Assembly (NCBI GenBank): GCA_019746225.1
Contig: JAIESE010000043.1
Span: 35,640-99,639, forward strand
Source: Alphaproteobacteria bacterium
Lineage (GTDB): Bacteria > Pseudomonadota > Alphaproteobacteria > Paracaedibacterales > VGCI01
Reading direction: 5' to 3'
DNA: 64,000 bases
Shown: in pieces, positions 1 through 64,000 of the stretch
Position numbering within the stretch: position 1 is the first letter of the stretch
How the letters are laid out: the number at the start of each line of letters is the position of its first letter
Position numbers and translations under genes: made by a program
Notes under the pieces: model-generated
Seen by the model: the letters and a program-made list of their open reading frames with translations, nothing else
Told to the model about the DNA's origin: nothing
Databases searched by the model: none

Positions 1-1334
1 CATTGCCCTATTTCGCCGGGGTTTGTTTCGTATCCCTTCCAAGGATACTCTGGGAGCGTATACGGTTGAGTGATACCATCAACTGTCTCTGTGTAAAACC
101 AGCAATACCCTGGGGTTGGATGTTCTTCCCTTATACGATCTAAGAGTGGCTTTGTAAAGTTTTTGCTCGTGTAAAAACTATCTCCAGATAGATAGCATTT
201 TCCACCCGGTTTCAATTTTTCATAGAGAGTTTTTACAACTAATTTTTGTTCTCGTGGACACAGATAATGCAAAAAGTTGAGACAAAATATGACATCTGGA
301 CTATTCAGATGAGCATATGCTGCTAACGAAAGAGCATCAAATACAGTAGGCCTGAGTTTTGGCCTTGCACCTTCTGGAAAGAATTCTTTTGTCTGCATGA
401 ATTCTTGCCTTACGTGGTCTAGAAGATAACGATTTGTATCTAATGCGTATACTTCAGATGCCCCAGCTACAAGGGAACACAAAGAAACATTTCCGTGGCC
501 ACAGGCTACATCCCACACTGTACATGGTTTAGCTCTGAGTTGGTAAATATAAGGCAATGCTGTGTTGAGAACGCCTGTATTGCAATAAGAGAAACCAAAG
601 TCATAGCCCAGGGGTGTTCCTTTATTGATAGGAATGGAATATACCAAAATGAATTTCTGAATAAGCAAACCTAGTTGAGTAGGATTTAAATGAGCGGTCC
701 ATTTCGAAACATCATCTACTAAGCTCAAAGCTTGATCGCCATGCGTATTGAGAATGCGCTTGGTGTTCGTAAGCAAGTCTTTCAAGAGGGTCTCTTGAAG
801 CTCAGGCATTTTGTCTTCCAATTTTGATGGAACAGGGGCTCCGGCAGCAACTTTAGGAAAAACTGCGGAAAGGTGAGACGTACCCGTGGGCACAGGTGGT
901 GCAGAGTTAGAGGTAGTGTTATTAACCATACGTGGCGTCGGCGGGCTCACAAGTGCTTCACAACTATTGGTTGCTTTTTCTATCCATCTATTGATAGCTA
1001 ATATATTTTCCCTACTCGACTCTATTTCAGCTGCTGCTCTTTGGCGCTTTTCACCTACAAATGGATTTGTGTCATCATTAAGACATTTTTGCCCTATCCG
1101 AATCAGTGCTTCATGAGCTGCCCTTAGTTTCTCTAAACTTCCTACGGAAGTTCTCGTCCGTCCATAGATATTACCCTTTAGCCCCAACTCGGTGAGTTGT
1201 CCTTCATTACACTTGATTGATCGTTTGCGAAGTTTCGATGGATCTTGTTGATCAGAGATTGTTTCATGATCCATTCCATTAGCAGCAATTGCTAATGTTG
1301 AAATAAATGCAAAAGATAGTATTTTTAAATTCAT
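1..1334 (-). CDS. Exported SAM-dependent methyltransferase (3' end outside window)
   Basis: An open frame runs leftward from an ATG at 1334 to the window edge, about 444 codons without a stop, so the C-terminus is missing. The first ~19 residues (MNLKILSFAFISTLAIAAN) are a typical Sec signal peptide. Residues ~20-200 are polar and show no domain I recognise. Around residue 275 the segment TVWDVACGHGNVSL matches methyltransferase motif I (Asp275, glycine-rich loop). It is followed by an acidic-residue strand (VYALDTNRY) and later VIFCLNFLHYLC and LKPGGKCYLSGDSFY, which match the later Rossmann-methyltransferase strands. A methyltransferase with a signal peptide is unusual because SAM is cytosolic; in an intracellular bacterium it suggests delivery to the host. 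The substrate is unknown. The domain call is firm, the export inference moderate. Confidence 0.8.
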   Translation of the reverse strand, partial: MNLKILSFAFISTLAIAANGMDHETISDQQDPSKLRKRSIKCNEGQLTELGLKGNIYGRTRTSVGSLEKLRAAHEALIRIGQKCLNDDTNPFVGEKRQRAAAEIESSRENILAINRWIEKATNSCEALVSPPTPRMVNNTTSNSAPPVPTGTSHLSAVFPKVAAGAPVPSKLEDKMPELQETLLKDLLTNTKRILNTHGDQALSLVDDVSKWTAHLNPTQLGLLIQKFILVYSIPINKGTPLGYDFGFSYCNTGVLNTALPYIYQLRAKPCTVWDVACGHGNVSLCSLVAGASEVYALDTNRYLLDHVRQEFMQTKEFFPEGARPKLRPTVFDALSLAAYAHLNSPDVIFCLNFLHYLCPREQKLVVKTLYEKLKPGGKCYLSGDSFYTSKNFTKPLLDRIREEHPTPGYCWFYTETVDGITQPYTLPEYPWKGYETNPGEIGQ

Positions 1335-1718
1335 CAGTCGTCCAGCTATATATCTATATTTGAAAAGGATCACCCATACAATGTTTGGTCAAATCTTAAT
1401 TATTTTGAGATCGCCTTATATTCCTTATAAAAGAAAGGAAATAACTTAGCATTTTATTTTATACAATAATTTTTAGGTTAAGTAAAATGTTTTAACTGAC
1501 AATCTTATGATTTTAGAAAGCTTGAACTTAAATTATTTAGAAAATAGGGGGCGGCCCTCCATCCTATTCTTTTTAGTTTAAATTTTTACTGTCCAGAGTA
1601 ATATTATAGACTCTTTATATTGTCCAAACATCTTTGCCCAGGCATTATTATCCTTTGAACTTTTGTGGGTTTTTCCTTCATGATACAGCGCACAAAACAT
1701 CGTGAAGGAGGCGCCATC
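1335..1718. other. Intergenic region between divergent genes
   Basis: This 384-base AT-rich stretch separates the exported methyltransferase (minus strand) from the terminase-like gene (plus strand). It must hold promoters in both directions. I see no convincing RNA gene, and the short reverse-strand frame over its right part only mirrors the start of the terminase gene. The only firm element is the Shine-Dalgarno AAGGAGG at 1705-1711. Confidence 0.5.
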
Positions 1719-3011
1719 ATGCAGGACACGTTTGAAGAATATTACAGAGAAGCCAAAGTAGTTGATAGGGACCTTCAGAATAAAAAAAAGCGATATTCTT
1801 GGATTCGCCAGGCCCGCCCTAGCCAACTCCCGCCACCAGGAGATTGGCGTACCTGGTTGATATTGGCAGGACGAGGCTTTGGAAAAACGCGCACAGGTGC
1901 TGAAACCTTGCGCCAGTGGGTTCATGATGGCCGATGCCGGCGCATCGCTCTCTTGAGCAAAACCATTGGGGATGCCCGTGACGTCATGGTGGATGGCATC
2001 AGCGGTCTTCTAGAAATTCACCCTTTAAGTGAGCGGCCCTGGTTCGAACAGGGGCGCCACCAATTGATTTGGCCGAATGGAACCCTCGCGACCCTCTATG
2101 GTGCGGATCACTTTGAGTGCTTGCGAGGGCCTCAATTTGATGCGGCCTGGATTGATGAGCTGGCCAAGTTTCGCCATCCGGAAGAAGCATGGAATCAATT
2201 GATGCTGGGTTTACGCCTCGGTACAGATCCTCGCTGCATTGTCACGACCACACCACGCCCCATTCCTTTAATTGAGAAGCTGTTAAAAAGCGAGGACGTT
2301 GTCGTTACCAAAGGAACTACATTTGAGAATCGAGACAATCTTGCGCCCACCTTCCTGAAGCAAATCGTGAAACAATTTGAGGGCACCCGCCTTGGGGCTC
2401 AAGAGCTCTATGCCCAATTGTTAACGGAGCAGCAAGGCGCTTTATGGCGACGGGATTTGATTTGTTATCAAGAGCCTCCTTACGATGAAGCCGGCACCCC
2501 CAAACTCATCCGCATTATTGTGGCCATTGATCCCGCAACCACCCATCACGAAGATAGCGATGAAACCGGCATCGTGATCGCAGGCTTAAGTGAAGATAAG
2601 CATGCTTATGTACTGGAAGATTTAAGCGGTCGCTTGAGCCCTGGAGATTGGGGACAGCGCGTGTGTGAAGTCTATTGGCGCATGAAAGCCGATCGCGTGG
2701 TCGCTGAAGTCAATAAAGGGGGCGACCTGGTGGAGCGTATTTTGAGAGGTCTTGATCCAACGATTCCTTATAAGGCCGTTCGTGCAACGCGCGGTAAGTT
2801 CACTCGCGCAGAACCTATCGCGGCTTTGTATGAACAGCACCGCGTCTTTCACGCACGCCCCTTTGATTTATTGGAAACGCAGCTGTGTACCTACGTGCAA
2901 GGTATCACCCATAAGTCTCCCGATCGTCTTGATGCGCTCGTGTGGGCGCTAACTGACCTCCTTCTCGAGAGCGAGACGAATCCGACCCTCAAGTTATGGA
3001 CGACGACATAA
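1719..3011 (+). CDS. Terminase large subunit-like protein, gene-transfer-agent type
   Basis: This 430-residue protein looks like the ATPase/nuclease that packages DNA into phage or gene-transfer-agent heads. The ATP-binding P-loop GRGFGKT is at residues 51-57. Walker B with its catalytic Glu is FDAAWIDE (140-147). The C-terminal RNase-H-like nuclease begins at AIDPATT (Asp271) and ends with SPDRLDALVWALTDLL, a close match to the large terminase of Rhodobacter-type GTAs. I chose ATG 1719 because AAGGAGG lies 7 bases upstream; in-frame starts further upstream have no ribosome site. Domains and length look complete. No portal, protease, capsid or tail genes follow: the next gene is a sugar/metabolite-type transporter. 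It is therefore an orphan, either a remnant of a dispersed GTA cluster or a retained solitary gene. Confidence 0.88.
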   Translation: MQDTFEEYYREAKVVDRDLQNKKKRYSWIRQARPSQLPPPGDWRTWLILAGRGFGKTRTGAETLRQWVHDGRCRRIALLSKTIGDARDVMVDGISGLLEIHPLSERPWFEQGRHQLIWPNGTLATLYGADHFECLRGPQFDAAWIDELAKFRHPEEAWNQLMLGLRLGTDPRCIVTTTPRPIPLIEKLLKSEDVVVTKGTTFENRDNLAPTFLKQIVKQFEGTRLGAQELYAQLLTEQQGALWRRDLICYQEPPYDEAGTPKLIRIIVAIDPATTHHEDSDETGIVIAGLSEDKHAYVLEDLSGRLSPGDWGQRVCEVYWRMKADRVVAEVNKGGDLVERILRGLDPTIPYKAVRATRGKFTRAEPIAALYEQHRVFHARPFDLLETQLCTYVQGITHKSPDRLDALVWALTDLLLESETNPTLKLWTTT

Positions 3012-3113
3012 CATAGGTGCAACTGAATCAATCCCTTAGTTAGTCCCCCTTGACAAGGCAGGGCAATAAACCATAGGTTGCTAATGGATTGGGATAGCCA
3101 TGAGGAGATAGTA

Positions 3114-4451
3114 ATGGCCAAAAAAATGAGCTTCTCACAAATCGTTGGTTCCGCCTCTGCCGGAAACATCTTAGAATATTATGATTTTATTCTTTTCGTT
3201 TATCTCGCACCCCACATTGGCCCCCTTTTCTTTCCACCGGGAGATAAACTAACCTCCATTATTGCCAGCCTTGGTATCTTTGCAATCGGGTATTTTATGC
3301 GGCCCTTAGGAGCAATCCTGTTTGGATATATTGGGGATGCTTATGGCAGGAAACAGGCTCTGACAATATCCATTATCTTAATGGCAATCCCGACAGTTTT
3401 AATCGGATGTTTACCCACTTATGAATCCATTGGAATCTTCTCGCCGATCCTCTTAACGGTGTGTCGACTTCTGCAAGGATTATGCGTCGGGGGTGAAATG
3501 AATGGCGCTGGGATTTTTGCTGTTGAAAATGTCAAAGGGACCCGACGTATTTTTGCAGGCTCGTTGATCTCCTCTTCAACCGTTGTGGGGGGATTATTAG
3601 GGTCGATGGTTGCAGGTCTAGTTCTATCGCCTTTTATGCCCCCTTGGGCCTGGCGTGGAGCTTTCTTTGCAGGTGCTCTTATCGCAATTTATGGCCTTTA
3701 TATTCGTTTGAAAATCACTGAAAATAATCCCATCGTTCCCAATCATGAACGTGCGCCCCTTTTCGAAGCGATCCGAAATCATCCGCGTTCCATTCTTTGC
3801 ACGATTGGCGTTGGCGCCTTTTCAGGGGTAATGTTCAACTTGAGTTTGTCTTACGTTAATATTTTTCTGGCAACAGTGAAGCACTGGCCTATGACACAAT
3901 CCCTTGGCGTCGTGAGTTTTGGGATGGCTCTTTATATCTGTATTATTCCCATCATCGGCAAATTTGCGGATAGGATTGGAGCTCAAAAAACAATGATGTC
4001 TGCAACGTTAGCAACCATCGTTGGAGTTTATCCAGGGATCTATTTATTGACATGGTCAACATCTCTTGTTGGAGTTCTGTGCGGTGTATCTCTTCTTGTC
4101 ATCTTAACAGCTTGGTTTATTGCCCCCTTGAATTATTATATGGCAAGCCTCTTTCCAACAAGATGCCGCTATAGTGGCGTGGCATTCGGGTACTCTTTTG
4201 GAATAGCCGTGTTTGGTGGCACGACACCTATGATTCTAAGCTTTTTGATACACTGGACAAACAATCCCTTCGTCTGTGTTTATTATGCGCTCTTTGGATC
4301 TTCGCTTGCCCTTATTGCTCTGAAATCAGCCAGACCCCTTCTACTCTCAAACGATCTCCTTGCTTCAGAATCTACAAACACCGCAACGCACGATTCTTTA
4401 AATTCGTATAATGAATACAAAGACAAAAAGCACACGATCGCACGAACGTAA
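3114..4451 (+). CDS. MFS transporter, metabolite:H+ symporter (ProP-like) family
   Basis: This 445-residue inner-membrane protein has about 12 hydrophobic segments. It carries the signature of the metabolite:H+ symporter branch of the major facilitator superfamily: ILEYYDFILFVYLAPHIG at the N-terminus, the loop GYIGDAYGRKQAL, and LLQGLCVGGEMNGAGIF in helix 4-5. ProP, KgtP and ShiA belong here, and Rickettsiales and Holosporales carry many paralogues for importing host metabolites. The substrate cannot be read from sequence. ATG 3114 has GAGGAG 6 bases upstream and fits the family N-terminus. The next gene, a LysR regulator on the same strand about 200 bases on, might control it, but that is a guess. 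Confidence 0.85.
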   Translation: MAKKMSFSQIVGSASAGNILEYYDFILFVYLAPHIGPLFFPPGDKLTSIIASLGIFAIGYFMRPLGAILFGYIGDAYGRKQALTISIILMAIPTVLIGCLPTYESIGIFSPILLTVCRLLQGLCVGGEMNGAGIFAVENVKGTRRIFAGSLISSSTVVGGLLGSMVAGLVLSPFMPPWAWRGAFFAGALIAIYGLYIRLKITENNPIVPNHERAPLFEAIRNHPRSILCTIGVGAFSGVMFNLSLSYVNIFLATVKHWPMTQSLGVVSFGMALYICIIPIIGKFADRIGAQKTMMSATLATIVGVYPGIYLLTWSTSLVGVLCGVSLLVILTAWFIAPLNYYMASLFPTRCRYSGVAFGYSFGIAVFGGTTPMILSFLIHWTNNPFVCVYYALFGSSLALIALKSARPLLLSNDLLASESTNTATHDSLNSYNEYKDKKHTIART

Positions 4452-4649
4452 GAAATTGGTTTTGTTCTAAATAAGAGATTTATTTAAGCGAGTTTATTAG
4501 ATGCAACCCAGTAAAAGGGATATCCTATTAACTTTACCATCAAATATATTGCTTTCTCATCGAATGTAGGTATATTTCTTCTATAGAAAAAGCATACAAA
4601 GAAAATTATAGATTTAATTCTCAACCTATTTATAAGGAGTTTAAATTTA

Positions 4650-5585
4650 GTGAGCATAGAAAGCATTATCAACAATATTGATTGGGATAAACTAAGAACT
4701 TTTTATTTTGTTGCGAAAGCTGGCGGATTCACTCAAGCCAGCCCCTATCTCAATCTTGCTCAATCGACCTTAAGTCGAACCATTCAGAATTTGGAAGGCG
4801 AGCTTGGGTTCCCTGTTTTCATACGCCATAGAAATGGCATATTCCTTACAAAAGAAGGGGAAATCTTATTTAAAGCCGCAAAAAATATTTTCTCAGAACT
4901 CAAACATGCAATCGACGAGGTCGAATCTGAAACTGCAGAGCCTCAAGGATCTCTTCGCCTCATTGTATCGGGCGGGCTTTTGCAATTCTATGCGTTACCC
5001 TATATTCCTGGTTTTATTAAGAAATATCCAAACATTAACCTAACTCTAGTTGCAGCTGACACAGTTCCAAGCGTCGTTCTCCTCGAAGCTGATGTCGTGA
5101 TTCGCCCTAAATTACCTGAGCGTGATGACTTAATACAGCGTCACTTGCTGACGAATCATGTCCAATTGTATGCCAGCAAAGACTATTTAGATCAGTTTGG
5201 AACGCCCACAAAACCAGAAGATTTGGACCATCATAGACTCATTGCTTTTGGTGATCACAAGGAAGCGTTAAGCTTTCAAGCCATGAATTGGCATTTGACC
5301 CTTGGAACTTCTCAAGGAGAAGTGCGCATCCCTTACATTCAAGCTAATACACCCTATGGGCGTCTCCTTCTTGCACAAGAAGGAATTGGGATTACGGCAA
5401 TTTCGGCAGAACATCCAGGTCTTTTGGATTTAAAGTTAATACAAATATTACCTGACATTGAAGGGCCAACCGTGAACAACTATTTCATCTATTCAAAAGC
5501 TCATCAAAATTCAAAAAGAATAAAAGTTTTAGAAGAATATTTGCTAGAAGCTTTCAGTAAGGACTACGCAAAAGCATTAGAGTAA
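4650..5585 (+). CDS. LysR-family transcriptional regulator
   Basis: This 311-residue protein has an N-terminal winged helix-turn-helix (residues ~10-70), with the typical LysR sequence LRTFYFVAKAGGFTQA then LAQSTLSRTIQNLEGELG. A periplasmic-binding-like effector domain follows (~95-300). The start is GTG 4650 with AAGGAG at 4634-4639. The next gene, a methyltransferase, begins 9 bases after the stop, so the two are almost certainly cotranscribed. The inducer is unknown. The regulated target could be its own operon or the upstream transporter. Confidence 0.9.
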   Translation: MSIESIINNIDWDKLRTFYFVAKAGGFTQASPYLNLAQSTLSRTIQNLEGELGFPVFIRHRNGIFLTKEGEILFKAAKNIFSELKHAIDEVESETAEPQGSLRLIVSGGLLQFYALPYIPGFIKKYPNINLTLVAADTVPSVVLLEADVVIRPKLPERDDLIQRHLLTNHVQLYASKDYLDQFGTPTKPEDLDHHRLIAFGDHKEALSFQAMNWHLTLGTSQGEVRIPYIQANTPYGRLLLAQEGIGITAISAEHPGLLDLKLIQILPDIEGPTVNNYFIYSKAHQNSKRIKVLEEYLLEAFSKDYAKALE

Positions 5586-5594
5586 GGAAAAGAG

Positions 5595-6338
5595 ATGGAG
5601 CATCAACGATTAACAAAGCAGCCTGAGGTAAAAGATAACCTTGTCGCAACCTTAAATCAAATGGGCTTCATGTTTACTGAGCCGGAAGCTTATATGACCT
5701 CCTTTGTGGACTATGCTGCCAAGACGTCTGGTCCTGTACTCGATATAGGAGCGGCGTACGGAATCACCACGATTTCAGCCCTTGAAAAGGGGGCCTTTGT
5801 GGTTGCTAATGACATAGACGAGCGCCATCTCGACATTTTAAAGTCAAAAATTCCACCTTCTTTATTAAAGAACCTCGAATTGATACCGGGTAAATTCCCA
5901 TCGGATTTAGATTTTCCAGAAAATCACTTTTCTGCCATTTTAGCCTCTCGTGTTTTACATTTTCTTCATCCCAATCTGATGAAACAATCCATATCTGTGA
6001 TTTACAAATGGCTAAAGCCAGGTGGAAAATTTTTCTATTTAGGAACCACGCCCTACTATGGGACCTTTAAAAAATTCTTACCGCAATATCTAAAAAACAA
6101 ACAAGAAGGTCGGGAATGGCCTGGGTTTGTAGAAGACGTCCCTTTCTATGCTCCTGAGCGCTGCCAGAACCTCCCTTCTTTCTATCATCTTATTGATGAC
6201 GAACTCCTCACCCAACTTTTGGTTGAGGTGGGTTTTAAAATAGAGAAAATGAGCTATGTTCCAGCTCAAGAAGGACACCCCCAAGGAATGAAGCTTGATG
6301 GTCGGGAGCATTTAGGGGCCATCGCGATTAAGCCTTAA
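5595..6338 (+). CDS. Class I SAM-dependent methyltransferase
   Basis: This 247-residue cytosolic protein has methyltransferase motif I VLDIGAAYGITT (Asp50 region). The acidic strand VVANDIDERHL follows, then FSAILASRVLHFLHP (motif IV region) and LKPGGKFFYLG (motif VI). The substrate is not evident. It lies 9 bases after the LysR gene, with AAGGA upstream of its ATG, forming a two-gene operon. The overall plan (DIGAA...VLHFLHP...LKPGGKFFY) resembles the methyltransferase part of the exported protein at the left edge of the window, but this one lacks a signal peptide. Confidence 0.85.
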   Translation: MEHQRLTKQPEVKDNLVATLNQMGFMFTEPEAYMTSFVDYAAKTSGPVLDIGAAYGITTISALEKGAFVVANDIDERHLDILKSKIPPSLLKNLELIPGKFPSDLDFPENHFSAILASRVLHFLHPNLMKQSISVIYKWLKPGGKFFYLGTTPYYGTFKKFLPQYLKNKQEGREWPGFVEDVPFYAPERCQNLPSFYHLIDDELLTQLLVEVGFKIEKMSYVPAQEGHPQGMKLDGREHLGAIAIKP

Positions 6339-6407
6339 ACCTTGACAAATTCCTCCTCAACACCCACATGTTTTCTAAGACCATTACATAAATTAGGGAT
6401 TACTTTC

Positions 6408-6519
6408 ATGAAAACAATTGTCGTCGTTTAAATCAAAGGTTTAGTTTTTGGACCTCCTCATTTGAGGAGGCGCTATTTTATGACTAATTTTTTGATATTA
6501 AATTGACGAGGATATTTTT
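6408..6519 (+). promoter_or_regulatory. Possible translational attenuator (leader peptides and SD-sequestering hairpin)
   Basis: Upstream of the Bcr/CflA efflux gene is a seven-codon ORF, MKTIVVV (6408-6431), with a weak AGGGA ribosome site. Twenty-one bases on is a perfect inverted repeat, CCTCCTCA (6453-6460) and TGAGGAGG (6463-6470). Its 3' arm is a strong Shine-Dalgarno placed 9 bases before a second mini-ORF, MTNFLILN (6480-6506). That ORF ends at the ribosome site (GAGGA, 6508-6512) of the efflux gene. The layout of leader peptide, hairpin hiding a ribosome site, then resistance gene resembles erm/cat translational attenuators. This is seen only as arrangement; the function is inference. 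Confidence 0.4.
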
Positions 6520-7701
6520 ATGAAACACCACCTACCGCCAGCTCTCTGGCTTATTATTCTGATAGTAGGGTTACCCCTTCTTTCGGAAACCGTTTACACC
6601 CCTTCTCTGCCTGACATTGCGCATGCTCTTTCTGTCAGTGATTCTTGGGTGGAATACACACTCACCATCTACCTGTTCGGATTCGCGCTTGGAACCCTCA
6701 TTTGGGGTAATCTTTCCGACAAATGGGGCCGCAAACCCTGTCTTGTTGGAGGCCTTGCCATCTACCTTGTGGGGTGTCTTGGCTGCTATCTATCAGACTC
6801 AATTACGCTTCTGATGCTCAGTCGCTTTATTCAAGCATTTGGGGGAAGTGTGGGCAGCGTTCTTGGGCAAGCCATTTGCCGAGATGCCTTTCACGGACCT
6901 GCCTTGGGAAAAGTTTACGCCTCTGTCGGCGGCGCCTTGGCCATATTCCCCGCCATCGGCCCTATCATCGGCGGCGTCATCGACCAAAATTTTGGTTGGA
7001 CGGCTATTTTCTTGTTTCTGATTGGGTTTGGAGCTATTGTCCTTGGGTTAACGATATGGTCTTTAGCAGAAACTCATCATAAGGAAACGCGTGAACATAT
7101 TCCGTTGAAAGACACGCTCCTCAGGATGATGAGTGACCCCAAAGTCATCGGATATGGTTTTTTGGTAGCATCAGCCAACGGGGTCGCCTTCAGTTACTAT
7201 GCTGAAGGACCCTTCTTTATGATTGAGCTACTGAACCTTACCCCAAGTCAATATGGATTGACGTTTATTGGCCTTGCTTCAGCAACCTTATGTGGGGGGT
7301 TATTGGGCCGAAAATTGCATGACCATCATAACTCAACAACCATACTGAATTATGGGTTGGGCACCACATTCCTGGGGAGCCTTGTGTTTTTAGGGGTCGT
7401 TTTAGGCCCTCTCACAAAGGATTTCTTAATTGGGGGAAGTCTTGTGGCCATGATGCTTATGATGGGGGGGATCGCCTTAGTTACCTCTAACGCTTTATCA
7501 TTGTCCCTCGTTGACTATAAAAGAAGCATCGGCACGGCCTCTTCATTGTTTGGGTTTTTCTATTATACGCTCGTCTCCCTCTTCACGTTGGGAATGGGAT
7601 ATTTGCACAATGGAACCCTGATCATGATGCCACTATACTTCGCGGGCATCGCTTTGTTTATGTTACTTATTAATAAAGTAGTGCTGACAGTTAAAGCATA
7701 A
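6520..7701 (+). CDS. Bcr/CflA-family MFS drug efflux transporter
   Basis: This 393-residue, 12-helix inner-membrane protein belongs to the Bcr/CflA subgroup of drug:H+ antiporters. Diagnostic parts are ETVYTPSLPDIAHAL in helix 1, GNLSDKWGRKP (MFS motif A) after helix 2, and RFIQAFGGSVGSVLGQAICRD in helix 4-5 (motif C region). ATG 6520 has GAGGA 7 bases upstream. The 180-base leader contains a candidate attenuator. Bcr/CflA proteins export bicyclomycin, chloramphenicol, sulfonamides or amino-acid derivatives; the actual substrate is unknown. Confidence 0.9.
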   Translation: MKHHLPPALWLIILIVGLPLLSETVYTPSLPDIAHALSVSDSWVEYTLTIYLFGFALGTLIWGNLSDKWGRKPCLVGGLAIYLVGCLGCYLSDSITLLMLSRFIQAFGGSVGSVLGQAICRDAFHGPALGKVYASVGGALAIFPAIGPIIGGVIDQNFGWTAIFLFLIGFGAIVLGLTIWSLAETHHKETREHIPLKDTLLRMMSDPKVIGYGFLVASANGVAFSYYAEGPFFMIELLNLTPSQYGLTFIGLASATLCGGLLGRKLHDHHNSTTILNYGLGTTFLGSLVFLGVVLGPLTKDFLIGGSLVAMMLMMGGIALVTSNALSLSLVDYKRSIGTASSLFGFFYYTLVSLFTLGMGYLHNGTLIMMPLYFAGIALFMLLINKVVLTVKA

Positions 7702-7713
7702 AAAAATCTTGAC

Positions 7714-7739
7714 GCGAGGGGTGACACAAAACCCCTCGC
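7714..7739. terminator. Bidirectional terminator hairpin
   Basis: A perfect 9-bp inverted repeat, GCGAGGGGT (7714-7722) and ACCCCTCGC (7731-7739), has an 8-base loop. It lies in the 49 bases between two convergent genes. On the minus strand the stem is soon followed by a run of six T residues. Confidence 0.75.
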
Positions 7740-7750
7740 TTCAAGTAAAT

Positions 7751-9793
7751 CTATTGCTTATCAGGAGGTGTGTTGGGCGGGGTATAGGAAATTTTTCTAG
7801 CCGTGGGTGGCGTAACAGGATTATCAGACATTGGACTGTAAGGGGGGGCATTGTTTCTCTCTGGCACTGGAGCCGTTTGACTTTCCAAAAAGATACGTGC
7901 GTAGAGTGAATCATCAGGCGAATGCCCATTCATGAGGGGAATCAGACGCAGCTTTCGATTAAAAATCCCATCCAGCTCTCTTCGAATTGCAGCTGAACGA
8001 TCCCACTTTTCATTTACTTTTTGAGCGTCCTCCAGAGGCCTCCCATTTGAGCTTATAGACCTGTCATAAGCCTCCTGTTCTTGGGCACCTAAGATAATTT
8101 CTCGAATTTCCAAAACCTCGTATTCCTCTCTACTCAGTTCCTTTTTACGTTCAAAAATTGCATCTAACTTACTTCGTATTTCATTCAAAAAAATTACAAA
8201 TCTCTCCCGCTTACTTTGAGACTTCTCTGTATGCTCATAAATTATGCTCTTATAGGATTCAAGAGCCTCACTTTCCTGAGTCTTGATAAGCATCTCGCGT
8301 TGTTCCAGAGCTACAACTTCATTTGCGATCCATTCAAGTCTTTGCCTAAAACTTGAGTCCATTCTGTCTCTTTGATCAGAAATTGAATTTAATTCTCCTT
8401 GTAATTCGGCCAAATGAGCGGCCAATTTCTCTAACCCTTCTTTCTTTGATCTTTCCACAATTTCTTTTACTCTTATAACATTCTCCGCAGACAAATTCAT
8501 GTTAGGAGGGACCCTACTGCTGACACCTATTTGTTCTTGATTTGCTTTTCTTACCTTGCTTCTTAAAATGTCCTCACGCTCTTGAAAGTATTTTAATTGT
8601 TCTCTGACTTCCGCTACTCTTGCTTCCCGAGGATTTCCTACTCTCCCATTTTGATCACCTGCAAGGGCTCTTAGGCCTCCCCCCTCAGGGCTTTTTTTTT
8701 CTTCACTCCTTTTTCTCAGAAGGGGAGGAGAGTATATAGGAGGGGACCTTGGACTCAATTGGCTCGAGCTTTGGGGGGTCTTTTCTGAAGTGTGTGTAGC
8801 TTCCGGAGGGTGCTTGAGGGCAAATTTAGGGCTCAAAGGAGTGGCGTTTCGTGGAATCTTTTCTGAAGGATGTTTGGCCTTTTCAGCACGTTGTGCTTCT
8901 TCATAAGATAACTTTATGACCGCCTTTAATTCTGCATCTTCTGTGTTATCCCTTGGAGAACCATCGGGGGTTCGCAAAGCACGGAAAGTATCATCCAGTT
9001 TGTCTCCTTCATCTTCTAACTGTTGTAACTGCTTGGCAAGTTCAGTTTTTTGTCTCGTAAGATCACTTAACTCATTTTCTAAAATCTTATACTCTCTTTT
9101 TAAGTCTTCTAGGGGTTTAGGAACGTATTCAGCAAAGAGATTGTGATCACCTTTCATATCCTCTAGTTGCTCTTCTACGAATTTTCTTGATTGTTCAATA
9201 CGAACGAGGTTCTCGTCCTTTTGTCCTTTGTAATCTCCTTCAAGTATTAATTGTTTTTTCGCAAGAAGGCTAAAATACTCTTCTTTTAATTTTATTATTA
9301 CTTTAATTGTATTGAATCTAAATTGTAGAAATTCTAATTTTGGTTGAATGACCCCTAATTCATCGTGAAATGGGCCCATTTTATGGTTTACGGCAATTCC
9401 TTGAGCTCTTGCACGGTCTCTCTCTGCTCTTCGCTTTTCTTCACGTTCACGATGTATTCTGGTTAACTCTTCTTGACGGAATTGTAGCTGCCTTCGAGAT
9501 TCTTCCAACTGTGCCTCTTCGAGAGAAGCCTTGATTGCTGCTTGAAGTGCAGCTTCCTCACCTGTAAGGGGCCTAGGTGCTTGAGGTCTGGGTGTCTCAC
9601 TGAGTATAGGAATTGGCTGAGTGGCATGCTCTATAAGATGCATGACATGGTTAGCGTGGCGCGGACTATCATCTTCGCTTCCCGAATATTCCATGGGGTC
9701 CCATGCATTTTTTTCCATCGCTAGGATAGACGCAACAGGAAACCATGTAAAAATGGCGAAATACAAAGATAAGATCGTTGTTAGTCTGCTCAT
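7751..9793 (-). CDS. Exported coiled-coil protein with two ubiquitin-interacting motifs
   Basis: This 680-residue protein begins with a signal peptide (residues 1-25, ending ASILA). Two segments fit the eukaryotic ubiquitin-interacting motif (L-x-x-A-x-x-x-S-x-x-E with flanking acids): EEAALQAAIKASLEEA at 79-94 (Leu83, Ala86, Ser90) and EDAELKAVIKLSYEEA at 285-300 (Leu289, Val292, Ser296). The first fits fully; the second has Val for Ala. Charged helical, coiled-coil-like stretches cover about 95-270 and 390-600. A proline/serine-rich spacer (~310-370) and a TPP-rich tail complete it. No enzyme domain is recognised. A UIM pair in an exported bacterial protein points to binding host ubiquitin or ubiquitinated targets. 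Short helical motifs can arise by chance, but the two copies share the same downstream residues (EEAQ). The gene is convergent with the efflux pump. Confidence 0.75.
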   Translation of the reverse strand: MSRLTTILSLYFAIFTWFPVASILAMEKNAWDPMEYSGSEDDSPRHANHVMHLIEHATQPIPILSETPRPQAPRPLTGEEAALQAAIKASLEEAQLEESRRQLQFRQEELTRIHREREEKRRAERDRARAQGIAVNHKMGPFHDELGVIQPKLEFLQFRFNTIKVIIKLKEEYFSLLAKKQLILEGDYKGQKDENLVRIEQSRKFVEEQLEDMKGDHNLFAEYVPKPLEDLKREYKILENELSDLTRQKTELAKQLQQLEDEGDKLDDTFRALRTPDGSPRDNTEDAELKAVIKLSYEEAQRAEKAKHPSEKIPRNATPLSPKFALKHPPEATHTSEKTPQSSSQLSPRSPPIYSPPLLRKRSEEKKSPEGGGLRALAGDQNGRVGNPREARVAEVREQLKYFQEREDILRSKVRKANQEQIGVSSRVPPNMNLSAENVIRVKEIVERSKKEGLEKLAAHLAELQGELNSISDQRDRMDSSFRQRLEWIANEVVALEQREMLIKTQESEALESYKSIIYEHTEKSQSKRERFVIFLNEIRSKLDAIFERKKELSREEYEVLEIREIILGAQEQEAYDRSISSNGRPLEDAQKVNEKWDRSAAIRRELDGIFNRKLRLIPLMNGHSPDDSLYARIFLESQTAPVPERNNAPPYSPMSDNPVTPPTARKISYTPPNTPPDKQ

Positions 9794-10089
9794 GGTGATC
9801 TCCTCGTACAGTAATAACTATAACTCGGACGCCAACCAACTTTCTTCTTGTATTTCTTGATTGTAATATCTACTATACTATAAATGCATTTTACTGTCAA
9901 TATACTATATTTGCATTTCAGCAATACAATTCTTGTTAACACTTTGGAAATCTCTTGCATATCTTTTAATACAATTTTCATATAAGTCTCATGGTTTTTG
10001 CAATAGGCTTGATCCTATCTTTCTCTTTGGGGTACCCTCACCTTGAGGAGACATACTCTTCATAATGGTACGATCTAAGGAGTAAACAG

Positions 10090-10560
10090 GTGGTAAAGAA
10101 GAATATTATTGTAAAAGGACGCCCTGCAGCGCGACTGGCCGCTGTGCAGGCCCTTTATCAGTTGGAGCAAGAGCCAACCACCCCCCAAAAAGTTGTACTG
10201 GAGTTTATGAACCACCGTTTTAACGAAATTGTAGACGGCACTCGGTTTATCACCCCTGACAAGACCTTGTTTCAAGAGATCGTTTTAGGGGTTATAGAGC
10301 GTTTGGCGGACTTAGACCCCATGATTTCTGCCACCTTATCGGAAGATTGGCGCATCGAGCGCATGGAATCGGTCGTTCGGGCCATTTTGAGAGCCGCGGT
10401 CTTTGAGCTTAGCCGCGATACCGCTGTGCCCACGCCCGTGGTGATTAATGAATATATTGAAATTACGAAGGCCTTTTGTTCCGGCCCTGAAGTTGCCTTT
10501 GTCAACGCCTCCCTTGATGCTCTGGCCAAGCTTTTGCGCACTGAAGACTTGCAGGAATAG
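10090..10560 (+). CDS. nusB: Transcription antitermination factor NusB
   Basis: This 156-residue all-helical RNA-binding protein acts with NusE (S10) at boxA RNA in rRNA antitermination. It matches the family throughout: RLAAVQALYQLE near the start, WRIERMESVVRAILRAAVFEL in the middle, and PTPVVINEYIEITKAFCS...FVNASLDALAK at the end. Length is normal. The start is GTG 10090 with AAGGAG at 10078-10083. It is convergent with lolA, with only 12 bases between the stops. Confidence 0.95.
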   Translation: MVKKNIIVKGRPAARLAAVQALYQLEQEPTTPQKVVLEFMNHRFNEIVDGTRFITPDKTLFQEIVLGVIERLADLDPMISATLSEDWRIERMESVVRAILRAAVFELSRDTAVPTPVVINEYIEITKAFCSGPEVAFVNASLDALAKLLRTEDLQE

Positions 10561-10572
10561 GCAAAGCCCGGC

Positions 10573-11199
10573 TTAAAACGTAAACAGCTTCTCGTCGATA
10601 GCCGTTCCAATTTCCACTTGTTTCAAGACAACGTGGGTTTGGTTGGCTTGCGCATCCACAACCGTCCACTCTTGGAGGCGCAAGATTGGAGTTGTTACGA
10701 ATATCAGGGTCAGGGTGACCCCGTCATCCCCGGGGCGTACCACCGTCAGGTAAATTTTGTCCCCTTTGGTTTCCATTTTCTTAACTTCCAAATCATTGGA
10801 AAAGTCAATTTTATGGCGCAGAAGAAAGCTGGCAGGCGTACTGTCGATGGAATATTCGCTGACATCTTTGGTTTCCCCATCAATGTGTCGCAATATCTCC
10901 CCATTGGCGATAATCTTCGTGTTCATGGGAGCATCATACTCAAGGCGAAGTTTTCCAAAGCTTTGCTTGCCCAAGCGCTTCAAATACATCCTGCCAGTCG
11001 CCGTCGTCCCATTGGGGTTCTCTTGGGTTATGTTGGCGCGAAGGGTGCGGATGCCATTCAAATAGTCTTGGATTTTTCGAATTTGAGCCTTTTGTTGACC
11101 CGCCGCATCCTCCTGCAACGCTGCCAGAATCGGCTGAGACGTTGTAGAAGCAGCTGCTACCATCGAGATCAAAAGTATCTTTTTTATCAGTGTTTTCAT
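10573..11199 (-). CDS. lolA: Outer-membrane lipoprotein carrier protein LolA
   Basis: This 208-residue periplasmic chaperone carries lipoproteins from LolCDE to the outer membrane. The signal peptide spans residues ~1-27 (MKTLIKKILLISMVAAAS... ILA). The mature part has the LolA pattern: IQDYLNGIRTLRANITQENP, GRMYLKRLGKQSFGKLRLEYD and EWTVVDAQANQTHVVLKQVEIG. ATG 11199 is preferred over an in-frame TTG 15 bases upstream because GAGGA lies just ahead of it. The neighbouring unknown gene on the same strand ends 18 bases upstream, so they are likely cotranscribed. With lnt nearby, the window holds two steps of lipoprotein handling. Confidence 0.9.
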   Translation of the reverse strand: MKTLIKKILLISMVAAASTTSQPILAALQEDAAGQQKAQIRKIQDYLNGIRTLRANITQENPNGTTATGRMYLKRLGKQSFGKLRLEYDAPMNTKIIANGEILRHIDGETKDVSEYSIDSTPASFLLRHKIDFSNDLEVKKMETKGDKIYLTVVRPGDDGVTLTLIFVTTPILRLQEWTVVDAQANQTHVVLKQVEIGTAIDEKLFTF

Positions 11200-11217
11200 A
11201 ATATCCTCTTTCAATTC

Positions 11218-13152
11218 TTAAAAGCCAAACATGTGATCAAAGCTAAAGGCCTCTTTGCCAAAAGTGCCATGATACCCAAAGAGCCGACACGTTGTGTCAC
11301 GGATGATGATGTAACCCCCTTTCGCTTTCGCTCTCGTCGCTTCCGGAAAAGTTTCATGATAGGAAAAGAGATAAGACCCACTGCAGGGGATTTTGACGAG
11401 GTGTTTGGCTATTTCCTTGCCCTCATGATCATGGAGGATAAACTCCGTCTCAGAATAGGGATGCCACGTTGTTGAGCTTGGATAAATCAGAAAGCACATG
11501 GAATCCAAGGAACCATCGCTAAAATCATCCACCACTCTCAGGAAAAGACGCGTCCGCAAACCCGGAGGGGGACCTGCATAGCTCTGCGGCTCATTCTTAT
11601 AAACAAGGGCCGTGTTGAACATGTGCGCCCCAAAACTGGTTTCAGCCTTATGATCCCCCCGCTCATAGCGGAACAGGCCATGGAGCCATCCATCAACGGG
11701 AATATCATGGGCATCATCATAAGCCAGCTCCATATGGCCGTACCCACTGGGCAACGTCCATTGGCGGCAATCCACAACCGTTGCATGGTCCCGTGGCAAA
11801 ACCCCAAGGGATTGTTCCGCGATTGCCTTGCCTGAGGCATCATACACGAACATTTTAACGGGAAGGTGCGTTTGCGTGGTTCCCATAGGTGTTGGCAAAG
11901 CCATGGACTGGAACGTGGATTGCGGGAGGATGGGTGCCGGGAGAATATAGTTTTTACCAAACAAAGGCTTCAATGAAGCCACAGAGATGGTTTGTTTTAG
12001 ATCATTCCGTTGCACGTTGACGTGGGCAATCCTTTGATTCTTGGTTGTTTTGCAAACCACTTCATAGCGGGGGCGCACAAGATATTTTCCGGTTTGCATC
12101 TCGATTTGTTGGGGCCACTTTGCATTTGGCAAAAGATCCGCAACATTCAGCTTGTAACTGGCAAATGGCCCAATTTCTTTGTCAAGCCAGCGCATCTCTT
12201 TAGTCCCCATGACATTCAACCCAATCGTATTGGCCGGAATCGGAACGGGATGGCTGTTCTGTATCCATAAATACACAACCTCATTCTCTTGTGGGGCAGG
12301 TAGACCCGCAAAAGAATCCGACGGCCAGGAATTCGCATCATGGGTACAGGAAATATGACTATAATCATCATTGTAGGTATCAAGAGCATACTTAACCACA
12401 TCGTGGCCTTTGGCCCCTATCACATGAAAGAACAACTGGCCGACAAAAGGAGCTAACTTAAACCGACTTTTAATTGTTTGGCTATCAAATACAATTGTGT
12501 GGTCCGAAGGCTTCAGGGGTTCTACCCACTGGGCCAAAATTTTGCCATCTTCCCCAAACAAAATGCAGGAAAGGGATAAATCTTTTCCCCCGTAACGGTG
12601 CCAGTAATTTGCCGTCGTCAGGCGCGTATGGAACCCCTCCTGTTCTCTAAAAAATGCAAAGTTTGTGGCAAAATTGAGGGGCGTGAGGTAAGCCCCAGAT
12701 GACCCTCCACTGGCAGGGCCAATAACAGTCCCCCCCAGAGATTCTAAACGCACATCATCAAGAGAATTTATGGTCACCCCCTCTGGAATGTACTGACGAA
12801 TGGCGGGAAGCAACCGATCCGCATCAAAAGCAAGAATGAGAAGTGCGTTTGCAGCACACTTTGGCAAGGCTGTCAGGGGCTCTGAGGTAAGACCTTTCAA
12901 AGAAGCGTAGGTCTTCCCAATATGGCCAAAATCTTGGGCATAAATATTCGAAATCGTGAGATGACTCAAAGCAGAAGCGTAGAATTCTTGAAAGGCCTCC
13001 AACAATCCAAGCGGATCATAAAGGGCCACTTTCTGGTGACGCAAGTTGTCTAATAGATCCCGCATTTTTTGATAAGTGATAGGATGCGCCAATGCTTTAT
13101 AAAGAGCATTCCCGCCAGAGTGATTATCAAAAGTTTCGATTTTTAGGGTCAA
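11218..13152 (-). CDS. Conserved-looking hypothetical protein, 644 residues
   Basis: I do not recognise this family. The protein has no signal peptide and no clear transmembrane segment. It is rich in Trp, Tyr and His and reads like a globular, largely beta-sheet protein. Repeated phrases suggest tandem beta-sandwich domains: HTIVFDSQTIKSRF, HATVVDCRQWTLPSG and WLHGLFRYERGDHKAETSFGAHMFN. A central part (residues ~270-480) contains VYLWIQNSHPVPIP and LVRPRYEVVC. It lies just upstream of lolA in the same direction. Good codon structure, length and operon position argue for a real gene. Function is unknown. Confidence 0.7.
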   Translation of the reverse strand: MTLKIETFDNHSGGNALYKALAHPITYQKMRDLLDNLRHQKVALYDPLGLLEAFQEFYASALSHLTISNIYAQDFGHIGKTYASLKGLTSEPLTALPKCAANALLILAFDADRLLPAIRQYIPEGVTINSLDDVRLESLGGTVIGPASGGSSGAYLTPLNFATNFAFFREQEGFHTRLTTANYWHRYGGKDLSLSCILFGEDGKILAQWVEPLKPSDHTIVFDSQTIKSRFKLAPFVGQLFFHVIGAKGHDVVKYALDTYNDDYSHISCTHDANSWPSDSFAGLPAPQENEVVYLWIQNSHPVPIPANTIGLNVMGTKEMRWLDKEIGPFASYKLNVADLLPNAKWPQQIEMQTGKYLVRPRYEVVCKTTKNQRIAHVNVQRNDLKQTISVASLKPLFGKNYILPAPILPQSTFQSMALPTPMGTTQTHLPVKMFVYDASGKAIAEQSLGVLPRDHATVVDCRQWTLPSGYGHMELAYDDAHDIPVDGWLHGLFRYERGDHKAETSFGAHMFNTALVYKNEPQSYAGPPPGLRTRLFLRVVDDFSDGSLDSMCFLIYPSSTTWHPYSETEFILHDHEGKEIAKHLVKIPCSGSYLFSYHETFPEATRAKAKGGYIIIRDTTCRLFGYHGTFGKEAFSFDHMFGF

Positions 13153-13339
13153 GATTCACTTCCTCTTGCACATTATGCTTTGAAAATATTGTCGTTTTCC
13201 TGTTGAATTTATAGCTTTTACGGGCAGTCCAGAGCAAGAACAATTTGTTTAGGGTATTGTAATCCCTTGCATTCTACCCCCCTAGCCTGGCCCCTGATTT
13301 TGACTTATCCTTATATTATGAACACTAGCGGAAGGGACA

Positions 13340-13927
13340 ATGACCGTGAAATCTGAGAATTTACTTGAGCTCATTTTTATAAAAGGACGTACCCACTACA
13401 AATGGTTGGATAAACCCGTTGAGGACGACTTATTACAGGAGGTGTATGACCTTGCAAAGCTGGGACCCACCAGTGCAAACAGCTGTCCCATGCGCATTGT
13501 GTTTGTGAAATCTGAAAAAGCAAAAGCTAAACTGAAACCATGTCTTATACAAGAGAATGTGGAGAAAACGATGACGGCGCCTGTCACGGCCATCATCGCG
13601 TATGATCTTGAGTTTTATGAGAAGCTTCCAAAGCTTTTTCCTCACACCGATGCCAGAAGTTGGTTTGTAGGGAATGCGCCCTTCATTGAGACTTCTGCTT
13701 TTCGAAACAGCTCCTTGCAGGGAGCATATTTTATGCTTGCGGCGCGCGCTTGTGGGTTAGACTGCGGGCCGATGTCCGGGTTTGATAATGCTCTTGTTGA
13801 TGAAGCATTTTTCCACAACACTTCCTTACGATCTAACTTTTTATGTAATCTCGGGCATGGGGATTCAACTAAGCTATATCCTCGTTCTCCGCGTCTTACG
13901 TTTGACGAGGTTTGTAAAATCCGATAA
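13340..13927 (+). CDS. Nitroreductase-family protein, RutE-like (malonic semialdehyde reductase)
   Basis: This 195-residue FMN-dependent nitroreductase-fold protein most resembles RutE / malonic semialdehyde reductase. Matching parts are GRTHYKWLDKPVEDDLLQEV, the flavin-binding LAKLGPTSANSCPMR, RNSSLQGAYFMLAARACGLDCGPMSGFD and the C-terminal LCNLGHGD. ATG 13340 has AAGGGA directly upstream. No other pyrimidine-degradation (rut) genes are nearby, so the substrate is uncertain; it may be a general quinone or aldehyde reductase. Confidence 0.82.
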   Translation: MTVKSENLLELIFIKGRTHYKWLDKPVEDDLLQEVYDLAKLGPTSANSCPMRIVFVKSEKAKAKLKPCLIQENVEKTMTAPVTAIIAYDLEFYEKLPKLFPHTDARSWFVGNAPFIETSAFRNSSLQGAYFMLAARACGLDCGPMSGFDNALVDEAFFHNTSLRSNFLCNLGHGDSTKLYPRSPRLTFDEVCKIR

Positions 13928-13957
13928 GGTGGAAAAATAAAATAGGGTAAGGTGGGT

Positions 13958-15541
13958 ATGCGAAAAAGCGCTTCCTGCCTTTCGGTTCCTTCAAGGATTG
14001 CAGCGAAAATGATTCAAGCAACCTGTGCACGGCTTTCTACTTGGACTTTATCCTTATCAGGCTTCAGCCCTTTCTGGTTAAGCTGGGTTCTTGGTGGTTT
14101 GGCGGCCCTAGCGATGCCGCCCATTCAGGTCTGGATCTTGCTTCCCGTTGCTTTTTCTGGATTTCTAATTCTTCTTGAGAACACTAAGACCGCAAAGACC
14201 GCATTCTGGTTAGGATGGGTTTTTGGGTTTGGCTATTTTTTAGGAGGGCTTTATTGGCTTGGTAACGGGCCACGAACTGTTGGAATGATGCTTGCGGTAC
14301 CTTTTGCCGCAGTTGGTCTCCCCTTATGCTTAGCTTTCTTCCCCGCATTTGTTTCCCTGCTTACCTTTCGAGTCTCAAAAGGCCCGTTGACCCGTGTTTT
14401 TGCCTTTGCGGCCATCTGGTCGATTTTTGAGTACTTGCGGGGCCATATACTCACGGGGCTGCCTTGGAATTTACTGGGCTACACCTGGGGCACATCTGTG
14501 CTTCAAATCACGTCAATCATCGGAATCTATGGACTTTCCACCCTCACGACTTTAGCTGCATGTGTCTTTGCGAGCCGCCACAAAGGCTGGATTTCAGGCA
14601 TGGTCTTGAGTTTTGGGGCTTTATGGCTGTGGGGGGATTATCGGCTCACCCAGGCACTTCCCTTTTCACAACAAGAACATGGAACACTCAATTTGAGAAT
14701 CGTCCAAGCCAGCATTCCCCAAAACACCAAGTGGTTGGCAGAAAATTTTCAACAAAACTTGGATCGATACATCGCCTTGTCCCATCTTCCTGCAGAAAAG
14801 CCTTTAGAAGCAGTCATTTGGCCGGAAGCCAGCGTCACCACAATGGTTGAAAATTACCCTCCTCTTCTAAAAATCTTGGGGGAAGCTGGACCTCAAGGCG
14901 GACTCCTCCTTTTCGGGGCACCGCGCGAGATTGATGGCCATTTACGAACCAGTATGATGGCCCTTGATAATGAAGGAAAACGGGTTGGGGTGTATGACAA
15001 GTCTCACCTGGTGCCATTCGGAGAATATATGCCCTTGCGGTCGATCCTCACCATCAAGAAGCTCACCTATGGAGATCAAGACTACACGCCTGGACCAGGG
15101 GTACAAACCATATCTCTTCCCGGTCTGCCAAGTGTCAGCCCGCTCATTTGTTACGAGGCTATTTTTCCTCATGAGGTTATCGATGGAAAGAATCGCCCTT
15201 ACTGGATGCTCAATATGACCAACGATGCGTGGTATGGTCACACGTCAGGGCCATATCAACATCTACAGATCGTTCGTGTTCGGGCCATCGAAGAGGGGAT
15301 TCCTCTGGTTCGCGCTGCCAATAATGGCATTTCCGCTGTTGTGGATGCTTGGGGTCGAATATTATATAGACTTGAATTAGATGAAATTGGTTTTATCGAC
15401 TTTTCTTTGCCAAAACGTTTAGAATCTGTTACGTTATATCAACGGTATGGAGACCTTCTATTCCTTGGAATAGTGTTCGTATTGCTTAGTTTAGTAGCTA
15501 CCTATCGTCCTCATGAAAAAACAAAAAAACTAAAAATATAA
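13958..15541 (+). CDS. lnt: Apolipoprotein N-acyltransferase
   Basis: Lnt adds the third acyl chain to the N-terminal cysteine of lipoproteins in the inner membrane. Several hydrophobic helices (residues ~30-230) precede a nitrilase domain. The catalytic triad is visible as Glu290 (VIWPEAS), Lys348 (VYDKSHLVPFGEYMP) and Cys398 (PLICYEAIFPHEV). The downstream NMTNDAWYG and RAIEEGIPLVRAANNGIS are also family hallmarks. The protein is about 527 residues, normal for the family. ATG 13958 follows GGTAAGG; an in-frame GTG lies 6 bases earlier. It begins an apparent operon with the XRE regulator and the metallopeptidase. Confidence 0.95.
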   Translation: MRKSASCLSVPSRIAAKMIQATCARLSTWTLSLSGFSPFWLSWVLGGLAALAMPPIQVWILLPVAFSGFLILLENTKTAKTAFWLGWVFGFGYFLGGLYWLGNGPRTVGMMLAVPFAAVGLPLCLAFFPAFVSLLTFRVSKGPLTRVFAFAAIWSIFEYLRGHILTGLPWNLLGYTWGTSVLQITSIIGIYGLSTLTTLAACVFASRHKGWISGMVLSFGALWLWGDYRLTQALPFSQQEHGTLNLRIVQASIPQNTKWLAENFQQNLDRYIALSHLPAEKPLEAVIWPEASVTTMVENYPPLLKILGEAGPQGGLLLFGAPREIDGHLRTSMMALDNEGKRVGVYDKSHLVPFGEYMPLRSILTIKKLTYGDQDYTPGPGVQTISLPGLPSVSPLICYEAIFPHEVIDGKNRPYWMLNMTNDAWYGHTSGPYQHLQIVRVRAIEEGIPLVRAANNGISAVVDAWGRILYRLELDEIGFIDFSLPKRLESVTLYQRYGDLLFLGIVFVLLSLVATYRPHEKTKKLKI

Positions 15542-15557
15542 AAGAAAGAAATTGGAT

Positions 15558-16019
15558 ATGTTAAATCAAGAAATTTCACCTTCTAAAAAAGGAAAACCTC
15601 ATGATGTGGACATCCACGTTGGAAGTCGGGTAAGACTTCGGCGATCTGCTCTTGGATTGAGTCAGGATCAGTTGGGTGCGGCAATTGGCCTTTCCTTTCA
15701 ACAGGTACAAAAATATGAACGCGGTGCAAACCGCATTGGTGCAAGCCGACTGTATGAAATGAGCAAAGTCCTCCATACACCTATCTCCTTTTTCTTTGAG
15801 AACTATGGAGAACAAGGACTTGCCGAAGAGGGCGGTGCTACCTATCAAGCTGATCCCGTCATGAAACGAGAAGCCCTCGAATTGATGCGAGCTTATCACC
15901 AAATCCTTGATCCCAAAGAGAGAAAGAAAGTCTTAAAGCTGGTCCAAGCGCTGGCCGAAGATTCTCAAAGAAAGAGCACGGATAAAGATCGAGCAGGCAA
16001 ATCCAAGGGGCCTCGTTGA
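15558..16019 (+). CDS. XRE-family transcriptional regulator
   Basis: This 153-residue DNA-binding protein has a helix-turn-helix at residues ~20-78: VGSRVRLRRSALGLSQDQLG then IGLSFQQVQKYERGANRIGA. This form is shared by regulators found throughout the Alphaproteobacteria. The C-terminal half (MRAYHQILDPKERKKVLKLV) is helical and probably dimerises. ATG 15558 lies 16 bases after lnt; an in-frame TTG 6 bases earlier is the alternative. The stop overlaps the start of the next gene. Confidence 0.87.
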   Translation: MLNQEISPSKKGKPHDVDIHVGSRVRLRRSALGLSQDQLGAAIGLSFQQVQKYERGANRIGASRLYEMSKVLHTPISFFFENYGEQGLAEEGGATYQADPVMKREALELMRAYHQILDPKERKKVLKLVQALAEDSQRKSTDKDRAGKSKGPR

Positions 16020-16720
16020 GCGTGCTGCCAACTTCCCTTTTGATTGAAGGTAAAAGTGTGCCTTTGGTCGTAAGGGAAAACCCCAAAGCTAAGCGGTTAA
16101 CGCTTCGTTTTCGCCCCGAGACAGGGGGCGAAATAATCCTCACCATTCCCTTGCACCACTCAAAAAGACAAGTGCTTGGGTTTATCGAAAAGTCAAAACC
16201 CTGGATTGAAAAACAGATGGCCAAGAGCTTTTCAAAGCTCGCTTATATTGACGGCATGGTCCTTCCCATCTTCGGCAAATCCATTGAACTGCGCCACAAA
16301 CCCTCCCAATCCTTTCGTGCTTGGTGGGGGGAGGATCACCTTCTCATCCACGCCCCGCCTGAAAAATTCGGTACCCATGTTCAAAAATCTCTCCATCAGG
16401 TTGCGAAAACCTTCCTTACAGAAAGATCAAGCAACTACGCCAGCCGACTGGACAAATCCCTCAATCGCATCACCCTTCGAGACACCCGAAGCCGTTGGGG
16501 AAGCTGCAGCCACAACGGCAATATTTCCTATTCCTGGCGGTTGATTTTTGCCCCTGAACAAGTGGCAGATTACGTGTGTGCCCATGAAGTCGCGCATCTG
16601 GAACATATGAATCACAGCCCTGAATTTTGGAAAATTGTGGAAGAATTTTGCCCTGATTATAGGACTTTGCGCCAATGGCTTCGTCAAAATGGGAAAAGCT
16701 TGTTCAAATATGGAGCTTAA
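16016..16720 (+). CDS. YgjP-like (DUF45) zinc metallopeptidase
   Basis: This 234-residue protein has a SprT/M48-like zinc site: HEVAHLEHMNHSPEFW with His190, Glu191, His194 and third ligand His200. It also has the family's RDTRSRWGSCSHNGNISYSWRL-type segment, which contains the conserved RWGSCS. The role of this family is poorly known. The start is a TTG overlapping the XRE stop codon (TTGA), with AAGGGG 5 bases upstream; GTG 16022 is an alternative. The overlap indicates translational coupling with the regulator. Confidence 0.85.
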   Translation: MSVLPTSLLIEGKSVPLVVRENPKAKRLTLRFRPETGGEIILTIPLHHSKRQVLGFIEKSKPWIEKQMAKSFSKLAYIDGMVLPIFGKSIELRHKPSQSFRAWWGEDHLLIHAPPEKFGTHVQKSLHQVAKTFLTERSSNYASRLDKSLNRITLRDTRSRWGSCSHNGNISYSWRLIFAPEQVADYVCAHEVAHLEHMNHSPEFWKIVEEFCPDYRTLRQWLRQNGKSLFKYGA

Positions 16721-16831
16721 TTTAAATATACTAAATACGGTTCGACCTAATTCCTCAAGGCACTCCTGTAATTCGACCTGTTGCGCCGCTCAAGTAATTG
16801 TGAAATTATCGCTTTATAAATGAACTGAATA

Positions 16832-17491
16832 ATGCAGATCGCTGTCATGAGATTAAAATCCAAAAAAATGTACATTTTATATGCCCTCATAAGTCTTTGC
16901 ATTATTCTTTTAGCCTTGAGTGGAACAATCATGAGTCAGGTAGATGAACCAAAATTTACTGTTCTTGAGTCTCAAAGCAATATTGAGATACGGGAATATG
17001 ACCCCGTTATCGTTGCCCAAGTTCTGGTTGAAGGAGACCGAAAACAAGCGATTTCCGCAGGATTTAGAATGCTCGCTGATTATATTTTTGGCAACAATGA
17101 GGCACACCAAAAAATAGGCATGACCGCCCCTGTCATTCAGCAAAAGGGAGAGAAAATTTCCATGGCAGCGCCGGTAACTCAACAAAAATCCGAGGAGGGT
17201 CAATGGAAGGTGAAATTCGTTATGCCTGCTCACTATAAGTTGGAAACACTCCCAAAACCGCATGATAATCGCGTGGCACTCTTGTCCGTTCCCGCTAAAC
17301 AGTATGCGGTTATCCGATTTTCAGGCTTGGCAGGAGCAGAAAACTTGCAAAACTACCTTGACGAACTTCAAAAATTCCTAGTTTCCAAAGACCTTAAAGC
17401 CAAAGGCGAACCAATCTTCGCCTTCTATAATCCCCCTTGGACACTTCCTTTTTTACGTCGCAACGAGATTATGATCGAACTTAATAAGTAA
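16832..17491 (+). CDS. SOUL/HEBP family heme-binding-like protein, membrane-anchored
   Basis: This 219-residue protein has an N-terminal hydrophobic segment (~12-33, MYILYALISLCIILLALSG), either an anchor or an uncleaved signal. A SOUL domain follows: IEIREYDPVIVAQVLVEG, GMTAPV (residue ~97), SMAAPVTQQ, KFVMPAHYKLETLP and YAVIRFSGLA. In bacteria these proteins sit in the periplasm and are thought to bind heme or a related tetrapyrrole; this is family knowledge. The start is uncertain: ATG at 16832, 16847 or 16868 are all in frame and none has a clear ribosome site. Confidence 0.82.
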   Translation: MQIAVMRLKSKKMYILYALISLCIILLALSGTIMSQVDEPKFTVLESQSNIEIREYDPVIVAQVLVEGDRKQAISAGFRMLADYIFGNNEAHQKIGMTAPVIQQKGEKISMAAPVTQQKSEEGQWKVKFVMPAHYKLETLPKPHDNRVALLSVPAKQYAVIRFSGLAGAENLQNYLDELQKFLVSKDLKAKGEPIFAFYNPPWTLPFLRRNEIMIELNK

Positions 17492-17601
17492 TGTTGCCGG
17501 ATAATTTAGACTTGTGATATCCCTATTGGGATATACCAAAGAATCCTGGCTATTGCGCACCAAATGAGATTATTTTTATTCGATTTGCACAAGGCGAAAT
17601 A

Positions 17602-18660
17602 TTGACAAAAGCTATAACAATCCAAGAACTAGAGGGCAAGCTTCTCGCCTGGTATGACACCCACCAACGGACCTTGCCTTGGCGGGCGGTGCCGGGGCAT
17701 TCCCCTAATCCTTATCATGTTTGGCTCAGTGAAATCATGTTGCAGCAAACAACCGTTGCAACTGTGAAGGATTATTTCATCCGATTTATCACCCGCTGGC
17801 CGGTCGTTGAGGCGCTGGCTGAGGCAACCCTGGATGAGGTGTTTCACAATTGGCAAGGTCTTGGATACTATAGCCGCGCCCGTAACTTACATACTTGTGC
17901 ACAAACCCTGGTCCGCAACTTTCAGGGCGTCCTTCCCCGAAACGTCGAACAACTTCTAAAGCTTCCAGGAATCGGCCCCTATACCGCGGCGGCCATTACC
18001 GCGATCGCCTATGATCACCCCATCGTTCCGGTTGATGGCAATGTGGTGCGCGTCTTTTCTCGACTTTTTGCCCTTGAAACCCCTTTGCCGGCCTTAAAAA
18101 TTGAGGTGGAGGCTCTTGCGAAAGAGATGATCCCGTCACACCGAAGCGGGGATTTTGCCCAAAGTCTCATGGATTTAGGAGCAACCGTCTGTCGCCCGCG
18201 CAATCCTTCCTGCGAGGTCTGTCCCTTACAGACAAAGTGCCTCAGCCATCATTTGGGGATTACCGACCAACTCCCGCGTCCTGCCGTGAAAGCCATTAAG
18301 CCGCGCCGCTATGGGATTGCCTATTGGATTGAAAATCAGCACGGTGAAATTCTCTTAGAAAAACGCCCTGATAAGGGCCTTTTGGCAGGACTGGTTGGGG
18401 TACCAACAACAATTTGGCAGCACTCTCCTTTAAATGCTAATAAATCTCTGATCAGCAACCCCAAAGAGTTTGGCTCGTTAGAATATCTGCCAGAAATTGT
18501 CCGCCACACCTTCACTCATTTTCATTTGGAACTCACCATCGCCAAAGGAAAAAGCGACACCCCAGAGACAGGCTTTTGGTGTTCTCTTGATGACCTCAAA
18601 TCCCACGCATTACCAACGGTCATGAAGAAAGTGATCCGCGCTGTCGCTGGAGAGGGATAA
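17602..18660 (+). CDS. mutY: A/G-specific adenine DNA glycosylase MutY
   Basis: MutY removes adenine mispaired with 8-oxoguanine. All parts are present in 352 residues: WLSEIMLQQTTVATV (catalytic Glu region), the helix-hairpin-helix LPGIGPYTAAAITAIA, and VPVDGNVVRVFSRL with the catalytic Asp. The [4Fe-4S] cluster loop is C-x6-C-x2-C-x5-C (CRPRNPSCEVCPLQTKC). A C-terminal NUDIX-like 8-oxoG recognition domain starts at ~230. The start is TTG 17602 with AAGGCG 5 bases upstream. It is convergent with the thiamine-type transporter. Confidence 0.95.
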   Translation: MTKAITIQELEGKLLAWYDTHQRTLPWRAVPGHSPNPYHVWLSEIMLQQTTVATVKDYFIRFITRWPVVEALAEATLDEVFHNWQGLGYYSRARNLHTCAQTLVRNFQGVLPRNVEQLLKLPGIGPYTAAAITAIAYDHPIVPVDGNVVRVFSRLFALETPLPALKIEVEALAKEMIPSHRSGDFAQSLMDLGATVCRPRNPSCEVCPLQTKCLSHHLGITDQLPRPAVKAIKPRRYGIAYWIENQHGEILLEKRPDKGLLAGLVGVPTTIWQHSPLNANKSLISNPKEFGSLEYLPEIVRHTFTHFHLELTIAKGKSDTPETGFWCSLDDLKSHALPTVMKKVIRAVAGEG

Positions 18661-18682
18661 GATGCCAATAAGGCACCTCTCC

Positions 18683-19969
18683 TTACTCATCTCCCCAAAT
18701 GAACGCCGCCAGGCCCATCACCACCAGAAATAGAAAATACAAGAAGGGCGCGTAAGATAAAGACGTGAATTGCCACAGGAACAAGCACACCACGGGCGTT
18801 GTGCCTGAAAATAACATTGAGCCGATCGTATGGCCGAGGCTCATACACCGGAATCTTACCCCCACTTCATATTGCTGAATTAAAAAGAGATAACCCGGCG
18901 CGAAGAAGAATACCATGGAGAGGGTCGTTAAGATCATGAGAGGAAAAGAAACAATCCCGTCGCTGATTAGAACCGCATTCAACGCAACGAGACTCATCGT
19001 GAAGAACCCCCCGATCTTGCCGATGCGCGCCAGCCCCCAAACATCCGCAGCCCAACCGGCCACGGGCAAGAAAAGAACGTATAGGCTTGTTAAGTAAAAG
19101 CTGTAGAGAGATGCGTCCGCGGCAGGGGCCATCCCTAAAATCTTCGACAGATACGTCCCTTGAAAGACGAGGTAGAAGTGATACGCCCCCCCACCGGCTC
19201 CACAAATCATAATGGTTCGCAATATAGGCGCCCAGTGGGTTTTGGCCACCTCTTTCAATGGCGCAGGGGTGAGATGCTGTTGCAAGTATGCAAGAAAGGG
19301 TGGTGTTTCAATGAGATATCGCCGCAAGATAAAGACGATGAAACCAAAAATGCTGCACCCCAAAAAGACGAAGCGCCAGCTTTCACCAACAGCCGGAACG
19401 TGTGCCGCAACAAGGGAGGCGAGCGCAATCCCGAGGTAAGCCCCGCACCCCACAAGGCACGTAATGAGACATGGATTTTTCTTAGCAAAATGCTCAAAGA
19501 CATAGATGTGCACCCCATCTGACTCGCCCGCGATAAAAATCCCCTGAAGCATGCGGCACACCACAAGGGCGATGGCGGCGCCCCACCCCCAAGCTTCATA
19601 GCCCGGCAAGATGCCTACGATGAATGTGGGGAACGAAATGCCGATCATGCTGTACCGCAAGGAAATGCGGCGCCCTTGGGTATCTCCTAAATATCCAAAA
19701 ATAAGGGCCCCAAAGGGTTTTGATAAGGACCCAACCGCAAAAACTCCGAATGCCTTGATGAGGGAGGTCGTTGGATCGTCGCTTGGAAAGAAGTGAATGG
19801 CTAGGATGGGCGCCAAAAATCCATAAATGGCATATTCAAAATATTCGAGAACGGTCCCGAGAACGGATATGAAAAATATAGGCACTTTAACAGGTGAAGC
19901 TTTTTCAAGAACGGGTTGCTCAAAATTTTCGAGCGGTGATGTTTTGATGTTTGTTGCAATATTGGTCAT
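18683..19969 (-). CDS. MFS (MHS family) transporter under a TPP riboswitch; predicted thiamine or precursor importer
   Basis: This 428-residue, 12-helix inner-membrane protein belongs to the same metabolite:H+ symporter branch as the transporter at 3114. Diagnostic parts are VLEYFEYAIYGFLAPILA, FGYLGDTQGRR (motif A) and RMLQGIFIAGESDGVHIY. What sets it apart is its leader: a complete TPP riboswitch ends at its ribosome site. Gene control by thiamine pyrophosphate strongly suggests the substrate is thiamine, a phosphate ester, or the HMP/thiazole precursor. The call for the transporter family is firm; the substrate is inferred from regulation. ATG 19969 is preferred over GTG 19975 because GGAGGG lies about 7 bases upstream. 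Confidence 0.88.
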   Translation of the reverse strand: MTNIATNIKTSPLENFEQPVLEKASPVKVPIFFISVLGTVLEYFEYAIYGFLAPILAIHFFPSDDPTTSLIKAFGVFAVGSLSKPFGALIFGYLGDTQGRRISLRYSMIGISFPTFIVGILPGYEAWGWGAAIALVVCRMLQGIFIAGESDGVHIYVFEHFAKKNPCLITCLVGCGAYLGIALASLVAAHVPAVGESWRFVFLGCSIFGFIVFILRRYLIETPPFLAYLQQHLTPAPLKEVAKTHWAPILRTIMICGAGGGAYHFYLVFQGTYLSKILGMAPAADASLYSFYLTSLYVLFLPVAGWAADVWGLARIGKIGGFFTMSLVALNAVLISDGIVSFPLMILTTLSMVFFFAPGYLFLIQQYEVGVRFRCMSLGHTIGSMLFSGTTPVVCLFLWQFTSLSYAPFLYFLFLVVMGLAAFIWGDE

Positions 19970-19973
19970 GTGC

Positions 19974-20070
19974 ACTCCCTCCGCTGGTACGAACCAGATC
20001 AGGTTATAGGGTTAAGCGACCACCGCTTTCTCAGCTGAGCTTAGACTCAGCACCCCTGGCTAATGAGGGG
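19974..20070 (-). promoter_or_regulatory. TPP (thiamine pyrophosphate) riboswitch
   Basis: Read on the minus strand from 20070, the leader contains every conserved block of the THI-box in order. AGGGGTGC comes first, then a P3 hairpin (CTGAG...CTCAG) and CTGAGA. An extra small hairpin (AAGCG...CGCTT) follows, then AACCC, which pairs with GGGGT. The sensor arm AACCTGATCTGGTT is next, and finally GTACCAGCGGAGGGA. The final GGAGGG also serves as the Shine-Dalgarno of the downstream gene, and CAT upstream can pair with the AUG. Ligand binding would thus directly hide the ribosome site, implying translational control. No terminator hairpin lies between aptamer and gene. Confidence 0.95.
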
Positions 20071-20180
20071 ATCCTATCGAGGACGCTGAATGGTGTCAAG
20101 GGGGGGAGCATCAGAAGATGCTGACATTTGTCTCTAAACCAAGTATATTCCCTTAAAATAAGAATAATGAAAGAATCACC

Positions 20181-21272
20181 ATGCCAAAGCTCCACCTAAA
20201 TCCCGACATCTTTTTTATGTTAAAGGATAAGGATATCATTCTGTGGGACTATAAGAATCGTCAGCAATTTTCTTTAACCCCCCCTTATTTTGAGCGACTC
20301 GTCGCTCACTCTCGCGGAGATATCAAGGATAACTCACAACCTCTTATCGACATTGACCAACATCTTTTTAAAGAAGGTATATTACTAAATGAAGCCCCTC
20401 TAGAACCCCTCTGGAAGTGGGATAAATTGTCTTATATATATCACCTGGGAACGCGCAATATCGTGGCAGATACCCACACTTCTGTTCAAGACTGGGTAGC
20501 CGATTATGTCCAGGGATGCGAAGAAGCTGTGGATCGAAAACCACAAGAATTATTCATTAGACGAGAAGGCGCTTTAGTCCCCTTACCGGCCCCAAATTTG
20601 GAAAGCTTAAATCAATTGCTTTTCAGTGAAATTTTGAAGCAACGCCTAACGGTTCGAACCTTTGATGGGAAGCCTGTGTCTGTGGAGAATTTGAGCACGC
20701 TCCTTTTTGTAACATTTGGTCTATTCCATGGCCCCTGGCAGGATTTAACCGATGCAGGTCTTCAGGAAATGGGGTTGCGAAAAACCAGCGCTTCTGGCGG
20801 TGGCCTCCACCCGAATGAGGCGTATGTAACCATTCTCAATGTGCCTGGCATTGAGCCAGGGATGTATCATTATGATGTGGAACGCCACGGACTTGTGCGC
20901 GTAAATGCAGCGGTCTCGGATGATCAAGTGGCCGCTTTGTGCATGGGCCAACCCTTTGGAAATGGGATAGCCTTTGGCGTCTTTCTCGTCGCCTACTTAA
21001 ACAAAGCTTGGTGGAAGTATGAGCATTCTCGCGCCTACAGAGTGGTCTTAATGGACGCAGGCCACCTATCTCAGACTTTCCAATTGGTGGCGACATCCCT
21101 TGGAATCCTGACCTGGATGACCGCAAATATCCATGATTTGGACGTCTCCAGTCTGTTAAAATTGGAGGGTGTTCATCAGGCTCCATTACATTTCTTAGGG
21201 GGTGGTTATGGGAAAAAGTCTGCGGTTTATGAAGGGGTGATTCAGCATTTTAAAGATACTAAGGGGAGCTGA
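20181..21272 (+). CDS. SagB/ThcOx-type nitroreductase-fold dehydrogenase
   Basis: In this 363-residue protein residues 1-155 are a family-specific N-terminal domain. Residues ~155-350 form a nitroreductase-fold FMN domain: QRLTVRTFDGKPVS, KTSASGGGLHPNEAYV, PGMYHYDVERHGL, RVVLMDAGHLSQTFQLVATSLGI and FLGGGYGK. This is the SagB/ThcOx architecture, whose best-known members oxidise azolines to azoles during maturation of thiazole/oxazole-modified peptides. No YcaO/SagD cyclodehydratase, precursor peptide or transporter is visible beside it, so it appears as an orphan. It may act on a peptide encoded elsewhere or have another reductase role. Confidence 0.8.
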   Translation: MPKLHLNPDIFFMLKDKDIILWDYKNRQQFSLTPPYFERLVAHSRGDIKDNSQPLIDIDQHLFKEGILLNEAPLEPLWKWDKLSYIYHLGTRNIVADTHTSVQDWVADYVQGCEEAVDRKPQELFIRREGALVPLPAPNLESLNQLLFSEILKQRLTVRTFDGKPVSVENLSTLLFVTFGLFHGPWQDLTDAGLQEMGLRKTSASGGGLHPNEAYVTILNVPGIEPGMYHYDVERHGLVRVNAAVSDDQVAALCMGQPFGNGIAFGVFLVAYLNKAWWKYEHSRAYRVVLMDAGHLSQTFQLVATSLGILTWMTANIHDLDVSSLLKLEGVHQAPLHFLGGGYGKKSAVYEGVIQHFKDTKGS

Positions 21273-21288
21273 AGCTGATCACGCCCCT

Positions 21289-21834
21289 TTAACCGCCCTT
21301 CCCTTTACGTCTATTTCTTTTCTCCCTCTTCTTCTTTGTACGCGCTTTCGCAGATTTTTTCTTTTCTGAACTCTTACGGGCTTTTTTTTCTTCCTTTTCC
21401 TTTTTCTTTGCCTTCGCTTTTTCCTTTTTTTCCTTCTTCTTTTCTTTATGTTCATTGCTCTTTTGTTTGTCGCTTTTGCCATCCTCTGTCTTTTTTTCAG
21501 CTTTAGCTTTCTCTTTCTTTTCCTTCTTCTTTGCCTTTTTTTCTTCAGTCTTCTTAGCCTTAGCTTCCTTCTTTTCCTTTTTCTTTTCTTCCTTCTTAGC
21601 CTTCTTTTTTTCTTCTTTTTCAGCTTTCTTCTTTTCTTTCTTTTCAGCCTTTTTTTCTTCCTTAGTCTTTTCGGGACTTTCCTCTTCTTCGGTTTCCTCA
21701 CCGCTTTCCCCGAGACCACCGAGAAAGTCCCCACCAAAAGCATCAAGGGCTCCTGCCGGCAATACCATATTACATTGCACAACCACGGCGATACAAAACA
21801 ATAAAATAATATTAAAAATGGATTTATCTTCCAT
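21289..21834 (-). CDS. Exported, extremely Lys/Glu-rich protein
   Basis: This 181-residue protein has a signal-peptide-like N-terminus (~1-30, IILLFCIAVVVQ... ALDA). A short Gly/Glu segment follows (~31-55). From there to the end it is almost only Lys, Glu and Ala in KKEKKEKAKAEKK-type repeats. No domain is recognised; such sequence forms long charged helices or stays disordered and could bind nucleic acid or polyanions. The plus strand here is a ~380-base pyrimidine-rich tract, so other frames also stay open; I chose this one because only it starts with a signal peptide. The frame is uncertain within the repeat. Confidence 0.6.
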   Translation of the reverse strand: MEDKSIFNIILLFCIAVVVQCNMVLPAGALDAFGGDFLGGLGESGEETEEEESPEKTKEEKKAEKKEKKKAEKEEKKKAKKEEKKKEKKEAKAKKTEEKKAKKKEKKEKAKAEKKTEDGKSDKQKSNEHKEKKKEKKEKAKAKKKEKEEKKARKSSEKKKSAKARTKKKREKRNRRKGKGG

Positions 21835-22172
21835 TTAACTTTCTTTTCTTTAGATTTCAGTCCTTTTATATTAAATTGTTGATATTTAATATTTAGTGAA
21901 ATTATTTAGAAATTTAATTAGATACTGCATTTTCTATTTTTCAAAATAGTTCATCGAAAGGAGAATAAAAAAAGGAACATCACAATATTTCTTATGAAGT
22001 GATGTTAAATTTTACGTCAGTTACCCAATAGAGTGTGGTTTGTAAGTCACGCCCATCTCAAAATGTAAGCTTTTAGAATATTTTATGAAAACTTTAAAGA
22101 ATCTTTATTGCTCATATCACAAACCCTTGTTAACATTCATTATAATGTAGAGCATTTGAGGAGGATTATAAT
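21835..22172. other. Intergenic region, divergent promoters
   Basis: This 338-base AT-rich gap separates the Lys/Glu-rich gene (minus) and the SRPBCC gene (plus). It contains one inverted repeat, AACATCAC (21976-21983) and GTGATGTT (21999-22006), with a 15-base loop; its role is unknown. The strong ribosome site GAGGAGG lies just before the right-hand gene. Nothing else is evident. Confidence 0.4.
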
Positions 22173-23204
22173 ATGTGGACAACAACACACAGCAAGGTTA
22201 TTAAAGGCGTTAAGAAAGAAGTCATCTGGGAACGGTTGTCAGATGTCAGCACATGGCATACCTGGATTCCTAATGTTGAATATTGTAAAATGGACAAACC
22301 ATTTGCAACCGGCAACCGTTATACTCTAAAGCCAAAAGGTTCTTCCCCTATTTCGGTCGAACTCATCGAAGTTAAAAAGGATCAGAAATTCATAGGCTGC
22401 ACTCGTTTCTTTGGGGCAACTATGTATGATATTCATGAAATGCATCCAGATCCGCAAGGCACCCGCCTTACCGTTACATTAAAAGTTACAGGACCGCTTG
22501 GCTTTTTGTGGAGAAAGCTTGTTGCGGAAAAGATTGGGGCGAATTTACCAAAACTATTTAATAACTTGGCAAGCATCGTGGGCGCCCCAGCTGTCAAAAG
22601 CGATAATAATCTTCCCCAGACAAGTCTGCCAGGTGATAAAAAACCAAATCTTCACCTTATTACTCCGACGTCTCTCAAAGCCAAACCCAAGGTTAAGGCA
22701 AAAGCCAAAGGTAAAGTTAAGTTAAGTGTGTCCGCTGATATTAACTCTAAGATAAAGGTAACCCCATCTATGTCTCAAACAGCTTTAAAACCAACCCCTA
22801 CAGCAACTAAAAAGACAAAAGCCAAAACTTCAAAGAAGCCAAAACTAAAAGTTACGTCTTCTAAGAAAGCCAAGTCGAAGTCTGTAGCGACGAAGAAGCC
22901 AACTCTAAAATCTTCAGCCGCTAATAAGCCCAAGACAAAAGCAAAGACAAAGACAAAGACAAAGACCTTAGCGTCAAAGAAACCGACAACAAAGGCTTCA
23001 ACGGTTAAGAAATCCAAGCCTAAGACAAAGGCAAAGACAACAGCCTCGAAGAAACCGACAACTAAAGCTTCAGCAGCTAAAAAAACAAAGCCAAAGACAA
23101 CAGCGGCTAAGAAGCCAAAGACGAAGACTAAAGCCGTTAAGAAAACAACAGCGAAAGCGAAACCAAAAGCAAAAGCTGTTAAAAAACTGAATGTTAAAGG
23201 CTAA
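22173..23204 (+). CDS. SRPBCC-domain protein with histone-H1-like lysine-rich tail
   Basis: This 343-residue protein has two unlike halves. Residues ~1-140 form an SRPBCC (polyketide cyclase/START-like) ligand-binding domain: KVIKGVKKEVIWERLSDVSTWHTW, then EVKKDQKFIGCTRFFGATMYDIHEM and LTVTLKVTGPLGFLW. Residues ~165-343 are repeats of Lys, Ala, Thr and Pro (KPTTKAS, PKTKAKTK, KKTTAKAKPKAKAVKK), like the C-terminal domain of histone H1 or AlgP. That tail would bind DNA or RNA non-specifically. I know of SRPBCC domains and H1-like tails separately, but not this fusion. GAGGAGG precedes ATG 22173 at good spacing. No signal peptide is present. Confidence 0.75.
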   Translation: MWTTTHSKVIKGVKKEVIWERLSDVSTWHTWIPNVEYCKMDKPFATGNRYTLKPKGSSPISVELIEVKKDQKFIGCTRFFGATMYDIHEMHPDPQGTRLTVTLKVTGPLGFLWRKLVAEKIGANLPKLFNNLASIVGAPAVKSDNNLPQTSLPGDKKPNLHLITPTSLKAKPKVKAKAKGKVKLSVSADINSKIKVTPSMSQTALKPTPTATKKTKAKTSKKPKLKVTSSKKAKSKSVATKKPTLKSSAANKPKTKAKTKTKTKTLASKKPTTKASTVKKSKPKTKAKTTASKKPTTKASAAKKTKPKTTAAKKPKTKTKAVKKTTAKAKPKAKAVKKLNVKG

Positions 23205-23220
23205 TACAACAGTGTTGAGG

Positions 23221-23266
23221 AATAACTCTTAGATTCATCAGACATTCTGAAGGACGAAGAGTTATT
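23221..23266. terminator. Bidirectional terminator-like hairpin
   Basis: A perfect 10-bp inverted repeat, AATAACTCTT (23221-23230) and AAGAGTTATT (23257-23266), encloses a smaller TCAGA/TCTGA hairpin. It lies between two convergent genes and slightly overlaps the stop codon of the minus-strand one. Confidence 0.55.
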
Positions 23267-23678
23267 TCTCTACTTTTCTAAGTGCCATACTGAAATATAC
23301 CCCATCTTTTATAGGATTCCGCCGAAAGTCAAAGCTCTCAAAATGAATGCCAGGCAAAGGGCTTAGAGCAGCACTCTTCATTGTTAACAAATTGCTTTGT
23401 TTTGCATACTCGCGGAAAGTTGTGTTGCCAGGGGTTTTGCCTGTCGTATCTTCAAAGCTAAAAAAGCGTACCTCATAATCGGTCCCATTTATTGTAATGA
23501 TTTTTCCTGGAATGCTTGTTGATACACGCTGAGAAGATTTGCACGTGGCAATCTCCTGACAAGCGTCTATAACATCTTCGAGCTTTAAGGCGCCCTCTTC
23601 AAGGTGAATGGTTACCTCATCCGCATTTGTGAAAGCTGCTAAAATGAAACATAAGACGATAACAAATTTCTTAAACAT
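23262..23678 (-). CDS. Small exported protein of unknown function
   Basis: This 138-residue protein has a clear signal peptide (MFKKFVIVLCFILAAFTNA, ~1-19). The mature part contains two close cysteines (CQEIATC) that may form a disulfide and the phrase IITINGTDYEVRFFSFEDTTG. I recognise no family. It is preceded by a long minus-strand-compatible gap and faces the SRPBCC gene. Confidence 0.6.
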   Translation of the reverse strand: MFKKFVIVLCFILAAFTNADEVTIHLEEGALKLEDVIDACQEIATCKSSQRVSTSIPGKIITINGTDYEVRFFSFEDTTGKTPGNTTFREYAKQSNLLTMKSAALSPLPGIHFESFDFRRNPIKDGVYFSMALRKVEK

Positions 23679-23786
23679 GAGTCCCCCAAAAGTTCATGAT
23701 TTCCAAAGACTATTTATAGCTCTCTCGAGCTCATGAGGTCAATCAGTCTCATAAGGTAAGGATAAAAAGGGGACTTATGTCTACTT

Positions 23787-25394
<1,608 letters not shown>

Positions 25395-25568
25395 TGAATA
25401 CACCTCTCGTTATATATACTTCTCTTATTTTTCTCCAATTCTGGAAATATAAAAAGAGGGAAAATGAAAGAAGAAGCAGATCTTTTTGATTGTGTGGGAA
25501 AAATGCATAGAAAAACCGCCAAGATTTCCGCTATAACAACCCTAGACTAACTTTTTAAGATATTGTTA

Positions 25569-28500
25569 ATGAAAGAACTGGAAAATACTTTAAATCTCCC
25601 CTTTGGGTTAACCTTTGCTGATTTATACAGTCGGGAAGGGCTGATCAAACTTGACCAGACCTTCTTAAGGCACATAGAGGCCCGTAGCAGCGATTTAGCC
25701 GAGAAATACAGGGCTGCTCGCGGGGGAGAAACCCTTGATGAAAGCGCGCTTTTGATCGCCCTGGCGCCGTTTGTTGAGGAGTTTTTGGGAAGTTTGTTTG
25801 ATGAAACAGCCGCCCGTCAATTGCAAAAAGAGCATGAGAAATTCAAGGTCATTCTTGAGGTTAACCGACAATTTGTTCAAAGGGTGGCTGTTAAAAAATA
25901 CCCTAAAGACATTGCTGCAACGATCGATAAAATGCCGCTGCAACATGCTTTGGCTGCCTACACTAATCCTGATGATGAGTATACCTTTGCCTTGCAAATC
26001 CTAGATTGGCTAGCAGCTTCAACTGATTACCAAGAAGAGCTTGATCTGGCTGCCAAATATGCTGCCTGGGCTTCCCAAACCCTTGAAGGCCAGAAACACC
26101 ATCGGGGCCAAGCATTGTTTTCAGTCCCTCATAAAATTGATCCAGATCATTACATCCCCGTCGAAGCCTCGGGAATACACAAGGCTTGGGAATTGCCTGA
26201 ACATTATCACCGCGCTCGGGATGGATTTTCTTTAACCGATCAGGGCCTAAACCTCGAGTCTGCTTTGCATCAAGCAAATTACTGTATCTGGTGTCACCAT
26301 CAAAATAAAGACTCTTGCTCCAAAGGATTAAAGCCAAAAACACAACAGGAAGATCAAACTCGATTCCAAAAGAATAGATCTGGTGCCTCCTTGATTGGCT
26401 GCCCCTTGGAACAAAAAATATCTGAGATGAATGAGGTTAAGAGCCTCGGGCTCTCTATAGCTGCTCTTGCAATCATCATGATTGATAACCCTATGGTCCC
26501 GGCTACAGGCCATCGAATCTGTAATGATTGCATGAAGGCTTGCATCTTTCAAAAGCAAGACCCTGTTAACATTCCTGGTACTGAAACACAAATTCTGAAG
26601 AGTGTCTTATCACTCCCTTGGGGTGTGGAGCTTTATAGTTTGTTGACCAGGTGGAATCCACTTAATTTTAGTCGTCCCCTTGTATTGCTCGACTCTGGCT
26701 ATAAGGTCCTTGTGGTAGGAATGGGCCCAGCCGGATTTACTCTTGCTCATCATTTGATGAACGATGGACATACGGTTGTTGCTATTGACGGTTTGAAGAT
26801 CGAGCCCCTTCCATCAGAATTTTCAGGAATTGATCAGACTGGGACGCGCGTGCCTTTTCTACCCATCAAATCATACCAAGCTATCGAAGAAGATTTGCAC
26901 AGTCGCCTTAATGGCGGATTTGGAGGTGTCGCTGAATATGGGATTACAGTTAGGTGGGACAAGAATTTCTTAAAATTGATCCGACTTGTATTAGAGCGGC
27001 GACCTAATTTCGGCTTATTTGGTGGGGTCCGTTTCGGGGGCACTCTCACAATAGATCAGGCATTTGAATTAGGCTTTGATCACATCGCCCTGTGTATGGG
27101 GGCGGGAAGTCCCACGCTAATCCCGATGAAAAATAGTTTAGCACCAGGAGTTCGGCAAGCAAGCGATTTCCTAATGGCTTTACAACTTACCGGCGCCGCC
27201 AAAGAGTCGTCTCTTACCAACCTGCAAGTCCGAATGCCTGTTGTCGTGATCGGCGGAGGTCTCACAGCCATTGATACAGCAACAGAAGCGATGGCCTATT
27301 ATCCAGTCCAGGTAGAAAAATTCGCAAAGCACTATCATGAGTTGGTGGCAACCTATGGGGAAGAATTTGTAAAAGCTTCATGGACTCCTCTTGACCATGA
27401 AATTGCAAATGAGTTTTTAACTCATGCCCAAATCATTCAAGAAGAGCGCCATCAAGCCAACCTTAAAGGCATTCCTGTGAATCTTCAAAAACTTATGAAG
27501 TCATGGGGAGGTGTTACTGTTGCGTATCGTCGATCTCTTAACGAAGCACCAAGTTATACCCTTAATCATGAGGAAGTCGCCAAAGCTCTTGAAGAGGGAA
27601 TCTCGATTCTAGATCATGCCACACCTATGGCTGTTGAAGTTGACACTCTCGGGCATGCCCAAGGGCTTAATGTTCATCGTCCTGAAGGGATAATAACATT
27701 ACCGGCTCGGGGAATATTAATAGCCGCTGGCACAAAACCCAACATTAATCTAACCTATGATGATCCAAGCTCTCTGATTTTAAGTGATCACACTTTTCAA
27801 GCCGTTGATGACACAGGAGAGCCGGTTCACCCTGAAAGATTGGCCAAGCCAGAGAATCCCCAAGTACTGATGAATGTTCGAGCAGACCAAAAAGCGATCA
27901 GTTTTTTTGGAGATATGCACCCCTCTTACGCGGGCAATGTAGTCAAGGCTATGGGCAGTGCAAAACAGGGATATCCTGTAATCTCCCGTATGATGAAAAA
28001 AACTGCCCCCTCTTCCATTTCAGGATCCAGGCTGTTGACCGAACTTAATTCGTGTCTGAGGGCAACCGTACAGGCCGTTCATCGATTGACGCCCACCATC
28101 GTTGAAATCGTGGTGCACGCCCCCCTGGCTGCCCGCGCCTTTCGACCTGGTCAATTCTATCGCCTTCAAAATTTTGAGGCCCTGGCCCCCCAAATTAAGG
28201 GAACGCGTTTCGCTATGGAGGGGCTTGCCCTAACGGGCGCTTCTGTTGATCGGGAGCGGGGATTATTATCCTTGATTGTCTTGGAAATAGGGGGATCTTC
28301 TGATTTATGCGGATATCTCAAGCCCCAAGAGCCAATTCTTCTGATGGGACCAACGGGTAACCCCACAGAAATTCCAGAAGGCGAAACGGTCTTGCTTGTG
28401 GGAGGAGGACTCGGAAATGCTGTATTATTCTCCATTGGTCAAGCGATGCGAGAAAAGGGGTGCCGTGTTATTTATTTTGCTGGCTACAAGAAAATGATGG

Positions 28501-29021
28501 ATCGCTATAAAGAATCCGAAATCGAAGCTGCTGCCGATGTCGTCATATGGTGTTGCGATGAAGCGCCAGGATTTGTGCCAAATCGCATTCAGGATCGCAC
28601 CTTCGTTGGCAATATCATTGAAGCCATGGCAGCCTACGGAAAGGAAGAACTCGGGCCCTGCTCAATTGCTTTGTCTGATGTTGATCGTCTGATTGTCATT
28701 GGTTCCGATCGAATGATGGCGGCGGTCGCCATAGCTCGTTATGGCAGCTTGGCGTCTCTTTTGAATCCAGACCACATTGCAATTGGCAGCATCAATTCTC
28801 CCATGCAATGTATGATGAAAGAAATCTGTGCCATGTGTCTGCAGCGCCATATTGATCCTGTCACGGGAGAGGAGCGTATTGTCTATTCTTGTGCCAATCA
28901 GGATCAACTGCTGGATCAGGTGGACTTTCAATGCTTGTCGGACCGCCTCGGTCAAAATACCCTGTCGGAAAAACTCACACAGCATTGGTTACACCATTGT
29001 TTGAAAGCTGAACGTGAATAA
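25569..29021 (+). CDS. Large flavoprotein: GltD-like and PyrK-like oxidoreductase fusion
   Basis: This cytosolic protein of about 1150 residues has three parts. The first ~370 residues are helical with cysteines (CIWCHHQNKDSC near 239, GCPLEQK, ICNDCMKAC near 320) that probably ligate Fe-S clusters, as in GltD. Then comes a GltD-type dinucleotide oxidoreductase with two Rossmann motifs, VLVVGMGPAGFTLA (~379) and VVVIGGGLTAIDTATEA (~558). Last is a ferredoxin-reductase/PyrK-like module: FRPGQFYRLQNF, LLVGGGLGNAVLFSIG (~942) and a cysteine cluster CMMKEICAMC (~1081). The order matches an in-line fusion of NfnB- and NfnA/SudA-SudB-like subunits. The electron donor and acceptor are not known; transhydrogenation or glutamate-synthase-like use are possible. 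ATG 25569 is preferred to a nearby TTG. Confidence 0.8.
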   Translation: MKELENTLNLPFGLTFADLYSREGLIKLDQTFLRHIEARSSDLAEKYRAARGGETLDESALLIALAPFVEEFLGSLFDETAARQLQKEHEKFKVILEVNRQFVQRVAVKKYPKDIAATIDKMPLQHALAAYTNPDDEYTFALQILDWLAASTDYQEELDLAAKYAAWASQTLEGQKHHRGQALFSVPHKIDPDHYIPVEASGIHKAWELPEHYHRARDGFSLTDQGLNLESALHQANYCIWCHHQNKDSCSKGLKPKTQQEDQTRFQKNRSGASLIGCPLEQKISEMNEVKSLGLSIAALAIIMIDNPMVPATGHRICNDCMKACIFQKQDPVNIPGTETQILKSVLSLPWGVELYSLLTRWNPLNFSRPLVLLDSGYKVLVVGMGPAGFTLAHHLMNDGHTVVAIDGLKIEPLPSEFSGIDQTGTRVPFLPIKSYQAIEEDLHSRLNGGFGGVAEYGITVRWDKNFLKLIRLVLERRPNFGLFGGVRFGGTLTIDQAFELGFDHIALCMGAGSPTLIPMKNSLAPGVRQASDFLMALQLTGAAKESSLTNLQVRMPVVVIGGGLTAIDTATEAMAYYPVQVEKFAKHYHELVATYGEEFVKASWTPLDHEIANEFLTHAQIIQEERHQANLKGIPVNLQKLMKSWGGVTVAYRRSLNEAPSYTLNHEEVAKALEEGISILDHATPMAVEVDTLGHAQGLNVHRPEGIITLPARGILIAAGTKPNINLTYDDPSSLILSDHTFQAVDDTGEPVHPERLAKPENPQVLMNVRADQKAISFFGDMHPSYAGNVVKAMGSAKQGYPVISRMMKKTAPSSISGSRLLTELNSCLRATVQAVHRLTPTIVEIVVHAPLAARAFRPGQFYRLQNFEALAPQIKGTRFAMEGLALTGASVDRERGLLSLIVLEIGGSSDLCGYLKPQEPILLMGPTGNPTEIPEGETVLLVGGGLGNAVLFSIGQAMREKGCRVIYFAGYKKMMDRYKESEIEAAADVVIWCCDEAPGFVPNRIQDRTFVGNIIEAMAAYGKEELGPCSIALSDVDRLIVIGSDRMMAAVAIARYGSLASLLNPDHIAIGSINSPMQCMMKEICAMCLQRHIDPVTGEERIVYSCANQDQLLDQVDFQCLSDRLGQNTLSEKLTQHWLHHCLKAERE

Positions 29022-29106
29022 ATTTTAATTGTTATATACCCTCTTCCCCTGTGGCTTTATATCGCGTATTTTAGTAAAAATTGTGAGTAGTTAAAGGGGG
29101 AACATC

Positions 29107-29784
29107 ATGAAAAAAAGAATTCTCAGCCAGGTGCTTCTCTGGATAACTTTGATCATTCTGCCAAGCCAAGCTGCCTTTGAAGGATTCGGCATCGGAGGGA
29201 TAGTCGGACTTCAAAATTTAAGAGGAAGACACTTTTATACCGGCACAACAACGCCTGACAATGACCAAGTTCGGCGACTTGGCGCTCTTGCAGGCCTTTA
29301 TGGTTTATATGCAAGGTATTATATTGAATTACCAGGAAAGTTTATCGTTGGCGCTGAAGCCTCTGTCATCATTCCAGGTGCCAACCCCCAAATTGACTTG
29401 ATCTTAAACAATCGGGGTGGCGTGGAAGGAACGGCAAAAATTCAGCACACCCGAAGCATTAATTTTATGCTAACTGTCGGAATGATGCTTAACCCCAAAA
29501 TTTTGGCTTACTTAAATGCGGGTATTGAGATGGCTCGATTCCAGTTTACTTATAATTTTCCGAATGTACCAGGTCTCCCAAGAACGCAAACTCTGGGCCA
29601 CCTCTTTAAAGCCCCGAGCTTTGCCCTAGGGGCCGCCTATAAGATTTCAAATCACATCTTAGTTGGAATAGAAGCAGGAACATCATTATATAAACGATAT
29701 AAGATTCACATGACCCCCCCGAGGGCCTATCACTACAAACCGGCGGAATATCGAGCGCTCTTTAAAGTAACCTATCAATTTTAA
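29107..29784 (+). CDS. Outer-membrane beta-barrel surface protein
   Basis: This 225-residue protein has a signal peptide (~1-22, ending SQA). A glycine-rich start (FEGFGIGGIVGLQN) leads into alternating hydrophobic strands such as LYGLYARYYIELPGKFIVGAEASV and LVGIEAGTSLYKRYKIHM. The last residue is Phe (FKVTYQF), the signal recognised by the BAM complex. This is an OmpA/Omp25-like small barrel with surface loops. AGGGGGAA precedes ATG 29107. A strong terminator follows. The role is likely surface antigen or adhesion. Confidence 0.82.
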   Translation: MKKRILSQVLLWITLIILPSQAAFEGFGIGGIVGLQNLRGRHFYTGTTTPDNDQVRRLGALAGLYGLYARYYIELPGKFIVGAEASVIIPGANPQIDLILNNRGGVEGTAKIQHTRSINFMLTVGMMLNPKILAYLNAGIEMARFQFTYNFPNVPGLPRTQTLGHLFKAPSFALGAAYKISNHILVGIEAGTSLYKRYKIHMTPPRAYHYKPAEYRALFKVTYQF

Positions 29785-29789
29785 AATAC

Positions 29790-29827
29790 AAAGATGAAGA
29801 GTGCTTAAAAGCCCCCTTCATCTTTTT
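29790..29827 (+). terminator. Rho-independent terminator
   Basis: A perfect 10-bp stem, AAAGATGAAG (29790-29799) and CTTCATCTTT (29816-29825), runs into a T tract. It lies just after the outer-membrane protein gene and could also serve the small gene on the other strand. Confidence 0.8.
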
Positions 29828-29862
29828 ACAAACGGTTTTACTCAATAAAATTGAGTGTAGCT

Positions 29863-30204
29863 TTAGCGACCGATTGTTACTTGTATTGTTTTTCCATGAC
29901 CACAAAGTTCATAGGTCCACTTGCCATCAGATGGGGGCGCACCAGCTGGCTTTGCTGTAAATTGTGGATCGCTGATGATTGCTTGAAGAGCTGAATCATT
30001 CCAAGATGGAGCCTTCAATGCCCACTCTTGACCACCTAATTTTGTTCTACCTTGGTTATGCACAAGGCTTTTAATATCTTGTGGGTGAAAGTTAGCACCA
30101 CTAACTTGGCCTTGTTGACCAGGATTTTGACCTTGTGGGTTCTTTTGGTTCCCACCAGACTTAGGATTTGAACCACCTTTTTTTGAATCATTTTGATAAG
30201 ACAT
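29863..30204 (-). CDS. Small Gly/Asn/Gln-rich protein of unknown function
   Basis: This 113-residue protein has a low-complexity N-terminal third (SKKGGSNPKSGGNQKNPQGQ) that is probably disordered. A compact C-terminal part follows: GANFHPQDIKSLVHNQGRTK, WALKAPSWNDSALQAIISDP and WTYELCGHGKTIQVTIG. No signal peptide and no known family. ATG 30204 follows GGGAG at suitable spacing; upstream in-frame starts lack one. Confidence 0.6.
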   Translation of the reverse strand: MSYQNDSKKGGSNPKSGGNQKNPQGQNPGQQGQVSGANFHPQDIKSLVHNQGRTKLGGQEWALKAPSWNDSALQAIISDPQFTAKPAGAPPSDGKWTYELCGHGKTIQVTIGR

Positions 30205-30787
30205 GTTTCTTACTCCCATAAATTTAAGCGCAACCATTTGCGCATTATTTTATTATAAAAGAAAGATGTTAATGTTAAGTTAAAGTTAAATGTAAATATT
30301 AAAATTAAAGCTCTATATTTAATGCATATTATGTTAAGTACTCATAAAGTTTTAAACAAAATTGTCCGTTTTCTTATTGCTCAGGCAACAAAATAGTTGA
30401 AAGTAAACGCCCAACATTTATCACTCTTATAGGTCTAATTGAATATGAGACTTGGTATTACGTAATCGCTATTCCATAAACCCGAATGAACAGCTTGTTT
30501 TGGGACAAAAGCAATTGGGACGGGTTTTTTAGAGGTTTTGAAGGGGTTTATATTTACGATTAAGGCATAGATACTGTCTCCAGAGATTTACTGTCCCAAA
30601 ACCACCTGTTTTGGGGAGGGATACACCCATTCTAAAATCGGACAACTAGCGAAGTAGTTAACTCGGATATATTGCGTACTCACGACACTATGTATAGATA
30701 TTCCTTGAAAAGTATGTACTTAATTATTATATGTATAACATCAAATAAAATTTGTATTATTTCAAAACATCAACAGGATTGTATTTT
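30205..30787. other. Long intergenic region with palindromic repeat and promoter
   Basis: This 583-base AT-rich region lies upstream of the LRR gene. Near 30594-30650 it holds a palindromic element (CCCAAAACCACCTGTTTTGGG) followed by GGATAC and CCATTCTAAAATCGGACAA. A diverged copy lies at 33195-33245 ahead of the F-box gene. The promoter follows at 30705. No open frame or RNA gene is evident. Confidence 0.5.
30705..30745 (+). promoter_or_regulatory. Promoter of the LRR gene, shared design with the F-box gene
   Basis: A -35 TTGAAA (30705-30710) is separated by exactly 17 bases from a -10 TATATG (30728-30733), followed by TATAACATCAAA. The same arrangement, with near-identical flanks, lies upstream of the F-box gene. 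Confidence 0.55.
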
Positions 30788-31933
30788 ATGAAAAACTTTA
30801 AACTGTACGGCCTTCTCATTGCCGCGTGTTTGTCGACACTGACCGTCGCCATGGATGCTCCGGCTAACAGCGAAAATGCTGCGCCAACTCTCCCAGTAAC
30901 TACAATAACAACACGCGATTTAAGAGACGAAAATGTCCTTGAAACAACAGTAACCATGTTAGCCCTTAAGAAATGCCGAAGTCCAATAATTAGTTCTAAT
31001 GGTCGAAATGCTTTACTGATGGTTGCCCAATACATGAAGCCCTTCAAGGTGAAAATTCAAAAAGAAGCTACCGACAGGGATCTTTTGACAACAATTAACA
31101 GTATGAGTGAAGATAATCTCTCAAGGGTCTCGAAGTTGGATCTGAGCTGGTGTAAGAAGATCACTCCTGATACCCTCATTACTGTTGCGACGAGATGTCC
31201 AAACCTAACATCGCTGAATCTAGCCTGTTGCCCTCAGCTCACTCCAAAAGCTCTTATCGCTGTTGCGACGACATGTTCAAACCTAACATCGCTGAATCTA
31301 TCCGATTGCCCTCTGCTTACTCCAGAAGCTCTCATCGCTGTTGCGACGACATGTCCAAACCTAACATCGCTGGATCTATCCGATTGCCCTCTGCTTACTC
31401 CAGAAGCTCTCATCGCTGTTGCGAAGATACGACCTAACCTAAGATCGCTGAATCTGACCGGTTGGACCCAAATCTCTGCGAGGGACCTCATGACTGTTGG
31501 TGAGAACTGTCCAAACCTAACATCGCTGAATCTGAGCTTTTGCAAACACTTCACTCCTAAAGACTTTGTCGCTATTGCGACGAAATTTTCAAACCTAACA
31601 TCGCTGTATTTAGACTGTTGCTACCAGATCACTCCCAAAGCTATCATCGCTGTTGCAGAGAACTGTCCAAACCTAACATCGCTGAGGTTGACAAATTGCA
31701 ACCAAATCACTCCTGAAGCCATCATTGCTGTTTCAACGAATTGTCCAAACCTAAGATCGCTGAAGCTGTTCGGTTGCACTCTTATCACTCCCCAAGCTCT
31801 CATCGATGCTACTGATAATTGTCCAAACCTAACATCGCTGGAGCTGGGAAATTGTTCCCTGGTCACTTCTGATTGGATGGAAGTATTAATGACCCTGAGA
31901 CCAACTTTAAAAATAACTATAAGTAAAATTTAA
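30788..31933 (+). CDS. Exported cysteine-type leucine-rich-repeat protein
   Basis: This 381-residue protein has a signal peptide (~1-20, LLIAACLSTLTVA). After ~90 residues without a recognised fold come ten tandem 26-residue LRRs of the cysteine-containing (CC/AMN1) type, running to the C-terminus. The typical unit is NLTSLNLSDCPLLTPEALIAVATTCP. In eukaryotes this class is found in F-box proteins that pick substrates for SCF ubiquitin ligases; in intracellular bacteria it appears in candidate effectors. Two repeats are nearly identical at DNA level (78-base units starting 31261 and 31339), so expansion is recent. ATG 30788 with CAGGA upstream fits the signal peptide better than an upstream in-frame start. 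Confidence 0.85.
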   Translation: MKNFKLYGLLIAACLSTLTVAMDAPANSENAAPTLPVTTITTRDLRDENVLETTVTMLALKKCRSPIISSNGRNALLMVAQYMKPFKVKIQKEATDRDLLTTINSMSEDNLSRVSKLDLSWCKKITPDTLITVATRCPNLTSLNLACCPQLTPKALIAVATTCSNLTSLNLSDCPLLTPEALIAVATTCPNLTSLDLSDCPLLTPEALIAVAKIRPNLRSLNLTGWTQISARDLMTVGENCPNLTSLNLSFCKHFTPKDFVAIATKFSNLTSLYLDCCYQITPKAIIAVAENCPNLTSLRLTNCNQITPEAIIAVSTNCPNLRSLKLFGCTLITPQALIDATDNCPNLTSLELGNCSLVTSDWMEVLMTLRPTLKITISKI

Positions 31934-31952
31934 AATTACTTCGCGTCCAATT

Positions 31953-31986
31953 ATAGCCCCTAGGAGTATCTTTGGGGCTATTTTTA
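31953..31986 (+). terminator. Rho-independent terminator
   Basis: An 8-bp stem, ATAGCCCC (31953-31960) and GGGGCTAT (31974-31981), is followed by TTTTT. It lies 20 bases after the LRR gene stop. Confidence 0.8.
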
Positions 31987-32324
31987 TAGGACCCTGAAAC
32001 CATCCCATTATCATGTATTTTTGGGCTTTTAGGGCTGATTTCCGATCAATTTGCGAGGAACGAAAAAGGGGGTTGTTACCCCTTATCCTGCCATCCACAA
32101 AAACACCGGGTTTTGGTTAGGGTGAAAATAGTAACACTTAATTGAGGATTACATTTCACCCTCAATTACTTTCTGCTTTGTATTCGGAGAGGTAAGGCTC
32201 GATTGATTGAGTTGACTCAACGCTAGGTAATCGTTTAAAAATAACCAAGCATTTAATATGCTCTTTCTTAATGGTTTGACGCAATTCACATATATATACC
32301 AATGCTAAAGTAAGGAGCACAAAT
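31987..32324. other. Intergenic region with repeat remnant
   Basis: Between the LRR terminator and the hydrolase gene there is no gene. At 32061-32135 a short AAGGGG...CCCCTT hairpin followed by CACAAAAACACCGGG resembles 36613-36690 downstream, probably copies of one degenerate element. The AAGGAG site at the right end belongs to the hydrolase. Confidence 0.4.
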
Positions 32325-33098
32325 ATGAAAGGATTCAATCATCGTTCTGGTGATTATCTAGATATAGATGATGCAAAAATATATTACGAAGTCATTGGCA
32401 ACCAATCAGCTCCTGCCTTGCTTTTTCTTCATGGTGCACTTGGCAACATTGCTGATTTTAACGGCCTCATTTCAGGACTCAAAGAGGATTTTAAGATCAT
32501 AGGAATTGACAATCGTGGACATGGCAAATCAAGTCTTGGTTCCCAAGAATTATCTTATGAGCTGCTCCAAAAGGAAGTAGAAATAATTTTAAAATATTTA
32601 AGCATCGACTCTCTTAGTATTCTGGGATTTAGTAATGGCGGTACAGTTGCCTACAGGCTTGCTGCATTATCCAACTTTAAGATTAACAAGCTCATAACCA
32701 TTGGTTCTCCTTGGAGCACTAAACATGTAGAACATCTAATGGACACTTATTCCCAACTAACAAGCTGTATTTGGAAAGAGCAATGCCCTTCAGACTATGA
32801 TTCTTATGAGAAATTGAACCCCTCACCAGACTTTGATCGTCTATTCAAAGAGGTTATAAAACTGGCCCTTGATCGAAGTGAAAAAGGCCGCCCCAATGAC
32901 CGTGTTAAAGCTATTTCATGTTCTTTATTGGCCGCAAGAGGGGAAAATGACCCAATTGTTTCAAGATCAGATATTGTTGAGCTATCAGAACTTGTAAGAA
33001 AGACGCAACGGTTCCACATCCCGTCGGCAGGACATGAAGATGTCCTAAGTCAGCCAACGGAATTTTTAGAGACATTGAATGGTTTTCTGGCGCACTAA
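32325..33098 (+). CDS. Alpha/beta-hydrolase fold protein
   Basis: This 257-residue cytosolic hydrolase has the oxyanion-hole segment LLFLHGALGN. DNRGHGKSS follows, then the nucleophile elbow GFSNGG (Ser ~101) and AARGENDPIV with the catalytic Asp; PSAGHED carries the catalytic His. All triad residues are present. The substrate is unknown; esterase, lipase-like or small-molecule hydrolase activity are options. AAGGAG lies 7 bases upstream of ATG 32325. It sits alone between two exported repeat-protein genes. Confidence 0.87.
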   Translation: MKGFNHRSGDYLDIDDAKIYYEVIGNQSAPALLFLHGALGNIADFNGLISGLKEDFKIIGIDNRGHGKSSLGSQELSYELLQKEVEIILKYLSIDSLSILGFSNGGTVAYRLAALSNFKINKLITIGSPWSTKHVEHLMDTYSQLTSCIWKEQCPSDYDSYEKLNPSPDFDRLFKEVIKLALDRSEKGRPNDRVKAISCSLLAARGENDPIVSRSDIVELSELVRKTQRFHIPSAGHEDVLSQPTEFLETLNGFLAH

Positions 33099-33571
33099 GG
33101 CATCTTTCGCTCAAACTTCGCCCACCCTCTTCATCAAACTGCGAAACTTAAAGCAGGAGGATTCATCAATATGTATGGATCTAAATCTGTCACTGGTCCA
33201 TTCCAAAATCAGTGAGTTTTGGGATGGATACGTCCATTCTAAAGTCAGACAAATAAAGAATTAATAAACCCAAATATCAGGTATTTACGAGATTACATAC
33301 TCATAATCCTTGAAATATATAAAATTGATATATATAAGTATAACATCAAACAAAACAGATACAGACCTCTGCACAATCCAAATATGGATCCTAGATGTTT
33401 CTAATGCTCCCCATTCCCTAAATAGTAGGGAAGAGTCTAGCTGACAATGAGATAGCTCAACCTCAAAGCGAGTAAATGGAAGAAAAGGTGATCCCTATGA
33501 TCAAAGGAATAACAGATAAGCCTGAAAATTACGAGACACAGATAAAAAATTAACATACGGAGTATAAAACT
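33099..33571. other. Intergenic region, copy of the region upstream of the LRR gene
   Basis: This 473-base gap repeats the plan seen at 30594-30760. A CCAAAATCAGTGAGTTTTGG palindrome (33198 on) is followed by GGATAC and CCATTCTAAAGTCAGACAA, then the promoter at 33310. The 225 bases after the promoter form a long untranslated leader without an evident RNA structure. Confidence 0.5.
33310..33350 (+). promoter_or_regulatory. Promoter of the F-box gene
   Basis: TTGAAA (33310-33315), a 17-base spacer and TATAAG (33333-33338) are followed by TATAACATCAAA. This is a good sigma-70-type promoter and nearly the same as the one at 30705. Confidence 0.6.
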
Positions 33572-34330
33572 ATGAAAACATCACTGATAACAAAAACAAT
33601 AATTGCCATACTGCTTACCACACCCTGCTTGCCTGGATATTCTTTTGATTCAGATGAGGATTATGAGGAAAGTATCTCAGTTTCTCCTGATCATCAGGAA
33701 CGAGTGACCGACCCGAATCCGAGGGCGGGGAAGAAACAAAGATTAGAGCGAGCATCTGATAAAAAGGCACAAGTGACCGCCCCTATTACGCTTAACGATA
33801 ATCCAGAAACGACTGCGGTGAAGAAGCGAAAAATTGAAGTAGCTTCCGAAATTCAACTCCAGCCTGTGGAGGTAAACTCTGCCCCTGTTCCCTATCTAGG
33901 CGCTACGGAGAAATCTGTTGCATTGCTGAAGCTTTTCCCTTCGGACCTCTTGCTAAAGATTTTTGATAATTTAAGCCTCTGGGACTTTTATCGAGGAGTG
34001 TCAGGGGCGTGTAAGGATTGGTATTTGGCTACTTTGAAATTTAACCTCGACAATCAGGGGCTTGAACGCCTTTTGAATTTAGAGAGCGCTATTACTGAGC
34101 AGTTGGTACAACACCTCCTTCGGGATCGAAATTGCTTTACCAAGCTTCGGGGTTTCTTTTTCAGCTATTTTGACAGACCAGCATCCGAAAGAATGTACAA
34201 ACGCGATAACTCCACACTCGGTGATCATGGCGAAGTGACGGATAAAAAAAGGAAATTTGGAGGACGCATGCAAAGGCCTGGAAGCTATGTCAACTTTTTG
34301 CTGACCCAGGCTGTGACCAATTTAGAATAA
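33572..34330 (+). CDS. Exported F-box domain protein
   Basis: This 252-residue protein has a signal peptide (~1-24, IIAILLTTPCLPGYS). A charged, low-complexity stretch follows, with basic KKQR and KKRK clusters that could act as nuclear localisation signals. An F-box lies at ~119-155: LKLFPSDLLLKIFDNLSLWD then VSGACKDWY, matching L-P-x-[DE]-L-x-x-x-I-F-x-x-L and the V-C-W positions (Val143, Cys147, Trp150). F-boxes bind Skp1 in the eukaryotic SCF ubiquitin ligase and have no use in a bacterium, so host delivery is likely. The next ORF starts 2 bases after the stop with no ribosome site, in another frame. The two may be one gene split by a frameshift between 34210 and 34330. Confidence 0.8.
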   Translation: MKTSLITKTIIAILLTTPCLPGYSFDSDEDYEESISVSPDHQERVTDPNPRAGKKQRLERASDKKAQVTAPITLNDNPETTAVKKRKIEVASEIQLQPVEVNSAPVPYLGATEKSVALLKLFPSDLLLKIFDNLSLWDFYRGVSGACKDWYLATLKFNLDNQGLERLLNLESAITEQLVQHLLRDRNCFTKLRGFFFSYFDRPASERMYKRDNSTLGDHGEVTDKKRKFGGRMQRPGSYVNFLLTQAVTNLE

Positions 34331-34332
34331 AG

Positions 34333-36456
34333 ATGTATGGAACAGCTAAAGTAGTAGGCTTTTTGCCTTATGATCTCATTAGCACAGAAGCTGAACAAAA
34401 GATAAAGCGGGTTTACTACCCCCTTACGTTAGGTGTTTTGGGAGCCTCACGTGATCTTACAACTCTTTTGCACTTTGCCAGTTTGGTGAATAGCTATTGC
34501 GACATTCTAGCGGAGAGAATGAAAAATATAGAACTTTTGGATGAGGAAGAAGATGTCCAGAGAGATAGGGTTTCCGATCAATTGAAAATGGCCCGACATA
34601 TGACTGGGAAGCTGAGAAGTAAAGCAAAAGCAGGAGATTTTCGTGGAGCCGCTATCGCAATTCGGAATGCTGCTGGTCTTAAAAATAATAGGCAAGAAAA
34701 ATGCGATCTTCTCATAGAGGCAGCCGAAGCTTACAAGGAGGGTTATCGTCTGAAACACTTAAGTGGGGAGTTAAGGCCAGCACAATCACAACAGGCACGA
34801 GAAATTGCCGAAGTACTCCTTGAAGCCTCAAATAATGCTCCTAAACAAGAAAAGGGACCCCTTCTTACTGAAGCCAAAAAATACGCAGAGTTCATGAATC
34901 ATGGGGCAACAAAAGATAGAAAAGAAAATAAGAGTCTTACAGCTGAAATTGAGAAGGAATTGCGGAAATGTCAACCTGCCCATGGCCTTAATAATCTTGG
35001 CCGTAATGATGATGAAGAGCAGGGCGCTACTTCTCAAGACCATATAGAAGCGGCAAATCGTGATCTACAAGATATTACTAAAGTAAAGAACGTGGACACT
35101 AAGTTCACACGCTATATGAGCGCAGGGGAGAGCCTTAAAAAAGCCTGCGAACAGGATCGTCAACCCTCTGTAAAGGTTCTCGAGCAGGCAGCGGAGGCTT
35201 TTATGTGCGCCTACGGGACTTACAAATTAGATAATGCACACCGGGCTATGAAATGTCAGGCTATTACGAGGGCTGCGGAAGTCTATCGACTGATATTGAC
35301 CCACACGAAAAACCCTACGCCTAGTGATTATAAAAAAGCAATGGAAGCCTTCTTCACAGCGGGTCAGTTAGCTGCAAATGCTGAAGCATCTGTTGCCCTC
35401 TATCTACAGGTTGTAAACTGTTTTGATGGGATACCTGATTTAAGCAAGAATCATCAAGCTTTTAAGAAGCATCAAGATTTTGAGTCAATCTGTTTAACAG
35501 CGGCTAAGTCAAAATTATTGATCTCACAAAAATCAGAGAATCAAGAAGTTGGCAGAAGAAATTTAGGTCAAGCTGTGGAATTGATTCAAAGTATCCAGGA
35601 TATTGAGGCCAAATGGCTAACGCTAGAAGATCTCGAATTGGCTATTAATACCTGTTGTGAGTTTGCAAACACACCAGTAAGAGTAGAGGGAGAGGCCCGA
35701 CTGCGACTCTTCAAGACAGCAGCTTCTTTTGGTTCTGTGCACTATGCTAGGACTAACGCTCCATATTACGAGAGGTTCAACGAAGCCAAAAAGGGTCTTC
35801 TTTATAAAACCTTGCTTACTGCTCATCATGAAATAATTGAATTATCTCAGGACGATGAGGAGAGAAAAACTTCTCGCAGCAGGGTATGTCCAATCCTGAA
35901 ACAAATAGGTTATTCAAAAGATAAGAAAATCTTGGCTTATGAAGACTATAGACGTGCTGCAAACCTCTTCACCGCAGATGACATAAGGTCTCCGGATAAA
36001 GACATTCAGTTGGCAATGTTAGAAGTGCACGAATCTCTATGCCTTCTGTTTCCTGAGCAAGCAACTGTAATCGACTATCTAAGATCTGGGACTTTGAGTT
36101 TTCTTATTGCATCAAAAAGTACGTATGAGATGGTACAGATCAGTTTCTCTCAAAAAGCTATCCCTCACCTTAAAAAAGCCATTGAGCTTATTGAGAGATT
36201 GGGTGGGGAAGAAGAGAATCAAGAGGTATCACGTAACACTCTAACAACAGCTTACAATTTTTTTTTCAAAGTTCATATACTTAAGGGACGTGGACCAGTT
36301 AATGCCCCCGCAAGCCTTGAATATTTTTTAAAAGCACAAGAACACTACAAAACACTGAAAGCTATAAAGGGCAATAACATTGAGCAAGATATTAGGGAAA
36401 CCTTCGAGGTGGATTTGCCCAAACTTATCGATGCTTTTAAGAAGACGCCCCAATAA
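34333..36456 (+). CDS. Helical-repeat (TPR-like) protein, possibly the split C-terminal part of the F-box protein
   Basis: This 707-residue protein is almost wholly alpha-helical, with TPR/SNAP-like pairs. Examples are KCDLLIEAAEAYKEGYRL, DYKKAMEAFFTAGQLAANA and SQKAIPHLKKAIELIERLGG. It has no signal peptide and no Shine-Dalgarno; its ATG is 2 bases after the F-box stop. The frame stays open upstream to 34210. It is therefore either translationally coupled to the F-box gene or originally fused to it. F-box plus protein-interaction repeats is the normal plan of eukaryotic substrate receptors, which favours the second view. An authentic frame change versus a sequencing error cannot be decided here. 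Confidence 0.7.
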   Translation: MYGTAKVVGFLPYDLISTEAEQKIKRVYYPLTLGVLGASRDLTTLLHFASLVNSYCDILAERMKNIELLDEEEDVQRDRVSDQLKMARHMTGKLRSKAKAGDFRGAAIAIRNAAGLKNNRQEKCDLLIEAAEAYKEGYRLKHLSGELRPAQSQQAREIAEVLLEASNNAPKQEKGPLLTEAKKYAEFMNHGATKDRKENKSLTAEIEKELRKCQPAHGLNNLGRNDDEEQGATSQDHIEAANRDLQDITKVKNVDTKFTRYMSAGESLKKACEQDRQPSVKVLEQAAEAFMCAYGTYKLDNAHRAMKCQAITRAAEVYRLILTHTKNPTPSDYKKAMEAFFTAGQLAANAEASVALYLQVVNCFDGIPDLSKNHQAFKKHQDFESICLTAAKSKLLISQKSENQEVGRRNLGQAVELIQSIQDIEAKWLTLEDLELAINTCCEFANTPVRVEGEARLRLFKTAASFGSVHYARTNAPYYERFNEAKKGLLYKTLLTAHHEIIELSQDDEERKTSRSRVCPILKQIGYSKDKKILAYEDYRRAANLFTADDIRSPDKDIQLAMLEVHESLCLLFPEQATVIDYLRSGTLSFLIASKSTYEMVQISFSQKAIPHLKKAIELIERLGGEEENQEVSRNTLTTAYNFFFKVHILKGRGPVNAPASLEYFLKAQEHYKTLKAIKGNNIEQDIRETFEVDLPKLIDAFKKTPQ

Positions 36457-36484
36457 AGGGCCCATGCAAAAAAACTGGACTTGG

Positions 36485-36512
36485 GGGCCACATCACTGAT
36501 TGTGGCCCTTAA
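36485..36512 (+). terminator. Terminator-like hairpin
   Basis: An 8-bp stem, GGGCCACA (36485-36492) and TGTGGCCC (36501-36508), lies about 30 bases after the TPR-like gene. No clear T tract follows, so termination is only likely. Confidence 0.45.
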
Positions 36513-36876
36513 CTTAAGGTTTTCCCACACCGCACAGGGGATGGACTTTGATGGTTATAATGATGTTGAGCAGCTTGTGGATATTAATATGCTTGTCTCG
36601 CTCCTCTGATGATGACGCAGACAAAAGGGGCTTTTACCCCATTCTTTTGATGTTCCAAAATCACCTGATCGTGGGATTTAAGGTTTGGTCTGGATAATTA
36701 TAAAGCTGATCAAGAGTTGAAAAATAAACTATTGGAGATCTTTACGACCTTGTTTTATTAGGTTAATTGTTGAATTGACTTGCATCTGCAAAATAATGCT
36801 CCTATAAACATATCCATAGAACTGGCCTGTCATCGCCAGTATCAATCTTCAAATTGTTATATTTAGAGTTCAAGAT
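36513..36876. other. Intergenic region upstream of the Sel1 gene
   Basis: About 360 bases without a gene. At 36613-36690 there is an AAGGGG...CCCC hairpin followed by CCAAAATCACCTG and GTGGG, similar to the repeats near 30600, 32070 and 33200. No clear ribosome site lies before ATG 36877. Confidence 0.4.
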
Positions 36877-39285
36877 ATGAAATATACGCCTCTTTTTCTT
36901 AGCTTATTTTTTATTGCGGCGCCGCTTCTGGCAAATGAAGGGGAAAAGCGGGAGAGAGACCCCGAATCTATGCTCCCACACTCTATGGCGGTAAAAAGAC
37001 CCAATACCATGAATATGGATAGCGCCGAAGAGGAAACAACGATTCATGGTGCTCAAGAGGAGCCCAACTCCGAAGGAAAGAGACCTCCCTCAGACGAGGT
37101 GGAAAACCCGGCGCCCCAGAAAAAACAAGCCCTCTCATCAAATAACGATTTGAAAAAAAATGAGGTAGTATTGAGCGATGAAGAAATATTAGGATTGGTG
37201 AAAGACTGTTCTGAGTTATTGGATCTGCCCCTACAACTCAAAATATTTATTAGAGCTCAAAATATAGACACACTCATAGAGGTGTCAAAGAAACATCCGC
37301 AAGACCATTCACTTAGCTACGTCATTGGACTGTGTTACGAATATGCCATCGGATGTGAGGATACACCCGAGAACAAAAATAAAGCTGGCCCATGGTATCA
37401 TAAAGCCGGTGTGGGCGGAAAGACAGAAGCATTGTGCCATCTTGGGCGAATTTTACAATATGCAATCGGTTATGCTGATACGGTCGAGAACAAGGAGAAG
37501 GCAGTTTTATGCTATCAAGTGGCCGCTAAGCGTGAAAACCTATGGGCAATGAATCAACTTGGGTTTTGTTATGAAAATTCAGTCGGTTGTAAGGATACAC
37601 TCCAGAACAAGCAAAGAGCTATTACTTGTTATCGAAAGGCCGCAGAGGGCGGATACATAGAAGCGATGATGAACCTTGGGAATGCCTTGCGGGAAGGAAT
37701 CCACCGCGATAGTGATGAGATTTCGGTGCAGGACAAGAATGAAGCTCTTCAATGGTACCTCAAGGCTGCAAATCTAGAGCACCTCCCCGCGATGAACAAG
37801 GTTGGGGATTGGTATTATAAATATTGGATGGAGAGGTATTATGAGGAACCTCAGGAGGAGCTAATGCAAAACATTATTCTCTGGTATCGAAAGGGTGCTA
37901 TGGGTGAAGATGCAAAAGCGATGTTTAATCTTGCGTATTGTTTGAAGAGAGGAATCGGGTGTGAGGGTACGTACGAGGACGAGCAAGAAGCGGTTCTCTG
38001 GTATCGAATGGCCGCCGAGAGCGGAGACGTAGATGCGGCAAGAAACCTTGCAAATTGTTTGAAAAAGGGAGTTGGCTGTGAGGATACGCCGGCGAACAAG
38101 CAAGAAGCTGTTGGATGGTATATATGGTATGCAATTGCGAATGAGTTTGAATGTTTCGTTCGGGGGGATTCGCCACTGACAAGAATCTGTGAAATTTTCG
38201 GAAATATAAGCAAACAAGAAACCAAGCCGGTTCATCAGATTGACCCTAAAGAAGAATATATGGGAGCAGGAAAAGGTTTGAATCTTTTGGGGCAAATGGT
38301 TCATTTTTCAGCACTTATCTGTCACGAGTATGAACCTAAACTCAACCACGAATCATCCCTCAGTCCTGATGTGGCTGAATACCCGAATGAGGCTAAATCC
38401 AAGATTGAGGCTAAATCCAAGATGTGGGATTCAGAGAATATGATCTTCACTCGCTTACAGGCCTTGCTGAATTCAATACATGACAACACCAAATGTTTTA
38501 TTCCGACAAGTCCAGAGGTATTAACTTTGGTAAAGCAGGGTTCATGGATTCCAGATGTTCCCTATCCGCTGGCTATGGAAGCTTCCGCCGAGAATCTAGA
38601 AAGTTTGGAAACAATTTTTCCGATCAGGTTCTACCATATCAATGGACAGGATTATCTGACCGTTGGGGATCCCAATGTAAAAATATGTAATGAATTTTTG
38701 ATTCTACTCCATAATTTGTGTGGCCAAGATCAAGATATGAATCCAGTGTGTTCTGGGGAAACCTTGCAGAACCTACGTAAAACTCAAAATATCCAATTTG
38801 AGCTAGGTCTTAACCAAAGGATGAGACAGGAATCATTTCCAGGAGTAACCCAAGAAGATCTTAGGAAAGATGAGGCGATGTTGCAGTTTAAACAAGTCCA
38901 TGGTTTGTCTGCCCAGGATCAAGATATGGATCAATTGTATTTTGGAGAAACTTTGCAGAGCATACGTAAAACTCAAGAGATCCAGTATGAACTTGGTCTC
39001 AACAAAAAGATGAAAGAGGAATCATTTCCAGGAGTAACCCAAGAAGATCTTAAGAAAGCTGAGGCGATGTTGCAGTTTAAACAAGTGGTTCTTGAACGTG
39101 AATGCCCGCACGTCCGAGTCTTAAGGGATTATGATGACAACCCAACTGAATACCGCTATTTCGAGGCGGCAGCAGTACTCAAGGATATGCTTTATGGGTA
39201 TATAAAAGACTCACGGCCCTACAAGTACTGGGCCGCTATCGAATGTGAGGAGCTGGGGCCGTTCCAAAATTACGCACGGCCATAA
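36877..39285 (+). CDS. Exported Sel1-repeat protein
   Basis: This 802-residue protein has a signal peptide (~1-19, LFLSLFFIAAPLLA). A disordered acidic/proline stretch leads to at least six Sel1-like repeats (~145-420), with units such as NKQRAITCYRKAAEGGYIEAMMNLG and EQEAVLWYRMAAESGDVDAARNL. Several carry an odd conserved insert, GCEDTPENK. The C-terminal third has no known fold but contains a 63-residue tandem duplication (DNA 38728-38916 and 38917-39089). Sel1 proteins act as scaffolds; many Legionella and amoeba-symbiont effectors are of this type. The stop is only 12 bases from the convergent sdhB stop. Confidence 0.85.
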   Translation: MKYTPLFLSLFFIAAPLLANEGEKRERDPESMLPHSMAVKRPNTMNMDSAEEETTIHGAQEEPNSEGKRPPSDEVENPAPQKKQALSSNNDLKKNEVVLSDEEILGLVKDCSELLDLPLQLKIFIRAQNIDTLIEVSKKHPQDHSLSYVIGLCYEYAIGCEDTPENKNKAGPWYHKAGVGGKTEALCHLGRILQYAIGYADTVENKEKAVLCYQVAAKRENLWAMNQLGFCYENSVGCKDTLQNKQRAITCYRKAAEGGYIEAMMNLGNALREGIHRDSDEISVQDKNEALQWYLKAANLEHLPAMNKVGDWYYKYWMERYYEEPQEELMQNIILWYRKGAMGEDAKAMFNLAYCLKRGIGCEGTYEDEQEAVLWYRMAAESGDVDAARNLANCLKKGVGCEDTPANKQEAVGWYIWYAIANEFECFVRGDSPLTRICEIFGNISKQETKPVHQIDPKEEYMGAGKGLNLLGQMVHFSALICHEYEPKLNHESSLSPDVAEYPNEAKSKIEAKSKMWDSENMIFTRLQALLNSIHDNTKCFIPTSPEVLTLVKQGSWIPDVPYPLAMEASAENLESLETIFPIRFYHINGQDYLTVGDPNVKICNEFLILLHNLCGQDQDMNPVCSGETLQNLRKTQNIQFELGLNQRMRQESFPGVTQEDLRKDEAMLQFKQVHGLSAQDQDMDQLYFGETLQSIRKTQEIQYELGLNKKMKEESFPGVTQEDLKKAEAMLQFKQVVLERECPHVRVLRDYDDNPTEYRYFEAAAVLKDMLYGYIKDSRPYKYWAAIECEELGPFQNYARP

Positions 39286-39297
39286 ATGAGGTTTCTT

Positions 39298-40074
39298 CTA
39301 TCCGCCCTCACTCATTTTTTTCTTAATTTCCCCAATCGCTTTGGCGGGATTCAATCCCTTTGGGCAGGTTTTGGTGCAGTTCATAATGGTGTGACACCGA
39401 TAGAGTTTAAAAGGATCTTCCAAGTCCTTCAGACGCTCTTTCGTATTCTCATCTCGACTATCGATAATCCACCGATAAGATTGAAGCAAGGTCGCTGGGC
39501 CTAAAAACTTATCCCCATTCCACCAATAACTGGGGCACGCGGTTGTGCAACAAAAGCACAACACACATTCCCACAATCCATCCAACTTCGCGCGATCTTC
39601 TTCACTTTGCAGACGCTCCCGATCAGAAACGGGAGACTCTGCCTGCAACCAAGGCTTTGAAGCTGCATATTGCGCATAAGCTTGAGTAAGATCAGGGATC
39701 AAATCTTTCACAACAGGCATATGGGGCAAGGGCGTAATACGCACAGTTCCTTTAATCTCTGAAATGGGTTTAATACAAGCCAGCGTGTTGGTGCCGTCAA
39801 TATTCATCGAGCAACTTCCGCAAATACCTTCCCGACAAGACCGCCGAAAGGCAAGGGTGCTATCCTTCTCATCCTTAATTTTTATGAGCGCATCCAGCAC
39901 CATCGACCCACAGGTGGCCATATCAATCTCAAATAGATCGTAGGTTGGGTTGTCAGGCGTATCCGGGTTCCAGCGATAGATTTGAAACGTCTTCACGGTT
40001 GTTGCTGTGGGATCGGCTTTATAGACTTTACCGGGTTTGATCCGGGAGTTTTCGGGCAAACGAAGCTGAACCAT
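39298..40074 (-). CDS. sdhB: Succinate dehydrogenase iron-sulfur subunit
   Basis: This 258-residue subunit of complex II passes electrons from FAD to ubiquinone. The [2Fe-2S] site is [21 protein letters not shown]. The [4Fe-4S] and [3Fe-4S] ligands are [16 protein letters not shown] and [17 protein letters not shown]. The family N-terminus [11 protein letters not shown] fixes the start at ATG 40074. It is the last gene of a minus-strand sdhC-sdhD-sdhA-sdhB operon, 13 bases after sdhA. Confidence 0.96.
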
Positions 40075-40087
40075 GACTTTGCCTTTC

Positions 40088-41869
40088 TTAATAAATACGT
40101 TTTGCGGGAGGAATGGAGTCGACCTCATCGGTCAACGTCTGCAAGTGAACGGGACGATCCCCCAACTTTGCACCCTTTTCTTCAAGCCAAACCAATGTAT
40201 GCTTCAACCACTTTTTATCATCCCGATCCGGATAATCCTCACGGGCATGAGCACCCCGACTCTCTTCACGGTTGAGGGCGGATGCTAATGTTACGGTTGA
40301 TTGCTGCAAGAGATTTTCAAGCTCCAAAGCTTCCAGCAAATCCGTGTTCCAAATCATGGACCGGTCATTCACTTGAACATCCTGAAAGGAGTCCACAATT
40401 TGCGACATCTTTTTCTGTCCTTCGCGCAACAGAGCATCATTTCGATACACCCCACAATGGGCTTGCATCGTGCGTTGCATGTTGAGGCGAATCTCGCTCA
40501 CTTTGTAATTTCCCTTTGCACACCGAAGGTGATCCAACCGCGCAATCGCTTGCTCACCATCGCTCTTCTTTAAGGGATGATGAGGCGTACTGGGTTTGAT
40601 GAGTTCGGCCGCTCGAAGGGCAGCGGCACGACCAAAGACGATGATGTCCAGCAAGGAGTTTGTCCCCAAACGGTTGGCCCCATGAACAGAAACGCATGCC
40701 CCTTCCCCAATCGCCATCAAGCCGGGGACAACTTTTTCTTTAGAAGAAGAAATCACTTCCCCATGAATATTTGTGGGAACACCACCCATGTTATAATGCA
40801 CGGTCGGCAAAACAGGGATTGGGGCTTTTGTGACATCCACGCCGGCAAAAATTTTCGCTGTTTCAGAGATCCCTGGCAGACGTTCATGCAAGACTTCTGG
40901 ATCCAAGTGTTCCAAGTGTAAATAGACATGATCCTTGTGTTCCCCAACACCTCTTCCCGCTAATATTTCCATGGTGCAGGCCCGACTTGCCACATCCCGA
41001 GAGGCAAGATCTTTCGCGTGCGGCGCATACCGTTCCATGAACCGTTCCCCCTCGCTGTTGGTCAAATATCCCCCTTCTCCGCGAGCCCCTTCTGAAATAA
41101 GACACCCTGCCCCATAAATACCCGTCGGGTGAAACTGAATGAACTCCATATCCTGTAACGGTAGGCCTGCCCGCAACGCCATTGCATTGCCATCCCCTGT
41201 GCATATATGCGCAGCCGTACAGGAGAAATAGGTACGTCCATAACCGCCTGTGGCCAAAACAACCTGATGCGCTTGGAATCGATGGAGGGACCCATCATCC
41301 AAACACCAAGCAACAACGCCACAACACGCGCCCTTTTGATCCATCATCAAATCGAGAACGATAAACTCAACAAAGAATTCCGCTTGATGCTTTAAGGACT
41401 GTTGGTAAAGAGTGTGCAATATGGCATGGCCGGTACGGTCGGCTGCCGCACAGGCGCGCTTGGCCATAGATTTGCCTTGTTCAATAGTATGCCCTCCAAA
41501 GGGCCGTTGGTAGATTTTACCCTCAGATGTTCTTGAAAAAGGAACCCCATAATGCTCCAGCTCAACGACCGCAGGAATCGCATGTTTGCACATATACTCA
41601 ATGGCATCTTGGTCTCCGAGCCAGTCAGAGCCTTTGATGGTATCATAAAAGTGATAACGCCAGTCATCCCCATCGCCCATATTATTTAAAGCGGCACTCA
41701 CACCGCCTTGGGCCGCAACCGTATGACTACGTGTGGGGAATACCTTGGTCAAACAAGCGGTCTTTAAGCCTGCTGCTGCCATGCCGAGCGTCGCGCGCAA
41801 ACCCGCTCCACCTGCACCGACGACGACGACATCGTAATGATGATCCACAAAGGGATATTGTGATTTCAT
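40088..41869 (-). CDS. sdhA: Succinate dehydrogenase flavoprotein subunit
   Basis: This 593-residue catalytic subunit oxidises succinate to fumarate. The FAD-binding motif is [37 protein letters not shown] carries the His that bonds FAD covalently. The active-site region is [22 protein letters not shown], and the C-terminal [18 protein letters not shown] is typical. ATG 41869 is supported by AGGA at 8 bases; an upstream in-frame TTG would overlap sdhD. Confidence 0.96.
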
Positions 41870-41879
41870 GAAAGGTGTC

Positions 41880-42251
41880 CTATCCGTTGCCAATAATTGC
41901 GATGCGAATGATAAAAAACCAAGACAAAAGAACCAGGGCGTAACTAAACGCTTTTACACCCAGGATGAGGGTCTTCTGCCAAAAAGGATTGGGAATATAG
42001 TCTTCAATGACGACCTGCAAACCTAATGCCCCATGATAAAAAACCATCCCGACAAAGAGGCTTAAAGCAGCCCCAATCCAAGGGCTCGAAGCCCAAGCCA
42101 AAACTACAGGATAAGCCGACTGGGTATGACGCATGATCTCCATGAGAAACCATATACTCAAAAAGATGAGCACCACGGCAGAAACGCGCTGGCCTTTCCA
42201 ATGGGCTACGCCGTTGTGAGAAGAACCTCCAGATGCTTGAAGTTTTGTCAT
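41880..42251 (-). CDS. sdhD: Succinate dehydrogenase membrane anchor subunit
   Basis: This 123-residue protein has three transmembrane helices ([57 protein letters not shown]). [15 protein letters not shown] carries the heme b ligand region of SdhD. Its ATG overlaps the sdhC stop (ATGA), which fixes the start and shows coupling. Its stop is 10 bases before sdhA. Confidence 0.9.
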
Positions 42252-42652
42252 GAGGGAGTCACCATCCACCAGAAAGTTAAGAGCGTTAGGCAAGTAGAAA
42301 ATCCAACGACGATCCAACCGGTGCGATAGACGGTTGGAAGCTCAAAACCCACCCCCATGTCCCAAAACAAGTGGCGGATACCGTTAGCCAGGTGAAAATA
42401 GAAGCAAAAAGCCCATCCTAACATCAGGGTCACCCCAAGGGGGGATGCGAACCACAGTGAAGCGTTGAGGTATGTCTCTTGGCCCATCGCAATCGATCCT
42501 AACCATATAACCAACGGAAGGGTGCCTGCACTTAAAGCCATGCCCGTAAAGCGGTGAAGAATGGAGAGAACAGTGGTGAGTTGGGGGCGATAGACTTGGA
42601 GATGCGGCGACAATGGCCGAGGTTGTATCGAAGAGGGAGGGACAACGGGCAT
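42248..42652 (-). CDS. sdhC: Succinate dehydrogenase cytochrome b556 subunit
   Basis: This 134-residue first gene of the operon has the SdhC signature RPLSPHLQVYRPQLTTVLSILHRFTG (quinone site) and HLANGIRHLFWDMG (heme ligand His). Three hydrophobic helices are present. The promoter should lie in the 185-base divergent gap to the right. No clear Shine-Dalgarno precedes the ATG. Confidence 0.95.
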   Translation of the reverse strand: MPVVPPSSIQPRPLSPHLQVYRPQLTTVLSILHRFTGMALSAGTLPLVIWLGSIAMGQETYLNASLWFASPLGVTLMLGWAFCFYFHLANGIRHLFWDMGVGFELPTVYRTGWIVVGFSTCLTLLTFWWMVTPS

Positions 42653-42837
42653 CGTTAAAATTTACCTAAAAGTTGAAGATCTTGCTCTTAGCGTAAGGTG
42701 CCACAAGGCCCCTGTCAAGATTCGTGGGGATAATACATTGTGCGACATACACATCACGTAAAATTCACGTTTCAAGCTTGAATTTGACATGAGTTCCTGT
42801 CATTAAAGGGCATAAACCACCTGACGGGAATAAGAAT

Positions 42838-43407
42838 ATGTCCAAAAAAGAAACAACCCCCCAAGAAGTCGAGGCTACCTATCTTCGACTTGCAAAAATC
42901 TACTGGTCACAATTTTGGCGCTCAATCTTATGGATCTCCCCTGTCTTTGTGATTATATTCGCCTACGGTGTCTATAAGGAGGTTGAAGCAGATCGTTTTG
43001 AAAAAAAGTGGACTGGCTTTTTTGAATTTTCTCCCAGCATAAACTATGCCCTCAAGCTCTTTTTCATATATTTATTGAACTGCTTGCTATTTCGACTGAT
43101 CATCGGATTAAAGTACTCGGATTTTTCTTTTTCGTTTGTTCCCCCTATGGACAAGAAAACCCCAGGATTCTGGCCAGCGCTCTTTTATGTCAGTTGGGCA
43201 TATTTTTGGAGATCAGGTTTTTATATGATCGGACGTGATTTAGCCTACATGACATTCCCTCACTTCTTTGAGATATCATCAGTCAGTTTCAATAGGTTAA
43301 TAATAGAAGTGGTTATTTATATCTACTTGCTTCGTTTTGTTGTGAATAAACAATACGGCAATGTTCGCTTAAGCTTGTTGAAGCACGACAAAGAAGTCAC
43401 CCCTTAA
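42838..43407 (+). CDS. Multi-pass membrane protein of unknown function
   Basis: This 189-residue protein has about four hydrophobic segments: ILWISPVFVIIFAYGVY, ALKLFFIYLLNCLLFRLIIG, PALFYVSWAYFWRSGFYMIG and RLIIEVVIYIYLLRFVV. A repeated pattern, YWSQFWRSI near residue 24 and YFWRSGFY near 125, suggests an internal duplication. The family is unknown. It diverges from sdhC, and its stop codon overlaps that of the convergent NAD-GDH gene (TTAA). Confidence 0.65.
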   Translation: MSKKETTPQEVEATYLRLAKIYWSQFWRSILWISPVFVIIFAYGVYKEVEADRFEKKWTGFFEFSPSINYALKLFFIYLLNCLLFRLIIGLKYSDFSFSFVPPMDKKTPGFWPALFYVSWAYFWRSGFYMIGRDLAYMTFPHFFEISSVSFNRLIIEVVIYIYLLRFVVNKQYGNVRLSLLKHDKEVTP

Positions 43408-46400
43408 ACAAGGCGCTCCAACTGTCTCATGGCGTAAGAGAGCATCCCCAAATCCGCATGCCCGGCGCTTTTCAGATTTGCCAAAATGGGACGGATGTGA
43501 TGGATATTATCTTTGTGTTTGTTCATCCAAGCGTCAACATCACAATCTTTCTCTTCACTCATGACACGATTCGTGAGTTTCACTTGAATTTGGGCCAAGT
43601 CATCAATCAAAATACTTCGAGCGCTGCGTTGCCATTCTGATTCAGTATGAATTTGAGCTGCTTGAAGGGAGAGCCAATCCAACCCAATTTTTGACCGCAA
43701 TGAAAAATAGGTATTGGCCACCACAAGAGCGTTGTGTTGTTTTTTGCTTAAATACATGATATCGACAAGAGCCGGTAAAAAGGGAATCATAGAGAAATTT
43801 ATTGCCGTAGCTGGAGGGATTCCCACTTGAAGAAACCCTTGATTTCGCGCATTAAAGATGTTTTCTTGATCCCCATGAAGCTTGCCAGGCAATTGCGTCA
43901 AGAGAGAATGAAGGCTTGAAAAGTCTGAAGGTTTTACTTCCTCATGGCGTAAGAACCATAAGACTATTTGCTCCAATGACTCCTTAATATCTATCAGGAC
44001 TTGGGTTTGGACATCCACCACCATAAGAGCATCAAGTCGATCAATTTCAAACCATAAATCTTTAAGTTCTAAAACCTGACTGGCCATAAAAAACGCACTT
44101 ACAACCTCAACATCACTTACCCCACACGTTTGGGAGATATTATAGATAAAGGTTGGCCCCACACGATTGATCACTTCATTTGCAAGAACAGTCGCAGTAA
44201 TTTCTCGACGTAGAGGATGAGTTGCCATCGCTTTTACAAATTGCTCTTGAATGATTTTCGGAAAATACCCATTAAACCACGCACGCGCGCTAACAGCATC
44301 CGGCAAAGTTGAGTTGAGAATTTTTTCATACAAGGTATTTTTGGAATACGCCAACAGGACGGATAGTTCTGGCCGCGTCAATCCTTGATTGCGAGCGCGC
44401 CTTTGGTCTATGGCTTCATCGTCGGGCAAAGCCTCAAGATATCGATCAAGGCCAACTTCCGATTCAAAGGCGCGCATCAACGATTGATATGTATTCAGGT
44501 CCGATGACTTTGTTGCTTCCAAAACCGTCAATATTTGATTTTGGCGATAATTATCCATTAAGACCAATTGAGCAACATCGGATGTCATCTCTTTTAAAAG
44601 GTTGTTACGGTCCTTCTGGGAAAGGGATTTACCGACTGTACTAAAAAGAATTTTCAAATTAACTTCGTGGTCGGAGCAGTCAACACCCCCAGAATTATCA
44701 ATGGCATCTGTATTGATATGTCCTCCTTTTAAGGAATATTCAACGCGGGCCCTTTGCGTCACCGCAAGATTAGCCCCTTCAGCAATGATCCTTGCATGAA
44801 CAGATTTTGCATCAACCCTTATGTCATTATTCGTCCTGTCTCCCACATCTGAATGCGTTTCTGTGCTTGCTTTAATAAAGGTTCCAATGCCCCCGAAATA
44901 AAGGAGATCCACCGGCAAACACAACAGACTTTTTACAAGGTCATCCGGTGTAATTTCTGGGTGAGATATGTTAAATGCTTTGCGACACTGCGCGCTTAAT
45001 TTTATGGACTTTGCCTTTCGGTCATAAACGCCGCCACCTGCGGAAATAAGAGCCGGATTATAGTCTTTCCAGGTTGATCGAGGCATTTGAAATAAGCGTT
45101 TTCTTTCTTTAAAACTTATGTCCATATCAGGGTCCGGATCCAAAAATATATGTCGATGATCAAATGCTGCCACAAGTCGAATTTTTTCCGATTGCAGCAT
45201 GCCATTTCCAAAAACATCCCCACTCATATCGCCGACACCGACAACGGTGAAAGGTGTGCTTTGACAATCCTGTTTGATCTCTCGAAAATGATGCTTAACA
45301 GATTCCCACGCGCCTCGAGCCGTAATCGCCATTTTCTTATGGTCATATCCGGTAGAACCTCCAGACGCAAAGGCATCGTCCAACCAGAAATTATAATCTT
45401 GTGAAAGAGCATTGGCGATATCAGAAAACTCAGCTGTGCCTTTGTCAGCGGCAACTACAAGGTATGTGTCATCTTCATCTAAACACCTAACTTGGGGGGG
45501 GTGAACAACATTCCCTTTAACCAAATTATCCGTAATATCCAACATGCCACAGATCATCATTTGATAACAATTTACCACCTCAATCATCAGGTCACTTTGA
45601 TTGGTATATTTGTCCTGATGTTTTACAACAAATCCCCCTTTTGAACCCAAAGGAACGATCACAGCATTCTTGACTGTTTGCGCTTTCATCAATCCTAAAA
45701 TTTCTGTCCTAAAATCTTCGGGGCGATCTGACCATCGGATCCCCCCTCGGGATACTTTTGCCCCCCTTAAGTGGATCGCCTCTACTCTTGAAGAATACAC
45801 AAATATTTCATACAAAGGCAGGGGATGAGGCAAATCTTCTAATTTACGACAATCAAATTTGAAGGAGAGATAGGGTTTTAAGTCAGTGGCCGATAACCCT
45901 TCCGTCTCCTTAACCTGGAAATAATTCGTCCGTACGGTCGCAAGTATTGCATTAAGAACACGTCGCAAAATGCGGTCATGATCCAAACGATCTATCTTTT
46001 CCAAGAGAAGTTGGATATCTACAACAAGAATGGCTTCTTCTCGCACGTTGGCCTTTGAAGACTTCAAAGAAAACCGTAATTCAAACAAATCGACGAAATA
46101 GCGGGTGATTTCGGGATAATTGCTCAAGGTTTCTTCTAAATATCCAATAGAATACGGCACTTGAACTTGCCTTAAAAATTTCAGGTACGCTCTCATCAAG
46201 GTAACCTGGCTTACATTTAAACCAGCCTTCAGAATGAGTTGATACATAACATCGTTTTCAACAGTACCATCCCAAATGTGAAGAAAAGCAGACCTCAAGT
46301 TTTCATGGTTCGCTTTCCAATTTTCAACCCCGTGTGAGTCAATCTCAAAGACATGAATAAACACCTGTGTGCCATATTTTTCTATGGAATATGAAGTTTC

Positions 46401-48320
46401 CCCAATGACCAGGAGCCCCAAATTTTGTAAGATAGGCAATAGGGTCGACAAGGAAAGAGGATGGTGCGCATGAAAGATTTTTACCCTTAAGGTTCTGGTA
46501 TCCTTATCCTTATAAAGGTAAAGATCAATGGGCTTTGCCTCCCCAGTTTTTTCAATATAACTAATATCTATCAAGGCTTCCTCAGGCTTGAACAGATCAA
46601 CATAAGCAGGTGGAAATGCCTTTTGATACCGTGCAAGAAGGGTTGAGGCATCTTCTTCATCATAATGACGATTAATAAGCCGTTCTAGATAATCCTCCCA
46701 ACTAAGAGCAGCCTCCAAGAGGTCCTTCTTTATATCCGCTTGATTATAGTCAACTAAGCAGGGTTCAGAATAGCTAATAACAAAGATAAGCCTCGCATAA
46801 TCCAATTCACCAAGAAGAATATTTTCTGAACTCATCTTCCCCTTCAGGTGGTATTCTAAGAGCTTAACAAAGCGGTCTTTTAAAGACACACTATACTTTT
46901 CACGAGGTAAGAAAACCATCGCTGTGATGTAACGGCCATATGTATCTGGGCGAATCGAGAGTGTTAAGGAATGCTGGTCATTCATATTCAACACATTTTG
47001 GCTGGCCTCAAAAATTTGATCCTCATCGAGGTAGAAGAGTTCATCACGCGGAATACTATTGATAATACTGATGAGCGTTTTGCCATCGTGCCATTGTGGT
47101 GCCAAACCAAATTGATTAAAGACATTGCGGACCTTACGGCCAACTATGGGAGTGTTAAAGGCGGAGCCTGTAAAGGTTGCGTTTGTAAAAATACCAATAA
47201 TTTGGAAGAGACCTTGGGGATTTCCATCATGATCCCAATCGATAACTTCAATGGAATCGATCCGTGAGGATCGATGGACGGTTGAGCGTGCACTCGTCTT
47301 GGTAATTGATAACGGTGGAAGGCGCAACTGTACGGATTTGTTGCTATCTCTCGTAAGGCGCGTTCTGCAAAAGATAGGCAGTAAATCGTCATTATTTCGA
47401 AAAGCCTCATCACGAAACAAACCTAAATGAAGATCATCTGAATTGGCCTCAACGCACAATATTGGCGCGTTTTCTTGAGGGTCCCTTTTTGTAGATACTG
47501 AGAAATATCGAACACCTAAAAAAACAAAATGGCCACCCTCTAACCAGATGAGAAGTTCCTTTAAATCTTGACGCTCAGCCGGTGTCGGCAATTTTTGAGC
47601 AAGGGGTAAACCATCCATATCGTTTTGTACAATTTTAAGTTGGTTCCTCATTAAAGGCCAATCCAACACCACATTACGAACTTGTGTTATGAGATTGTTG
47701 ATTTCCTTTTGTAAGGCTTCGATTTGCTTCTTCTTCATATCCGATTTTATTTGGATAAAAGCAATGGATTCGGGTTGGTGGGTCGCGTCTATATCCTTTA
47801 GGAGCGGGGTTGGATTTTGAGTATCAAAATAATCAGGCATGAGGTCAAAACTTGACTGCTGACTTCCCGCAGCAAGACCCATTTGAGGGTTGGTATCCTT
47901 TAAATCCACAAGAGAAACAAGCTCACCTTCCTGTGTTCGTTGCACACCAAGGACTGGATGCACCATGAGTTCAATTTTGAATCCATTTTTCTCAAGAAAT
48001 GTTGTGATACTGTCGACCAAAAAAGGCTGATCTATGTTCACCATAAATATGCCTAATCGAGGCAATCTGTGGTGACTCAGTCTATATTCATCAATTTTGA
48101 CAAGAGATTCTTGAGGAAGACGGATTATAAAGAGCTTCCAAGCCTCATGGACGATAGAGATCAATTCAGAAACAAGCATTTTTTGAAGAAATTCAATGGG
48201 TACGCGCTTAAAGAAGTGAAATGCGAATATTTCTAAATTCTTGTCATCACGAGGGGTTTTGCCCTTAATTTCCCGACAAATGGCTGCTATTAAGTTCGGT
48301 TTTGTATCAAACACCGTCAT
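43404..48320 (-). CDS. NAD-specific glutamate dehydrogenase, large (L_180-type) class
   Basis: This ~1638-residue enzyme converts glutamate to 2-oxoglutarate with NAD+, feeding amino-acid carbon into the TCA cycle. It belongs to the giant GdhB/GDH2 class. A long N-terminal region with ACT-like segments (~1-720) precedes the catalytic core: GGIRWSDRPEDFRTEILGLMKAQTVKN, VPLGSKGGFVVK (active Lys region) and the NAD site TVVGVGDMSGDVFGNGML. A helical C-terminal part follows (~1150-1638) with NQGLTRPELSVLLAYSK. Length is normal. ATG 48320 is chosen over an upstream TTG. This fits an organism living on host amino acids and complements the adjacent sdh operon. Confidence 0.93.
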   Translation of the reverse strand: MTVFDTKPNLIAAICREIKGKTPRDDKNLEIFAFHFFKRVPIEFLQKMLVSELISIVHEAWKLFIIRLPQESLVKIDEYRLSHHRLPRLGIFMVNIDQPFLVDSITTFLEKNGFKIELMVHPVLGVQRTQEGELVSLVDLKDTNPQMGLAAGSQQSSFDLMPDYFDTQNPTPLLKDIDATHQPESIAFIQIKSDMKKKQIEALQKEINNLITQVRNVVLDWPLMRNQLKIVQNDMDGLPLAQKLPTPAERQDLKELLIWLEGGHFVFLGVRYFSVSTKRDPQENAPILCVEANSDDLHLGLFRDEAFRNNDDLLPIFCRTRLTRDSNKSVQLRLPPLSITKTSARSTVHRSSRIDSIEVIDWDHDGNPQGLFQIIGIFTNATFTGSAFNTPIVGRKVRNVFNQFGLAPQWHDGKTLISIINSIPRDELFYLDEDQIFEASQNVLNMNDQHSLTLSIRPDTYGRYITAMVFLPREKYSVSLKDRFVKLLEYHLKGKMSSENILLGELDYARLIFVISYSEPCLVDYNQADIKKDLLEAALSWEDYLERLINRHYDEEDASTLLARYQKAFPPAYVDLFKPEEALIDISYIEKTGEAKPIDLYLYKDKDTRTLRVKIFHAHHPLSLSTLLPILQNLGLLVIGETSYSIEKYGTQVFIHVFEIDSHGVENWKANHENLRSAFLHIWDGTVENDVMYQLILKAGLNVSQVTLMRAYLKFLRQVQVPYSIGYLEETLSNYPEITRYFVDLFELRFSLKSSKANVREEAILVVDIQLLLEKIDRLDHDRILRRVLNAILATVRTNYFQVKETEGLSATDLKPYLSFKFDCRKLEDLPHPLPLYEIFVYSSRVEAIHLRGAKVSRGGIRWSDRPEDFRTEILGLMKAQTVKNAVIVPLGSKGGFVVKHQDKYTNQSDLMIEVVNCYQMMICGMLDITDNLVKGNVVHPPQVRCLDEDDTYLVVAADKGTAEFSDIANALSQDYNFWLDDAFASGGSTGYDHKKMAITARGAWESVKHHFREIKQDCQSTPFTVVGVGDMSGDVFGNGMLQSEKIRLVAAFDHRHIFLDPDPDMDISFKERKRLFQMPRSTWKDYNPALISAGGGVYDRKAKSIKLSAQCRKAFNISHPEITPDDLVKSLLCLPVDLLYFGGIGTFIKASTETHSDVGDRTNNDIRVDAKSVHARIIAEGANLAVTQRARVEYSLKGGHINTDAIDNSGGVDCSDHEVNLKILFSTVGKSLSQKDRNNLLKEMTSDVAQLVLMDNYRQNQILTVLEATKSSDLNTYQSLMRAFESEVGLDRYLEALPDDEAIDQRRARNQGLTRPELSVLLAYSKNTLYEKILNSTLPDAVSARAWFNGYFPKIIQEQFVKAMATHPLRREITATVLANEVINRVGPTFIYNISQTCGVSDVEVVSAFFMASQVLELKDLWFEIDRLDALMVVDVQTQVLIDIKESLEQIVLWFLRHEEVKPSDFSSLHSLLTQLPGKLHGDQENIFNARNQGFLQVGIPPATAINFSMIPFLPALVDIMYLSKKQHNALVVANTYFSLRSKIGLDWLSLQAAQIHTESEWQRSARSILIDDLAQIQVKLTNRVMSEEKDCDVDAWMNKHKDNIHHIRPILANLKSAGHADLGMLSYAMRQLERLV

Positions 48321-48390
48321 ATACCCCAAGCCTTCGTGTCTAAAATACGCTAAAAAAGCCGTCTCTATCTTAATTTTACAGGAAAGAGAG

Positions 48391-48888
48391 TTAAGATTGA
48401 GTAACGAAGCGCCATAACTTGTCTCGACCCTCGCGAATGCCGATGCGGGGGGTGCTTATAAATCTAGGTTTTAGGCCAACATCACTGATGTAACAGTGAT
48501 CAGAGGTCACTAGGTCTAGGGCATTGTGATCTTTTGTGATCTTCAAATGGCGGCACAGCTTCCCAGGACCGTTGAGATCAAGGGAATCGATTTTAAGGCC
48601 CCGAATCAAAACCGCTGCTGCGATACCATCCGGTTCCGTTACAATATTTAAGCAATGATACATACCATAGATGAAATAAACGTAAGCATGACCAGGCGGC
48701 CCAAACATCACGGCATTTCGAGGGGTTTTTCCTCTATAGGCATGGCAGGCGGGGTCATTATCTTGATGATAAGCTTCTGTTTCCGTAATAATTCCAGAAA
48801 AATCATGAAAAGTCAGTCTCTTACCTAGCAAGGCTTTGGCAACATCTACCGTTGGTTTTAAGAAAAAGGAACGATCTAAACGACTCAT
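48391..48888 (-). CDS. 3-methyladenine DNA glycosylase, AAG/MPG family
   Basis: This 165-residue base-excision enzyme has the AAG pattern: ALLGKRLTF, ITETEAYHQDNDPACHAYRGKTPRN (catalytic Glu and DNA-contacting Tyr), VYFIYGMYHCLNIV and LNGPGKLCRHLKI. ATG 48888 with AAGAAG upstream is used; a longer frame would run into the tRNA-Gly gene. It is at the short end for the family. It lies between tRNA-Gly and the NAD-GDH gene on one strand and may share their transcript. Confidence 0.88.
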   Translation of the reverse strand: MSRLDRSFFLKPTVDVAKALLGKRLTFHDFSGIITETEAYHQDNDPACHAYRGKTPRNAVMFGPPGHAYVYFIYGMYHCLNIVTEPDGIAAAVLIRGLKIDSLDLNGPGKLCRHLKITKDHNALDLVTSDHCYISDVGLKPRFISTPRIGIREGRDKLWRFVTQS

Positions 48889-48936
48889 GGTCATCTTCTT
48901 AAGGCTGTAATGGTCTTCAATTAAAGGAGAATGAAT

Positions 48937-49011
48937 TGGAGCGGGCGAAGGGATTCGAACCCTCGACCCCAACCTTGGCAAGGTTGTGCTCTACCCCTGA
49001 GCTACGCCCGC
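48937..49011 (-). tRNA. tRNA-Gly (anticodon GCC)
   Basis: The minus strand folds as a full cloverleaf. The acceptor GCGGGCG/CGCCCGC and the D-arm AGCTCAGGGGTAGAGC are intact. The anticodon loop CTTGCCAAG has anticodon GCC, and the T-arm is GAGGGTTCGAATCCCTT. CCA is encoded. Confidence 0.96.
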
Positions 49012-49189
49012 CCGCTTTATTCAATAGGAATCATACCTGTTCCTCAGAGAATTGCAAGCCCGTTTTTATATTTCCTAATAGGTTGCTTAACAGACGGATT
49101 GCCTTGAGAGGCGCTTTTCTATTGAAAGGATCTCTAATTTGATTCAGGATATTTAAAGTTCAGAGATATCGAAGAAAAGGAATCAATAA

Positions 49190-49678
49190 GTGAAACAAAC
49201 ACAAACAAGCTTAAAGGAAATGAAGTTGATCGGGATTACGGCTCGAACCAATAATGCAAACGAAATCAACCCAACCCTCGCCAAAATCTCACCGACCGTG
49301 CAAAAGTACTTTTTTGGAGGGCTCCCCTCCCAAATTCCCAACCGTTTAAAGCCACAAACAACCTATTGTGCCTTTACGGATTATGAGAGTGATACCACGG
49401 GGGACTACACCTACTTTATTGGGGAAGAAGTGAGTTCTTTTGAGGATGTGCCTGAAGGATTTCAAACACTAACTATCCCTCCTCAAGCTTATGCCAAGTT
49501 TACAACGGAAGCTGGCCCTATGCCGGATGTGGTCATTGGCGCCTGGCAGAAGATATGGCAAATGACCCCTCAGGATTTGGGCGGCTCACGCGGGTTTCGC
49601 ACGGACTTTGAAATTTATGATGAGCGGGCCGCAGACCCCCAAAATGTAACATTTGATCTTTATATTGGCATTAAGTAG
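49190..49678 (+). CDS. GyrI-like (effector-binding domain) protein
   Basis: This 162-residue stand-alone small-molecule-binding domain is of the AraC/GyrI-like class: EMKLIGITARTNN, YCAFTDYESDTTGDYTYFIG, FQTLTIPPQAYAKFTT and IGAWQKIWQ. No DNA-binding domain is attached. Such proteins sequester drugs or metabolites or modulate gyrase inhibitors. The start is GTG 49190 with AAGGA 8 bases upstream. Confidence 0.82.
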   Translation: MKQTQTSLKEMKLIGITARTNNANEINPTLAKISPTVQKYFFGGLPSQIPNRLKPQTTYCAFTDYESDTTGDYTYFIGEEVSSFEDVPEGFQTLTIPPQAYAKFTTEAGPMPDVVIGAWQKIWQMTPQDLGGSRGFRTDFEIYDERAADPQNVTFDLYIGIK

Positions 49679-49738
49679 CGTTTCGGCCATAGTTTTTAGT
49701 CGACAAGGGCGTCCCATTTCTGCTATTCCACTTGAGGG

Positions 49739-49814
<76 letters not shown>

Positions 49815-49997
49815 CAAAAACCCAATCTTTCCCTAGCTTTCAAAACACCTCGAGATGCATGTCGTTCTATCTCGTTCTTGGAAAATGCTGCTCGAAGTGG
49901 TTTCGAGTGGTGATAATTTGGTGATAATTTTTTGTGGCACATTTTTCCGGAATGTATCATTATATCGATACGAACATTTCAAGATTGGAGGTTGTTA

Positions 49998-51173
49998 ATG
50001 CCAAAACTAACAAGACGATTTGTGGAAAGCATAAAGCTCCATCCGACAAAACCCATTACGACGTGGGACTCTGAGCTTAAGGGGTTTGGGGTCGTCGTGC
50101 TTCCCAGTGGGAGGACCACCTATGTCATTCAATATAGAAACGCGGCTCATTACCAAAAGCGCTTAAAGCTGGGTGTTCATGGGTCAATCACGGCAGAAGA
50201 GGCGAGAGAACTTGCGAAGAAGCATTTTGCAAGCGTTGCGCAAGGTATTGATCCTGTTGCAGAAAAGAAAACGGTCCGAAACCTATCGACTTTTAATGAC
50301 CTCGTTACTGATTATCTCGAACGACACGGCCAAAAAAAGCGTCCTAAGAGTCTCCTAGAAGATCAAAAACTCTTAAAGAACATTATCATTCCTGCTTTGC
50401 AGGGGCGAAAGGTTGCACATATTACTCGGCGGGATATCGAGAACCTCCACCTTCGCCATGAGAACACGCCTTATCAGGCGAATCGAATGTTGTCTTTGTT
50501 GTCAAAAATGTTCTCGCTGGCTGTTTCTTGGGGATGGCGAAGCGATAATCCAGTGCTAGGAATTCCTAAATATCAAGAAGAAAAAAGGGATCGATGGCTC
50601 GATGATGAAGAGCTACAGAGGCTCTGGGGTATTCTCGATCAATATCCGCAAAATTTGACGGCTTATGTATTCAAGTTCTTATTGTTGACTGGCGCTCGCA
50701 AAGGCGAAGCTTTGCAAGCTACCTGGGATCAATTTGACCTTGAGAAAGGGATTTGGACAAAGCCGTCTCACATCACGAAGCAGAAGAAGAAAGAACATCT
50801 CCCCCTTTCGGACAAAACCATGGAACTCTTGCACATCTTGAAGAATCTTCCCCCAATTCTATCTACAGAACCATCCAAATACCTATTCCCTGGGCGTATT
50901 AAAGACGAGCCACTGAAGGAAATCAAAACGTTCTGGCATAGTATCATTAAAAAAGCAAATTTGGAGAACGTTCGCATCCATGATTTGCGCCATACCCATG
51001 CGTCTCACTTGGTCTCCAGCGGCCTCAGTTTAAGCATCGTAGGAAAACTCCTGGGCCATACCCAGGCGTCTACGACACAAAGATACGCGCATTTAGCCGA
51101 TGAGCCCTTACGGAAAGCGACCGAGGTGTTTGGTACTAAAGTGGGGAACTTTAATACGAATAGTGGCTCATAA
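49998..51173 (+). CDS. Tyrosine-recombinase integrase, P4-like
   Basis: This 391-residue integrase has an N-terminal arm-binding domain (DUF4102 type, KLTRRFVESIKL and STYVIQYR-like strands, ~1-85). A SAM-like core-binding domain spans ~95-180. The catalytic domain contains LTGARKGEALQATWDQ (first Arg), HDLRHTHASHLV (His/Arg), LLGHTQASTTQRYAHL (His and Tyr nucleophile). All catalytic residues are present, so it may be active. ATG 49998 has TGGAGG 7 bases upstream. It follows tRNA-Lys, the usual orientation for an island that integrated at a tRNA 3' end. I did not find a second copy of the tRNA end in the window. Confidence 0.93.
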   Translation: MPKLTRRFVESIKLHPTKPITTWDSELKGFGVVVLPSGRTTYVIQYRNAAHYQKRLKLGVHGSITAEEARELAKKHFASVAQGIDPVAEKKTVRNLSTFNDLVTDYLERHGQKKRPKSLLEDQKLLKNIIIPALQGRKVAHITRRDIENLHLRHENTPYQANRMLSLLSKMFSLAVSWGWRSDNPVLGIPKYQEEKRDRWLDDEELQRLWGILDQYPQNLTAYVFKFLLLTGARKGEALQATWDQFDLEKGIWTKPSHITKQKKKEHLPLSDKTMELLHILKNLPPILSTEPSKYLFPGRIKDEPLKEIKTFWHSIIKKANLENVRIHDLRHTHASHLVSSGLSLSIVGKLLGHTQASTTQRYAHLADEPLRKATEVFGTKVGNFNTNSGS

Positions 51174-51234
51174 ATTAAAGTATAAGAATTTTTGGCACAA
51201 ACCATTATGCATGAACTTGAAAGATTCTACGCTC

Positions 51235-51606
51235 TCAAAACTCCCTCACCAGCAAATGGTGAAACGTGCAATAATCGATGCACCATTTTCGCTTCAAGTA
51301 ATCCATATCAACGTTCGGGGTCAGGACGATGTACAAGGGCTTTTTGTAATCGCCTGTGCAAATCTCGATCAAGGGTAGATTGTCCTCGAACGCTTCCTGC
51401 ATCGCCCCACATGGGTCTTTAGTGTGAGCATAAAGGGCGGCTACCCGCTTGGATGGATAGATCGTAAAGCTCCAATTCATTTGCGAAAGATCAGGTTGAT
51501 CATCCACGAGCTTCGTATTTTCAGTTGTGGTGACATCCTTAAAAAATTCATCGAAACTTTCAAAGTATTCAGCTGGAGCTCCATCTAAAGGCACAATTTT
51601 TATCAT
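51235..51606 (-). CDS. Small hypothetical protein next to the integrase
   Basis: This 123-residue protein has a good AAGGAG site 8 bases before its ATG, so it is probably a real gene. It contains FDEFFKDVTTTE, MNWSFTIYPSKRVAALYAHTKDP and KPLYIVLTPNVDMDYLKRKW. No signal peptide, transmembrane segment or known family is seen. Its place after the integrase suggests cargo of the integrated element. Confidence 0.55.
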   Translation of the reverse strand: MIKIVPLDGAPAEYFESFDEFFKDVTTTENTKLVDDQPDLSQMNWSFTIYPSKRVAALYAHTKDPCGAMQEAFEDNLPLIEICTGDYKKPLYIVLTPNVDMDYLKRKWCIDYCTFHHLLVREF

Positions 51607-51806
51607 TCACTGTCTCCTTGTCTTTACAAAATCGACGTATGAATGTTTGAGAGGCTCTTCAACCCTGAATTTTAGGCATAGTGAATCAACTTGCCGTTAA
51701 GGCAAAATGAACCAATTCAAAGAAAAAATCGCCTAAAGAAGTTGTCTCAAACATCACACAACAAGAAGGAAGCAAGGAAACCCTTGCCCCCTTCAAATGA
51801 AAATGT

Positions 51807-51905
51807 TCAATCGAGACACACTTCTGGCGAGCCAGTTTTATGCCAAATTCTTTTGATCAGTTCTTGGAAAATGCGCCCGGTGTGAGCTATATTGGTTTTA
51901 GCCAT
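51807..51905 (-). CDS. Very short ORF with strong ribosome site, possible gene remnant
   Basis: A 32-codon frame starts at ATG 51905 with GGAGG 5 bases upstream and ends at TGA 51807. It encodes a basic helix (GRIFQELIKRIWHKTG). It may be a small protein or the start of a decayed gene. No family is recognised. Confidence 0.3.
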   Translation of the reverse strand: MAKTNIAHTGRIFQELIKRIWHKTGSPEVCLD

Positions 51906-52251
51906 GATTAACCTCCAGTGGTTGATTGTGGTTAGTGGCATCAGGGCGTTAGTAGCGCTCGGGTGCCACGCTTATTTAACAATGAGGTAAGAAAAGCGCG
52001 TAGTCCGTCACTAATCTTGAACCTCCCTTTTACTTTAGAAGGGAGGTCTTCAAGAATCAAGAAAAAACTATATAATTACCTCGATTCTTCAACTTATTGA
52101 CATTAATACAACACGATAACAAGGCTGCGCAGCAAGCATAATGCGCGTTAACAGTTTAACTATTCTGAAACAATCGTTTAAAAACATTTGAATTTCTTTG
52201 AAAATCAGCGGTACGATTTTAGAAGAGGACTTGTCTAGAATAGGTTGTAGG
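51906..52251. other. Intergenic region with two hairpins
   Basis: About 345 bases without a gene. A strong inverted repeat, ACCTCCCTT (52021-52029) and AAGGGAGGT (52039-52047), could terminate transcription from either side. A weaker one at 51939-51970 pairs GGCA with TGCC. The right part is AT-rich and should hold the promoter of the kinase-like gene. Confidence 0.4.
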
Positions 52252-53775
52252 ATGAAAGAAGCTCATAGACTTCGCAGTGTCATTATGCCAGGTGTCGTTA
52301 CGATGACCCTGATGCTCATCCTAACCAGCCTGATTGTGAGCATAAGTCTCTATATCGAGTATAGGCGATATTTAGATGTCTATCACGTAGCCCAGACAAA
52401 TGAGATCAATGACATAAAGCATAAAGAATCCGTTCTCCTAAAAGAACTCACTAAAGTTTTGAAGCTAACTGGGTCACGTATTGAAGCCGCGGAGGGCAAC
52501 CTTGAAAGACTTCAGAAAATTATTACTTCCCTAACGTACTTGACCATTAATCAAGTACCCGTCGCATTTCAAACTGTTTCTTATCATCAAATCTCCGAGC
52601 CAAAGGGTGTCATTACAAGGCTAGGTGTGCGAGACTCTGATCGAATATATTCACCTTCAGAACTATCTCAGAAAGAAAAGATTACTTTTTGGAAGGAAAA
52701 CTTTCTATTGGGGCGGCTGCCCGTATCAAAACATGGGGTCGTTGATGGTGTTTTAAAGGTCCGGATCTATCACCCCACGCTACGTGCCTATTTCGGATCT
52801 CCCTCGAAGATTAAGTATTTTGTGACAGATGGCGCCATCAAATTTGAAAGCAAAGCATCCATAGGTTTTAGGGAATTTGTTAACCAAAACAGGCATCAGT
52901 TCACCATCTTAGGTGGCGTAACCTTCGCCCTAGTCATGCTACTGGCTTGGGGAATCGTTATGACTCTACGCGTTACTCGAAAAAGATATTTCCAGCAGGT
53001 ACAAAACCTTGAAGAAGCCCTAACCCTATCAGCACAAGAAGCGGGTGAATTAAAAGAAGATTTGAATGAGAGTGAACAAACGATGAAGAGCCTTCAGGTC
53101 TCGCGCCAATCTCATATTAAATTGGAAGGGGCGATTCGGATGCGTCAGAAGCAGCGTGCAACATGGATTACCCAATCCTTAGATGTGGTAAGTCAATCCT
53201 ATCAAAATCCAAAGATTTATCTACCAGAACAAGACCAGTTCGACATCATTCACGAATGTCAAAAGGTGGCCCAATCCCTTTCCTTGGGGTTGGGTAAGTC
53301 CTTGGAAAAAGAGAAGGTTGATTTAAAGCAAATAATTTTGTGCACACTCCTACTCTTTAAGGAGAAGACCCACAAATCAAACATTTCTGTTGATATAAAC
53401 CTCCCTGAAAACGCTTGTACCATCAAAAGCGATGCCTTGCTGATGGAGGTTCTATTTATGGATGTTCTGGGCAAAGCTATCCATCGTGTTCCAAAGAATG
53501 GCGTTGTATCCATTTCCTTAAAAGAGGATGAGAACAGCTTTCATTTAGAAACCCTCGACAATGGGTACACAAACACAGGATCAACAGATAAGCTTATCAA
53601 AAAGTCCTTTGATTTGTTCTTTAGTAATGATAATTTCCAAGATATATGTCGGGAAAATGGTCTGAGCTTTTCTTCTAAAAAAGAGACCAATGGCTTAAAC
53701 ACTTCCTGCCTCATACTTCCCTTTCAAGAGGAAGAGGTGCAAAACAATAATGTGGTTAGGTTATTCAAAAACTAG
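52252..53775 (+). CDS. Membrane histidine-kinase-like protein, degenerate
   Basis: This ~507-residue protein has two transmembrane helices (~11-36, VVTMTLMLILTSLIVSISL; ~225-247, FTILGGVTFALVMLLAWGIV) around a ~185-residue periplasmic domain. Next comes a coiled coil (~260-320), then an HATPase-like region. Where a phospho-acceptor His is expected (~320-345, QRATWITQSLDVVSQSY) there is none. The N-box (VLFMDVLGKAIHRVP) has Asp for Asn, while the G1 box keeps LDNGYT. It is thus probably a pseudo-kinase sensor or a strongly diverged one. ATG 52252 follows ATAGG; TTG 52198 is an in-frame alternative. Its end overlaps the NB-ARC gene by 26 bases. Confidence 0.7.
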   Translation: MKEAHRLRSVIMPGVVTMTLMLILTSLIVSISLYIEYRRYLDVYHVAQTNEINDIKHKESVLLKELTKVLKLTGSRIEAAEGNLERLQKIITSLTYLTINQVPVAFQTVSYHQISEPKGVITRLGVRDSDRIYSPSELSQKEKITFWKENFLLGRLPVSKHGVVDGVLKVRIYHPTLRAYFGSPSKIKYFVTDGAIKFESKASIGFREFVNQNRHQFTILGGVTFALVMLLAWGIVMTLRVTRKRYFQQVQNLEEALTLSAQEAGELKEDLNESEQTMKSLQVSRQSHIKLEGAIRMRQKQRATWITQSLDVVSQSYQNPKIYLPEQDQFDIIHECQKVAQSLSLGLGKSLEKEKVDLKQIILCTLLLFKEKTHKSNISVDINLPENACTIKSDALLMEVLFMDVLGKAIHRVPKNGVVSISLKEDENSFHLETLDNGYTNTGSTDKLIKKSFDLFFSNDNFQDICRENGLSFSSKKETNGLNTSCLILPFQEEEVQNNNVVRLFKN

Positions 53776-56089
53776 CTTCTTTAAAATCCTATTGATCTTC
53801 ATCTTTTGGCAAGCCTCAACTCATTCAAAACCTTTTCCACTTGTCTGGAACGCCCCACCTGAAAACCCTCATTTCGTTGGAAGAGAAGATATTCTGAATG
53901 ATATTCTCAATCTTTTTAATTCTGCACCCCTTAAAACAGCTGTTATTGGCGGCGCCCAAGGTTTTGGTAAATCACAAACAGCTAAGCGGTTCGTCTATCA
54001 AAACTTTGCCAACTATGATGTGGTGTGGTGGTTTCGAGCAAACCAATATATGAAACCGCAATTTGAGAAATTTGCTCTCGCGATGTCTTCCGTCCTTGGA
54101 CTCAACATTGAAAATTCCATTGGCGCTATAGGCCATGAGCGATTGATCAGCATGGTTAAGGAAGGAATCCGGCTGAAGAATCTCAAATGCTTGATTGTCT
54201 TTGATGATACGCAAACTTATTCTGAGATTGAACCATATATTTTATTTTCACACGACAAGACAATTCATACCCTGATCACGACTAAGAATGGTAATTTTTC
54301 GAGCAACTCTCTTCAGATCAAACCGTTTCCGCGCTCGGATTCTCTGAAATATATCAACCTATTCTTACCTAATGATCCTGATAGTTCAAAATACAAACTC
54401 GCTGATCATTTGGGGGATTGTCCAGCGGCTTTAGCAATAGCAATTGATTACATTAAAAGCTACCCAAGTATGACCATTGAACGTTATTTGAGTAAACATA
54501 CAAGACAAAAACTGAACCTGCCTTTTCAAAGAAGGTCTACTAATAAGTTTGGTAGTTCGATAGACGGTTATGAAAAAGATATATTGGCAGCCATTCAAAT
54601 TAACATGAAGGAATTACGAGAACGCTCTGAAGAAGCATATCAACTTTTGAGCTTGTTCTCCTTACTTCACCGTGATGAAATTGCTATGGATTTAATTGAA
54701 AAATGGGTAATTGCAAAAGGCATTAAGACAAATATAATGACTTTGGTGAGTATAATAAAACAATATTCTCTCATTGAAGTGACCGATTCAAAAACCAATA
54801 AAGAGGTTTACCTAACCATGCAAGATTTAATCCAAGAGATTGTCAGTTCATCAATCCTCGATCGCGAAAAAAGGATGCGTATTGACGAAGCTATATTGAT
54901 ATTGCAAGAGTCTTTCGCTGGTATGGCAGGTGATATTGCTAAAGAACTTTTAAAAAACAATGCCCCATTGTTGCATACAATCAAACTATCTGAAGAAGCG
55001 GATAGCCTCAATTATCATTCTCCAAGTTTATCTTCCGTTAGAATTAGCCTATTAAATGTTTTAGTTGGTTATATGAGGGATTTCGATACTGGGAAGAAAA
55101 TCGTAGAGCATATCAAGAATGATTTAGAAAATAAGATAACAATATCTAATGCAGATAACATCCTCTACCACACAAACCTTTTTATTCTTTCTGCGGTACG
55201 ATCAGAATTTGAAAAGGTAAAACGAATTGGTGAGGCAACTTTAAAGCTTCTAAACACAGAGGAAACAATGCATGAAGAAAAAGTACGGCTTTATTCAAAT
55301 CTGATTCAATTTTGTTCGTTGACAGGAACGATAGAAGAAGCAAGCAAATTTGTTGAAGCTGGCGAAAAATTACTCGTCTTATCAAAGGCGCCCGAACATA
55401 ATTGTCTATATGTATATGCTACCTCAAAGTATCACATTGATCGAGGAGAAATTGATAAAGCAATTGCCCTAACAGAGAAATACAGGGGTTTGTTAGATCA
55501 ACAAGCCGCTTATCATCCGTCAATGCGCTTTTTTACTCTTTACCAACTTGCAGAAGCATGTCTTAAAAAAGGAGAGATCGAAGAATCCAAAAGTATTTTA
55601 TCTTTGGCAGAACAACAAGGTAAGGAGTTCTATGGGGATAATGATCAAAATAACTTTTTTGGAAGGGTGTATGTTCTCAAAGGAATGTGTCTATTTAAAG
55701 AAGCAAAATATTTTGACAAAGCTAAATCATTTATTGATTTGGGGGTGCGAGTTTTTGAAAATATTTATAAAGGGTCAGATAAACACCGCGATCAAGCTTT
55801 TGCTCACTTACAGCTGGGAAAGTTGTACCATGGAGTTCAAGAGTATCATCTTGCAAAGGCTAGTTACCTTAAAAGCGAAGAGATCTTTAACAAGATTTTG
55901 AAGAACCAAAAAATTGATGACGTAAGTCATCTTTATAAACAGTTAGCCATTTTAGGGGCGGATACAAAAGATGAGCCATTGGTTCATACCTATCTTAAAA
56001 AACAGGTGGATATTTTTGGGCTAGATCACTTTAGAACAAAAGAGGTTTTAATTTATCTAGATGAAAGAGGTATAATTGCACCTATGTAA
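53750..56089 (+). CDS. NB-ARC (STAND) NTPase with TPRs and an N-terminal export or anchor segment
   Basis: This 779-residue protein starts with a hydrophobic segment (~8-25, SFFKILLIFIFWQASTHS) that reads as a signal peptide or membrane anchor. The NB-ARC core follows: FVGREDIL (~42), P-loop IGGAQGFGKSQ (66-76), Walker B CLIVFDD (147-153), HTLITTKN and DCPAALAIA (a GLPL-like motif). From ~390 on it is helical with TPRs (RGEIDKAIALTEKYRGLL, KASYLKSEEIFNKIL). STAND NTPases are switch-like sensors in plant immunity, apoptosis and bacterial defence, normally cytosolic. An export signal on one is very unusual. The 26-base overlap with the kinase-like gene implies coupled expression and perhaps joint function at the membrane. 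Confidence 0.85.
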   Translation: MWLGYSKTSFFKILLIFIFWQASTHSKPFPLVWNAPPENPHFVGREDILNDILNLFNSAPLKTAVIGGAQGFGKSQTAKRFVYQNFANYDVVWWFRANQYMKPQFEKFALAMSSVLGLNIENSIGAIGHERLISMVKEGIRLKNLKCLIVFDDTQTYSEIEPYILFSHDKTIHTLITTKNGNFSSNSLQIKPFPRSDSLKYINLFLPNDPDSSKYKLADHLGDCPAALAIAIDYIKSYPSMTIERYLSKHTRQKLNLPFQRRSTNKFGSSIDGYEKDILAAIQINMKELRERSEEAYQLLSLFSLLHRDEIAMDLIEKWVIAKGIKTNIMTLVSIIKQYSLIEVTDSKTNKEVYLTMQDLIQEIVSSSILDREKRMRIDEAILILQESFAGMAGDIAKELLKNNAPLLHTIKLSEEADSLNYHSPSLSSVRISLLNVLVGYMRDFDTGKKIVEHIKNDLENKITISNADNILYHTNLFILSAVRSEFEKVKRIGEATLKLLNTEETMHEEKVRLYSNLIQFCSLTGTIEEASKFVEAGEKLLVLSKAPEHNCLYVYATSKYHIDRGEIDKAIALTEKYRGLLDQQAAYHPSMRFFTLYQLAEACLKKGEIEESKSILSLAEQQGKEFYGDNDQNNFFGRVYVLKGMCLFKEAKYFDKAKSFIDLGVRVFENIYKGSDKHRDQAFAHLQLGKLYHGVQEYHLAKASYLKSEEIFNKILKNQKIDDVSHLYKQLAILGADTKDEPLVHTYLKKQVDIFGLDHFRTKEVLIYLDERGIIAPM

Positions 56090-56108
56090 AAAAGTAATAT
56101 TTAAGTTT

Positions 56109-56432
56109 TTAACCTCGTGGCCCAAAAAGGATGATTGAGGCACCAATTAAACACACAAAGACACCAATGACATCAAATCGATCTGGAGCATTTCCTTCAA
56201 TGATATGCATCCAGAGAATCGAAGAAAAAATGTAAACCGCGCCATATGCTGCATAAGCTCGTCCAGCATAATCCGATTCCACATATGTCAATAGGTAAGC
56301 AAAAACCCATAAAGACAAGGTTCCAGGAATTAACCAAAAGATAGTCTTCTCTAATTTCATCCATGTCCAAAAAGAAAAGCAGCCTGCTATTTCTGCGATC
56401 GATGCCCCTATTAACGCTAAAAAGATTTTCAT
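56109..56432 (-). CDS. ynfA: YnfA-family (UPF0060) small membrane protein
   Basis: This 107-residue, four-helix inner-membrane protein is related to small multidrug transporters. It has the YnfA hallmarks: AEIAGCFSFWTWMKL, YVESDYAGRAYAAYGAVYI, GNAPDRFDVIGVFVCLIGA. Some YnfA proteins export quaternary ammonium compounds. It is convergent with the NB-ARC gene. Confidence 0.93.
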   Translation of the reverse strand: MKIFLALIGASIAEIAGCFSFWTWMKLEKTIFWLIPGTLSLWVFAYLLTYVESDYAGRAYAAYGAVYIFSSILWMHIIEGNAPDRFDVIGVFVCLIGASIILFGPRG

Positions 56433-56633
56433 TCAAATTCACCAAATGCTTAGTATTTTAATAGCTATCAACCTAACAAATCAATTATGGTGCAGCAAGG
56501 TCATCGTATTATCTACTTACGGCAACGCCTAATGAAATTTCTATACCTTAAGAGCAGACCCCGGTATTGAGAGAGATAAACCTATATTTTTTCCTCAAGT
56601 GTTTTTGCTCTTGTAGTGACGAAAATGAGGCGT

Positions 56634-59600
56634 CTAATTGTGAGATGGGTTCCCAACCGCAGAATCTTCATTTCTCTTACGAGAAAAAACCTTATAAAGT
56701 GTGGGGATAATAAGCATTGTCAACAAGGTTGAGGTGATAAGGCCTCCAATGACGACTGTGGCGAGAGGCTTTTGGACCTCTGCTCCTGTGCCTGTAGAAA
56801 TTGCCATAGGAACAAACCCCAAGGATGCTACAAGTGCCGTCATGAGAACGGGGCGTAAGCGTGTCAGCGCTCCTCCTTTGATAGCATTATCGAGAGATTG
56901 ATTTTTCAGTCGTTCATTGATTGTTGTTACCATCACAAGGCCATTGAGAACGGCAATACCTGACAGAGCAATGAAACCAACGGCTGCTGAAATCGAAAAG
57001 GGCATTCCTCTCAACCAGAGACTTAAGATACCACCGGTAAGTGCAAGGGGAACAGCCGTAAAAATAAATAATGCCCCTTTCACAGAATTAAGAGCCGCAA
57101 AAAGCAGCATAAAGATCATAAAGAAGCATCCTGGCACCACCCAATAAAGTTTCTCTTTAGCTTCAATGAGATTCTTAAATTGGCCGCCCCATTCAAGCCA
57201 GTAACCCGCAGGAATTTGGACAGATTTCGAGATTGCCTTCTCTGCACTCTTCACAAACGTTGCAATATCGCTTCCACGAACATTCGACTGAACCACGACT
57301 CGCCGCTTACCATTTTCGCGGCTAATCTGATTCGGTCCATCAGCAATAACCAACTCTGCTACCTCCTTAAGGGGAATAGAGACCATTTTTTGTTGTGAGA
57401 TACCTGAGACTTTATTTTTCTCTTCTAGGGGCTTCTTTAGAAAAATAGGGATGTTTTGAATCATTTCTAGGTTCTGGCGGAACTGTTCAGGCATTTTTAG
57501 AATAATGTCAAATCGACGATCCCCTTCAAAAACGACGCCAGCTTCACGACCCCCAATAGCAATGCTAATGACGTTTAAAACTTCACTTACATTGAGGCCT
57601 AGCCGTGCCATATAATCTCGGTTGAGTTTAAAGTCCAGGACTGGTAAACCAGTTGTTTGTTCAATTTTGACGTCAGCAGCGCCTGGAATGGTTCTTAAAA
57701 CACCAGCAATTTGATTGGCCAATTTATTCATAGTATCAAAGTTATCACCGTTCACTTTAACAGCTACATCACTTCTCACCCCAGCAATAAGCTCGTTAAA
57801 GCGCATTTGGATGGGTTGAGTAAATTCGTAATTATTCCCGATAACCTGATTAACAGCGTTTTCGATTCTTTTAATGAGGTCTTCTTTTTTAAGATCGGGC
57901 ATTGGCCATTCCATTCTGGGCTTAAAGATAATAAATGTATCTGACACATTGGGTGGCATCGGGTCAGAGGCCATTTCTGCCGTACCCGTTTTCGAGAAAA
58001 CGAAGGCCACTTCTTTAAATAAGCGAACAGTTTTTTCAACTTCAAACTGCATGCTTTGAGATTGGGTCAAAGAGGTGCTCGGTATTCTCATGGCATGCAT
58101 TGCCAGGTCTTTTTCATCAAGGGTGGGGACAAATTCTTGACCCAGTTTTGTGAATATAAAAAGAGAAAACACAAAAGCACCAATGCTTAAAAATAGAAGT
58201 GTTTTCGGGACTCTTAAAGCAAGATCAAGACACTTTTCATAAGCAGTGGAGGCAAACTTCAAAAAAAATCCTTTATTCTCCTTATGGCTGCCCTTGATGA
58301 ATAAAGCCGCCATGGCAGGGATAAAGGTAATAGAGAGGATAAAGGCACATCCCAGCGCCAAGATAACGGTAATCGCCATAGGCTTAAACATTTTTCCTTC
58401 CACACCTGAAAAAGTGAGCAACGGAATATAGACAAGAATCAGGATAGCCTGGCCATAAAGAGTAGGGCGGCTCATTTCTTTGGTTGAGTCAACGACTTCC
58501 CTAAGGCGTTCCTGCAAAGTCAGTGACCGTTTTAGAGAGTGCGCTTTTTCGCTGATACGCCTTAGGAAGTTTTCAATAATAATGACAGCCCCGTCTACCA
58601 ATAGCCCGAAATCAAGCGCCCCAAGGCTCATAAGGTTGGCACTTGTGTGCGTACCGAGCATGCCCATGGATGTCATCAGCATGGTGATGGGAATTACCGA
58701 AGCCGTTATAAGGGCAGCACGAAAATTCCTCAGCATCAAGAAGAGGATAACGATAACAAGCAGTGCCCCTTCAGCAAGATTTTTGCTGACCGTGTTAATC
58801 GTGGCATCCACTAGCTTTGTTCGATTTAAAACTGTTTGGGCTTTAACACCTGGAGGCAGGGACTTGATAATTTCTTTAAACTTTGTGTCGACCGCATCGG
58901 CAACTGTGCGACTGTTTGCACCGATTAACATAAGAGCTGTTCCCACCACAGCATCTTGACCGTTTTCACTGGCACTTCCTGTTCTGAGCTCCTTTCCTAT
59001 TTCGACACTCGCAATGTCTTTGATATAAACTGGGGTACCATTGGGAGAAGCAACGACAATGTTTTGGATTTGCTCAATATTTTCTGTACGGCCATCAGCT
59101 CGCACGATAAGTGACTCTCCATTTCTTTCAATATAGCCAGCCCCCAGGCTTAGATTGTTTTTGACCAGAACTTCTTGAATTTCTGGGAAACTAAGGCCAA
59201 GGGCAATTAATTTATAGGGATCCGGTTGGACATGATATTGTTTGACATACCCCCCAATCGAATCAATACCAGCAACGCCAGGAACCGTACGAAGTTGAGG
59301 CTTTATAATCCAATCCTGAACTGTCCGAAGATACCCCGTTTTCTCAGCTTCAGTTTTCAGTAGCTGACCATCGGGTGTGAAATAACTGCCATCTGACTGG
59401 AATCCAGGGCCTCCATCGGAAGTCTTCCTATTGTCAGGATCAGCATATTGTATTGTCCACATATAGATTTCACCGAGCCCAGTACTGATCGCGCCCATTT
59501 TAGGATCCGTACTGGGAGGAAGGTTATCTTTTGCCTCAATCAATTTTTCATTCACTTGTTGGCGGGCAAAATAAATATCCACATTGTCATTAAACACGGC

Positions 59601-59882
59601 TGTGACTTGTGAAAACCCATTACGTGAAAGAGACCGCGTAGATTCTAAGCCTGGGATACCTGATAAAGCTGTTTCAATGGGAAAAGTAACTTGCTTTTCC
59701 ATCTCAAAGGGAGAAAAGCCTGAAACTAAAGTGTTTATTTGCACTTGATTATTCGTAATGTCTGGAACAGCATCGATCGGAAGGTGCTTAAGGCTGCTTA
59801 TCCCCAGAACCACAACAATAAATGTCAGGAAACACACCAGATACCGATTTTGAGTTGCCCATTGTACGATGGTTTCAAGCAT
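56634..59882 (-). CDS. Heavy-metal RND efflux pump, CusA/CzcA family
   Basis: This 1082-residue inner-membrane proton antiporter pumps metal ions from the periplasm or cytosol. It has 12 helices and two large periplasmic loops. Family parts include LPIDAVPDITNNQVQ at the N-terminus, the porter domain FSPFEMEKQVTFPIE, and the helix-4 motif GALDFGLLVDGAVIIIEN with the proton-relay acidic residues. It ends at ALTGGILSLWLRGMPFSISAAVGFIALSGIAVL-like helices. ATG 59882 has GGGAGG upstream. It follows the CusB-like gene by 11 bases. The metal cannot be decided from sequence. Confidence 0.93.
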   Translation of the reverse strand: MLETIVQWATQNRYLVCFLTFIVVVLGISSLKHLPIDAVPDITNNQVQINTLVSGFSPFEMEKQVTFPIETALSGIPGLESTRSLSRNGFSQVTAVFNDNVDIYFARQQVNEKLIEAKDNLPPSTDPKMGAISTGLGEIYMWTIQYADPDNRKTSDGGPGFQSDGSYFTPDGQLLKTEAEKTGYLRTVQDWIIKPQLRTVPGVAGIDSIGGYVKQYHVQPDPYKLIALGLSFPEIQEVLVKNNLSLGAGYIERNGESLIVRADGRTENIEQIQNIVVASPNGTPVYIKDIASVEIGKELRTGSASENGQDAVVGTALMLIGANSRTVADAVDTKFKEIIKSLPPGVKAQTVLNRTKLVDATINTVSKNLAEGALLVIVILFLMLRNFRAALITASVIPITMLMTSMGMLGTHTSANLMSLGALDFGLLVDGAVIIIENFLRRISEKAHSLKRSLTLQERLREVVDSTKEMSRPTLYGQAILILVYIPLLTFSGVEGKMFKPMAITVILALGCAFILSITFIPAMAALFIKGSHKENKGFFLKFASTAYEKCLDLALRVPKTLLFLSIGAFVFSLFIFTKLGQEFVPTLDEKDLAMHAMRIPSTSLTQSQSMQFEVEKTVRLFKEVAFVFSKTGTAEMASDPMPPNVSDTFIIFKPRMEWPMPDLKKEDLIKRIENAVNQVIGNNYEFTQPIQMRFNELIAGVRSDVAVKVNGDNFDTMNKLANQIAGVLRTIPGAADVKIEQTTGLPVLDFKLNRDYMARLGLNVSEVLNVISIAIGGREAGVVFEGDRRFDIILKMPEQFRQNLEMIQNIPIFLKKPLEEKNKVSGISQQKMVSIPLKEVAELVIADGPNQISRENGKRRVVVQSNVRGSDIATFVKSAEKAISKSVQIPAGYWLEWGGQFKNLIEAKEKLYWVVPGCFFMIFMLLFAALNSVKGALFIFTAVPLALTGGILSLWLRGMPFSISAAVGFIALSGIAVLNGLVMVTTINERLKNQSLDNAIKGGALTRLRPVLMTALVASLGFVPMAISTGTGAEVQKPLATVVIGGLITSTLLTMLIIPTLYKVFSRKRNEDSAVGNPSHN

Positions 59883-59893
59883 ACATACCTCCC

Positions 59894-61198
59894 CTAATCT
59901 GTATGCTCGGCTTCACCTTTGCCAAGCTCTGCTTTAAGGATGAAAGTATTAGTCGAAACGAGTTCCTCACCTACTTGAACGCCACTCATAACTTCGATGA
60001 ACTCCCCTTTGTCAGATCCTTTTATTTGGATAGGCTTTGCTTCAAAAATGCCTTCTCCTCTTTTTACAAAAACATGGGGTTTTTCGTTTATTTTCTGAAT
60101 GACAGATTTTGGCAAACTTAAATAGCTAGATTGTTCGCTGACAATAACTTGGGCTGTAATAAAGTCCCCTGGATGCCATTCCTGTTTAGAATTCTCCAAT
60201 TGAATAATTGCCTTACCCGTGCGACTCTCATCATTAATGACAGGGCTAACATACATAATAGTTCCTGATTGAATGCTTTCACCTTGATGAGCAAACAGAT
60301 CTACCTTTTGATCTTTCTTTACGAATTGCAAATCCTCAGCAGGTATCGCAAGCTCTACCCATACTGTATCCAGATTCGCTATAACAAAAACTTGTTTGTC
60401 TCCGGAAATGACTTCCCCCAACGTTATGTGTCTTTCAATAACTTTCCCGGCAATAGGAGAGTCAATCGTATATATATTCAAAGGTGCTTTTTCTTCTGGT
60501 AATTGTTGAATTTTCTCTTCATTCATTCCAAGAGCCAGTAATTTTTGCTTCTTCTGCTCTAAGTTCACTTTGGCATTTTCAGACGTATTACGGGTTTGGA
60601 TAAATTGGGTTTCAGATTTGACCCCTTTCTTCCAAAGGTATTCCTCACGTTCATAAAGGTCTTGTTTAAGAGCAAAATCTTTATGAGCTGAAATATAAGC
60701 TGACTTTGCCTCCGCCATATCTCGACTTTGCAAAGTTGCTAGAGGTTCCCCTACCTTTGTCACCTCCCCTAGTCCCTTGTAAATTTCTTTGGCTACCCCA
60801 GGAACAGAAGGTACCACATGTGTAATAGTATTCTCATTCAACTCAACATGTCCGGGTAGGGTAAGACGATGTTGAAAACTACTTTTGTTGATTTTAAGGG
60901 TTTCAATACCAAAGCGCTTAACTTGTTCTGGGCTTAATTTGATAATTTTTTCTTCTTCATGTTCATGATTGCCATGTTCTTTGAAACCTCCATGGGCTTC
61001 ATGCTCATCATGCTTCTTTTCCTCATGATGACTGTCATGGGGTTTCTCTGTCGTGAGTTTGGTTGGATCATCGGTCCCTTGATTTTCTTCTTGCCCGAAA
61101 AATTTATAAGCAATGTTCCAATCGAATGGAATATAGTAGAAGCCTAATACTATAGCAATTGAGATAAGCACTACTTTGATAAAGCCCTTTTTATTCAT
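59894..61198 (-). CDS. Metal efflux periplasmic adaptor, CusB/CzcB family
   Basis: This 434-residue membrane-fusion protein has one N-terminal helix (IKVVLISIAIVLGFYYI). A His-rich stretch at ~45-85 (HDSHHEEKKHDEHEAHGG, GNHEHEE) probably binds metal. The lipoyl/barrel-sandwich part includes GLGEVTKVGEPLATLQSRDMA, a coiled-coil hairpin and beta-barrel (VFVIANLDTVWVELAI). The adaptor links the CusA-like pump to an outer-membrane channel. No CusC/TolC-type gene lies in the window. ATG 61198 follows GGGGAAAG. Confidence 0.9.
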   Translation of the reverse strand: MNKKGFIKVVLISIAIVLGFYYIPFDWNIAYKFFGQEENQGTDDPTKLTTEKPHDSHHEEKKHDEHEAHGGFKEHGNHEHEEEKIIKLSPEQVKRFGIETLKINKSSFQHRLTLPGHVELNENTITHVVPSVPGVAKEIYKGLGEVTKVGEPLATLQSRDMAEAKSAYISAHKDFALKQDLYEREEYLWKKGVKSETQFIQTRNTSENAKVNLEQKKQKLLALGMNEEKIQQLPEEKAPLNIYTIDSPIAGKVIERHITLGEVISGDKQVFVIANLDTVWVELAIPAEDLQFVKKDQKVDLFAHQGESIQSGTIMYVSPVINDESRTGKAIIQLENSKQEWHPGDFITAQVIVSEQSSYLSLPKSVIQKINEKPHVFVKRGEGIFEAKPIQIKGSDKGEFIEVMSGVQVGEELVSTNTFILKAELGKGEAEHTD

Positions 61199-61382
61199 TA
61201 ATCTTTCCCCTGAGCCCTTTAAAAGAAGCACTTTCCTATATTTACTTTACAGGTGTAAATGTTAACATTTCCTTACCCAATCCATTCCGGGTGATTACGC
61301 TTTAAAGGCATATCCTTTAGTTAAATTAATTCGATTGATCATAGATTAAACAATAGCCTTGCTTGTTTTTAACGAAGCGATA

Positions 61383-63161
61383 TTAAAGTGTATTTATACA
61401 TACCTCTTTTTCCCTTTCTTCCCTTAAGGCTTTCCTTAAGGCATGCTGCCATTCGCTAGGCTCCCCATCTCTCATGCTTGGAACAAATTGCATGATATTT
61501 TTCTGTACTACATGGTCTAATTTTAGAAGAATTGCGGCTACTTCCCTAGCAGGGGTAACATCTAATCTTTTCTGAAAATATTGTAAAAACTTGATGTGAC
61601 TAACAAAAAGAGCTTTATCATCGTTAATTCCGCACTTAATAGCCACTAAAGTATCATCCCAAAGTTCCATGCCAGTAGAAATATTGATTAAATCCATACC
61701 TAGGACAGCGGAAGGCAATAATGCCCATGTTACTCCAGGTGTAGACTTGAATTGTCTAATTGTTAAGGTAGCTGTTGTCGCAAAAGAGCCTATACCAGCT
61801 AAAGATATCGGGATATAACCCAAGAATCTCTCTGCTCGATTGGTTAGAACTTCACTTAAGGAGTAATAACCATCACCAATTCTAGAGAGTTTTAATCCAA
61901 AAGAACCCCCTACAGATAGCCCAATTTCTATGAGGGGTATTCCAGCAAGAACCATCAACGTGTATTGTAAAGCTGCTGAAGAGCTTACAGTTGCTTGTAT
62001 CCCTGTTGGAACAGTGGCAATTAACCCCAGCCAAGAAAAGGCTGTAAAAACAGCAAGAGATGGTACAAGCACAATAGCTTTCTTATTAACTTTAGCTGGA
62101 GCAAAAGATAAATCTGCAAACATATAATTTGTTAAAGTTACCCATCGCTCGTTAACTAAAGGATCAACTAATGAGTCTTCTTCAGAGCGAGAGATGCTTT
62201 TTGTGGCACTTATTAGTTGTTTGACCTCAGGTTTTGATAGGTGTTTTAGTTTTTCATTTGCTCGAACAGTTGACACGGCAAATGCTTTCTTAGCTTCTTC
62301 TAAGACATTTGGAGGAGACTCTGGCTCCTCTGTTTTTTTTCGACCCCACAACCAAGTCCACACACTTTTAGCTTGTCTATGCATCAAGGACAAAAAGAAC
62401 TTATTTGATACTAATGTGACTAATCCAATAGATCCTACAACCACATATTTAAAGTTGCTTTCTGAAGTTGCTTGATCTACCCAACTTAACAATGTAAGGG
62501 GAATAGCAGATGCAAGAGATAACCCCCATTCTCCTAAAGTTGGTAACCAAGAACAAATTTTGGAGCAATGAAAAAGACTAGCTGCAGCTAGCTCCGGACG
62601 CAGCGGAGGCAACATTCCACTTATCGTCCAAGTATAAAAAAGTGTCTCAACAGCCATATTACTCCATCCTAGATACTTTCCAAGGCCATCAGCCGTACTG
62701 TTTGAAATACTAATGTTGATAAAGTTTGCAAACTCTTCCGGAAACTGCTCCCCCACTAAGAATGTCAATGAACCAATAGCTGAGACCACGGCACCTGAAA
62801 AAAGCGTAATTAATGTAGCAGCTTTTCGTTTGCCATGGCGTTTAATAATTTGTTCGCCATTTACTAAACTAATGTGCTCCTTAAGAGAAGTTACTAAACC
62901 GTTATTAGACAATTTGTTTAAATAATCATCAAACTCTCTATCTTCAACCATATCATCAAATTGTTGAGCTAATGATTTCATTTGAGGGTGGCTGTTTTCG
63001 TCAATACTTTCTCTTTTTTCTATCTCATCTGGTACACGACTCATCCTTGAAATGGGTTTCATTTCTACTGTTTCAACAGTGAGATCCATGGATCGAGCAC
63101 AGTCTGGAAAAATTATTAACAAGATAAATAAAAGAGAAGCTATTATAGGTAATTGCTTCAT
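61383..63161 (-). CDS. Polytopic membrane protein of unknown function with signal peptide
   Basis: This 592-residue protein starts with a signal peptide (~1-24, MKQLPIIASLLFILLIIFP...RS). A soluble ~90-residue part leads to many hydrophobic segments, e.g. ITLFSGAVVSAIGSLTFLVG, YVVVGSIGLVTLVSNKFFL, LVPSLAVFTAFSWLGLIAT and PISLAGIGSFATTATLTI. A cytosolic-type loop (~285-330) is charged. The family is not recognised. ATG 63161 has GAGGAGA upstream. It starts 11 bases after the AlkA-like gene, so the two are cotranscribed. Confidence 0.6.
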   Translation of the reverse strand: MKQLPIIASLLFILLIIFPDCARSMDLTVETVEMKPISRMSRVPDEIEKRESIDENSHPQMKSLAQQFDDMVEDREFDDYLNKLSNNGLVTSLKEHISLVNGEQIIKRHGKRKAATLITLFSGAVVSAIGSLTFLVGEQFPEEFANFINISISNSTADGLGKYLGWSNMAVETLFYTWTISGMLPPLRPELAAASLFHCSKICSWLPTLGEWGLSLASAIPLTLLSWVDQATSESNFKYVVVGSIGLVTLVSNKFFLSLMHRQAKSVWTWLWGRKKTEEPESPPNVLEEAKKAFAVSTVRANEKLKHLSKPEVKQLISATKSISRSEEDSLVDPLVNERWVTLTNYMFADLSFAPAKVNKKAIVLVPSLAVFTAFSWLGLIATVPTGIQATVSSSAALQYTLMVLAGIPLIEIGLSVGGSFGLKLSRIGDGYYSLSEVLTNRAERFLGYIPISLAGIGSFATTATLTIRQFKSTPGVTWALLPSAVLGMDLINISTGMELWDDTLVAIKCGINDDKALFVSHIKFLQYFQKRLDVTPAREVAAILLKLDHVVQKNIMQFVPSMRDGEPSEWQHALRKALREEREKEVCINTL

Positions 63162-63172
63162 CGTCTTTCTCC

Positions 63173-63937
63173 TCATAAATTTGGCCATAAGTGCATTGCG
63201 GCATATGATCGCCAAGGTTGCCACGAAACTAGAGATTTTTGAGCCATTAAGGATGAATTTATCTTCAGAGTTTTCATTAAATCTTTATTTGAAAATGGAA
63301 AGGCGTCAGGCCAAGACAATGCGCGCATCACAACATACTGAGCTAAGCATTCATCTCTATTCAGTAAGGTCCTGAGCTGATTTAGGGTGCTTTCTACATC
63401 GGCATCTGGCGTAAGAACTAATTTTTTGTTCACAATAGCTTGGGCTAAAGCAATAATTTCTTTGGTTTGCACACGCGTTATACCCAGGATAGAGAGCTCT
63501 TTAACTGTGGCTGCTGCAATACGCTTGGGGTTAGGAAAAGCATGGGTCACCTCAGGAAAAGGTGTAGAATATGATTCACCAAACCAAACAACAAACTTCT
63601 CTAGTGTTTCATACGCAGTTTTAGTTGGGCCATGCTGATTAAGAATCGCTTGAACTGCTATTTCAAAACCATCAAAAGCTCCAGGTACCCGCAAACCAGG
63701 ATTTACATCTGTTAGAGAACCCAAAGCTGATATAATTTCATCTGGGTGACATGTAAGATCGAAAGCTTTTTTGATACGTTTTATGACCGGCATAATAACG
63801 GGTATAAGTTTGTTATCCAGCGTCACCTGAACTACGCTTAAGTCCGGCAAAAACTTTACCTCAAGCCATCCAATATGCCATTGTTTTTCGTGATGCAGAT
63901 GTACTATCCGCCTATAATAATTTGAGGGTATTAACAA
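63173..63937 (-). CDS. AlkA-like DNA-3-methyladenine glycosylase, N-terminally short
   Basis: This 254-residue protein matches the HhH-GPD core of AlkA/Ada-type glycosylases: GLRVPGAFDGFEIAVQAILNQ, the helix-hairpin-helix LGITRVQTKEIIALAQAI, ALSWPDAFPFSNKD (catalytic Asp region) and WQPWRSYAAMHLW at the end. The usual first ~50 residues, ahead of YYRRIVHL, are missing: an in-frame TAG at 63953-63955 closes the frame, and the only start is a TTG without ribosome site. It may be a truncated gene still translated, or a pseudogene. The core residues look intact. Confidence 0.75.
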   Translation of the reverse strand: MLIPSNYYRRIVHLHHEKQWHIGWLEVKFLPDLSVVQVTLDNKLIPVIMPVIKRIKKAFDLTCHPDEIISALGSLTDVNPGLRVPGAFDGFEIAVQAILNQHGPTKTAYETLEKFVVWFGESYSTPFPEVTHAFPNPKRIAAATVKELSILGITRVQTKEIIALAQAIVNKKLVLTPDADVESTLNQLRTLLNRDECLAQYVVMRALSWPDAFPFSNKDLMKTLKINSSLMAQKSLVSWQPWRSYAAMHLWPNL

Positions 63938-63987
63938 ATAAGTGACGTCATGCTAAGATGCCTCCAAACAACTAATGGAGGTATAAA

Positions 63988-64000
63988 ATGGAAATCGTTT
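63988..64000 (+). CDS. Start of a gene running off the right edge
   Basis: An ATG at 63988 (MEIV...) is preceded at 6 bases by GGAGG (63977-63981), a good ribosome site. Only four codons are visible, so no function can be given. CCTCC at 63961-63965 can pair with this GGAGG. Confidence 0.5.

Follow-up and report, generated by a model that had tools for sequence, protein, structure and literature searches.

A recurrent gene pair encoding a kinase-like membrane sensor and an export-type NB-ARC/TPR protein in Alphaproteobacteria

In the window (the whole stretch of 64,000 nucleotides analysed), a membrane protein resembling a histidine kinase (S) and an NB-ARC/TPR protein with an export-type start (T) are encoded by two overlapping genes. 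A preliminary description of this DNA had proposed the two as a module, and the pairing proved to be conserved elsewhere: in the searched genomes and Rickettsiales plasmids, an S-type gene lies just upstream of T in all 20 T loci and overlaps it in 18 of them. T, probably exported, has the build of plant and animal immune switches. The recurrence of this pair on transferable DNA, mostly near a gene for one type of small DNA-binding regulator (X), suggests a module for signalling or host interaction that has not been described before. A literature search found no exported STAND protein with a pseudo-kinase partner and no such S-T(-X) module. STAND/NB-ARC proteins are known as cytoplasmic switches; the recurrence of one with both an export-type start and Walker motifs raises the question of its ATP source and of the target that it switches. 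Its partner, a kinase without catalytic boxes, provides a defined test case for pseudo-kinase signalling, and the link with conjugative elements bears on the control of gene transfer among bacteria inside host cells.

Recurrence and distribution of the pair

The 26-base overlap reported for the window genes is borne out by the open reading frame list and the sequence (bases 53750-53775 are shared). The small accessory gene of the window gave only a chance-level match to Pfam, and its copy on contig C18 matched no family at E 0.001.

Features of the window locus
Feature	Position	Strand	Basis or remark
tRNA-Lys (CTT), putative integration site	49739..49814	+	ARAGORN
Tyrosine-recombinase integrase	49998..51173	+	Start read from sequence; Pfam Phage_integrase 1.4e-30, Arm-DNA-bind_3 2.2e-16
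Small accessory gene, unknown family	51235..51606	-	71% identity to gene on contig C18, same genome
S, membrane pseudo-histidine-kinase, 507 aa	52252..53775	+	Starts ATG 52252
S, first membrane helix	52279..52356	+	Hydropathy peak, limits widened by eye
S, presumed periplasmic sensor domain (approximate)	52363..52902	+	Between both helices
S, second membrane helix (approximate)	52906..52962	+	Hydropathy
S, degenerate HATPase-like domain (approximate)	53293..53724	+	G1 Asp present; G2 and both N-box Asn missing
S, C-terminal tail NVVRLFKN, within S/T overlap	53749..53772	+	
T, NB-ARC/winged-helix/TPR protein, export-type start, 779 aa	53750..56089	+	
T, signal-peptide-like N-terminus	53750..53830	+	Hydropathy, charge; cleavage near residue 26 inferred
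T, Walker A GAQGFGKS, residue 68	53951..53974	+	
T, Walker B CLIVFDD	54188..54208	+	
T, TPR region (approximate), FGxxHxRT motif at end	54905..56086	+	

In the two T loci L108 and L141, S is found 280-295 bases from T. The upstream gene matches an S profile in 19 of the 20 loci, L144 giving no match; the S proteins of L108, L110 and L186 are matched only by a profile containing them or a near-identical copy, and the match is weak for L187 (17 bits). One weak match in genome G323 (E 3.2e-10) proved to be the S gene of L140. Five of the loci (L101, L102, L103, L105 and L106) were found through S. At six loci found through T alone, the upstream gene is matched by profile A2, built from five other rows (E values: L141 8e-15, L107 5e-14, L140 6e-13, L019 7e-13, L020 2e-10, L145 2e-5). 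Since L109, L110 and L186 are near-identical and L102 and L103 are paralogues, the 20 loci represent fewer independent lineages than 20. The count leaves out L017 (a FolK-like start joined to the TPR half of T, with no S found), the contig-end fragments L142 and L181, the second TPR protein of L107, two T-profile matches in L178, and L117, L120-L127 and L131-L139, which were taken as other architectures.

The 20 T loci come from genomes of ~1.2-2.8 Mb or from plasmids that Rickettsiales symbionts carry; the bacteria concerned are small-genome, mostly host-associated Alphaproteobacteria. A tblastn search of plasmids with window S returned only two matches, both Caballeronia kinase domains; S on Rickettsiales plasmids was therefore recognised by its position beside T and by profile. 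T had no match in phages and, with profile A3, none in viral contigs. Among 398 genomes of the phylum, with at most two candidates scored per genome, matches from outside the class were to the NB-ARC and winged-helix start only. The few close pairs at hand show purifying selection on both genes, judging from dN/dS estimates of 0.18-0.37 for S (three pairs) and 0.10-0.30 for T (two pairs).

Sequence features of S and T

The preliminary description of S, a two-helix sensor that keeps G1 but has neither a phospho-acceptor His nor an N-box Asn, agrees with our hydropathy and alignment results. Window S has two hydrophobic helices by hydropathy, as do 15 of the 20 S proteins; the remaining five have three, so that all have at least two. 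These 20 aligned proteins include three copies from G280 and three from G055. When aligned with 12 canonical kinases, chosen as reference for having an H-box and an N-box, window S shows Asp and Lys in place of the two N-box Asn and neither an H-box His nor a G2 GxGLGL; the G1 Asp (LDNGY) is the sole ATP-binding-box feature retained among N, G1 and G2. No sign was found of a functional His that had been missed: an H-box His is present in none of the 20 S proteins and, while the alignment is uncertain there, H[EDN]xxxP occurs nowhere in all 20. The first N-box Asn is kept in 13 of them and the second in two, both from Megaera, whereas the G1 Asp is found in 18 and G2 in none. An ordinary decayed kinase was rejected as an explanation, given the absence of H-box and G2 from all 20 proteins in frames that are still open.

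Pfam alone detects no kinase domain in window S. Histidine kinase models, AtoS among them (E 5.6e-9 over 347-457), match its C-terminus but score far below their whole-protein cut-offs; in the PDB, profile A5 of the S family finds kinases (ZraS, 3.1e-9; 'Sensor protein' 3a0t, 9.2e-9). On sequence grounds, S has a kinase ancestry and a two-helix sensor layout, the match covering part of the C-terminus. The C-terminal tail N[VI][VI]x[LIF] is present in 15 of the 20 S proteins, with variants in the remaining five, and it is found even at loci with a different T start position (L102, L105) or with no T (L018). The sensor domain may be of Cache type, as suggested by a single distant relative, the S-like protein of L182, in which dCache_1 matches below cut-off (5.5e-6).

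T had been described as a STAND-type protein with a hydrophobic N-terminus, and the sequence agrees with both parts of this description. The Walker motifs of the window protein are intact, with MQD at the place of MHD. Its Pfam matches (ATPase_2, 1e-5, and TPR models) all fall below cut-off, and it has no match to PF00931 (NB-ARC), a model reached at E up to 1e-3 by 7 of the 12 A6 members. Walker A (GxxGxGK[ST]) is conserved in all 15 tabulated T proteins having an NB domain and Walker B, searched by pattern, in 13 (missing in L106 and L144). In the PDB, the NB part is nearest to plant NLRs, and profile A4 (T) matches the kinesin light chain TPR at 7.8e-7. In L019 and L020, T has no NTPase, but its export-type start and its winged-helix and TPR parts remain, as does S. 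Two frames make up T in L106 and in L145. The view that T and the numerous NB-ARC proteins of the order form one family was rejected, as most ORFs listed are GerE-HTH proteins.

The N-terminus of window T, MWLGYSKTSFFKILLIFIFWQASTHSKPFPLVW, reaches a hydropathy window of 2.51, preceded by Lys and with zero acidic residues. All 18 T proteins tested have a hydrophobic N-terminus, that of L106 being atypical with a stretch only at residues 50-60. A hydropathy of 1.96 is reached by 16 of these 18 (not L019 and L144) versus 3 of 29 control ORFs; of the 30 controls picked by P-loop pattern, a few (such as L049 and L050) possibly are not NB-ARC proteins, and L047, a duplicate of L016, was dropped. 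The L016 T frame (454 aa) ends near the contig end; its first start is ATG 9737, giving an overlap of 71 bases with S, and its hydropathy was scored from an aligned non-start-codon position 16 codons after this ATG. Export-type starts also occur in two control proteins (L122, L139), so export is not unique to the S-T pair. A wrong T start in the window is ruled out: before Walker A, the sole other in-frame ATG, GTG or TTG is the TTG at codon 15, within the hydrophobic stretch, and no later start is clear of that segment. The stretch is short and more reminiscent of a cleavable Sec signal peptide than of an anchor, and T is probably exported, as judged from its N-terminus.

The third gene X and the mobile-element context

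X, a third gene overlooked in the preliminary description and absent from the window copy, where none was found near the pair, encodes a regulator of the Cro/CI type that has a conserved C-terminal domain of its own. A gene for an X protein lies on contig C18 of the same genome (L004:9447-9920). It lies within ~1.5 kb in 17 of the 18 T loci having sequence beyond T (15 by profile; L186 and L187 by annotation). S and X occur without T in four loci (L018, L178, L183 and L143), 3-15 bases apart or overlapping, and X-GNAT-S-T form one overlapping run in L144, which ties S to X independently of T. Other loci have X with neither S nor T (L177, L180 and, as far as its contig reaches, L179), so X may be the general repressor of such elements. 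Distances correlate at 0.95 between S and T (15 loci) and at 0.90 for both S-X and T-X (13 loci), with 0 of 5000 permutations reaching these values in each case, although all are confounded by shared descent.

Integrase or transfer genes are found near 16 of the 20 T loci; neither was recognised near L102, L105, L106 and L140. An integrase homologue lies within ~3 kb of S in the window and in L015, L016, L018, L103, L104 and L141, and transfer genes lie near ten other T loci. On the Ac37b and Megaera plasmids, the S-T-X triad is located near annotated tra genes. Gene neighbourhood thus supports the view that the pair travels on mobile elements. Beside the window pair, only the integrase and no transfer genes were recognised, and a traD remnant between integrase and S was unsupported at E 1e-3. 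The earlier proposal that the pair is cargo of a tRNA-Lys island is plausible and only partly upheld: the integrase directly follows tRNA-Lys, but a search of the window and of 16 kb of L006 found none of the 14-base stretches of this tRNA repeated, so that the right end of the island is not placed.

Proposed working, alternatives and related systems

Our preferred, still tentative, reading is that S-T(-X) is a signalling module on integrative/conjugative elements and plasmids, in which exported T partners the S sensor domain. T would be made coupled to S and exported through Sec, and would then be held at the periplasmic face as a partner of that domain, by analogy with periplasmic binding proteins and sensor kinases. 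S, presumably incapable of phosphorylation, would signal through its kinase-like domain and C-terminal tail, by a change in their conformation or docking. Its output would be X, located between the pair and the transfer genes in several loci and probably controlling element genes. We infer the export of T, S-T binding and S-X signalling, as well as what is sensed and what is controlled. The presence of S beside the NTPase-less T proteins of L019 and L020 is what a core role in binding outside the cytoplasm would predict. On the other hand, Walker A, kept in every T protein with an NB domain, is difficult to reconcile with a purely periplasmic T, and the window pair, intact yet without X or recognised transfer genes, also speaks against this reading.

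The P-loop of T suggests ATP, absent from the periplasm and present in the host cytosol, which makes a host effector a close rival, possible if somewhat doubtful: T would be Sec-exported, released across the outer membrane and act as an NLR- or kinesin-light-chain-like switch in host cytosol, while S and X would sense the host environment and control production of T. The Walker motifs retained despite the export-type start, the nearest PDB relatives of the NB and TPR parts, and the small genomes and symbiont plasmids carrying T would all fit such a role. So would adjoining enzymes with export-type starts, judged by eye, namely a GNAT (L144), which would need acetyl-CoA, an amine oxidase (L019, L020), an S9 peptidase (L105) and, beside an X without T, a HAD hydrolase (L184). 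The proteins listed for a Paracaedibacter-like symbiont likewise include TPR proteins with a Sec signal and an acetyltransferase (PMC8163844). However, no outer-membrane route was identified, the coupling to a membrane partner is kept even without the NTPase (L019, L020), more like a local complex, and Rickettsia RARP-1, although reported to be secreted, proved on later study to be periplasmic in R. parkeri (PMC9553169). A broader proposal, possible if rather uncertain, is that intracellular bacteria have a signalling system on mobile elements built round an exported NLR-like STAND ATPase with a dedicated regulator. The ATPase would act on a membrane pseudo-kinase or, instead, within the host cell; if true, element and host would be linked by an exported immune-type switch.

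Alternatively, the T start could be an uncleaved anchor, placing the NTPase in the bacterial cytoplasm, with access to ATP, beside the S kinase-like domain as a membrane-bound STAND switch. The hydrophobic stretch is seemingly helix-length in L102 and L103 and, in L106, positioned only at residues 50-60. We consider this unlikely, given basic residues before the stretch and few after it, predicting N-in, C-out, the shortness of the stretch in the window and many relatives, and several signal-peptidase-like ends judged by eye (L108 TRA, L145 AVAS, L144 AHA). It is rather improbable that the window pair is functionless left-over cargo of a decayed element: the lack of X, of recognised transfer genes and of a second attachment site would be accounted for, but both frames are open across 3.8 kb with Walker motifs present, and relatives elsewhere, none of them close to the window copy, are under purifying selection. 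STAND NTPases are common in defence, the three S copies of G280 lie near AbiEii-type genes, and X matches PADLOC capH (2.8e-5) and PDC-M69A (2.8e-8), probably through its HTH. Nevertheless, a defence, abortive-infection or toxin module, be it Avs-type STAND or toxin-antitoxin-like, seems very improbable. Searches with three S proteins and window T gave no PADLOC model (E 0.01 for window S/T), the T proteins of L101 and L109 match only mads_8 (0.004-0.006), Pfam shows no recognisable effector domain in T, whose start is of the export type, and the usual neighbours are transfer genes and X. Of the signalling or toxin module first suggested, the toxin part is thus unconvincing, while recurrence, an S without kinase boxes and mobility uphold the idea of an undescribed module.

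Among known systems, RAGE and Rickettsiales conjugative plasmids share the integrase, tra genes and a cargo of histidine-kinase-like and TPR proteins. In the available portions of the RAGE paper, kinases and TPR proteins are separate cargo, the S-T-X unit is absent from the description and 'nb-arc' occurs 0 times in the main text (PMC10732058); the window, in turn, is without recognised tra genes. RARP-1 resembles T in combining eukaryote-like repeats with a Sec signal and in being encoded by an intracellular alphaproteobacterium; it differs in its ankyrin repeats, an S partner or NTPase is unmentioned in the portions available, and its location, secreted versus periplasmic, is debated (PMC9553169, PMC8023194). 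S shares two helices, a kinase-like C-terminus and the G1 Asp with the kinases ZraS, AtoS and PnpS and the sensor protein DivL, in contrast to which H-box and G2 are missing in all 20 S proteins, the second N-box Asn is lost in 18 and the first in 7, window included. FxsT, the TPR protein of the FxSxx-COOH system, likewise has NB-ARC followed by TPR. Its model NF040586 matches window T over residues 36-391 (E 4.5e-46) with 157.7 bits, below the cut-off of 300, and T differs in its export-type start and S partner. NB-ARC is also shared with GerE/LuxR-HTH regulators of the same order, in which NB-ARC was matched at E 0.001 in 33 of 43 genomes (27 over cut-off); most listed ORFs, judged by eye, carry an N-terminal HTH where T has an export-type start. 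In LuxP-LuxQ and TorT-TorS, an exported protein that binds small molecules is coupled to an active two-helix sensor kinase. The S-T pair similarly combines an export-type protein with a two-helix sensor encoded alongside it, but the active kinase and small-molecule binder of those systems are replaced here by a pseudo-kinase and a STAND ATPase.

Features of the paired proteins

S encodes a membrane pseudo-histidine-kinase and T an NB-ARC/winged-helix/TPR protein with an export-type start; X, their usual third gene, encodes a regulator. The positions and overlap of S and T given in the preliminary description were reproduced.

The S and T genes of the window
Gene	Position	Features
S	52252-53775	ATG start; overlaps T by 26 bases
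T	53750-56089	Walker A and B; winged-helix region (MQD in the MHD position); TPR half

In line with the sensor layout described earlier, S has two hydrophobic helices with ~180 residues between them, and its C-terminal part gives histidine kinase matches below kinase cut-offs. Twenty proteins of the S family, 17 of them from T loci and the others from L018, L104 and L143, were aligned with 12 canonical kinases picked for presence of H- and N-boxes. The H-box His is lost in 20/20, consistent with the reported absence of a phospho-acceptor; no H[EDN]xxxP pattern was found in the S proteins, the H-box column itself being uncertain at low identity. The G2 box is likewise lost in 20/20. The second N-box Asn, which we take to be the Mg-binding one, is lost in 18/20 and retained in two Megaera proteins; the first is kept by 13/20, the window S not being among them, as had been claimed. 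The G1 Asp is retained in 18/20. Judged from sequence, S does not qualify as an active histidine kinase. The family ends in a tail, N[VI][VI]x[LIF], in 15/20 proteins, with variants in the remaining five. The tail also occurs where T starts outside it (L102, L105) and in L018, which has no T, so the overlap alone does not account for it.

The proposed STAND identity of T stands in part: the Walker marks of STAND NTPases are present in the window protein, but the Pfam NB-ARC model missed it. Its hydrophobic N-terminus is a family feature, preceding the rest of the protein in 18/18 T proteins tested; hydropathy reaches at least 1.96 in 16/18 T starts versus 3/29 other P-loop ORFs. T of L106 is atypical, with the stretch at 50-60. 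As to a downstream start, the only other one before Walker A in the window is a TTG inside the hydrophobic stretch. By look, some relatives carry textbook-like signal peptides (e.g. L108, MKKFLLIVMVLVIYNPAFTRA); the export-type start, judged from hydropathy and inspection, is predicted. Two P-loop proteins from the T-profile search (L122 in genome G285, L139 in G152), which by the tests made do not belong to the S-T family, likewise have such a start. In G034, one reading frame joins a FolK-like N-terminus (by eye) to the TPR half of T (L017:9056-10597), a fusion or deletion product.

Recurrence and co-descent of the pair

The co-occurrence raised in the preliminary description was borne out: an S-type gene lies upstream on the same strand in 20/20 T loci, overlapping T in 18 and separated by 280-295 bases in two. 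Some S profile matches this gene in 19/20 loci, many of these matches being rows of that profile. Profile A2, with none of them as rows, recognises the gene before T in six loci that were found via T alone, and profile A5 does so in L109 at 6e-5. S of L108, L110 and L186 is matched only by a profile containing itself or a near copy, S of L187 scores 17 bits in the S-profile search, and the upstream gene of L144 gave no S-profile match.

At the limits applied, 4 of 43 genomes of the window genome's order yielded S and 6 yielded T, two of the latter (G030, G033) having a diverged S beside T. A five-sequence S profile matched 79 of 385 class genomes at E 1e-6. Matches were strong (best 1e-20 or better) in G000, G007, G047, G280 and G055 and 1.6e-12 or weaker elsewhere, mostly to the ATPase part only; ten of 15 loci from weaker matches (L056-L070) hold a canonical kinase, and the weaker G323 match is the S gene of L140. 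T adjoins five of six new S copies (G047, G280, G055), the sixth being cut by a contig end; one such T (L106) is split into two frames. The T profile yielded more pairs in G323, G055, G048 and G187, and plasmid searches found pairs on Rickettsiales bacterium Ac37b and Megaera plasmids.

The window genome carries another S gene, a shortened one comprising the kinase-like half (L004:17303-18163), on a contig also holding X, followed by an apparent tRNA gene at the contig end. At L182:6872-9218, X lies divergently to the gene of an S-like protein that matches dCache_1 and HATPase_c, a less degenerate cousin of S.

Values of dN/dS were 0.18-0.37 for S (three pairs, two methods) and 0.10-0.30 for T (two pairs, two methods), the Megaera pair in this set being close (dS ~0.05). 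Across 15 loci, uncorrected S and T distances have a correlation of 0.95, a value that joint inheritance of the genes predicts and that common ancestry by itself could also produce. Between T paralogues of G280 the TPR part is 83% identical versus 97% for the NB part, the former having changed faster.

Genomic setting and the third gene

In the window, L015, L016, L018, L103, L104 and L141, S has an integrase no more than ~3 kb away, and one is annotated near L186; TraE, TrbI-like, TraC or MobA/MobL relaxase genes occur near L019, L020, L101, L144 and L145, while L107-L110 and L187 have transfer genes annotated nearby. Together these give a mobile-element sign at 16/20 T loci; none was recognised at L102, L105, L106 or L140. 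Of the suggested tRNA-Lys island, the position of the window pair downstream of tRNA-Lys with an integrase holds, but a second attachment copy was not found. Genomes with T loci measure ~1.2-2.8 Mb.

Three S copies of one genome (L102, L103, L104) each lie near AbiEii-type toxin genes partnered by AbiEi or DUF6088. On a Megaera plasmid, an autotransporter with a RickCE-like (Ulp1-type) protease domain (L109:13889-15532) is close to S-T-X. An amine oxidase with an export-type start directly precedes S at L019:5556-6971 and L020:12429-13844, probably in a single operon with S and an NTPase-less T. NB-ARC regulators are plentiful in the order (up to 15 matches per genome), many with a GerE/LuxR-type HTH (e.g. 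L022-L024, L027, L028, L030).

X, a Cro/CI-type regulator with a conserved C-terminal domain, lies within ~1.5 kb of the pair in 17/18 loci having sequence beyond T (15 by profile, seven of them not profile rows; L186 and L187 by annotation), L015 and L016, which end at T, being left out. It was not found near the window pair. X is mostly convergent with T; at L144, X, a GNAT gene with an export-type start, S and T form a single overlapping run. S and X occur without T at L018, L143, L178 and L183. Since X also occurs without either at L177, L180 and, up to the contig end, L179, it is broader than the S-T module. In two loci lacking T, X overlaps a gene with an export-type start, for a HAD hydrolase (L184:5382-6690) or a transglutaminase-like enzyme (L176:5842-7096); these may be further exported partners.

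Possible mode of action and known systems

The kept Walker motifs of T suggest a location with ATP and thus pull opposite to its export-type start. We tentatively prefer a reading in which T would be a periplasmic partner of the S sensor, with X as output, because of the export-type start, the coupling to S, the occurrence of S-X without T, and the T proteins of L019 and L020, which lack the NTPase but still have the export-type start, the winged-helix and TPR regions, and an S beside them. A role for T as host effector, though somewhat less likely, is kept close to this reading, because the Walker motifs point to an ATP-containing place and enzymes with export-type starts adjoin several loci. 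RARP-1, reported in the host cytosol for one Rickettsia and in the periplasm for another (PMC9553169), illustrates why the location of T is hard to settle.

The S-T-X combination was not found in the non-subscription literature searched. From this, the failure of S as an active kinase and the Walker marks of T, we see a fair chance that S-T-X is a new kind of system. Its parts are of known kinds, namely a kinase-derived sensor, an NB-ARC/TPR protein, a Cro/CI regulator and RAGE-like elements, and the nearest known NB-ARC/TPR protein to T is FxsT.
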